Below, piece by piece: positions 1-37,461 of a stretch of 37,461 nucleotides of DNA. The position numbers and the translations under genes were made by a program. The notes below the pieces were generated by a model. The model worked only from the letters and a program-made list of their open reading frames with translations. It ran no database searches and had not been told where the DNA came from. The DNA comes from Actinomycetes bacterium (GTDB taxonomy: Bacteria; Actinomycetota; Coriobacteriia; Anaerosomatales; Anaerosomataceae): positions 1 to 37,461 of the forward strand of contig JAJFTE010000087.1 in NCBI GenBank assembly GCA_021373175.1. The letters run 5' to 3'. The first letter of the stretch is position 1. Each line of letters begins with the position of its first letter.

Positions 1-93
1 CCCCTCTCGGCCACCCCCGGCGGCACCGCGCGAATAGACTGGAACGAATTCCTGCACGAAAGTCGAGGTGCGGTAAAGGGACACCTTAGGTAA
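1..93 (+). CDS. C-terminal tail of an unidentified protein (partial)
   Basis: Frame 1 is open from the first base of the window to a TAA at 91-93, giving about 30 residues that end in WNEFLHESRGAVKGHLR. The composition (charged, one Trp, no low-complexity run) is protein-like, and the tail vaguely resembles the C-termini of small antitoxin-type proteins. I cannot assign a family from so little. It could also be chance, because high-GC sequence leaves many frames open. Confidence 0.3.
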   Translation, partial: PLSATPGGTARIDWNEFLHESRGAVKGHLR

Positions 94-108
94 TTGTGGT
101 AATTGTGG
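91..108. repeat. Two tandem copies of a 9-bp AT-rich unit
   Basis: TAATTGTGG occurs at 91-99 and again at 100-108, followed by a partial TAGG. It is AT-rich against a GC-rich background and sits right at the end of the upstream reading frame, about 285 bp before pglC. A regulator binding site is possible, but nothing else supports it. Confidence 0.45.
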
Positions 109-393
109 TAGGCCGTGCGATTTCCGGCGAGCGGGTGCCAGAAGGGCTCGACTGCGCCACTCTCAGACGATTGACGCAGCGTGCAGGCACGCACAATCAG
201 GTATAATCGCTGGATAGTCGGCGACCGCGCCAACGGTACCGCATCAAGGAAATCCCCTGGAGGGGGACATGTGCCCTCCAGACGACCGTGACTTGGAGTC
301 CCTCGTGCAAGCGCAAACACTGGTCCCCGTCAGTGACCCCGCACGCCCCTTGAAACCACTGTCTGACGACTCGGCCGGGATGCTCACTCACGT
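94..393 (+). promoter_or_regulatory. Leader and candidate promoter region of the pgl operon
   Basis: This stretch holds no convincing gene. A perfect TATAAT lies at 202-207. The only good -35-like hexamer, TTGACG at 171-176, is 25 bp away and too far to pair with it, so the promoter call rests on the -10 alone. Further down, an 8-bp perfect hairpin (CTGGAGGG at 257-264, CCCTCCAG at 274-281) would lie in a leader of roughly 180 nt. No U-tract follows the hairpin, so it is not an obvious terminator. Confidence 0.35.
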
Positions 394-1020
394 ATGGCCC
401 TCACCCAGGGACCGCGCGTGAAGCGAACCATAGACATTACGGCGGCGCTCCTCGGAATCGTGCTGCTTTCACCTCTGATGCTTGTGGTCGGGCTTGTTGT
501 GCTCTTCACAATGGGCAAACCCGTTCTCTTCGTGCAGGAGCGCGCGGGCTGGCACGGGCGTACCTTCCGGCTCTACAAGTTCCGCACGATGACGATCGAT
601 CGCGATGCGTCAGGCGAGCTGCTCCCGGATGCGGACAGGCTGACGCGTGCAGGTGCCGTCATCCGCCGCACCAGCCTTGATGAACTCCCACAGCTCATAA
701 ACGTGCTCCGCGGCGAGATGAGCATCGTCGGCCCCCGGCCGCTTCTGCCTGAGTACCTGCCGCTCTATACTGAGCGCCAGGCGCGGCGACATGACGTTCG
801 GCCCGGCATCACCGGGTTGTCACAAGTGGCGGGCCGAAACGCCCTTTCGTGGGAGGATCGCCTGAGCCTTGACGTCGAATACGTGGAAAGACGCTCTCTG
901 TGGCTGGATGCGAGCATTGTCCTCCAGACAGTTGCTGTCGTATCGCAGCAAAGTGACGTGGCACATCCCGGATCGGCGACCATGCCCAAGTTCTCGGGGT
1001 CCAAGAACGGAGACTCGTAG
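394..1020 (+). CDS. pglC: PglC-like undecaprenyl-phosphate phosphoglycosyl transferase
   Basis: A small monotopic phosphoglycosyl transferase of the bacterial sugar transferase family. PglC moves phospho-N,N'-diacetylbacillosamine from UDP onto undecaprenyl phosphate at the inner face of the membrane, the first committed step of a glycan. The product is 208 aa, about the length of Campylobacter PglC, with an N-terminal re-entrant hydrophobic helix near residues 14-40, the FVQERAG and YKFRTM blocks, the catalytic Asp-Glu pair D96-E97 in SLDELPQ, then [18 protein letters not shown] and GRNALSW. The C-terminus KFSGSKNG also recalls PglC. A GTG at 418 (protein starting VKR) is an alternative start, since neither site has a strong Shine-Dalgarno sequence. 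The next gene, the acetyltransferase, starts 6 bp after the stop. The diNAcBac substrate is inferred from the adjoining D, E and F genes. Confidence 0.9.
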
Positions 1021-1026
1021 CATCTC

Positions 1027-1650
1027 ATGCGATTCGTAGTGATAGGCGCAGGTGGCTTCTCGTGTGAAGTTGCCGACATGCTCGACATGTTGGGTCATGA
1101 GATCGTGGCGTTTCTAGATGCCCGGGTCACGGAATCCATGCACAGCACTACAGGGCGGCCAGTCGTTCGCTCGCTTGAGAATCTCGCCTTCGATGCAGCT
1201 GTTATCGCAATCGGCGACGTCAACATTCGAGAGAAGTACCTCTCGCTCCAGGATACGGGGGTGGCCTTCCCGCCTCTGATCCACCCTACCGCGTTTGTGA
1301 GCCCTGGTGCCCTACTCGGTCCAGGGGTAGTTGTGATGAACAACGCGGTCATCAGCGCCCGGGCCAATGTCGGATCTGGAACACTGATAAACGTCGCAGC
1401 GTATGTCGCTCACGACTGCGTGCTGGGCGCATGCACTCATTTGGCCTCGGGGGTCCGCCTGGGAGGAGCGACGCGCGTCGGAGATCGCTGCCTGTGCGGG
1501 ACCAACGCCGTGGTTCTTCCTGGTGTGGTCGTCGGTGACGACGTGACGTGTGGTGCGGGCGCCGTTGTCACCTCCGACGTCGCTTCCGGGCTCACCGTTG
1601 CGGGCGTGCCCGCACGCCCACTCGTGACCGGGAAGGCATCCGATGAGTGA
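1027..1650 (+). CDS. pglD: PglD-like UDP-4-amino-sugar N-acetyltransferase
   Basis: A left-handed beta-helix acyltransferase of the NeuD/PglD family. It acetylates the C4 amine of the UDP-4-amino-6-deoxy sugar with acetyl-CoA to give UDP-N,N'-diacetylbacillosamine. The 207 aa start with a Rossmann-like sugar-nucleotide subdomain (FVVIGAGGFSCEVADML, residues 3-19). Hexapeptide repeats run from about residue 92 to 195, with the general-base histidine H129 in AHDC. The C-terminal VAGVPARPL is typical of the family. It lies between pglC (6 bp away) and the aminotransferase, which begins 8 bp before its stop, so the three are probably translated together. The exact sugar could be another 4-amino-6-deoxyhexose; diNAcBac is the best fit to the gene set. 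Confidence 0.88.
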   Translation: MRFVVIGAGGFSCEVADMLDMLGHEIVAFLDARVTESMHSTTGRPVVRSLENLAFDAAVIAIGDVNIREKYLSLQDTGVAFPPLIHPTAFVSPGALLGPGVVVMNNAVISARANVGSGTLINVAAYVAHDCVLGACTHLASGVRLGGATRVGDRCLCGTNAVVLPGVVVGDDVTCGAGAVVTSDVASGLTVAGVPARPLVTGKASDE

Positions 1651-2863
1651 CGGCGTCCTCGCGCTCGACGGCGGTACGCCCGTCCGAAGCACACCGCTGC
1701 CCCCGTGGCCGTACTTCGCTCCCGATGAGGTGGCGGCAGTCGTGGAAGTCTTGCACTCGGGGCGTGTGAACTACTGGACCGGGGACGCTGGGCGTCGGTT
1801 CGAGACCGCTTTCGCGGAATACCTCGGCGCCCCGTACGCAATTGCGCTCGCCAACGGCACCGTGGCACTAGAGGCGGCGCTTCTCGCCCTCAACCTCCGC
1901 CCCGGTGACGAGGTCATCGTCCCGTCCCGGACGTTCGTGGCAACGGCCAATGCGGTGGCCCTTCATGGTGGTCGCCCCGTGTTCGCCGACGTCGATCGCG
2001 ACAGCCAGAACGTAACACCCGCCACTATCTCGGCTGCCCTGTCGCCACGTACGAAGGGTGTGATCGTGGTTCACCTCGGCGGCTGGCCCTGCGAGATGGA
2101 CCCGATCATGACCCTCGCCCGCGAGAACGACCTCTTCGTCATCGAGGACTGCGCGCAGGCCCTCGGGGCCAAATACAAGCATCGACCTGTTGGCACAATC
2201 GGCGACATTGGCACGTTCTCGTTCTGCCAGGACAAGATCATGACCACTGGCGGCGAGGGCGGCATGCTCGTCACCTCATCTGAGGCGCTACGAGACCGAG
2301 CGTGGGCCATGAGGGACCACGGGAAGTCGTTCGCCAAGGTGCACAACGCGACTCCACATGACGGCACGAGTTTCCGCTGGTTGCACGACACGATCGGCAG
2401 CAACTGGCGCATGACCGAGATGCAAGCGGCCATCGGGCTGACAGCGCTGCCTAAGGTCCACGGATGGATCTCGCGGCGTTCCGAGAACGCGCGGATGCTC
2501 ACGGCCTGCCTGTCCGCCTTTACCTCAATCCGCGTTCCCGTGTCGCCTGCGCACGTGCAGCACGCACATTATCGCCAGTACGGCTTCGTTGCTCAGCAAG
2601 GTCTCTCCAACGGATGGGACCGTGACCGCATCGCGCGTGCTATCGTTGCCGAGGGAATCCCGTGCGGTGTGGGCTCTTGCTCCGAAATCTACCTGGAGGA
2701 GTCCTTCAAGTCCGAAGGGCTCCGCCCGGCGACCCGGGCCTCAGTCGCGCGCGATCTCGGGGACACATCGCTCGCCTGGCTGGTGCATCCCACGCTCGAG
2801 GAGAATGACATGCGAGATGTTTGCGAAGCCATCACCCGTGTGCTCACCGAGGCGACTCTATGA
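1643..2863 (+). CDS. pglE: PglE-like UDP-4-keto sugar aminotransferase (DegT/DnrJ family)
   Basis: A PLP-dependent aminotransferase that converts the 4-keto-6-deoxy sugar made by PglF into the 4-amino sugar acetylated by PglD. The 406-aa length is normal for DegT/DnrJ/EryC1/StrS enzymes. Visible landmarks are the substrate loop VNYWTGDAGRRFE (residues 42-54), ALANGTVALE (68-77), the PLP-ring contact D169 in VIEDCAQALG, and the Schiff-base lysine K198 in FSFCQDKIMTTGGEGG. It overlaps pglD by 8 bp and ends in an ATGA overlap with pglF, pointing to tight translational coupling. Confidence 0.88.
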   Translation: MSDGVLALDGGTPVRSTPLPPWPYFAPDEVAAVVEVLHSGRVNYWTGDAGRRFETAFAEYLGAPYAIALANGTVALEAALLALNLRPGDEVIVPSRTFVATANAVALHGGRPVFADVDRDSQNVTPATISAALSPRTKGVIVVHLGGWPCEMDPIMTLARENDLFVIEDCAQALGAKYKHRPVGTIGDIGTFSFCQDKIMTTGGEGGMLVTSSEALRDRAWAMRDHGKSFAKVHNATPHDGTSFRWLHDTIGSNWRMTEMQAAIGLTALPKVHGWISRRSENARMLTACLSAFTSIRVPVSPAHVQHAHYRQYGFVAQQGLSNGWDRDRIARAIVAEGIPCGVGSCSEIYLEESFKSEGLRPATRASVARDLGDTSLAWLVHPTLEENDMRDVCEAITRVLTEATL

Positions 2864-4458
2864 CGCCCACGGTCGGAGAGTCATACAGACCATATTCCGG
2901 TCATCCGGCCTGGCTGCAGCAGTTGCTGTACGCCGTGGTCGATGCCGGTATCGTTTTCATCTCCACCCTGCTCGCATACTGGGCACGGTTCGGCGGCGCC
3001 GTGCTGCCCGAGTTTCGGGCGAGCATCGGCGTCGTCTCGGTCGTCGCCACACTGCTCTTCGTCACGGCATTCACTCTGGTCGGCCTGTACCGACATATGT
3101 GGCGCTACGCGGGCGTCGACACCTACGTCCGCCTCGTAGCAAGCATCGCGGGGGGCACCGTAGTCCTCGTCGCTCTGACGCTCTCCGTTCGAACGCCCTC
3201 CGGCGGACGTTACGCTCCGCTGGGAGTGCTCGCACTGCTCGCGGTCTTCGTGCTCGTGGGTTCTACGGGTCTACGTGCGTTCGGTCGCTTCAGCGCCTAC
3301 GTGCAAGCGCGGGCTGCGGCCCCGCTAGGAGCGACGCGCATTCTCGCGGTCGGGGCGGGCGACGCGGGCTCGATCATGTTGCGAGATGTGGAGGTGCACC
3401 CGGAGTACGGCCTGAAGGTGGTCGGCTTCCTCGATGACGACCCTGCCAAGATCGGTCGCGTTCTTCGTGGCGTGTCGATCTTCGGACCAATCGAGGCGTT
3501 GGTCGAGCATGCCAGGCGCCTCGCCGCCGACGAGATCTACGTCGCGATGCCGTCGGCCACGGTCTCACAACGACGCCGCATCCTGGATGTCTGTGCTGCT
3601 TCCGATCTCCCAACCCGAATCGCACCGTCGCTTTCGCAAGTCTCAAATGACTTCGACGCCCGCGCATTCCGCCGCGTCGCTGCGGAGGACCTCCTTGGCC
3701 GGGATTCGGTCTCACTCGACCTCGGCCAGGTCGCGCACACGATAACCGACCGCGTCGTGCTCATCACTGGCGCTGCCGGCTCGATAGGCTCCGAACTGGC
3801 CAGACAGGCCATACGCTTCGGACCGCGCCGACTCATCCTTCTCGATGTCGATGAGTCGCGGCTCTACGAGACGTACCTGGAGCTTCGTGGGGACAAGCCG
3901 AACAGGCTCGTCATGGCGATCTGCAACATCCGCAACGCAAACAAGTTGCTGAGCGTGTTCGCCGAGCACCGCCCGGATCTCGTGATTCACGCAGCAGCCT
4001 ACAAGCACGTGCCTTTGATGGAGATCGCACCCGATGAGGCAGTGCTCACCAACATCCTCGGTACGCTGAACGTGCTTGAGGCCTGTGAGCGGTTCAGACC
4101 CGATCGTTTCGTCCTCATTTCAACCGACAAAGCCGTCGAACCCACAAGTGTGATGGGCGTGACGAAGGCCGTCACCGAGCGGCTCGCGTTCGCGGCATGC
4201 CGGAAGGGTGTTCCGGCATGCGTGGTTCGCTTCGGGAACGTGCTCGGCAGCCGGGGAAGCGTGGTTCCGATCTTCGAGACGCGGCTCCACAACCGCGAAC
4301 CTCTTCAGGTCACCCATCCGGATGTGACCCGTTACTTCATGACCATCGCTGAGGCCAGCCTCCTGGTGTTGCAGGCGCAGGCGCTGGACGCCGACGGCCA
4401 CCTCTTCGTGCTGGACATGGGCGAGCCGGTGAAGACGTCGACCTGGCGTCGAAGATGA
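2860..4458 (+). CDS. pglF: PglF-like UDP-GlcNAc 4,6-dehydratase, frameshifted near its C-terminus
   Basis: A membrane-anchored nucleotide-sugar dehydratase of the CapD/PglF/WbpM type, which converts UDP-GlcNAc to the 4-keto-6-deoxy intermediate used by PglE. From the ATG that overlaps the pglE stop (ATGA) it has about four N-terminal transmembrane helices (residues 15-130), a CoA-binding-like Rossmann domain (about 150-270) and an SDR domain with GAAGSIGSELA near 304, ISTDKAVEPTS near 421 and VMGVTK just after, the PglF-type active site. At codon 526 the frame breaks. The family motif expected after LDMGEPVK continues in another frame from 4437, and one missing base (for example a second C after 4436) would restore VKTVDLASKMISLSG. 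The frame therefore ends early with TSTWRRR. This is either a sequencing error or a real mutation removing about 90 C-terminal residues. Confidence 0.85.
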   Translation: MTPTVGESYRPYSGHPAWLQQLLYAVVDAGIVFISTLLAYWARFGGAVLPEFRASIGVVSVVATLLFVTAFTLVGLYRHMWRYAGVDTYVRLVASIAGGTVVLVALTLSVRTPSGGRYAPLGVLALLAVFVLVGSTGLRAFGRFSAYVQARAAAPLGATRILAVGAGDAGSIMLRDVEVHPEYGLKVVGFLDDDPAKIGRVLRGVSIFGPIEALVEHARRLAADEIYVAMPSATVSQRRRILDVCAASDLPTRIAPSLSQVSNDFDARAFRRVAAEDLLGRDSVSLDLGQVAHTITDRVVLITGAAGSIGSELARQAIRFGPRRLILLDVDESRLYETYLELRGDKPNRLVMAICNIRNANKLLSVFAEHRPDLVIHAAAYKHVPLMEIAPDEAVLTNILGTLNVLEACERFRPDRFVLISTDKAVEPTSVMGVTKAVTERLAFAACRKGVPACVVRFGNVLGSRGSVVPIFETRLHNREPLQVTHPDVTRYFMTIAEASLLVLQAQALDADGHLFVLDMGEPVKTSTWRRR

Positions 4459-4721
4459 TCTCGCTCAGCGGAATCAGGGTACCCATCGAGTTCACGGGCT
4501 TGCGGCTGGCCGAGAAGATGCACGAGACCCTCACGACGACCGAAGAGGGCTTGCTTCCCACATCGGCCGACAAGGTTATGGCCGTCAATGTGATTCCGTA
4601 CGATACAAACGTGCCCCTGAGGGCGCTCATCGATCCATTGATTCAAGCGGGCAACGAGCGGTCTTTGGGGGAGATACGGCGTCTGTTGGAGTCAATCATC
4701 CCAGACTATCGCCCACAGTAA
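4455..4721 (+). pseudogene. pglF: Displaced C-terminal end of pglF
   Basis: The 88 residues from MISLSGIRVPIEFTGLRLAEKM onward continue the PglF/CapD C-terminal domain and end normally at a TAA (4719-4721). Homologous coding actually resumes at 4437 (VDLASKM). The ATG at 4455 overlaps the premature TGA at 4456-4458 as ATGA, so reinitiation could in principle produce a separate C-terminal piece. That ATG also corresponds to a methionine often present in the intact family (the DMI/KMI position), so the overlap may be coincidental. The usual GLRPGEK motif reads GLRLAEK, a change at conserved positions that fits relaxed selection. Confidence 0.75.
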
Positions 4722-4800
4722 GGCACCCTTCCGCCTTTGTCGGCGCGCCGATCTGTGCTTGAATGGTCGGAGTAGCCCGCTCCCAACGAGGAGCATCCAC

Positions 4801-6360
4801 ATGAGACCACAGCCCGCAGTCACAGCCATCGTCCGGAATGTCATCCGCGTGGCACTCGTTTCCGCCGTAGCGCTGTCGGTCCTTGGTCCCTCCCCCGCGC
4901 TCGCCGGTACGGTCTTCCTGGACGCAGGTCACGGCGGCAGGTACCCCGGTGCTGTGTACGTGGGTGTCGAGTAACAGAGGATCAACCTACTCATAGCGCT
5001 CGAGACGCGAAAGGTTCTGGAGACCCGCGGACATCGCGTCGGGATGAGCCGCACAGGGGACACGGTCGTCGGCAGCGGTGACATCCAGACCTCGCACTAT
5101 AGCGAGTCCACTAACTCATTCAGCTTCTACTCGGACACGAAGACCGGCGCCTACCCGATTCCGTACGACGACTTGCAGGCACGCTGCAACAAGGCGAACT
5201 TCTTCGGAGCCGACTTGTTCATCTCCATTCACAACAACGCCGGCGGAACGGCAACCGGCACAGAGAGCTACTACAACGACTGGAACACCCAGTCGGATAC
5301 AAAACTCGCGGCCAACCTCGCCGCGCTGCTGCAAAATGAGGTCACCACGCACGCCGGAACGACGTACCGCAAGGTCGATGACGTTGGCTACTATGTTGTC
5401 CGGTGGGCAAACATGCCGGCTGCGCTCGTCGAGGTCGCCTTCTTGTCGAACTCTTCGGACCGCGCGAAACTGCTATCGGCGACATTCCGGCACAAAGTGG
5501 CCGTCGGTATCGCGGACGCGGTCGACCGGTTCTTTGCGTCGAAGCCCTTCAAGCCCATCGAGCCCCGTATTGCCGACGCGACTCGCTATGCGACATCCTC
5601 CGCCGCCGCACTGGCCGGCTGGCCGACCGGTGCGGACGCCGTCATTGTCGCTTCGGGCGAAGACTGGGCCGATGCGCTGACGGCCTCACCCCTGTCGGTC
5701 GCACTTGATGCACCCGTGCTGTTGACGCCCCGCGCGAGCCTCACCGCCTCGACCGCTGCCGCGATCGCCGCGCTTGTGGCAGAGCGAGTCGGATTGAAAC
5801 CGGGCGCGGGGGTGACCGTCGTTGCCGGCACGGTATTTCCCGATGCCACATCCTCGTCGGCCTTCTCGGGCATGCTCGGCATGCCTATCCTGCTCACGCG
5901 AAGCGACTCACTGCCAGGCGCGACCGCTGCATTCCTTGCCGAGCATTCAGAAGATCTCACACGCGTCGTCGTTGTCGGCGGTCCCCCGGTGGTGTCGACT
6001 GCACTCGTCGGGAGACTGCGCCAGTCGCGCACGGTCATCTGGCTCTACGGGCCGGACCGCTACCAGACGAACGTCGCCGTTCTCCGCCGCTTCTGGCCGA
6101 CGGGCCGCATGACGCCGGTGATCGCCACTGCCGTGGACTTCCCTGACGCGCTCACAGCGGGTGCCTAAGCGGCCGGGGACGGACAACCAGTCGTCTTGTG
6201 CGGTGCCAAGTACCTTGCACCCAAGACGCGCGAATGGCTGATGGTCAACAACAGCCGCATCTCGGGCTCCGCCATGGTCGGCAGCACCGGCGTGCTCACA
6301 AACCTGCTCGAATGGGAACTCAACAAGGCGCGGCGCTTTCCGCCACCGGCCGCACCTTAG
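4801..6360 (+). pseudogene. N-acetylmuramoyl-L-alanine amidase with CWB2 repeats, interrupted by two TAA codons
   Basis: One continuous frame of 519 codons encodes a secreted wall hydrolase but contains TAA at 4972-4974 (codon 58) and 6166-6168 (codon 456), before a natural TAG at 6358-6360. A GAGGAG sequence precedes the ATG. The parts are a signal peptide ending near ALA (residue 35), an amidase_3 domain with DAGHGG (zinc ligand H44), a probable second ligand E57 immediately before the first stop, IHNNAGG (H144) and VEVAFLSN (E211), then CWB2 repeats from about residue 185 to the end. Downstream of the first stop an ATG at 5044 could start a fragment without the first zinc-binding half, which should be inactive. 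Comparison with CWB2 repeats suggests the second stop replaced Tyr in AGAYAA. Amidase_3 enzymes cleave the lactyl-amide bond of peptidoglycan, and CWB2 repeats hold proteins to the wall. Confidence 0.8.
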
Positions 6361-6369
6361 ACATTCGGA

Positions 6370-6395
6370 CGAGCCGGGGGGAAGCCTCCGGTTCG
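6370..6395. terminator. Bidirectional hairpin between the amidase remnant and the LCP gene
   Basis: The arm 6370-6377 (CGAGCCGG) pairs with 6388-6395 (CCGGTTCG) including one G-T pair, and the stem extends inward by about three pairs. It lies in the 42-bp gap between two convergent genes, where a shared terminator is expected. There is no clear T-tract on either side. Confidence 0.55.
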
Positions 6396-6402
6396 CGAGC
6401 AA

Positions 6403-7440
6403 TCACTCCTCAGACGGGAACTCGCCACGCTGGATAGCCTCTAGCAGTGCCTTCATCTCCTCCGCCTTGGGGATGACGTACGACACACCGCTGATCGTAC
6501 CGGTGGTGGCAGGAATCGTGTAGCTCGGGATCTCCTTGGACGCGGCTCCGCGATACTCGCCGAACAACGCCACGATGTCCGCCACGCTCATGTCGGTCTT
6601 CACGTGATTCGCCCCGGCGTTCATGACACTGGTGAGGCGCGAGAAGTTCCGCTCAGCGGCCGCCTTGCGGGCAACTGCGGAGAGGAACGCTTGCTGGGTC
6701 TTGATGCGACCGAAGTCCCCGTTGCTGTAGGCCTGACGGTTCCTCACGACAGAGAGCGCCTTGGCGCCGTTAAGGTGCTGCATTCCCGTGCCCACGATAA
6801 TACCCTGGCCGTAGTCGACCGGACGGTCGACGTACATGTCGATCCCGCCCAGAGCGTCGACAATCGAGGCGAATCCGACGAAGTCGACCTGGACGTAGTG
6901 GTTCACGGGCAACCCCGTGAGCTTCTGCACCGTCTCGATCGTGAGCGGTACTCCTCCGTAGGCTGATGCGTGGTTGACCTTCGTGACCCCGTGTCCCGGG
7001 ACTTCCGTGCGTGTGTCACGGGGGATCGAGAGAAGCAGCACCGACTTGTCAGCGCTCGATAGCCGAGCGAGCAGAATCGTGTCCGTCCGCGTGTTGCCAC
7101 TGGTGGAGTCATTGCCGAGCAGCAGGATGTAGGAGTAGCCGCTATTTGGGTCACCGAGAGCCGGCGCGTCGTCAAGAACCGCTTCGATTGCCTTGCGTTC
7201 GACCCTCGCTGGCGCTAGCTTCGCACCGACGCTGAAGTACTCGTACGCCAAGAACGCGAGCACTCCCACGACCAGCGTGCCAAGAACAGCGGCGACGGCG
7301 ATGATCTCTTTCTTCTTCAGCGTGCGTGCCGGTTTCGGCCGCGCACGTCGGGACTTCTGTTGCCGGTGCTTACCCGAACGACCGGAGCCACTCGGGGTAC
7401 GTTCTCCGGTGTCCGAAACTGTCTGTGAGTAGTCTGACAA
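6403..7440 (-). CDS. LytR-CpsA-Psr (LCP) family glycopolymer-peptidoglycan ligase
   Basis: LCP proteins transfer undecaprenyl-linked glycans to peptidoglycan on the outer face of the membrane. The 345-aa product has a basic cytoplasmic N-terminus, one transmembrane helix (about residues 45-67) and an extracellular LCP domain (about 100-260) showing LLGNDSTSGNTRTDTILLA, SIPRDTRTEVPGHG and KVNHASAYGG, which hold the conserved Asp/Arg residues that bind the pyrophosphate-lipid substrate. The start is a TTG preceded by AGGAGGAATC, a strong Shine-Dalgarno sequence. It is the only - strand gene inside the + strand part of the locus, divergent from the flippase, so the two may share the 84-bp region between them. 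It probably attaches the glycan built by the neighbouring genes. Confidence 0.88.
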   Translation of the reverse strand: MSDYSQTVSDTGERTPSGSGRSGKHRQQKSRRARPKPARTLKKKEIIAVAAVLGTLVVGVLAFLAYEYFSVGAKLAPARVERKAIEAVLDDAPALGDPNSGYSYILLLGNDSTSGNTRTDTILLARLSSADKSVLLLSIPRDTRTEVPGHGVTKVNHASAYGGVPLTIETVQKLTGLPVNHYVQVDFVGFASIVDALGGIDMYVDRPVDYGQGIIVGTGMQHLNGAKALSVVRNRQAYSNGDFGRIKTQQAFLSAVARKAAAERNFSRLTSVMNAGANHVKTDMSVADIVALFGEYRGAASKEIPSYTIPATTGTISGVSYVIPKAEEMKALLEAIQRGEFPSEE

Positions 7441-7524
7441 GATTCCTCCTCAAGGGACTGCGTACTGTATGGTATGCACAGCGAACCAGTTTGACCACGT
7501 TTCGTTTCTCCGCCGACACCCGGG

Positions 7525-8838
7525 ATGCCGAGGCGCCGCCGTTACATGACACCGAGATTGAGTAGCAGCGAGACTCTCCAGAACGTAGGGAGACTCGCCT
7601 CAGGCACCGCGATTGCGCAGGCTGCGCCGCTGCTTGCCACACCCATCCTCACTCGCCTGTACACTCCCGTCCAGTTCGGAGAATACGGCGTGTTTGTTGC
7701 GCTCCTGATGGGTTTGTCGGTGGTGGTCTCCGGCCGCTACGAAGTCGCGGTACCCCTTCCGAAGTCCGACGATAAAGCATACAGCCTTCTGGCTCTCTCC
7801 TTGATCGTTTCTGTAATGCTGAGCGCCGTGCTGGCGGTCACAGGTGTCGTCGCCTCGGTCATCGTCGACCCCAAGGCACTTGCATCGCTCGGCGTCACCT
7901 CGCGCACCGTCATCATGCTCCCAGTTGGCATCCTGTTCGCCGCCGTCATGCAGTCGGCCGGCTACTGGTTCACGCGACAGGGTGCATTCCGAATCGTCGC
8001 GCTTGCACGCTCGCTGATGGGCATCATCACAGCTCTCGCCGCCATTGCTCTGGGCGCTGTCGGCATCTCCTCGGGACTCATCGTCTCCGTCCTTATGGGC
8101 TACGTGGTGACCGGGAGCGTACTGCTGGTCGCACTGATACGCCGTACCCGGGGCATGACCGCCGGCATCTCCGGCGCGTCACTGAAAGCCGTGGCGAGGG
8201 AGTACCGGGAGTTCCCGCTGCTCAACTCGCCACACGCACTTCTGGACACGGCGCGAGAAAGCCTCACGCTCATGCTCACCGGGGCGCTGTTCGGCCCGAC
8301 GGTCCTGGGCTTCCTATCCCAGACGCTTCGCGTGCTCCGAGCTCCGATGAGCCTCATCGGACAGGCTGTTTCGCAGGTGTTCTTCCCGAGGGCGAGCCGG
8401 GCTCATGCCGAGGGCACGTCGCTCGCCCCCCTCACACGGCGCACCATGCGCGGCGTCCTGGCGGTCTCCGTGCCGATCTACCTGGCGGTGCTGGTAGCCG
8501 GCCCATGGCTGTTCTCCGTTGTATTCGGACCGACGTGGCGTCAGTCGGGTGTCTACGCGCAGATCCTATCGCCCTGGCTCGCGCTGGTACTCGTCGTTTC
8601 TTCTCTGAGCACACTCCCGATCATAAAGCGCCAGCAGCCACGAGCCCTGGCCATCAACGTCGTCGAGACCGCAACTCGCCTCATCGCACTACTGGTTGGC
8701 GCACGATTTGCGGGTGTACGGGGGGCGATCGCCGGCATCGCCATCGCAGGTCTCCTCGTCGGCATGGGACAGCTCGCGTGGTACCGGCATCTGGCTGCGA
8801 TGGCGCCACGTGTGGCCGGGATAGGATCCGAGGAATGA
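7525..8838 (+). CDS. Wzx-type polysaccharide flippase (MATE/MVF-like)
   Basis: A 437-aa polytopic membrane protein with about 12 hydrophobic segments. The N-terminal signature SGTAIAQAAPLLATPILTRL, followed by YTPVQFGEYGVF, is typical of oligosaccharide flippases in the polysaccharide_synt family, which move undecaprenyl-diphosphate-linked repeat units outward. The ATG at 7546 is an alternative start that would remove a short basic stretch; neither has a good Shine-Dalgarno sequence. Its stop overlaps the start of the next glycosyltransferase (ATGA), tying the two together in translation. Confidence 0.85.
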   Translation: MPRRRRYMTPRLSSSETLQNVGRLASGTAIAQAAPLLATPILTRLYTPVQFGEYGVFVALLMGLSVVVSGRYEVAVPLPKSDDKAYSLLALSLIVSVMLSAVLAVTGVVASVIVDPKALASLGVTSRTVIMLPVGILFAAVMQSAGYWFTRQGAFRIVALARSLMGIITALAAIALGAVGISSGLIVSVLMGYVVTGSVLLVALIRRTRGMTAGISGASLKAVAREYREFPLLNSPHALLDTARESLTLMLTGALFGPTVLGFLSQTLRVLRAPMSLIGQAVSQVFFPRASRAHAEGTSLAPLTRRTMRGVLAVSVPIYLAVLVAGPWLFSVVFGPTWRQSGVYAQILSPWLALVLVVSSLSTLPIIKRQQPRALAINVVETATRLIALLVGARFAGVRGAIAGIAIAGLLVGMGQLAWYRHLAAMAPRVAGIGSEE

Positions 8839-10004
8839 CTACGCGAAGCGCACGACGAGTGCGGGTCTTGGTCGTCAGCCACATGTACCCCCGGAACGAG
8901 ACCGACAGCCTCGGCATCTTCGTGAGGGAGCAAGTCGAAGCCCTCGCTTTGGTGGCCGATGTGACCGTCGTTGTCGGACGCTATGGCGAGGCGCGCAAGG
9001 CAACAGTCGTCGCACCGGGACGGCCCCGCGTGATCGAAGTTCCCCTGCCACTGCGAAGAGGACTCCCGTCTGCCGTGCGGATCGTCACCGCAATAGGCCC
9101 CTACTTTCGTGAGGCACTTCGGGTCGCTCACGAGAGCGGTCCGTACGACGTCGTGCACGCGCACTACGGCGTGCCGGATGGTGTCGTCGGCATCCGGCTG
9201 AGCAGTGCGTTGGGTATCCCGGTGGTAGTGACACTCCATGGCAGCGACGCCAACCGCCAGTTCTTGGTTCCGGTCCTGGGCACAGTTTTCGCGCGATGGG
9301 TGGCACAGGCAGACGCGATCATCGGCGTGAGCGAGGCTATCGCCACAGGCATGCGGCACGCGCATCCGAAGGCGCGACACCGCGTTCTTCACCTGCCTAA
9401 CGGCTACAACTGCGCGGATATTCACGTCCACGCGGAGCGCTCTCCCCGATACCTCCTGTTCGTCGGCAGACTCAGCCCGCGCAAGAACCCGGATGTTCTC
9501 CTGGATGCCTTCGCCCGTATCGCGGGCAGCACGACGTTGAGTCTGGTGTTCGTCGGAGACGGACCGATGGCCGCCTCACTCGCCAAACAGGCCCGCGACC
9601 TGGGCATCGCTGACCGTGTTCGATTCGAGGGTTCTCGCGCTCACCGCGCGCTCGATGCGTATCTCGCGGACGCGGCAGCTCTCGTCCTGCCGAGCAAGTC
9701 CGAGGGAATGCCGATGGTCATCAACGAGGCGCTCGCCTCCGGTACGCCGGTCGTCGCGAGCCGCCTGCCCGGCATCGAGCAGCAAGTGCGCTCGGATGAG
9801 TGGGGCATCCTGGTGATTCCCGGAGATGTCGACGACCTTGCGAACGCGCTGGGGAAGGCCATCACCCGTCACTGGGACTACGCACGAATCGCCGCTGACT
9901 GCGGCGTGCCATCGTGGGATGACTACGCGACGCAGCTGCTTGCCGTGTACTGCTCGGTCATCCGCGACAGCGGCAGCACGTGCCGGACCGTGACGGTCGG
10001 CTGA
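8835..10004 (+). CDS. GT4-family glycosyltransferase
   Basis: A 389-aa retaining glycosyltransferase with the GT-B fold. Motifs seen are VLVVSHMYPRNETDSLGIFV at the N-terminus, DVVHAHYGVPDG, VVVTLHGSDANR, the C-terminal domain opening LLFVGRLSPRKNPDVLLDAF, VFVGDGPM, and the nucleotide-sugar motif PSKSEGMPMVINEALASGTPVVA carrying the EX7E glutamates. The ATG at 8835 overlaps the flippase stop. The likely job is adding a sugar to the lipid-linked primer on the cytoplasmic side. Donor and linkage cannot be read from sequence. Similar upstream sequence belongs to the flippase in another frame, so I kept the coupled start. Confidence 0.87.
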   Translation: MTTRSARRVRVLVVSHMYPRNETDSLGIFVREQVEALALVADVTVVVGRYGEARKATVVAPGRPRVIEVPLPLRRGLPSAVRIVTAIGPYFREALRVAHESGPYDVVHAHYGVPDGVVGIRLSSALGIPVVVTLHGSDANRQFLVPVLGTVFARWVAQADAIIGVSEAIATGMRHAHPKARHRVLHLPNGYNCADIHVHAERSPRYLLFVGRLSPRKNPDVLLDAFARIAGSTTLSLVFVGDGPMAASLAKQARDLGIADRVRFEGSRAHRALDAYLADAAALVLPSKSEGMPMVINEALASGTPVVASRLPGIEQQVRSDEWGILVIPGDVDDLANALGKAITRHWDYARIAADCGVPSWDDYATQLLAVYCSVIRDSGSTCRTVTVG

Positions 10005-10081
10005 AGCGACGGACCCGGCCTGTCGATACCCTCGATGAAGAACCGGGACAGCCGGCTTCCAGCCCACGAGGAGATACGCCG

Positions 10082-12658
10082 ATGAACTTCAAACGCATGC
10101 GCGGAGTCGACACTCGATTCGCATTCGCCCTGGCGATTGCGCTCAGCCTCTGCGTAACGTCCTTGTCGGCGCCGGGCGCGATCAGGACAGCCGACGGGCT
10201 GACCCCGCAAGCCGCCGTTTCGGTGCGCGACTTCGGTGCCAAAGGCGACGGCCTCACAAACGACACCTCCGCAGTCCAGGCAGCCATGAACGCAGGATCC
10301 GCGCCACGAATCGTGGTCTTTCCGGCCGGCACGTACGTGTTCTCAAACATCACCGTCAAAGCCGACACGACCGTGCGGTTCGAGTCGGGTGCCGCGGCCG
10401 CCTCCCCATTAAACTCCTCGATAACCGACGTCTTCTTCGCGGTCATCGGCAGTGCCTCGGTACCGCTGCGGAACGTCACACTCGAGGGAGGGTCGTTCGA
10501 AGGTCGCCCTGCCATCGAGGGCGTGGTCTCCGCCACCTTCGCGGAGAGCCTCACGGTCACTAACGTCCACTCACTCAAGGCGCTACGCTGTGTCGGAACC
10601 GACCGATCCACCCACGTAACTGTGCGGGACTGTTCCTCGGACACCTCACGTTGGGGCTTTGCATTCGAGGAATCGCAGTACGTCGAGATCACCGGCTGCA
10701 GCACGCGGCACAGCGAGCGCGACGGAATCGTCTTCTACGACTACTGTCGCTACACCGTGGCTTCCGACAATATCGTGCGCGACTACATGACCGTGAAAGA
10801 TCAAGGCGTCGGTGGCATTCAAGTCTACGGGTCCCGGGATGCAACGATCACTGACAACATCATCCTGAATGGTCACAACGACTCCGCAGGGATTAGGTTC
10901 CGCGATTCGGAGGGCTTCTGGTGTGAGGGCAACTACGTGAGTTCCCCCGGCTCAAGCGCGTATCAGGTGGCCCGCGTCGGCGACTACCCCGGACTCGATG
11001 GCGGCAACGGCACGTTCGTTCGAAACGTCGCCGCAGGCTCCAGGCTCCGCGGGTTCGACATCCCGAACACGCTCAGCAAGTCCGTCAGGATCATCGACAA
11101 CACCGTCATAGACACCACGAGTTCGAGTCCGGTCAGCGCAGGCATGGGGATCGTCGCCATCCCGGGGGACTCCGTGGTGGTAGGCAACCGCGTCGAGGCA
11201 GCAAGCGGGGCGGGCATCCAGGTCGGCGACTCCGGACAACTCGTGGCTTGGAACACTGTTAAAGACGTGGGCAGCGTCAACTTCGGACCTCGCGTTGGCA
11301 TCTTCGTTTCAGGCACCACCCAAGGTGTGGTCTCAAACGATATCTCCGACCAGTACCGCAGCATCATCAACGGCGTGCGAACGTACGACGGCTCGAGCGT
11401 GCTCCTCAAGTCGAATCGCGTGAGCGGGACCACCGGATCGGCCTACGACATCCGCGGCACGCAAGTCTCGGTGCTGAACGGAGACTCCACTCCCCCCTCT
11501 CTCACGTGCACGATGACCGGCGATCCGAAGACCGGCGCCGTGATTACCGCCACCGCAACAGATTCACAATCACAGGTCGTGGCCGTGCGAATCTCGGTCG
11601 ACGGCAGCCGCCCGCGGGTCTTTCCCGGCGGACGTGCGGTCCTGGAGGCGACCGACGTTCACTGGGCCGTCGCGACGGCCATCGACGACGCCGGAAACGA
11701 GCGCTCGGTGCGCATCGAAGGTCGGGCGGTCACCGATCGCGCGTTCGAGCGGCTCGCAGGTGACGACCGCTACCGCACGTCGGTCAAGGTGTCAGAAGCG
11801 ATGTTTCCGAATGGCGCGCCCGTCGTGGTCATCGCCACCGGCCGAGACTACCCGGACGCGCTGACCGGCGGCGTCCTGGCACACGCGGAAGGCGGCCCGG
11901 TACTTCTTGTCTCCGACACGATCCCTGCCGCCACGGGTGCCGAAATCGCCAGACTGAAGCCCAGGCGCGCGATCATCCTGGGATCGATGAGCGCCGTCTC
12001 CGCGGCGATAGAGTCCTCGCTCAAGAACACGCTTGGCGCGGCAAACGTCACCCGCCTCGCGGGAACCAACCGATACGACACCGCGCGCCTCATAGCAAAG
12101 GCGGTGTACGCATGGAACGGGACAAGGCCCGGAGGCACTGCGGTGGTCGCCTCCGGCGGCAACTTCCCGGACGCGCTAGCCGCCGCGCCGCTTGCCGCCG
12201 TCAAGGGATGGCCGATCCTGCTCGTCTCGGCGACAAGCGTTCCGCAGCCGACCTCAGCTGCCATCACATCCCTCGAGATTGGTGACGTCATCGTCGTCGG
12301 CGGCGCATCGGTGGTTTCGAAAGGTGTCCTCGACGCTCTGCCGGGCGCACGACGTATCGCCGGCAGCAACAGATACTTGACGGCCGTCGCGGTCGCAGAC
12401 TTCGCCCAGTCCGCCGGGATGCGTTACACGTGCGTCTCTATAGCAACCGGCCTCAACTTCCCCGATGCGCTTTCGGGTGCCGTGCTCGCAGCCAGCCGCA
12501 ATGGCGTGATGTTTCTTACGCCACCGACCTCACTTGATGCGACCATCTCGTCCCGCCTTACGGCCAACGCCGGCGGGTGTGAGCGTCTTGTGATCTTCGG
12601 TGGCCCAAGCGTCGTCGGCACTGCGGTCGAAACAGCAGCTCGCAACGCGCTGGACTAG
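10082..12658 (+). CDS. Secreted right-handed beta-helix protein with three C-terminal CWB2 repeats
   Basis: An 858-aa exported protein; the start is supported by GAGGAG 8 nt upstream. Order of parts: signal peptide (residues 1 to about 33), a pectate-lyase-3-like opening (VRDFGAKGDGLTNDTSAVQAA, then VVFPAGTYVFSNI), parallel beta-helix coils to about residue 460 with recurring DNxI/GNxV turns, an Ig-like segment (about 470-545, beginning TPPSLTCTMTG and containing AVATAIDDAGNERSV), and three CWB2 repeats from about 555 to 858 (RLAGDDRYRTS, RLAGTNRYDTA, RIAGSNRYLTA). Beta-helix proteins of this kind cut, epimerise or bind polysaccharides. No catalytic set can be assigned, so the substrate is unknown. 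Because the gene lies inside the glycan locus, the adjacent glycan is the likely target, which is inference. Its stop shares bases with that of the convergent Wzy gene. Confidence 0.85.
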   Translation: MNFKRMRGVDTRFAFALAIALSLCVTSLSAPGAIRTADGLTPQAAVSVRDFGAKGDGLTNDTSAVQAAMNAGSAPRIVVFPAGTYVFSNITVKADTTVRFESGAAAASPLNSSITDVFFAVIGSASVPLRNVTLEGGSFEGRPAIEGVVSATFAESLTVTNVHSLKALRCVGTDRSTHVTVRDCSSDTSRWGFAFEESQYVEITGCSTRHSERDGIVFYDYCRYTVASDNIVRDYMTVKDQGVGGIQVYGSRDATITDNIILNGHNDSAGIRFRDSEGFWCEGNYVSSPGSSAYQVARVGDYPGLDGGNGTFVRNVAAGSRLRGFDIPNTLSKSVRIIDNTVIDTTSSSPVSAGMGIVAIPGDSVVVGNRVEAASGAGIQVGDSGQLVAWNTVKDVGSVNFGPRVGIFVSGTTQGVVSNDISDQYRSIINGVRTYDGSSVLLKSNRVSGTTGSAYDIRGTQVSVLNGDSTPPSLTCTMTGDPKTGAVITATATDSQSQVVAVRISVDGSRPRVFPGGRAVLEATDVHWAVATAIDDAGNERSVRIEGRAVTDRAFERLAGDDRYRTSVKVSEAMFPNGAPVVVIATGRDYPDALTGGVLAHAEGGPVLLVSDTIPAATGAEIARLKPRRAIILGSMSAVSAAIESSLKNTLGAANVTRLAGTNRYDTARLIAKAVYAWNGTRPGGTAVVASGGNFPDALAAAPLAAVKGWPILLVSATSVPQPTSAAITSLEIGDVIVVGGASVVSKGVLDALPGARRIAGSNRYLTAVAVADFAQSAGMRYTCVSIATGLNFPDALSGAVLAASRNGVMFLTPPTSLDATISSRLTANAGGCERLVIFGGPSVVGTAVETAARNALD

Positions 12659-13950
12659 GTCCGGTCCTGCCCGGACAGTGCCCCGGTGCTTCCCAGCACC
12701 GACCAAACGAGCGCGATCGACGGCACATAGGCGACGGCATTCTGGCTGACACCCGCGAGAACCAGCATCCCGACCAATGGGATGACAGCGGTTTGGATCG
12801 TCGAATGATTTCGCTTCCGTACGCTGTCGACGAGCGTCCCCACGTACGCGACGATGAGCACGATTCCACCCTGGACCAGGAGCGCGATGGCGTCGTTGTC
12901 CATGAAGGTGCCGACCGCCATCTGAGGCGGTCCCAGCGTGCCGAACGGGTGTCCCAACCAGTACCCGATCGCCTGCGCCCACGCATCTAATCGACCGATC
13001 GCGTTTGGATCCATCGAGGGGCCTCGGGTCAAGAGCGCCGGAATCGACATCCACCGACCGATGAAACGCGCATAGAGCTCGCCGGACGTAGCACTCATCA
13101 CGAAATGGAACGTCGCTGCCCCGACGATGATTGCACCGATCGCCACTAGCGACTTGCGCCACCCCAACGCGCGTACACGCACGATCACGTACGGCAGCGC
13201 CACTAGCGCGAGTGCAACGATGACTCCTCGCGATGCGCCGAGAAACACGATTCCGGCAGATGGGACCGCTAGCCATATCCGTTCGCGACGGCTGAGCGGG
13301 AGGCGCAGGGCCAAGACAAGAAGCAGCCCGCCGAGAAGCGAGTACGGGTTGGGATTCAAGTAGAGCCCGAAGCCCCGGCCGGCATAGTGCTCTACACCGT
13401 ACGAGTTCATCACAGCGGCATCCCACGCATTCAACCAGCCGAAAGGCACGAACCGCAGGATTCCCGTGTCCCACAACCCCTGCATCACGCCGACCGCGAA
13501 CTGCACCCACGCTATGATCATCAGGGCCCGAAAGCGTACCGAGGGGGCGACGAGATCGTCTCGCCAGACGATCGAACCCGCGAGACCGAACAGGCCTATC
13601 GCCAAGGGGGTCGCCGCTCCAATGATCGTGCGAAACGGGAAACCAAAGAGCGGCGCAGCGAGCGAGATCATCGCCCAGAAGAAGACGAAACCGGCGAACC
13701 ACGGGAGCCGTCGGATACTCGCGACAACTTCAGCCCGCAGACAGCGGTCGAAGGCTACTCCGCCAAGGAGGATGATCGCGCTCAGCACGTTCGCCAGAGG
13801 CGCTGCTTCTCCTGGACCGCGCGGAAGATAGATGCGCCATCCGAGCACACAGTAGATGACGAGCCAGACCAGGAGTAGGCGCGCCCACCCGCGGAGCCGG
13901 TCGGTCGCGGCGCCGTCGCCCTTATCAATCGATTCGCTTCGGGGGTTCAT
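12655..13950 (-). CDS. O-antigen ligase/Wzy-like polysaccharide polymerase
   Basis: A 431-aa integral membrane protein with about 10-12 hydrophobic helices and a large loop near the middle, as in O-antigen polymerases and ligases. A visible family-type stretch is NPNPYSLLGGLLLVLALRLPLS, followed by FLGASRGVIVALALVALP. The usual role is joining flipped repeat units into a chain outside the membrane. The frame is open further upstream to 13998, but that would lie inside the preceding glycosyltransferase. The ATG at 13950 comes just after that gene's stop with GGAG upstream. It ends convergently with the beta-helix gene. Polymerase versus ligase activity cannot be decided; the flippase nearby favours polymerase. 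Confidence 0.8.
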   Translation of the reverse strand: MNPRSESIDKGDGAATDRLRGWARLLLVWLVIYCVLGWRIYLPRGPGEAAPLANVLSAIILLGGVAFDRCLRAEVVASIRRLPWFAGFVFFWAMISLAAPLFGFPFRTIIGAATPLAIGLFGLAGSIVWRDDLVAPSVRFRALMIIAWVQFAVGVMQGLWDTGILRFVPFGWLNAWDAAVMNSYGVEHYAGRGFGLYLNPNPYSLLGGLLLVLALRLPLSRRERIWLAVPSAGIVFLGASRGVIVALALVALPYVIVRVRALGWRKSLVAIGAIIVGAATFHFVMSATSGELYARFIGRWMSIPALLTRGPSMDPNAIGRLDAWAQAIGYWLGHPFGTLGPPQMAVGTFMDNDAIALLVQGGIVLIVAYVGTLVDSVRKRNHSTIQTAVIPLVGMLVLAGVSQNAVAYVPSIALVWSVLGSTGALSGQDRT

Positions 13951-13954
13951 ACGC

Positions 13955-15085
13955 TCAGGACTCCATGAGTTCATCGTAGAGCCGACTGTGCGCTTCAAGC
14001 ACTCGCCGGATGTGATAGTCTCCGGTCATCTTCTCACGACCGCGCTCACCCATTGTGGTCGCATCATCGGGATGCTCGATCACCCAGCACATGGCACGGG
14101 CAAGCGCGCCCGCGTCGCCGGGCGCGACAAGCACTCCGCATCCGTCCCGAAGGAGTTCACTGACGCCCCGAATGTCAGCACCGATCACCGGAACGGCCAT
14201 CGACAGCGACTCCATGGACGAACGGGGGAGCCCCTCGCGAGCGGAGAAGATCACGCTCGCAGCGGATGCCGCGAGCAACGCAGCTATGTCGCTCCTCTGG
14301 CCAAGGAACCGGGAGCGCTCGCCCACACCAGCGGCTTCGGCGTACGCTTCGATCCGTTCTCGCAGTGCTCCATCCCCGGCAAACCCGACAACCGCCCGGG
14401 CGTCGGCGGCGGCAAGCGCGTCCACGACCAAGCCCTGCTGTTTGTTGGCATTGAACTCGGCGACCATGAGGAACAGCACATCCCCGTCGCGGAGCGAGAG
14501 CTCCTCCCGAATCGAGGCGACTGCAGATGCTCCCACACGGGTGCGATCGTAGACGTCCGTGTCAACGCCGATTCCGTGCATTCGCACGAGGCGATCACCT
14601 GGCACGACACGGTGCTCACGCGCGGCCAGATAGTCCTCGTCGTTGATCGTGATCAGGCGATCGGTCCACCGTCCGGCGACCTTCTCGAGCGCCAGGTACG
14701 CAGCGTTCTTCCACCACGATTGGCCCTTCAGGAAGTGGAAGCCATGGGCCGTATAGACCACGCGCAGGCCCGTGCGTCGCAATGGAGCGGCAGCGATTCG
14801 GGTGAGGAACGCCGCCACAGGCGTGTGGACGTGGACGATGTCGTAGGCTTCAGCCCTCAGGAGGCGCCGAATTCGCCGAACGTCTCGCAGCCCACGCACG
14901 GAGAACGGCCATCGGCTCCAGGCTGCGTCCCACACGTGGTCGAACGCCTGAACGCACACATCCGAGGAAGCGGCGCGCGCCGCGAGAGCATCGACGCGAT
15001 GCCCTCTGCCTCGGAAGTACGCCGCGTACGGCAGCAAGAACGCCTCAAGGGTTGCCGATACGGTCGTTACGATAAGCAGCTTCAT
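13955..15085 (-). CDS. GT4-family glycosyltransferase, EpsD-like
   Basis: A 376-aa GT-B glycosyltransferase. Seen are KLLIVTTVSATLEAFLLP at the N-terminus, DIVHVHTPVAAFLTR, VVYTAHGFHFLKG, LITINDEDYLAA, GIGVDTDVY, and the donor-site motif SAREGLPRSSMESLSMAVPVIG. The HGFHFLKG and INDEDY blocks resemble exopolysaccharide enzymes such as Bacillus EpsD, which is recognition from memory rather than a search. It starts at 15085 in an ATGA overlap with the stop of the preceding gene and stops 4 bp before the Wzy start, so it is the middle gene of a three-gene - strand block. Confidence 0.87.
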   Translation of the reverse strand: MKLLIVTTVSATLEAFLLPYAAYFRGRGHRVDALAARAASSDVCVQAFDHVWDAAWSRWPFSVRGLRDVRRIRRLLRAEAYDIVHVHTPVAAFLTRIAAAPLRRTGLRVVYTAHGFHFLKGQSWWKNAAYLALEKVAGRWTDRLITINDEDYLAAREHRVVPGDRLVRMHGIGVDTDVYDRTRVGASAVASIREELSLRDGDVLFLMVAEFNANKQQGLVVDALAAADARAVVGFAGDGALRERIEAYAEAAGVGERSRFLGQRSDIAALLAASAASVIFSAREGLPRSSMESLSMAVPVIGADIRGVSELLRDGCGVLVAPGDAGALARAMCWVIEHPDDATTMGERGREKMTGDYHIRRVLEAHSRLYDELMES

Positions 15086-16194
15086 GATCGCCCACCGCGC
15101 GTCAAAACGCCGTCGATGACCCGCAGCGTGGCGGCCGCACGTTCGTCCCAGGAATGCGACGCCACGATGGCGTCTCTCCCGCGCCGACCCATGGCAGCTG
15201 CCGCCGACGGATCAGCCGCGATGCGAGCGACCGCGGAGGCCAGGGCGCCTACGTCATCTACAGGGACCACGATGCCACACGATGCCTCTCGTACGAGTTC
15301 ACGGCTTCCGGGGACATCGCAAACGATAGCGGGCACGCCACAAGCGAGGGTCTCATACGTCTTGAGCGGTGACAGCCCGGTACCAGCCCTGTCCCGGGAG
15401 GGCACAAGCCCGACGATGCTGCTGGCAACGAACTTTGGCAGCTCGTGGTACGGACGAATGCCGAGGTAGACGACAGCGGGATTGGCCGCAGCCGCTGCTT
15501 CTACCGAGGACCGACCAACGCCGTCGCCCAAGATCACCAGCGACACGCCGTTTGGCCACGATTTGTGATCGATCGCTGCGAGCATGGTGTCTAGTCCCTG
15601 CCAGGGCGCGAGAGCGCCGAAGAAGATGGCGTACCGCTCCGGCAGACCCGCCGGCTTCGGGAAACCCGGACGGAACACAACGATGTTGGCTCCGTTCGGT
15701 ATCACCGCGACAGAACCGACGCCCGTCTCAGCCTCGAGCCAGTCTGCCATCTTGGCAGTGACCGCGATGAGTGCGTCGGCGTCTTGGTACTGGCGCCGCA
15801 TCAGGCCCGTGAAGAGACCCGCGAACCACCGCGTCAGCGGCCATGCGAGGAAGAGGTCCTCATACGGCCCGTTGATCTCCTGCACGACCGGGATACCACG
15901 TCGCTTCGCCCACATCGCCGTGGGGTAGGCGGCGAAGTGGGCCCGAATGTAGAGCGCGTCTTGAGCTTGTGCTGAGGCGCGTAGTCGGCGCTGCACCCGA
16001 AGAAACTCCATGGCCCTACCGAGGGGCCCGGGCACCCGGCCCGTCGTGTAGGACGGCTCGTACAACTCGACGCTGCACCCGCGCCGCTTGAGACCGTCCA
16101 CGATCTCGTGGACATGGGCATAGGACGCCTGACCCTCGCGGGTGGCCTGGAGGCACAGGTAGGAGATGCGGGCAGGGCGAACGGAGTTGGTCAT
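15082..16194 (-). CDS. GT4-family glycosyltransferase
   Basis: A 370-aa GT-B glycosyltransferase, first gene of the - strand block. Motifs: ISYLCLQATREGQASYAHV near the N-terminus (acceptor-domain glycine loop), VVQEINGPYEDL, ADALIAVTAKMADWL, VIPNGANIVVFRP, then in the donor domain FFGALAPWQGLD, VILGDGVGR and GLSPLKTYETLACGVPAIV, in which LSPLKTYE takes the place of the usual EGLP/E motif. The start ATG is preceded by GGAG at 4 nt. It probably extends the lipid-linked repeat unit after PglC; the sugar is unknown. Confidence 0.86.
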   Translation of the reverse strand: MTNSVRPARISYLCLQATREGQASYAHVHEIVDGLKRRGCSVELYEPSYTTGRVPGPLGRAMEFLRVQRRLRASAQAQDALYIRAHFAAYPTAMWAKRRGIPVVQEINGPYEDLFLAWPLTRWFAGLFTGLMRRQYQDADALIAVTAKMADWLEAETGVGSVAVIPNGANIVVFRPGFPKPAGLPERYAIFFGALAPWQGLDTMLAAIDHKSWPNGVSLVILGDGVGRSSVEAAAAANPAVVYLGIRPYHELPKFVASSIVGLVPSRDRAGTGLSPLKTYETLACGVPAIVCDVPGSRELVREASCGIVVPVDDVGALASAVARIAADPSAAAAMGRRGRDAIVASHSWDERAAATLRVIDGVLTRGGRS

Positions 16195-16211
16195 CGCACT
16201 CCAGGATGAGA

Positions 16212-16226
16212 GGAGGCCCAGCCTCC
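16212..16226 (-). promoter_or_regulatory. Perfect short hairpin in the leader of the - strand glycosyltransferase block
   Basis: GGAGGC (16212-16217) and GCCTCC (16221-16226) form a 6-bp stem with a 3-nt loop, about 18 nt before the ATG at 16194. A TATACT hexamer at 16255-16260 on the - strand could be the -10 of this block; no matching -35 is seen. The hairpin does not cover the GGAG used by the gene, so an effect on translation is uncertain. Confidence 0.35.
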
Positions 16227-16265
16227 CCGCTAAGTGTCGTGTTGAATCCTTGACAGTATACGCGA

Positions 16266-16282
16266 AACCCGTGCACCGGGTT
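16266..16282 (-). terminator. Hairpin following ychF
   Basis: AACCCG (16266-16271) pairs perfectly with CGGGTT (16277-16282) around a 5-nt loop, about 17 nt after the ychF stop. There is no long T-run, so this is a weak intrinsic terminator call. It also lies next to the TATACT that may start the following operon. Confidence 0.45.
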
Positions 16283-16298
16283 ACCCGTCCCCCGCCTC

Positions 16299-17363
<1,065 letters not shown>

Positions 17364-17393
17364 TCGAGGTGCTCCTTCCGGCTCCGGGCTTGC

Positions 17394-17399
17394 AGTATA
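17394..17399 (-). promoter_or_regulatory. Candidate -10 element of ychF
   Basis: TATACT on the - strand lies 31 nt upstream of the ychF GTG, between a strong hairpin and the Shine-Dalgarno sequence. No recognisable -35 hexamer occurs at the normal spacing, so the call rests on position and the -10 match alone. Confidence 0.4.
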
Positions 17400-17423
17400 G
17401 TACCACCCCCGGCACACGAGAGC

Positions 17424-17447
17424 GGGCCGACTCCGAAGAGCCGGCCC
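17424..17447 (-). terminator. Strong hairpin after the PPC-like/CWB2 gene
   Basis: GGGCCG plus CTC (17424-17433) pairs with GAG plus CGGCCC (17438-17447), nine pairs with one mismatch and a CGAA loop on the + strand. It lies about 27 nt past the stop at 17474 and just before the ychF -10, exactly where a terminator separating two same-strand genes is expected. It lacks a clear U-tract. Confidence 0.6.
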
Positions 17448-17473
17448 ACATCGGGATTCAGTGTGTCCGCGAA

Positions 17474-19027
17474 CTAGGACTGCATGTCGTACAGGCCGAG
17501 GAATTCCCTGAAGGCCTGATCCGATATGGCGCCTTCGCCGCCGATCACGTAACTTGGCCGACTCACGTCAGACCAGTTGACGAAGTAGTCGATTGCCGCG
17601 TCGCTCAGCTCTGCCTTCTTGGTGAGCAGGATAGGCCCTGGGCCAAATCCACTGCCGGTCAGCATGGAAAACGGACCAGCGGCCAGACCATCCGGAAAAT
17701 CGAGTCCGGAGACGAGCGTCATGCCGCTCGCGTCAAACCAGCCGCCCTCTGTTCCGTATGCCGCGATCTCGTAGGCGGTCGCATAACGATCGGCTCCTGC
17801 GAGGCGCGTCACCGTCATGTTGTAGGGAGCGGCGGCAAGCGCATCCGCCACGCCCGTGCTCACGACGCTACCGCTCCCAACGATCACCACATCAGTAACA
17901 CTCGGGTGGTCAAGCAGCCACTGCGAGGTCTCCGCGGGCATGGTGTCGACCTGGGAGAGCAGCATTGGCGCCTGCATCGATCCGCAGAGCGGGCCTGCGG
18001 AAACGCCATCTGCCCAGCCGAGGCCGTTCGCGAGAACCGCCGTACTCGGAGTGGTGATGTCGAGTGTCATCGACGCGACCGCAGCGGCGGTCGCATAGCG
18101 GTTCGTGCCCGAGACTCGCACCGCGTCGGCCACATACGGCAACTCCTTGATCATCTGGAGCTGAGCGTCGCTGACGACGCTCGGACCGCCGACGACGTAG
18201 ACCGTGAACGCTTCCGAAGCCCACCACTGGGTACCTGCAAGGCGCTCGATCTCGGCCTCGGTGACCGCTGGCAGAGTGTCCGTGGTTGTCAGCAGCAACG
18301 GGTAGATCTCGTCATCGCCAACGTCCGGGCGCATCGCACCCCACGCGCCGGCAGTAAGTGCGTCGGCAAAAGCGGTACCGTTGGTGAGAATGACACCGTT
18401 CGCGGCGGCGTCGCTGCCCCACGCGCCGTTCGGCGAATCCGGATACATCGTCTTCGAGAGCGCAACCGCTGTCGCAAAACGGTTGGCGCCCGCCACGCGG
18501 CGGCCGATTCCCTCGTACACGAACGTCGTGTAGTAGCCGCGGTCGTCTTCGCCCAGTGGCTGCACCTTCACGTAGTAGGTGCCCGGCGCCGGCGCCTTGA
18601 AGAACGCGGTTGAGCCGTACGCCTCCCAGACGTTCGAGTCATCCTGATACCAGAGCTGCCTCAAACCCGTGGGATCCGCGGCGTCGACCTCATAGACGGT
18701 CATGTCAGTGTCCCAGATCGCCGCCGGATTCGAGATGTACTGCGTCTCGAACACGAACGGTGTCCCGGTCGTATCGGTCGAGACCTTGAACCAGTCCTCA
18801 TCAGTGCCGTTATCGAAGGTGTGGATGCTCACCTCGGGCAGCACCTTCGCGGTCGCGGAGGTGTTGTCGGACTCGTATGCGTCCTTCGGATAGACCGCGA
18901 GCGGCTTGATCCCCGTCGGCGCCAGCACGCCGCTCGTCTTCGCGAACGCAAGTCCGGGCAACATCATCGCCGAGACAAGCGCAACCGCGACAACCAACGC
19001 AAACGTGCGTCTTGTCCTTCCATGCAT
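17474..19027 (-). CDS. Secreted PPC-like domain protein with three CWB2 repeats
   Basis: A 517-aa exported wall protein. The ATG at 19027 is chosen because GGGGGAG lies just upstream and a clean signal peptide follows (TRRTFALVVAVALVSAMML, cleavage likely after AFA near residue 29). Residues about 35-165 look like a pre-peptidase C-terminal (PPC) beta-sandwich: DAYESDNTSATAKVL, then DEDWFKVST and PGTYYVKVQPLG. Three CWB2 repeats fill residues about 175-517, each opening with a form of R-V-x-G-x-N/D-R-[FY]-A-T-A (GANRFATAV, GTNRYATAA, GADRYATAY). There is no enzymatic domain, so it is probably structural or adhesive. It stands alone between ychF and groEL, each side separated by hairpins, and differs from the other CWB2 genes in lying outside the glycan block. 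Confidence 0.85.
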   Translation of the reverse strand: MHGRTRRTFALVVAVALVSAMMLPGLAFAKTSGVLAPTGIKPLAVYPKDAYESDNTSATAKVLPEVSIHTFDNGTDEDWFKVSTDTTGTPFVFETQYISNPAAIWDTDMTVYEVDAADPTGLRQLWYQDDSNVWEAYGSTAFFKAPAPGTYYVKVQPLGEDDRGYYTTFVYEGIGRRVAGANRFATAVALSKTMYPDSPNGAWGSDAAANGVILTNGTAFADALTAGAWGAMRPDVGDDEIYPLLLTTTDTLPAVTEAEIERLAGTQWWASEAFTVYVVGGPSVVSDAQLQMIKELPYVADAVRVSGTNRYATAAAVASMTLDITTPSTAVLANGLGWADGVSAGPLCGSMQAPMLLSQVDTMPAETSQWLLDHPSVTDVVIVGSGSVVSTGVADALAAAPYNMTVTRLAGADRYATAYEIAAYGTEGGWFDASGMTLVSGLDFPDGLAAGPFSMLTGSGFGPGPILLTKKAELSDAAIDYFVNWSDVSRPSYVIGGEGAISDQAFREFLGLYDMQS

Positions 19028-19116
19028 ACGTGGCTCCCCCTTTAGTATTCGGTGACATTCCATGCGTCTTCCGACGCCCATGGAGCCGTCTCCAGCCTTA
19101 CGGCCCGACTCGGCCC
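19028..19116 (-). promoter_or_regulatory. Potentially structured leader of the PPC-like/CWB2 gene
   Basis: Reading along the - strand there are two short hairpins capped by GNRA-type loops: GGCC-GTAA-GGCT and GCGTC-GGAA-GACGC. The second can be extended by CCAT/ATGG with a 2-nt bulge. Between them, GGCTCC at 19086-19081 is exactly complementary to GGAGCC overlapping the Shine-Dalgarno sequence, so an alternative pairing could hide the ribosome site. It does not fit the c-di-GMP, SAM, TPP or cobalamin riboswitch patterns I know. Function is unproven. Confidence 0.35.
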
Positions 19117-19197
19117 GCTTTGTCTATGATACACGAATATTCTGACGGTGGCTCTGCGGTATAGTCGCACCCTGTACGGGCTTGCCGAGGAGGTAAC

Positions 19198-19328
19198 GTG
19201 AGCGCATCGAACCCGTACTGCACGTAGCCGTGGGCGCCGTCTCGGCAGGCAAACGGCTCTTGTCCGACAAGATCTACCGCAGCGTCATCGGAGCATGCGT
19301 CGTCTTCTTGCTCGGCGTGGTGCTCTAG
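19198..19328 (+). pseudogene. Possible small membrane protein gene with a one-base frameshift
   Basis: A GTG at 19198 follows GAGGAGGT closely, and a TATAGT (19160-19165) lies a suitable distance upstream, as for a real gene. The GTG frame stops after nine codons. Adding one C to the run at 19213-19215 would lead into an adjacent frame encoding VLHVAVGAVSAGKRLLSDKI and then a hydrophobic tail (SVIGACVVFLLGVVL) up to a TAG at 19326-19328, about 43 residues in all. I do not recognise the product. It may be a sequencing error, a decayed gene or chance. The rest of the 19028-19394 gap holds only the leader of the neighbouring gene and the groEL terminator. Confidence 0.28.
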
Positions 19329-19336
19329 CACGCACG

Positions 19337-19366
19337 AAGGCCCCGATCCGCGAGGACCAGGGCCTT
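19337..19366 (-). terminator. groESL terminator hairpin
   Basis: AAGGCCC (19337-19343) pairs with GGGCCTT (19360-19366) around a partly paired 16-nt interior. It is located 29 nt beyond the groEL stop. The A/T ends of the stem give a short U-rich flank on the - strand. Confidence 0.6.
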
Positions 19367-19394
19367 CCGTTACAAGCGTGCAGCGCGAAAGCGC

Positions 19395-21089
<1,695 letters not shown>

Positions 21090-21383
21090 CTACTCGGCCA
21101 CAGTCGCGAGAACGTCGCTCTGCGACATGAGGAAGTACTCCTCGCCGTCAATCTTAATGGGAGTCTTGCCCCATTCCTTGTAGATGACGACGTCGCCGAC
21201 CTTGACATCCATCGGTAGGCGCTTCTCGCCCTTCTTGTCCCAGTTGCCTTCACCGACAGCGACGATCTCGCCCTTCTTCGGCTTCTCCTGAGCGGAGTCC
21301 GGAATGAACAGACCGGACTTGGTCTGCTCCTCGGCCTTAGCAGGCTTGACAACGATATTGTCGAACAACGGCTTCAAGTTCAT
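21090..21383 (-). CDS. groES: Co-chaperonin GroES (Hsp10)
   Basis: A 97-aa heptameric lid for GroEL. Recognised from LKPLFDNIVVKPAKAEEQTK (normally PLGDRVVVK), the mobile loop with SGLFIPDSAQEKPKKGEIVAVGEG, VGDVVIYKEWGKTPIKIDGEEY and the C-terminal LMSQSDVLATV. First gene of the operon; its ATG has GGAGGGTAG upstream. The leader of about 120 nt holds the CIRCE operator. Confidence 0.97.
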   Translation of the reverse strand: MNLKPLFDNIVVKPAKAEEQTKSGLFIPDSAQEKPKKGEIVAVGEGNWDKKGEKRLPMDVKVGDVVIYKEWGKTPIKIDGEEYFLMSQSDVLATVAE

Positions 21384-21476
21384 GCTCTACCCTCCTACGT
21401 CTCGATCCCGACAAGTGCCTCCGTGTGCACGCCATGACGGCGGTACACGGAGATATACCCATTTCTCCGGTGGTGT

Positions 21477-21503
21477 TTGGCACTCTCGCCCTCCGAGTGC
21501 CAA
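21477..21503 (-). promoter_or_regulatory. CIRCE operator (HrcA site)
   Basis: A perfect 9-bp inverted repeat with a 9-nt spacer, TTGGCACTC-N9-GAGTGCCAA. The consensus CIRCE is TTAGCACTC-N9-GAGTGCTAA; here the third position is G with a matching C in the other arm, so symmetry is kept. It begins a few bases downstream of the predicted transcription start of groESL, the standard position for HrcA repression relieved by heat shock. Confidence 0.92.
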
Positions 21504-21512
21504 CGAAGATGA

Positions 21513-21541
21513 ATTCTACCGTTGTGGCAGCGCCAACGCAA
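21513..21541 (-). promoter_or_regulatory. SigA-type promoter of groESL
   Basis: On the - strand TTGCGT (21541-21536) and TAGAAT (21518-21513) are separated by exactly 17 bp. The start site would fall near 21506, directly before the CIRCE element, a very common arrangement. The rest of the gap to tsaD (21542-21640) shows nothing I can name. Confidence 0.75.
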
Positions 21542-21640
21542 GGGGCGCTTGAGAAAATCTGATATGAGCAGACTCACATCACGTCCGTGGGGCCCGCGGG
21601 ACGGCGGTCCGAGCACAAGGGCGGATCTGCAACCGGCGTG

Positions 21641-22750
21641 TCACCTGAGCGGAAGGCTTGCGCTCGCCTCGGCCTCAAGACCCAGGAACTCGCCACGAAG
21701 CAACCGCACGTGCGCCGCGGCCGCGATCATCGCGGCGTTGTCGGTGCACAGCGCGAGCGGCGGCACCGACAGGCGCACGCCGTGCGCGCACAGCGCGGCA
21801 CGGAGCGCCTCGCGCAGCGCGGTGTTCGCCGCCACGCCTCCCCCGAGGCAGAAGTCGCGAACGCCGTACTCCTCGGCCGCACGCACAGCCTTGGCCACCT
21901 GCACATCGATCAGCGCCGCCTGGAACGACGCGGCAAGATCCGGCACGTCGATCTCACGGCCAGCCGCTTGCTCCCGGCGCACGTAGGTGAGCACGGCGGT
22001 CTTGAGACCTGACAGCGAGAAGTCATAGTCACGCGAATGGAGCATCGCGCGCGGAAACGGGATCGCGGCCGAATCGCCCTGCTCGGCCAGGCGCGAGATC
22101 GCCGGACCGCCGGGGTACCCCAGACCGAGGAGCTTCGCGACCTTGTCGAACGCCTCGCCCGCCGCGTCGTCAAGCGTCGAGCCGAGGGTGTGGTACTCGC
22201 CCCACCCGGGCACGTGGACGAGCGACGTGTGGCCGCCGGAAACGACGAGCGCGATAAGCGGTGTCGCAAGCTCGGGGTCGGAAAGCCTGCTCGCCAGAAT
22301 ATGCCCCTCAAGGTGGTTCACGCCAACAAGCGGCAGTCCCGTCGCAAGCGACAGCCCCTTCGCGTACGCGACGCCCACTACAAGCGCGCCGATGAGGCCG
22401 GGCCCCTGCGTCACCGCGATCGCGTCAAGGCCGCCGAAGCCGACGTCCGCCTGCGAAAGCGCCTCGTCAACCACGCCCACGATCGCCTCCGTGTGCTTCC
22501 GGGAGGCGATCTCGGGCACAACGCCCCCGAAGCGCGCGTGAAAGTCCACCTGCGTGGCGACCACGTTGGAGAGCATCTCCCGGCCGCCGCGCATCACCGA
22601 TGCCGCGGTCTCGTCACACGACGTCTCGATCGCGAGGATGACGTCGGTACCGTCGGCAGCCGCCGCGATCGCGTTCAGCCGGGCGACGTCCGCCCCGATC
22701 TCGAGCACCCCGCCAAGGTCGCCCGGCAGCATCGGTCGGATATGAGTCAC
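21641..22750 (-). CDS. tsaD: TsaD, t6A tRNA-modification transferase, with a residual RimI-like N-terminus
   Basis: TsaD transfers the threonylcarbamoyl group to A37 of ANN-decoding tRNAs, working with TsaB and TsaE. The core begins at VILAIETSCDETAASV (residue 37 onward) and shows HLEGHILAS (metal-binding histidines), VSGGHTSLV, STLDDAAGEAFDKVAK, GYPGGPAI and GGGVAANTALR. Translation starts at a GTG that overlaps the tsaB stop (GTGA) and has GGAGG upstream. No start codon exists nearer the core, so the leader is translated. Its first residues, THIRPMLPGDLGGVLEIG, look like the start of a RimI-type GNAT acetyltransferase, and the rest of that domain is absent. In many actinobacteria rimI lies between tsaB and tsaD or is fused to tsaD, so this reads as a fusion that lost most of one domain. 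Confidence 0.95.
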   Translation of the reverse strand: MTHIRPMLPGDLGGVLEIGADVARLNAIAAAADGTDVILAIETSCDETAASVMRGGREMLSNVVATQVDFHARFGGVVPEIASRKHTEAIVGVVDEALSQADVGFGGLDAIAVTQGPGLIGALVVGVAYAKGLSLATGLPLVGVNHLEGHILASRLSDPELATPLIALVVSGGHTSLVHVPGWGEYHTLGSTLDDAAGEAFDKVAKLLGLGYPGGPAISRLAEQGDSAAIPFPRAMLHSRDYDFSLSGLKTAVLTYVRREQAAGREIDVPDLAASFQAALIDVQVAKAVRAAEEYGVRDFCLGGGVAANTALREALRAALCAHGVRLSVPPLALCTDNAAMIAAAAHVRLLRGEFLGLEAEASASLPLR

Positions 22751-23538
22751 CGAGCGCCTCCGTCCGGGCCCGCGACGCCCGTGGATGGCACGTCACCCAC
22801 GCGCCGCGACTCGGCCTCCTCGGCATCCGAAAGCCGCGTGTACACGGGAAGCAGCAGCCCCGGCGGGGCGCTGCGAGGATCCGCAAGCGCGCCGGGAAGC
22901 GACGGCAGATCGCGCTCGGCAAACGCGGCGTCGATCACCGAGGCGCCCGTGGGCGTCCAGAGCTCCTCCGGCGCGATGGTCGCGCGGCGACCGAGCGTCG
23001 CGTGGAAGAGTTCCGCATACTTGAGCAGCCCGTTTCCCGCCAGCATCGTCGGCTCATCGAGCGTCGCCGCCCACGCCTCGGCTGCCGCGGCCGGCTTCGA
23101 GACGCGATACTCGTCGAGACGCTCGCAGGCACCCTCACCACAGCGGAAAAGGCACGGGTACACCTCGCCGCGCATCGCGTCGCCGAGCACGCCGACAAGC
23201 CCCGTCGTGTCGCGAAACCGCCAGGCGACCGCGTCGAGCGTGCCCAGACCCGCAAGCGGTACGCCAAGCCCGTGCGCCAGACCCTTCGCGGTGGCCACGG
23301 CGATGCGAACGCCGGTGAACGACCCCGGTCCGCGACCGACGGCGACCGCCGAGAGGTCGCTCGGCGCAAGGCCCGCGCCGGCAAGCAGCGCCTGCACGCC
23401 CGGCAGCAGCCTGCCGAGGGCGGCGCGCGGCGCGCTGAAGTCAACCCCTGCCACCAGGCTGCGCCGGCCTCCGTCGATCGAGGCGAGCCCGATCGCCACA
23501 TGCTCGGTCGCCGCATCAAACGCGAGGACGTACGTCAT
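22747..23538 (-). CDS. tsaB: TsaB, t6A biosynthesis partner of TsaD
   Basis: An ASKHA-fold protein that dimerises with TsaD and is needed for threonylcarbamoyl-adenosine formation. From the ATG at 23538, which overlaps the tsaE stop (ATGA), it is 263 aa. Diagnostic parts are YVLAFDAATEHVAIGL at the N-terminus, AVGRGPGSFTGVRIAVATAK around residue 70 and GLGVPLAGLGTLDAVAW just after. The C-terminal half is less conserved, as usual. Its last codon pair overlaps the tsaD GTG. The frame is open upstream to 23631, but the additional residues are only the antisense of tsaE composition. Confidence 0.93.
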   Translation of the reverse strand: MTYVLAFDAATEHVAIGLASIDGGRRSLVAGVDFSAPRAALGRLLPGVQALLAGAGLAPSDLSAVAVGRGPGSFTGVRIAVATAKGLAHGLGVPLAGLGTLDAVAWRFRDTTGLVGVLGDAMRGEVYPCLFRCGEGACERLDEYRVSKPAAAAEAWAATLDEPTMLAGNGLLKYAELFHATLGRRATIAPEELWTPTGASVIDAAFAERDLPSLPGALADPRSAPPGLLLPVYTRLSDAEEAESRRVGDVPSTGVAGPDGGAR

Positions 23539-24032
23539 CGCGCGTCCGTCCGCGCGCCGACGGCGGCCACCCACGCGCTCGCCAACTGCCGGCCTCTCGG
23601 GCCGCGAGCGACGAGCGTGAAGTGCCGGCACTCGTCCTCGGCAATGCCGATCTCCACGGCCAGATGATCGTCAGGCATCGCGCCCGGAAATCGCTCTCCC
23701 CACTCGATGATGCTCACGCCGCCCGCTTCCAGCGTGCCGAAGAAGTCGATGTCCTCAAGCTGGTCGGCGCGCTGTAGCCGGTACAGGTCGAAGTGGTACA
23801 GGTCGAGGCGCCCGTGATGCTCAAGCAGGATATTGAACGTGGGACTCGTCACCTGCTCTTGTATGCCAAGACCCGCCGCGACGCCCTTTGTGAGGCAGGT
23901 CTTTCCCGCTCCCAGGTCGCCGGAAAGCGCGACCACATCTCCGGGCCTGAGCAGCGGCGCAAGCGCGCGGCCGGCAGCGAACGTGTCGGCTTCGCTCCGA
24001 GAAACGATCGCATCGGCAAGCGTGGTCGCCAT
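23535..24032 (-). CDS. tsaE: TsaE, t6A biosynthesis ATPase
   Basis: A small P-loop ATPase (165 aa) that drives the TsaBDE cycle. Walker A is [14 protein letters not shown] (about residues 37-50), followed by [23 protein letters not shown], and the Walker B-like [11 protein letters not shown] region. It starts in a TGATG overlap with the UDG stop and ends in an ATGA overlap with tsaB, so the three t6A genes plus the glycosylase read as one translationally coupled unit. Confidence 0.95.
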
Positions 24033-24679
24033 CAGAAGAGCGCCGGCTGGTCGTCTGAAGCGGGGGCTGCGGCCGCCCGGTCGAGCACGACGCGAAGCCG
24101 CGCGAAGTCCTCGAAGAGGTACGCACGCTTATCCGGGGAATAGAGGGCCGCCGCGGGGTGATAGATGGGCACTACCTGACGGCCATCCACGCGGTAGAGC
24201 TTCCCGCGCAGCTGCGTGATGCCGGCATCGGTGCCCAGGACAAAGCGCGTCGCGAAGTTGCCAAGCGTGGCGATCACGTCGGGGTCGATCAGATGGACCT
24301 GCTCGGCAAGAAACGGCGTGCACGTGGCGATCTCCAACGGCAATGGGTCCCGGTTGGCCGGCGGGCGGCACTTCAGCACGTTGGCTATGTAGACATCCGA
24401 GCGATGCAACCCGATGCTGGCGAGCAGCTCGTCCAGGAGCTGCCCGGCGGCGCCGACGAACGGCTCGCCCTTCAGGTCCTCGTTCTTGCCGGGCGCCTCG
24501 CCAACGAACATCAGCCTCGCGTTCGGGTCGCCGACGCCGAAGACAAGCCGCGTGCGCGTGGAGCCGAGCGGACAGCGCTGGCAGTCTCCGATGTGCTCCT
24601 GGAGCGCGCGCAGGTCAGCGCACACCAGGCCGCCGGTCTTCCCCGGACCGAGCCCACCCTGGCGATCGCTTCCTGCCAT
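24032..24679 (-). CDS. Family-4 uracil-DNA glycosylase (4Fe-4S)
   Basis: Removes uracil from DNA, starting base-excision repair of deaminated cytosine. The ATG at 24679 has GGAG upstream and gives 215 aa. Four cysteines fit the iron-sulfur ligands of type-4 enzymes: C33 and C36 (CQRC), C104 (LKCRPP) and C120 (ATC). The uracil-pocket motif GEAPGKNED lies at 60-68, and the second catalytic motif HPAA at 174-177. The frame stays open up to 25006, but that part overlaps the nitroreductase and has no family similarity. The gene sits 11 bp after the nitroreductase and overlaps tsaE. Confidence 0.93.
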
Positions 24680-24690
24680 CGCATCCACTC

Positions 24691-25206
24691 CTAGAGCCAG
24701 GTCGTCACTTCCTCGATCGGCCGTCGGGCGGGCTTGCCAGCTGATTCTGCCGAGTACCCCACCGGCAGCACTGCGACCGGCGTGATTGGTGCCATCACCC
24801 CGATCGCATCGGCGACCGCGCGGTCGTCGAACGCCCCGATCCAGCACGACGCGAGGCCGCGGTCGACCGCCGCGTGCAGTATGTTGGTCGCCGCCGCGGC
24901 CGTGTCCTGGATCGCGTACAGCATCTCGCCCCGCTCTCCGTAGCGTGCCGCACACGGCCGAGGATCGACGCACACCACGATGACCACGGGAGCCGCTGCC
25001 GCCCACCGCTGCCTGAGCGCAGCCGCAAGCCGCTCACGCGCCTCCGCGCTACGGGCCACAACGAACCGCCACGGCTGGATATTGCCGGCGCTCGGTGCCG
25101 AGACTGCGGCTGCCAGCAGCGCCGCGACATCTTCGTCGCTCACCGCGAGCTTGTTGTTGAAGTGCCGGACGCTTCGCCGCTTGGTGATGACATCGCTGAA
25201 CTCCAT
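24691..25206 (-). CDS. Nitroreductase-family FMN protein
   Basis: A 171-aa single-domain NAD(P)H-dependent flavoprotein. The FMN phosphate-binding motif RRSVRHF is at residues 10-16, and the conserved APSAGNIQPWRFVVA at about 37-51. GERGEMLYAIQDTAAAATNIL and GLASCWIGAFDD follow the family pattern around the dimer interface. The substrate cannot be predicted; relatives reduce nitroaromatics, quinones or act in cofactor metabolism. It is the first gene of the run that leads through UDG to the tsa genes and has its own promoter upstream. Confidence 0.88.
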   Translation of the reverse strand: MEFSDVITKRRSVRHFNNKLAVSDEDVAALLAAAVSAPSAGNIQPWRFVVARSAEARERLAAALRQRWAAAAPVVIVVCVDPRPCAARYGERGEMLYAIQDTAAAATNILHAAVDRGLASCWIGAFDDRAVADAIGVMAPITPVAVLPVGYSAESAGKPARRPIEEVTTWL

Positions 25207-25262
25207 GACCGCCTCTCGGAGAGTCTATCGCTGCTTGGTCCTGCCGTGCCGGACCCTCGTTC

Positions 25263-25291
25263 ATTCTAGAGAGGGCACCGCTGGGGCACAA
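25263..25291 (-). promoter_or_regulatory. SigA-type promoter of the nitroreductase-UDG-tsa operon
   Basis: On the - strand TTGTGC (25291-25286) and TAGAAT (25268-25263) are 17 bp apart. Transcription would start near 25256, about 50 nt before the ATG. The same 160-bp gap also holds the leader of the divergent 114-aa gene. Confidence 0.6.
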
Positions 25292-25309
25292 CTCGGCGCC
25301 GGGAACCTA

Positions 25310-25340
25310 CCTTGCAGGAAACCGCTCGCACGCGGCGAAA
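25310..25340 (+). promoter_or_regulatory. Conserved leader motif, copy B (upstream of the 114-aa gene)
   Basis: CCTTGCAGGAAACC (25310-25323) matches all 14 bases of copy A at 34698-34711 on the - strand. It runs into a stem CCGC (25322-25325)/GCGG (25332-25335) with a 6-nt loop, then CGAAA. In copy A the stem is CCGT/ACGG, so the closing pair changed from U-A to C-G while pairing was kept. The motif ends 8 nt before AAGGAGGTGA. It could be a small RNA structure in the leader or, read as DNA, a promoter for an alternative sigma factor. I cannot match it to a known family. Confidence 0.5.
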
Positions 25341-25366
25341 TCCGACTCAAGGAGGTGAGGCGTCTG

Positions 25367-25711
25367 ATGAACAGTAACCGACCTGACACCACCGATGAGG
25401 ACATCGGCCGCAGGGCGTTCCAGCTACGCAAGGAGAAAGCGACCGAGCGGGCACTCGACCGGCTGCGCCAGGGCCTGAAGGGCGACTGGGGCATGTTCAC
25501 CCAGAGCGACCTCGAGGATCTGTCGTGGATCCTCGGCGAACTCTGGGCATTCGAGAACCGGCTTGACTGGGAGGATCTCCACTTCAGTAAGCTCACCGCC
25601 GAGGACACCCAGAAGATCATCTCGCTCGGGCGTGCCCTTCAGGAAAACGCCCAGCACAGTGTTGAGACCCTCGAAACCGTCAGCGACATCGTCCGCGCGC
25701 GAAGCATCTGA
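25367..25711 (+). CDS. Hypothetical protein, 114 aa, helical and soluble
   Basis: I do not recognise this protein. It has a very strong Shine-Dalgarno sequence (AAGGAGGTGA at 25349-25358, 8 nt before the ATG), which decides the start over the longer open frame. It has no cysteine, no signal peptide and no membrane segment. It is rich in charged residues with a likely helical pattern (RRAFQLRKEKATERALDRL, then LEDLSWILGELWAFENRLDW and TVSDIVRARSI). It stands alone on the + strand between two - strand operons, divergent from the nitroreductase and convergent with the ATPase. Its leader carries the motif also found before the ATPase operon. Size and composition would suit a regulatory or adaptor protein, but no function is claimed. 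Confidence 0.8.
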   Translation: MNSNRPDTTDEDIGRRAFQLRKEKATERALDRLRQGLKGDWGMFTQSDLEDLSWILGELWAFENRLDWEDLHFSKLTAEDTQKIISLGRALQENAQHSVETLETVSDIVRARSI

Positions 25712-25742
25712 GCCGACTGCCTGAGCATCCGCGCTCTACCGG

Positions 25743-25864
25743 CCACCCGCATCTCCTCCGGGGTGCGGGTGCCCGCACGTCCAGCACCCGCTGGACGTGA
25801 CCCACGCCGGGGCAGTATTGTAGGGCGGTGCCAGTCACCCCCCGGTGGGCGGCACCGCCCTACA
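25743..25864. terminator. Array of three hairpins between convergent genes
   Basis: In the 201-bp gap between the 114-aa gene and the ATPase D subunit lie: a stem CACCCGCA/TGCGGGTG-type (25744-25771), which competes with the palindrome GTGCGGG/CCCGCAC (25763-25778); a perfect 9-bp stem ACGTCCAGC/GCTGGACGT with a 4-nt loop (25777-25798); and a 14-bp perfect stem with arms 25819-25832 and 25851-25864, containing a nested CACC/GGTG. No T-tract follows any of them. They probably end transcription from both sides. The 14-bp element also looks like a repeat-type palindrome. Confidence 0.6.
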
Positions 25865-25912
25865 CTGGTACGAACCCAGGAGCCGCCCGTTTCCGACGGC
25901 TGGTCGCGCACG

Positions 25913-26560
25913 CTAATGCTGCGCCTCGGCCTTCCTGCGCTCGATCTTGCGCTTGACCTTCTTGAGCCTGAACAGGTCCTCGCGCGCGCGCTCGTCGAGC
26001 GACTGGCGGATGTAGGACACCTGTTCCCTCAGCGAGGGCACTGTGACCTGTTCAAGCGCGTTCACGCGCCGGTTGGTCTTCTGTATCTCTTCTCCGAGCC
26101 GCTTCAATCGAGTTTCGATATCCGCATACTCGATGATGACGTCCAAGATCCGCTCGAACTTGTCGGCCGTTTCATCGATTCGCGAGGACACGCTGGTGAT
26201 GGCGTAGCCTCGCGAGAACGACGAGCGAACCGGGCTCTCGCCTTTGGTCACGACCGGCACTGAAACGCCCATGATCTTCGTCCCGGTCATGTCGATCGAG
26301 ATCTCGCCCTTTGTGGCCATGGCCGCCGAGCGAACCGATACCACGCCGTCGACCGACTTCGCGATCGCGAGACTGTACTGCGCCTCGGACGTGGTGCGCT
26401 GCAGGTCGCTCGACAAACGAAGCGTCTCGTCCATGACGGACATGAACTCGATGAGCAGTGCGTCACGCTTTTGCTTCAGCAGCTCCATGCCCTGCTCGGC
26501 AAGCGTGATCTGCTGCTTGCGCTCCAACAACTCCGATCGAGTCGGACGTACTTCCTCCAT
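25913..26560 (-). CDS. ntpD: V/A-type ATPase subunit D (central stalk)
   Basis: Subunit D is the long coiled-coil shaft that turns inside the A3B3 head and links it to the membrane ring. The 215-aa product begins VRPTRSELLERKQQITLAEQ, continues with long alpha-helical heptads, and ends in the charged coil REDLFRLKKVKRKIERRKAE, all typical. GGAGGTGA sits directly before the ATG. It is the last gene of the nine-gene operon, 34 bp after subunit B, and is followed by the hairpin array. Confidence 0.93.
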   Translation of the reverse strand: MEEVRPTRSELLERKQQITLAEQGMELLKQKRDALLIEFMSVMDETLRLSSDLQRTTSEAQYSLAIAKSVDGVVSVRSAAMATKGEISIDMTGTKIMGVSVPVVTKGESPVRSSFSRGYAITSVSSRIDETADKFERILDVIIEYADIETRLKRLGEEIQKTNRRVNALEQVTVPSLREQVSYIRQSLDERAREDLFRLKKVKRKIERRKAEAQH

Positions 26561-26594
26561 GCGTCACCTCCTCCGATCCTCGGTCGACACGGCC

Positions 26595-28016
26595 CTACGC
26601 CTGTGTCGCGGCGTTCGCGCCGGCATTCGGGTGGTACTTGTCGATAAAGTCGCGCACGCGCTTAAGTTCGCTTATCGGAAGCTCCGACATGAGCTCCCAC
26701 GAAACGCGAAGCGTGTCCTCGATGGAACGGCCCGCTTCGCCCTGGCCGATGATCTGGCTCTCGAAGTCATCGGCGAAGTGCAGGTAGCGGCGGTCGGTGT
26801 CCGAGAGGGCCTCCTCGCCGACGATGGCGACGAGCCTGCGAAGATCGCGACCCTGGGCGTACGCGGCGTACAGCTGGTTTGCGACCGCACGATGGTCCTC
26901 GCGCGTCTTGCCCTCCCCGATGCCCAGGTTCATAAGCCGCGAGAGGCACGGCAAGACGTCGATCGGCGGATAGACGCCGCGACGATGCAGTTGCCGCGAC
27001 AGGACGATCTGGCCCTCGGTGATGTACCCGGTGAGGTCCGGAATGGGGTGCGTGATGTCGTCGTCAGGCATCGTCAGGATCGGAAGCTGCGTGACCGAGC
27101 CCTTGCGGCCCTTGATGCGGCCGGCCCGTTCGTAGATGGTCGACAGGTCGGTGTACATGTAGCCCGGATAGCCACGGCGGCCCGGGACCTCTTCGCGAGC
27201 GGTCGAGACCTCACGCAGCGCCTCGCAATAGTTCGTCATGTCCGAGAGAACCACCAGCACCTGCATGTCCTTCTCGAACGCCAGGTACTCGGCCACCGTG
27301 AGCGCGACTTTCGGGGTGAGCAGACGCTCGACCGTCGGGTCGTCAGCAAGGTTCATGAAGAACACGACTCGCTCGAGGGCGCCGGTGGTCTCGAACTGCT
27401 GCATGAAGTAGGCAGCCTCTCGGTTGGTGATGCCCATCGCGCCGAAGACGATCGCGAACTCTTCGCCCGATTTCACCCGCGCCTGGCGAATGATCTGTGC
27501 GGCAAGCTCGTTGGCTGGCAGGCCCGAACCGGAGAATATCGGGAGCTTCTGACCGCGAACGAGCGTGTTTAGGCCGTCGATGGCCGAGATGCCTGTTTCG
27601 ATGAAGTCAGCCGGCTGCTCGCGGCTGTACGGATTGATCGGCGAACCAGTGACGTCAAGGCGCTTCTCGGGGATGATCGGCGCTCCGCCGTCGATCGGCT
27701 TGCCGGTGCCTGCCAGGATGCGGCCGAGCAGGTCAGGAGAGACGTCGACCTTTGCGACCTCTTCAAGGAAGCGGATGCGCGTTGTGTCGACGTCGATGCC
27801 CTGCGTGCCTTCGAACACCTGGATGACGGCCGTGTCGCCCGAGACTTCAAGCACCTGACCGCTGCGCTCGCTGCCGTCCGGCGTGACTATGGCCACCATC
27901 TCGTTGTACGAGACATCGTGGACGTTCTCGACAAAGACGAGCGGGCCGGTGACGTACGAGACAGTCTGGTACTCCACTGACAAGAGCGAGCGTCCGATTG
28001 CAGCTTCCGCGGTCAA
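26595..28016 (-). CDS. ntpB: V/A-type ATPase subunit B (regulatory head subunit)
   Basis: The non-catalytic nucleotide-binding subunit alternating with A in the head. It is 473 aa from a TTG start at 28016, immediately after the A stop; GAGGTGAT inside the end of the A gene serves as ribosome site. A GTG 13 codons later (starting [13 protein letters not shown]) lies nearer the usual family start but has no Shine-Dalgarno sequence. Family traits: [20 protein letters not shown] in place of a working P-loop, [34 protein letters not shown] and the PCLSRLMN segment. Confidence 0.95.
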
Positions 28017-29771
28017 CTACATCACCTCGATTCCGGCGATCTCGTCCGAGATCTGCGCGACCATCTCCTGCATGCGGGCGATGGCGCGGTCGTGGTCCGT
28101 GGTCTTGAGTGTCGCGATCTCTTCGCGCATGGGCAATTGCATGATCTGCCTGAGTGAAACGCCCCGCGACATCGCCTGGGTGGCGGCATCGTAAAACGCG
28201 AGGATGGAACGAAGCAGCCAGTACGCCTTCTTCGGCGGACAGTACGCGTCCACGGGGTCGAATGCGAACTGCTGCAGGAAGTCCTCTCGGAGCATGCGCG
28301 CGACTTCGAGGATGATCTTCTCGGTCTCAGGCAGAGCGTCCGGGCCGACCAGCTGCACGATCTCCTGCAGCTCCGTCTCCTTCTGGAGCAGGAACATCGC
28401 GCGCTCGCGAACGTCCGCCCAATCGTGGGCTACCTCTTCCTCGAACCAGGGGCGAACCTGCCCGAGGAACAGCGTGTACGATTTGGTCCAGGAGATGGCT
28501 GGGAAGTGCCGGCGTTGCGCAAGCGGGGTGTCGAGGGCCCAGAACGCGCCGGTGACTCGAAGCGAGTTCTGCGTCATCGGCTCGGACATGTCGCCGCCAG
28601 GAGGCGAAACGGCGCCTACCATGGTAACCGACCCGACCCGCTCCTCACTGCCGAGGGATGCGCAGCGTCCCGACCGCTCGTAGAACGCCGCGAGACGGGT
28701 CGCGAGATACGCGGGATAGCCTTCCTCGCCTGGCATCTCCTCGAGTCGACCGGAGACCTCGCGGAGCGCCTCGCCCCAGCGAGAGGTGGAGTCGGCCATC
28801 ATCGCGACGTTGTACCCCATGTCGCGGTAGAACTCCGCCAGCGTCACACCTGTATAGATCGAGGCTTCGCGCGCGGCGACGGGCATGTTGGAGGTGTTCG
28901 CCACCAGTACGGTCCGGTCCATCAGTCTGGAACCAGTCCGCGGGTCTTCAAGCTCAGGGAACTCCTTGAGAACCTCGGTCATCTCGTTGCCACGCTCGCC
29001 GCAACCAACGTAGACAATGATATCCACGTCGGCCCACTTAGCCAGCGACTGCTGAGTGACCGTCTTGCCGGTCCCGAATCCGCCCGGGATGATGGCGTTG
29101 CCGCCGAGGGCGATTGGGAAGAACGTGTCGAGGATTCGCATGCCCGTCAGAAACGGGGTGGTCGGATCGAGCTTGCGAGCGTAGGGGCGACCTTGCCGTA
29201 CGGGCCACCACTGGGTCATGCGGACCTCCGTGGTGCCGTCGAGGACCGCGACGACCGTCTGCACGTTATACGATCCTGGAGCCACGATGTTCGTCACTCG
29301 GCCATGGACGCCTGGAGGCACCATCACCTTGTGGAGAACCGTCGGACCTTCTGGAACCGTGCCCACGACGTCGCCGCCGACAAGCTCCTGACCAACCTCG
29401 ACGGTAGGAGTGAACTCCCAAAGTCTCTCGTGATCGAGCGCGGGTACGGTGGTTCCGCGTGCGATGAAGTCGCTGCCCGTCTGGGCTGCGATCACCGGCA
29501 GCGGCCTTTGGATGCCGTCATAGATCGACGACAGCAGGCCAGGGCCCAGCTCAAGCATGAGCGGACCCTCCGTCGACTCGACCGGTTCTCCGACCTTCAG
29601 CCCCGAGGTGTCCTCATAGACCTGGATCGTCGCGTGCGTGCCTTCGAGCCGGATGACCTCGCCCATGAGGCCGGCAGAGCCGACCCTGACGACGTCATAC
29701 ATCTTGATGCCGATCATCCCGTCCGCTACAACGACCGGACCGGTGATCTTGGACAGCGTTCCGAGAATCAT
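28017..29771 (-). CDS. ntpA: V/A-type ATPase catalytic subunit A
   Basis: The catalytic head subunit, 584 aa. The P-loop [12 protein letters not shown] lies near residue 230, followed by [20 protein letters not shown] with the catalytic-site glutamate region, then [27 protein letters not shown], the hallmark of V/A-type A subunits. The extra non-homologous domain between residues 115 and 190 ([20 protein letters not shown]) distinguishes it from F-type beta. The start overlaps the F stop as TGATG, and the stop directly abuts the B start. Confidence 0.97.
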
Positions 29772-30103
29772 CAGCCTCGCCTCAGTGTGATGTCGAATCC
29801 GATTGCCCGTCGGATCAGGCGTGACAAGTACGCCCTGTGATCCTCATCCGTATGCAGCTTCTCGCGTATCGGAAGTGAGATCACGATTGGCCGGTACGTC
29901 GAGTTGATTTTCTGCTGCGTTCTTTCGTCGATATCGGCCATGAAGGCCTCGTTGACCGCGACGATTCCACTCGAGTCGTCGTCGACCAGTTCGTTCAGGC
30001 GCTTTCGCGCGTCGTCAGGCGAGTCGACAGTGATGACGTCAACACCCGCGAGCCGGAAACCATCGCCCGTGTCGGTATCGGTGAGTACGACGAGCTTATA
30101 CAA
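29771..30103 (-). CDS. ntpG: V/A-type ATPase subunit F
   Basis: A small central-stalk subunit (110 aa; called NtpG in Enterococcus, AtpF in archaeal naming) that binds D and can regulate the rotor. Seen are [20 protein letters not shown], a Rossmann-like alpha/beta start, [20 protein letters not shown] and [11 protein letters not shown] near the C-terminus. It begins 8 bp before the end of C and ends in a TGATG overlap with A. Family assignment rests on position and these motifs together. Confidence 0.9.
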
Positions 30104-31187
30104 CGATGAGCTCCTCCCTCATCCGCTCCATGGGCATGTCTACCGAGACACCCTTGACGATGATGCGCAGGTTGGTGACTTCGTTGGACTTCATCCACAG
30201 GTAGCTGATGATGATCCCGACACCAAGCGGATCCCCTCGGCCCGCCGCGAACGCCCGGCGCATAAGGTAATCCTCCAACGCACGCTCGAAGACCGACACC
30301 GATCCGGACTCGATGTACTTGATCGCGACATCCTCCAGGGGGCGCCCGTACGGGGTCCGCTTGAGCCGGTCGTACACCTCGTCCACATCGGACATGCCCG
30401 CCAGGTCGCCGAACAGCCCTTCGGTCACATACATGCCTCCCGGCAAGAAGAACCTGAGGGCATCCTGGTCACCGAGGTCCGCGTTGAGCAACCGCAAACA
30501 GGTGAGCAGGTCAATCGTATCGATCTGGGTGCCAAGGAACCGATGAGCGAGCTGCTGGTTCACACCGCGACCCTTAAGGCGTTTCGTCGCCCACTCCATG
30601 TAGTACTTGTCGAGTGCGAGCTCAAGAACCGCGAGGTTCCCGCTCTCGATGTACTCGGGCATCGCCGCACGAAGCGGCACCGCGAACGGCAGCTTCCACG
30701 TCGCGAGCGTGTCCACCACACCCTTCACATTCTGCTGACGCGCGAGCTCATCGAGGTCGATCTGTGTCAGCTGCGCCACGGCGATCATGCTATCCACGAT
30801 CTCTTCAGCCGACAGGTTCATGTGACGGCCACGGATGACCGTCTTGATGTTGAACAGGTCCCATCTGCCGAGCAGCGCACCGAGCATCGCAAGCGACTCG
30901 TCGTTCACGAGCGAGAGCACCGTGCGGAACGTGCGGACCATGTTGTCCTTGAGGGCCAGGTCGATCTGTCCGGCGGTGTGACCGTGCAGCAACCGCTCCT
31001 CAAGATCTGGAGCGTACTCCGTCTCCATGAGACTCGTGATGATCCCGCCCAGGTCCTTAGCCTGCATCAGGCCGTCCAGGAACGACTGCTTCAGCAGTCG
31101 CGAACGCATACCCCGGACACGAGCGTTGGAGTAGCCGTAGTCCTTCTTGGACGCGCCCACACGCCTCATGGTCGTCGTGCTGCTCAT
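30096..31187 (-). CDS. ntpC: V/A-type ATPase subunit C (ring-to-stalk connector, d-like)
   Basis: Subunit C is the funnel-shaped socket (equivalent to eukaryotic subunit d) joining the central stalk to the membrane ring. The 363-aa protein is mostly helical; DYGYSNARVRGMRSRLLKQS at the N-terminus and the repeated helical segments with YIESGN and KYIESGSVSVFERALEDYL fit the AC39 family. Its ATG overlaps the E stop (ATGA). The second Met at residue 7 is a possible start, but the coupled one is preferred. Confidence 0.92.
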   Translation of the reverse strand: MSSTTTMRRVGASKKDYGYSNARVRGMRSRLLKQSFLDGLMQAKDLGGIITSLMETEYAPDLEERLLHGHTAGQIDLALKDNMVRTFRTVLSLVNDESLAMLGALLGRWDLFNIKTVIRGRHMNLSAEEIVDSMIAVAQLTQIDLDELARQQNVKGVVDTLATWKLPFAVPLRAAMPEYIESGNLAVLELALDKYYMEWATKRLKGRGVNQQLAHRFLGTQIDTIDLLTCLRLLNADLGDQDALRFFLPGGMYVTEGLFGDLAGMSDVDEVYDRLKRTPYGRPLEDVAIKYIESGSVSVFERALEDYLMRRAFAAGRGDPLGVGIIISYLWMKSNEVTNLRIIVKGVSVDMPMERMREELIVV

Positions 31188-31762
31188 TGGTTCAGAATCT
31201 CCGCCACGCGAGCCTGCGCGAGCGTACGTACCTTTGCGGTTCTCGACTCGAACGTGTTGCGGCGAGTGATCCTCCCGCCGTGCGTGGTGACTGTCAATCC
31301 GCCAACGAACTCAGCATCCGGGTGCACCGTGCAGCGGGCGCCAAGCGTCGCGACCACCTTCTCAGCCAGCGCAGCGTCGGCGGGATCCACGTGGACATCG
31401 CAGTCGCCGCCGATGCCGGTGAGGCTCTCCTTGGCGAGTGCTGTCAACACCGTCTCATACGCTGCCGTGCCTCGCAGCTTCCCAAGCTTGACGAGCGCGT
31501 CAGCGAAGACCTGGTCGATGGCGCGGTCGCGCACACCAGCAAGCGCTCTCTTGTTCTCGATCCGCGCGGCGTTGAGCGTCTTGCCCGCCTTCGCCTTCAC
31601 GAGCTCCTCGACGGCGGCAAGCTTCTGCGCCTTGATGCGGTCCGCCTCACGGCGGGCCTCCGCCTTGATGGAAGCAGCCTGCGCTTCTGCCACCCTGAGG
31701 ATCTCGCTGCACTCCGCGTCAGCTTGTTCTTCCAAAGCTCGGAAGATGTCCTCTATCGCCAT
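31184..31762 (-). CDS. ntpE: V/A-type ATPase subunit E (peripheral stalk)
   Basis: A 192-aa peripheral-stalk protein pairing with the H/G-type subunit. The first 100 residues form a charged coiled coil (EEQADAECSEILRVAEAQAA and further repeats rich in Ala/Glu/Lys), followed by a compact C-terminal domain containing HPDAEFVGGLTVTTHGGRI, which matches the GGL(V/T)...DGR pattern of E subunits. It starts 50 bp after K and overlaps C by ATGA. Confidence 0.9.
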   Translation of the reverse strand: MAIEDIFRALEEQADAECSEILRVAEAQAASIKAEARREADRIKAQKLAAVEELVKAKAGKTLNAARIENKRALAGVRDRAIDQVFADALVKLGKLRGTAAYETVLTALAKESLTGIGGDCDVHVDPADAALAEKVVATLGARCTVHPDAEFVGGLTVTTHGGRITRRNTFESRTAKVRTLAQARVAEILNQ

Positions 31763-31811
31763 GACCGATCCTTCCCCACGTTTTGCTCGTCGGACGGTTC
31801 CTTCGTCAGAA

Positions 31812-32138
31812 CTACGCGGCGTTGATCATGAAGGCGATAACGAAGCCAAGAAGGACGATGATCTCTGGCAGTGCCTGCAGAACGATGATGTACGTGGCAG
31901 CCTCGGGACGCTCGGCCAACGTGCCGGCGCCTGCGGAGCCGATCTTCGCCTGCGCGTAGCCGGCGCTTAAGGCCGATACGCTCATAGCGATCGCGGCAGC
32001 CACAGCCTTGCCGATGGTCGCGCGGTAGTCTGGGGCGGCCGCAGGCGCGGAACCCTGTGCCAGAGCCATAGCCGGGACGACCATTGCAGTGACGAATGCA
32101 CTGCCGAACACCATCTTTGCGAGCTTGTTCGTGATCAT
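31812..32138 (-). CDS. ntpK: V/A-type ATPase subunit K (proteolipid ring)
   Basis: The ion-carrying ring subunit. Only 108 aa: an N-terminal hydrophobic segment with AMALAQG that resembles a cleavable signal, then one helical hairpin (helix 1 about residues 43-65, helix 2 about 82-106). Helix 2 carries a single membrane carboxylate, E92, in LQALPEIIVLLGF, with Q88 one turn before. Enterococcus-type NtpK is a duplicated four-helix protein, so this ring keeps one carboxylate per hairpin, as in F-type and many archaeal rings. Ion choice (H+ or Na+) cannot be settled by eye. GGAGGTGA precedes the ATG, which overlaps the I stop. Confidence 0.92.
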   Translation of the reverse strand: MITNKLAKMVFGSAFVTAMVVPAMALAQGSAPAAAPDYRATIGKAVAAAIAMSVSALSAGYAQAKIGSAGAGTLAERPEAATYIIVLQALPEIIVLLGFVIAFMINAA

Positions 32139-34108
32139 GCGCTCTTTTCACCTCCGGTTTTGTGGAACGGCTTGTACTGCTCCTTGCCTGCCTCGTAAAA
32201 CTTCCCGAAGAACTCCAGGAAGTTAAGACGCAACGCGTGGATGTTCGGGCTGAACGATGAGAGCATGATGTTCAGGCTGTGAAGGACGATGCCGATCAGT
32301 CCGCCAGCAAGCCATCCCATCTGAATAACAAGAGCATTGACCGCATCGGCGAAGATAGCGCCTGCAACGCCGACAGCCATGATTCGGATGTAGCTTGCGA
32401 TGTGGGAGACCGTCTCAAGCGTTTCGACGGCACCCATGATCGACCCGTACCGTACGGCCACGAGAATGCCGGCGAGCAGCACCAGCGCACCGACGATCTG
32501 GATGACCGGGCCGAGCGGCCCCTGCGCGACGGCGGGCAGCATGGCCATACCGAGAATGCCGGCACCCGCAATGAACCCGAGCAGGCCGCCCTTCATCTTC
32601 GCGTGCTTCAGCTGCTTGGTCCTGACGCCGTTCATCACACCGAGCACCAGGCCGTAGACGATCTGGACGACCCCGACGCCGATCGCGATACCGATCAGCG
32701 GAACGATCAGTTCTGTTCGCTTGAACGGCAGCACGATGCCAAAGACATTGATGGGCCTGATCAGGTGGAGCAGCTCAAGCGTGTTCCCGAAGAACTCGCC
32801 GTAGAAGAAGCCGACGATAATGGCCATGGTCGCCGCAGGCCCGAGGATCGAGGTCGCGATCTGGATGAAGTCCTTGTCTTTGAACCTGTTCCTCAGCCAC
32901 AGCACCAGGGTGAGCATGACGAGGCCGTAGCCGATGTCACCTACGATGAGGCCGAAGATCAGTGGGTAGAAGACCGCGACGATGGTGGTGGGGTCGATCG
33001 TGCCGTACTTCGGCAGACCGCCGCCGAGCAGACCGAGCAGGTTCTGATACGGCTCGACTATCTTGGCGTTCTTCAGCGCCACCGGGACCTCTTCATACTC
33101 GTGCTCATCGAGTTCCACCTGGTTGACGATAACGTCAGTGCCGAAGTGCTCGACGATCGTCTGACGCAGGTTCTTGACGGCCGCGACCGGCAACCAGCCG
33201 GTGATCACGAACGCGTACTCCGTTTGCCCGAACTTCGGGATCGCGCTGATCTCCTCGACCTTGTCCGAGAGGACCTCCTGGATGGTCGAGAGCCTCACGT
33301 ACCACTTAACCGACATATCGTGCAGCTCGTTACGAATCTCCTCGAGACGCTTTGGAAGCGTTTCGCGACGCTCTTTGAGATGGTCGTATGCGACATCGAA
33401 CGGCATGTCCTGAAATTCGGAGGGCAGACGGATCTGGTTCACGTTCTCCATCGCAAGGAACTTGTGCACACCGTCCGAGAACTTGCGCGCGAACACCACG
33501 ATCACTGCGGTCGTATCTTCATCGACGTCGGTAGAAACGATCTCGCACTGACTCTTGGTGATCTCGTCGAGTTCCTTCTTGAGCTCTTCAAGCGCGCCCT
33601 TATACCGGCGCTCAACAAGCAGGGCCACCGAGTCATACGTCCCGGTCGTCACGATCTGCTTGGCGAGCGGCTGGATCTTGTGGAGGATAGGCTCATAGCG
33701 AGCGAGGAGTGCGAGTTCCGCTTCCATCGACGACTGAGCTTGCGCCAGGTTCGAGGTGCGATCCTCCACCTGCTCGATGACCTCGGTCACTTCCTGCGCA
33801 AGCTCTCGGCTGTCCATGCTCCATAGCTGAAGATACTGCTTCTGCCGTTCGACCTCGTCGACAGCCCCAGACGGGAGATGCAGCGCCTTGACGATCGAGC
33901 GCAGACGCAGGAGAAGATCCTCCATACGCTCCTTCTCGGCTGCCTGGTTCTCGACGACTTCCATCTGGTCGAGCGGGATCTCGCCTGTGCTGATCTTCTT
34001 CGAGAGGTCTTCGATGTGCAGCGTCCCGATGTCATGCAGCAAGCTCACGACATCATAGAAGCGGTTCTTCGGCCCGATCATCTCGACCTTGGCCATTGGG
34101 ACCAACAT
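32135..34108 (-). CDS. ntpI: V/A-type ATPase subunit I (membrane stator, a-like)
   Basis: The 657-aa stator that forms the ion half-channels. The N-terminal half is cytoplasmic coiled coil and two globular lobes (LHDIGTLHIEDLSKK, AFVITGWLPVAAVKNLRQT). The C-terminal half begins with YGTIDPTTIVAVFYPLIFGL and has seven to eight transmembrane helices. The essential arginine is in the SYIRIMAVGVAGAIFADAVN segment. The ATG at 34108 is chosen over the Met at residue 5 because GGGGAGGG precedes it at suitable distance. It ends in an ATGA overlap with K. Confidence 0.95.
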   Translation of the reverse strand: MLVPMAKVEMIGPKNRFYDVVSLLHDIGTLHIEDLSKKISTGEIPLDQMEVVENQAAEKERMEDLLLRLRSIVKALHLPSGAVDEVERQKQYLQLWSMDSRELAQEVTEVIEQVEDRTSNLAQAQSSMEAELALLARYEPILHKIQPLAKQIVTTGTYDSVALLVERRYKGALEELKKELDEITKSQCEIVSTDVDEDTTAVIVVFARKFSDGVHKFLAMENVNQIRLPSEFQDMPFDVAYDHLKERRETLPKRLEEIRNELHDMSVKWYVRLSTIQEVLSDKVEEISAIPKFGQTEYAFVITGWLPVAAVKNLRQTIVEHFGTDVIVNQVELDEHEYEEVPVALKNAKIVEPYQNLLGLLGGGLPKYGTIDPTTIVAVFYPLIFGLIVGDIGYGLVMLTLVLWLRNRFKDKDFIQIATSILGPAATMAIIVGFFYGEFFGNTLELLHLIRPINVFGIVLPFKRTELIVPLIGIAIGVGVVQIVYGLVLGVMNGVRTKQLKHAKMKGGLLGFIAGAGILGMAMLPAVAQGPLGPVIQIVGALVLLAGILVAVRYGSIMGAVETLETVSHIASYIRIMAVGVAGAIFADAVNALVIQMGWLAGGLIGIVLHSLNIMLSSFSPNIHALRLNFLEFFGKFYEAGKEQYKPFHKTGGEKSA

Positions 34109-34156
34109 GCCTGAACCCTCCCCCCTTGTACGGGTACGATACGTACAGGAAGAACG

Positions 34157-34525
34157 TCAGACCGAGGTCACCATGGACACGACCGCGTCCACCGCCTCGG
34201 AGTGCCGCTTATCCAACCGATTCTTGAGAGCGTCGGCATCGACTGTGATCTGCTCGCGCAGCTTGGCCGCCTCACTCTCCGCTCCGGCGATCGACGACTC
34301 CGCATACAGCTTGGCCGCCTTGTCAGCATCCGTCTCGGCGGTGCGAAGCATGTCGGTGGCCGCCCGGCGCGCGTCGGCCACGATCTTCTCGGATTGGGTC
34401 TTCGCTGCAAGGACGCGACCGGAGATCTCGATCTCCTTCTCGCGAATCTGATACAGTGGCGAGTTTGCGTCCTTGTTGACCACGTCCTGATGGAATCGAA
34501 TCTCCTCCAGAACCTTCTCGTCCAT
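34157..34525 (-). CDS. ntpF: V/A-type ATPase subunit H (peripheral stalk, G/F-like)
   Basis: First gene of the ATPase operon; 122 aa of nearly continuous charged coiled coil (KEIEISGRVLAAKTQSEKIV, then ADARRAATDMLRTAETDADK and KLREQITVDADALKNRL), as in the H (NtpF/AhaH) subunit that pairs with E in the peripheral stalk. AAGGAG at 6 nt decides the ATG at 34525. The frame is open further upstream, but those residues are basic and unlike the family. Its position just before I is the classic NtpF-I-K-E-C-G-A-B-D order. Confidence 0.85.
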   Translation of the reverse strand: MDEKVLEEIRFHQDVVNKDANSPLYQIREKEIEISGRVLAAKTQSEKIVADARRAATDMLRTAETDADKAAKLYAESSIAGAESEAAKLREQITVDADALKNRLDKRHSEAVDAVVSMVTSV

Positions 34526-34760
34526 GGACCTCTCCTTCATCCGGTGCTCTTGCAAGTCCGATCCGGACGCCGTTTCGGAATCGATCAGGACCGCTGGTGA
34601 CCGGCACGGCTCGTGACGGTCTTGCCTATCCACACGAACCAACGACGCTCGACGTCTTCGCATCGGTGATAGTTGGCTTTTTCGCCGTAGGCTGACGGGT
34701 TTCCTGCAAGGAAACGCGAATTTTGTGGGAGAACCGCGTCGTTGATCTCCCCCGAAGGCT
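34526..34760 (-). promoter_or_regulatory. Leader region of the ATPase operon
   Basis: The 235 bp between alr and the H subunit hold no convincing gene. No good sigma-A promoter could be picked. The clearest feature is copy A of the conserved motif near its upstream end. GTTTCC/GGAAAC (34699-34704 and 34710-34715) could pair as a 6-bp hairpin that would compete with the stem of the motif. The long leader ahead of a costly operon suggests regulation at RNA level, which is inference. Confidence 0.4.
34680..34711 (-). promoter_or_regulatory. Conserved leader motif, copy A (upstream of the ATPase operon)
   Basis: On the - strand, CCTTGCAGGAAACC begins at 34711 and is identical over 14 bases to copy B at 25310. 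Then comes a stem CCGT (34698-34695)/ACGG (34688-34685) with loop CAGCCT, followed by CGAAA (34684-34680). Copy B has CCGC/GCGG and the same CGAAA. The orientation matches the downstream operon, about 155 nt before its first ATG. Its CCCGTCAGCC part recalls the 3' side of c-di-AMP (ydaO-type) riboswitches, but the other required blocks of that class are missing. Confidence 0.5.
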
Positions 34761-35879
34761 CTAAACCAGCACCCGGTCCATTCGCAGCGCGAAACCACAG
34801 GCGAGCTCGTAGTTGATCGTGCCCGCACGCTCGGCCGGTTCGTCCATGACGATTCGCTCGGCACCCTGGGATCCGACGAGAACCACTTCGTCGCCCGCAG
34901 TCACGCCGAGGCGATCCGGCACCTCTACCATGAGTTGGTCCATGCAGATGCGACCCACCTGGCGACATCTGACGCCACGGATGAGGACCTCCATGGCGTT
35001 GGAGAGCGCCCGGTGGACGCCGTCGGCGTATCCGATCGGCACGGTCGCGATCGTGGTGGGGCCGCTGGCGTGATACGTGAACCCGTACGACACGCCTTCA
35101 CCGAGCCCGATCCGCTTGACGAGCGCGACCCGCGCCTTGACCGACATCGCCGGAATCAGCTCCACCCGAGCGCGCGTGGATGGCGCCGGATCAAGGCCGT
35201 AGATCGCGATGCCGCAGCGCACCAGGTCCAGATGCGTCTCCGGATGCAAGATAGTCGCCGCGCTGTTGGCGGCATGGATGATCGCGGGCCGCACTCCCTC
35301 GGTACGCATCCTGCCGATGGCGCGTCCGAACCGTTCGACCTGGCTGTCGAACTCCCAGTCGCCCGGCACATCGGCAGTTGCGAAGTGCGTGAAAGCGCCT
35401 TCCATCTTGAGACCCGGCAAGCCCTTCAGCCATGCCGCCACGTCGTGGGCCTCCTCGGCAGGCACGCCGATGCGGTTCATGCCCGAGTCGATCTTCAGGT
35501 GATACGGGACCGTCACGTCGGCCAGCATCGCCGAGCGGCTGAGCGCGATCGCGAACTCGCGTGAGTACAGCGTCGGGACGATCCGCTGCTCGATGACGAG
35601 CCCCACGCCCGGCACCGGAGGCTCGCTCAGAATATGCAGCGGTGCCGAGACGCCACCGTCGCGGAGCGCGACGGCCTCCTCAAGCGTGGCGACGCCGATG
35701 CGATCCGCGCCACCCACGAGCGCCGCATTCGCGGCGACGAGCGCACCGTGACCGTAACCATCGGCCTTCACGACCGCCATGAACGCGGTCCCCGGCTTCG
35801 TCAGCGCCTTGAGGGTCCGGACGTTGCGGGTGATAGCGGCAGCGTCGATCTCGACCCACGCGTAGCGCCGGTACGTCAT
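34761..35879 (-). CDS. alr: Alanine racemase
   Basis: A PLP enzyme converting L-alanine to D-alanine for peptidoglycan. The 372 aa show the Schiff-base lysine K38 in FMAVVKADGYGHGA, the barrel strand HLKIDSGMNRIGV, FTHFATAD, IHAANSAATI, and the catalytic tyrosine segment VSYGFTYHASGPTTIATVPIGYADG read over about residues 265-289. The C-terminal beta domain with RVGRICMDQLMVEVPD-type sequence is present (CRQVGRICMDQLMVEV). It starts 3 bp after the CBS gene, with GGAGAG upstream. The nnr-alr neighbourhood is widespread in Gram-positive genomes. Confidence 0.96.
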   Translation of the reverse strand: MTYRRYAWVEIDAAAITRNVRTLKALTKPGTAFMAVVKADGYGHGALVAANAALVGGADRIGVATLEEAVALRDGGVSAPLHILSEPPVPGVGLVIEQRIVPTLYSREFAIALSRSAMLADVTVPYHLKIDSGMNRIGVPAEEAHDVAAWLKGLPGLKMEGAFTHFATADVPGDWEFDSQVERFGRAIGRMRTEGVRPAIIHAANSAATILHPETHLDLVRCGIAIYGLDPAPSTRARVELIPAMSVKARVALVKRIGLGEGVSYGFTYHASGPTTIATVPIGYADGVHRALSNAMEVLIRGVRCRQVGRICMDQLMVEVPDRLGVTAGDEVVLVGSQGAERIVMDEPAERAGTINYELACGFALRMDRVLV

Positions 35880-35882
35880 CGG

Positions 35883-36341
35883 CTACTCTCCGGCGATCAG
35901 CGAACGCACGATGTCGGACTTGCTGACGATGCCCACCAGCTTCTCGCCGTCGAGCACCGGCACGCGACTGACGTCGCGATCGACCATCAGGGTAGCGACA
36001 TCCTCGACCGTCGTGGCGGCCTGAACGACGACCGGCTCGACAGTCATGACATCGGCCACCTTCGCGCCGACGGCTTTCTTGAGCTCGTTCTCAAAGCGCG
36101 CCGTGGCGGGCGGGTACATGATGAAGCCGTCCAGCAGTTGAATATACGTGGGAAACTCCATCTTGACGTCCTGCATGATGAGATCGCCTTCGGTCACGAT
36201 GCCAATGAGCTTCTCGTCCTCCACAACAGGCAGCGCGCCCACGTGCTTTTCGACCATCAGCTTTGCCGCGTCGGTCACCGTGAGCTCGCGCGTCACCGAG
36301 ACCGGTTCGGGCGTCATGATATCGCGTGCGGTAAGTCCCAT
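35883..36341 (-). CDS. Twin CBS-domain protein
   Basis: A 152-aa protein consisting of two CBS motifs (about residues 7-55 and 92-150) and little else. Seen are ARDIMTPEPVSVTRELTVTD, then GALPVVEDEKLIGIVTEGDL and, in the second domain, VADVMTVEPVVVQAATTVED with VSRVPVLDGEKLVGIVSKSD. CBS pairs bind adenine nucleotides and act as energy sensors; here no effector domain is attached. GGAGG precedes the ATG. It is cotranscribed with alr from the small gap, and its partner is unknown. Confidence 0.9.
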   Translation of the reverse strand: MGLTARDIMTPEPVSVTRELTVTDAAKLMVEKHVGALPVVEDEKLIGIVTEGDLIMQDVKMEFPTYIQLLDGFIMYPPATARFENELKKAVGAKVADVMTVEPVVVQAATTVEDVATLMVDRDVSRVPVLDGEKLVGIVSKSDIVRSLIAGE

Positions 36342-36359
36342 GGTTCCTCCAAGCGTCGA

Positions 36360-36398
36360 CCGGCCCGTGGCCGGAGTGTCGTCCCTACTGAGATTCTA
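36360..36398 (-). promoter_or_regulatory. Candidate promoter and leader hairpin of the CBS-alr pair
   Basis: TAGAAT on the - strand (36398-36393) is a good -10, without a clear -35. Between it and the CBS start, CCGGCC (36360-36365) and GGCCGG (36369-36374) make a perfect 6-bp stem with a 3-nt loop in the would-be leader. It could equally be the terminator of the preceding NAD(P)HX gene. Confidence 0.4.
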
Positions 36399-36420
36399 CC
36401 CGACCACGCGAAGGGCTGCG

Positions 36421-37461
36421 CTAGCCGAGGACCTCTTTGACGGCACCCGGCACGTACGCGGGCAGGTCCTTCGCCGTCAGACAGATCTCGGTGAGCTCAG
36501 CGGCGGCCAGGTCGCCCGCCCTCGCGTGCAGGAACGCGCCAAGCGCACCCGCCTCGAACGGGTCAAGCCCCTGCGCGAGCAACGTGCCGATCATGCCCGC
36601 GAGCACATCGCCGCTGCCAGCCGTGGCCATCCCGGCGTTGCCGGCGAGCGTCACCGCCGAGCGGCTGGCGCTCGCAACGACCGTCCGGGCACCCTTGAGC
36701 ACGCATGCCAGGTTGCAGCCGACCACCCGGGACGCCGCGGCGACGCGATCGGCCTGCACCTGTGAGCTGCTGATCCCAAGAAGGCGCGCGAGTTCTCCGG
36801 GGTGTGGCGTGATCACGGTTTGAGCCGAGCGCGCCATGATCGGGCCCGGGCCCGTCTCGGCGAACGCGTTCAACCCGTCGGCGTCGAGCACAAGCGGGCC
36901 GGGCAACGCCTCCACAAGCCGTCGAACGACGTCGGCCGCCTCGGCATGGGTGGTGAGGCCCGGGCCGAGCACCACGGCGTCGACCTCGCCCGACAGGCGA
37001 AGGACGCGCTCCACCGAGGAGGCGGCGAGCGTTCCCTCGGCGGTCTGATCGAGTGCCACCGCGATCACGTGCGGCAGCGCGGCCTGCATGACCGGCACGA
37101 CGTGGGCGGGCACCGCCGCGAACACGTAACCCGCGCCCATACGCATGGCGCCGGCCGCCGCAAGCACCGCCGAGCCGGCGTACAGGCGCGATCCAGCCAC
37201 CAGGAGCACGCTTCCCCGCTGCCCCTTGTGCGCGTCCGGTGATGGCAGTGGCAGGCACGCGCGATAGTCGCCCAGGTCCCAGACCTCAAGGCCGCCGACG
37301 GCATCCAGGTCGCGACGCGGCATACCCACGTCCGCGATGACGATCTCGCCCGCGTAAGCCGCGCCCGGGTACAGGAGCAGGCCCGGCTTCGGTGCCGAGA
37401 ACGTCACCGTCCTCGCGGCATGCACCGCCGATCCGGCGACCGCGCCGGTATCGGCGTCGAC
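36421..37461 (-). CDS. nnrD: NAD(P)HX dehydratase domain of the Nnr repair enzyme (5' end outside the window)
   Basis: Repairs hydrated NAD(P)H. The frame is open to the window edge, so only the C-terminal 346 residues are seen. The first about 45 residues (VDADTGAVAGSAVHAARTVT, then APKPGLLLYPG) belong to the end of the epimerase (YjeF_N) domain, showing that this is the bifunctional NnrE-NnrD form. The kinase-like dehydratase follows: KGQRGSVLLVAGS, VDAVVLGPGLTTH, LVLDADGLNAFAE, TVITPHPGELARLLG and the ATP/ADP motif GMATAGSGDVLAGMIGTLL. The GTG at 37425 is not the true start. CBS and alr lie downstream in the same direction, separated by a 79-bp gap. Confidence 0.95.
   Translation of the reverse strand, partial: VDADTGAVAGSAVHAARTVTFSAPKPGLLLYPGAAYAGEIVIADVGMPRRDLDAVGGLEVWDLGDYRACLPLPSPDAHKGQRGSVLLVAGSRLYAGSAVLAAAGAMRMGAGYVFAAVPAHVVPVMQAALPHVIAVALDQTAEGTLAASSVERVLRLSGEVDAVVLGPGLTTHAEAADVVRRLVEALPGPLVLDADGLNAFAETGPGPIMARSAQTVITPHPGELARLLGISSSQVQADRVAAASRVVGCNLACVLKGARTVVASASRSAVTLAGNAGMATAGSGDVLAGMIGTLLAQGLDPFEAGALGAFLHARAGDLAAAELTEICLTAKDLPAYVPGAVKEVLG

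Follow-up and report, generated by a model that had tools for sequence, protein, structure and literature searches.

A probable SigH-type promoter upstream of the A/V-ATPase operon and of a gene encoding a 114-aa protein in Anaerosomatales

The A/V-ATPase operon and the gene of a conserved 114-aa protein from a genome of the actinobacterial order Anaerosomatales (class Coriobacteriia) are preceded by two copies of the same bipartite element, GCAGGA and GGCGAA separated by a gap of 14-15 bp. Judging from its sequence, spacing, position and conservation, each copy is very probably a promoter recognised by the SigH (Spo0H) orthologue of this genome. Promoters of this kind are known, and we infer that the new part is an energy-conservation regulon without sporulation.

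The element and the genes that it precedes

The window, which is the whole stretch of DNA analysed (37,461 nucleotides; contig JAJFTE010000087.1, assembly GCA_021373175.1), contains a nine-gene A/V-ATPase operon with the subunit order G/H-like, I, K, E, C, F, A, B, D. This operon is convergent with the 114-aa gene, and the ten genes are the following:

34157..34525, - strand: stalk subunit (G/H-like), 122 aa, first ATPase gene (weak Pfam V-ATPase_G_2 match, E 0.003; conserved in the order)
32135..34108, - strand: A/V-ATPase subunit I (NF004430, E 4.4e-102, below the curated cut-off)
31812..32138, - strand: A/V-ATPase subunit K, proteolipid (PF00137)
31184..31762, - strand: A/V-ATPase subunit E (PF01991)
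30096..31187, - strand: A/V-ATPase subunit C (PF01992)
29771..30103, - strand: A/V-ATPase subunit F (PF01990)
28017..29771, - strand: A/V-ATPase subunit A (NF003220)
26595..28016, - strand: A/V-ATPase subunit B (NF003235)
25913..26560, - strand: A/V-ATPase subunit D, convergent with the 114-aa gene (TIGR00309)
25367..25711, + strand: 114-aa gene, encoding a conserved protein (present in 55 of 61 genomes from the order)

The 114-aa protein is predicted to be all-helical (mean pLDDT 88); it matches no Pfam or NCBIfam family, and its predicted model has no PDB fold match at E <= 0.001.

Two further features of the window were recorded. Just upstream of the ATPase ribosome-binding site, at 34526-34600(-), the block GATCGG(A/G)C(C/T)(T/C)GCAA is kept in nine genomes of the family. 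It could form a CCGATC/GATCGG hairpin, in which no pair shows a two-sided compensatory change, and a leader RNA at this place is possible but unsupported. Besides, a CIRCE-like inverted repeat (GGCACTC-N9-GAGTGCC, 21480-21503), the usual HrcA operator, is located upstream of groES-groEL.

The initial annotation of this DNA had described 14 identical nucleotides at 34711(-) and 25310(+), followed at similar spacing by a second block (CGAAA), both copies being intergenic and pointing toward a gene. All of this was confirmed: CCTTGCAGGAAACC occurs exactly at 25310-25323(+) and 34698-34711(-), with no other copy in the genome, and after a short unrelated stretch each 14-mer is followed by GGCGAA, at 25334-25339(+) and 34681-34686(-). 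The copy at 25310(+) is aimed at the 114-aa gene and has a divergent nitroreductase gene on its other side, and the copy at 34711(-) lies between an alanine racemase gene and the first ATPase gene and is aimed at the operon. The boxes of the two predicted promoters are:

34702..34707, - strand: -35 element GCAGGA, ATPase operon (near-invariant in the order; GAAGGA in a few genomes)
34681..34686, - strand: -10 element GGCGAA, ATPase operon (15-bp gap to GCAGGA)
25314..25319, + strand: -35 element GCAGGA, 114-aa gene (conserved in relatives)
25334..25339, + strand: -10 element GGCGAA, 114-aa gene (14-bp gap to GCAGGA)

The distance from GGCGAA to the start codon is 27 bp at the 114-aa gene (25367) and 155 bp at the ATPase operon (34525).

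Searches of the 2.15-Mb genome found two exact copies of the 12-mer CCTTGCAGGAAA, both in the window, and two exact sites of GCAGGA-N14/15-GGCGAA, which are the same two. At one mismatch CCTTGCAGGAAA has 5 sites in the genome, compared with 7 for a reversed control. The 12-mer by itself is therefore not rare once a mismatch is permitted, and the case against chance, which the initial annotation had based on the 14-base match and the similarly spaced second block, rests instead on conservation in relatives.

Conservation in related genomes

The upstream regions, oriented by strand, were taken from a set of 61 genomes, in which the 114-aa protein was matched in 55 and the ATPase stalk subunit in 55. 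Across the relatives, GCAGGA and GGCGAA recur at both genes, always 14 or 15 bp apart. At least 10 of the 12 positions are matched upstream of the ATPase operon in 47 of 50 genomes and upstream of the 114-aa gene in 38 of 50 (order-level genomes included), it being understood that these related genomes are not independent of each other. At least 11 of 12 positions are matched in 50 of 59 genuine upstream regions; in the background, this threshold is reached by 0.25% of the shuffles and by 2 of the 746 windows taken upstream of other ORFs.

Among the well-matched copies the gaps found are 14 or 15 only, with 13-16 allowed. The A, G, G and A of the first box and the G, A and A of the second one are essentially invariant, and the bases between the boxes vary freely; in the GGCGAA box the second base is variable around a near-invariant G-C-GAA core. 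The element recurs in many of the order's families. The exact 14-mer string is kept only near genus level, whereas the two boxes are kept much further. The same 14-mer was tried as a genome-wide family and rejected, since this genome has only the two copies and the counts in relatives are close to those of the control. A diverged form of the element (AAAGGA, CAAGGA) precedes the 114-aa gene in around a quarter of the genomes, mainly from other families. A relaxed pattern gave 80 sites in 15 genomes against 20 for the reversed pattern, which represents a mixture of real and chance sites, and several of its matches located inside long ORFs were set aside.

The search of related Coriobacteriia, suggested in the initial annotation, has in this way found further copies of the bipartite element upstream of homologous genes, and the idea of a shared regulatory element linking the ATPase operon with the 114-aa gene is borne out by its conservation at both genes.

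Promoter, RNA leader or regulator site

A structured cis-acting RNA leader, in which the 14-mer, a 4-bp hairpin and CGAAA would control both genes, was the reading originally preferred. The stem can indeed be drawn in the two window copies, with a compensatory difference between them. However, pairing is seen in 98 of the 232 stem cells from 58 homologous sites, compared with 100.1 in shuffled spacers, and the spacer varies in sequence and length while both flanking hexamers are near-invariant. The comparison with Rfam, also proposed at that time, found no match in the window at gathering thresholds and none in the ATPase leader even at E 10. The position of the element argues in the same direction. 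In most relatives, 21-34 bp separate the end of the -10 hexamer from the start codon of the 114-aa gene (21-28 bp in nearly all copies from the family of the window's genome and 33 in one), a stretch that includes the ribosome-binding site, and there is no room for a promoter between the element and this start codon. The RNA would therefore begin downstream of the element, and the simplest view of the element at the 114-aa gene is that it is the promoter itself and lies outside the message. A base-paired leader made of these sequences is considered extremely unlikely.

The alternative-sigma promoter, mentioned in the initial annotation as a second option, agrees with the data much better, as boxes, spacing and position largely match those of SigH promoters. 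The SigH consensus has been given as RNAGGAWWW for the -35 region and RNNGAATWW for the -10 region (PMC8510167). The -35 sequence is matched by the near-invariant GCAGGA, and both window copies carry GCAGGAAAC, in which the last W is not matched. In the -10 region nearly all copies agree with RNNGAA; the next base is A, C or T, so the T of the Firmicutes GAAT is not conserved. The two 9-mers of SigH promoters are separated by 11-12 bp, and this corresponds to the 14-15 bp seen here from GGA to the -10 hexamer. The spacing had been regarded as too short for a promoter; this doubt falls away because the elements are now read as GCAGGA and GGCGAA at SigH spacing. A promoter apparently kept across many families with a free spacer would be hard to explain without a sigma factor.

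Other promoter classes were also considered and rejected. A housekeeping promoter was discarded, no TTGACA/TATAAT-like sigma-70 boxes being found upstream of the ATPase operon or of the 114-aa gene, and the sigma-54 pattern (GG-N10-GC) fits window copy 2 but fails for window copy 1.

Two short conserved boxes at fixed spacing would also fit a dimeric regulator, that is, a conventional activator or repressor with a bipartite site at both genes, and window copy 1 contains the dyad GTTTCC-TTGCA-GGAAAC. Nevertheless, this dyad is absent from most relatives, where the upstream bases vary, the boxes are asymmetric and the 21-34 bp that precede the 114-aa gene hold no separate downstream promoter; moreover, the boxes largely match a known sigma consensus and that sigma factor is present. 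A site of this type seems very unlikely. The promoter could, on the other hand, belong to another alternative sigma factor (ECF-like or sigma-B-like), as there are further sigma-family matches in each genome and SigH is structurally close to the ECF factors. ECF promoters have a GGAAC-type -35 region, a spacing of about 16-17 bp and a GTC/CGTC-type -10 region, and this pattern does not fit GCAGGA-N14/15-GGCGAA, whereas SigH fits the spacing and, the base after GAA aside, both boxes, and has the same taxonomic range. A sigma factor other than SigH is regarded as very unlikely.

If the element is a SigH promoter, RNA polymerase loaded with SigH would bind GCAGGA and GGCGAA and would start transcription a few bases downstream of GGCGAA. 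The transcript of the A/V-ATPase operon would then have about 150 nt of 5' leader, and that of the 114-aa gene a very short one, comprising little beyond the ribosome-binding site. Both convergent units, and with them the ATPase and the 114-aa protein, would be co-expressed by SigH, presumably in response to an inducing signal.

SigH and its candidate targets in Anaerosomatales

The SigH orthologue (G000:C31:975-1622) reaches 284.5 bits with the NF006148 equivalog (cut-off 208) and 277.6 bits with TIGR02859, slightly under the cut-off of 294.8, and its best PDB match is 3mzy, a SigH. The gene adjoins yacP (PF05991) and the end of what its translation suggests to be a TrmH/RlmB-type methyltransferase gene; this TrmH/RlmB-yacP-sigH layout is that of Bacillus. 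For Firmicutes, the synteny of sigH loci is reported to be conserved (PMC3364868). The predicted DNA-reading segments of SigH are conserved within the order.

Among 149 sampled genomes, SigH exceeds the NF006148 cut-off in 62 of 68 from the order and in 0 of 81 from the rest of the class. The stalk subunit of the ATPase is likewise limited to the order, with marginal matches only outside it. The two SigH-less members of the order with 89-99% completeness and low contamination, G031 and G040, have neither the stalk subunit nor the 114-aa gene. In three others (G042, G116 and G127) SigH is present and the stalk subunit gene was not detected, and in G026, a fragmented assembly with 7% contamination, the ATPase is present and SigH was not detected. 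Taken over the order as a whole, the co-distribution of SigH and the ATPase amounts in essence to a single evolutionary event.

None of the 61 genomes has Spo0A, the Bacillus subtilis control being positive. Cultured Anaerosomatales are non-spore-forming and have A/V-type ATPases beside the F-type enzyme, as well as 17-18 multiheme cytochromes (PMC9686372). The A/V-type ATPase operons of Anaerosoma tenue and Parvivirga hydrogeniphila, described in that work, encode the same enzyme in the same order, and a term search of the article found no mention of sigma factors. No report on SigH or SigH promoters in Anaerosomatales was found in the literature consulted, which mostly leaves aside subscription journals.

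Two more genes seem to be served by SigH in relatives, one encoding a multiheme cytochrome and the other being a paralogue of the 114-aa gene. The same element precedes the cytochrome gene in 15 of 17 members of the family, 107-166 bp before the aligned start of the conserved region, and the protein is a membrane-anchored multiheme cytochrome (Cytochrome_C7/c3 families). A weaker element, typically N-CAGGR-N14-NNCGAA, is found before many paralogues of the 114-aa gene. This paralogue (loci L194-L213, L140 and L143 in relatives) was not found in the window's assembly; in many genomes it adjoins another multiheme cytochrome gene, often divergently. The 114-aa family thus has one copy associated with the ATPase and another associated with cytochromes.

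Some observations on other loci are also worth recording. The loci of the multiheme cytochrome with the SigH-like element (L276-L288) lie about 22-24 kb from sigH in many family genomes. A SigH-like GCAGG(A/G)-N14-GNCGAA sequence is located about 52 bp before ndk in several family genomes and is missing in others (G000:C135:29952-29978, locus L138, and also L254-L271). The block with which this sequence overlaps looks like a housekeeping promoter as well, which leaves ndk as no more than a possible further target. At L151 (G054:C53) two back-to-back SigH-like elements, at about 1227(+) and 1303(-), share the intergenic region that separates an ABC transporter ATPase gene from a gene for a membrane protein.

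SigH is the gateway to sporulation and competence in Firmicutes. The promoters proposed here resemble those of SigH (Spo0H) from Bacillus and other Firmicutes in the -35 box, much of the -10 box, the spacing, the place just upstream of the start codon and the orthologous sigma factor, but they have a GC-rich -10 box, GGCGAA, with a free base after GAA instead of T. The putative targets are different as well, namely the A/V-ATPase operon, a protein predicted to be helical and multiheme cytochromes, in non-sporulating hosts without Spo0A. Lactobacillus sakei SigH and streptococcal ComX are comparable cases, in which a SigH orthologue or relative has been kept without sporulation and with other targets (PMC3364868). 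Those targets are competence genes, whereas the putative ones in Anaerosomatales concern energy conservation.

It is a serious, if tentative, possibility that SigH in Anaerosomatales acts as the switch of an energy-conservation regulon, made up of the A/V-ATPase, multiheme cytochromes and the two apparently helical proteins found next to them, rather than as a sporulation or competence factor, and this role could be older than that in sporulation. If this is true, it would reveal a function of SigH where sporulation is absent, in a non-sporulating actinobacterial order, through a promoter prediction that is specific to the base pair. The 114-aa family, previously without annotation, would gain a context from its predicted co-expression with the A/V-ATPase and from its other copy beside multiheme cytochromes. 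It would also point to joint control of an alternative ATPase, either ATP-making or ion-pumping, and of electron-transfer proteins in these little-studied subsurface anaerobes.
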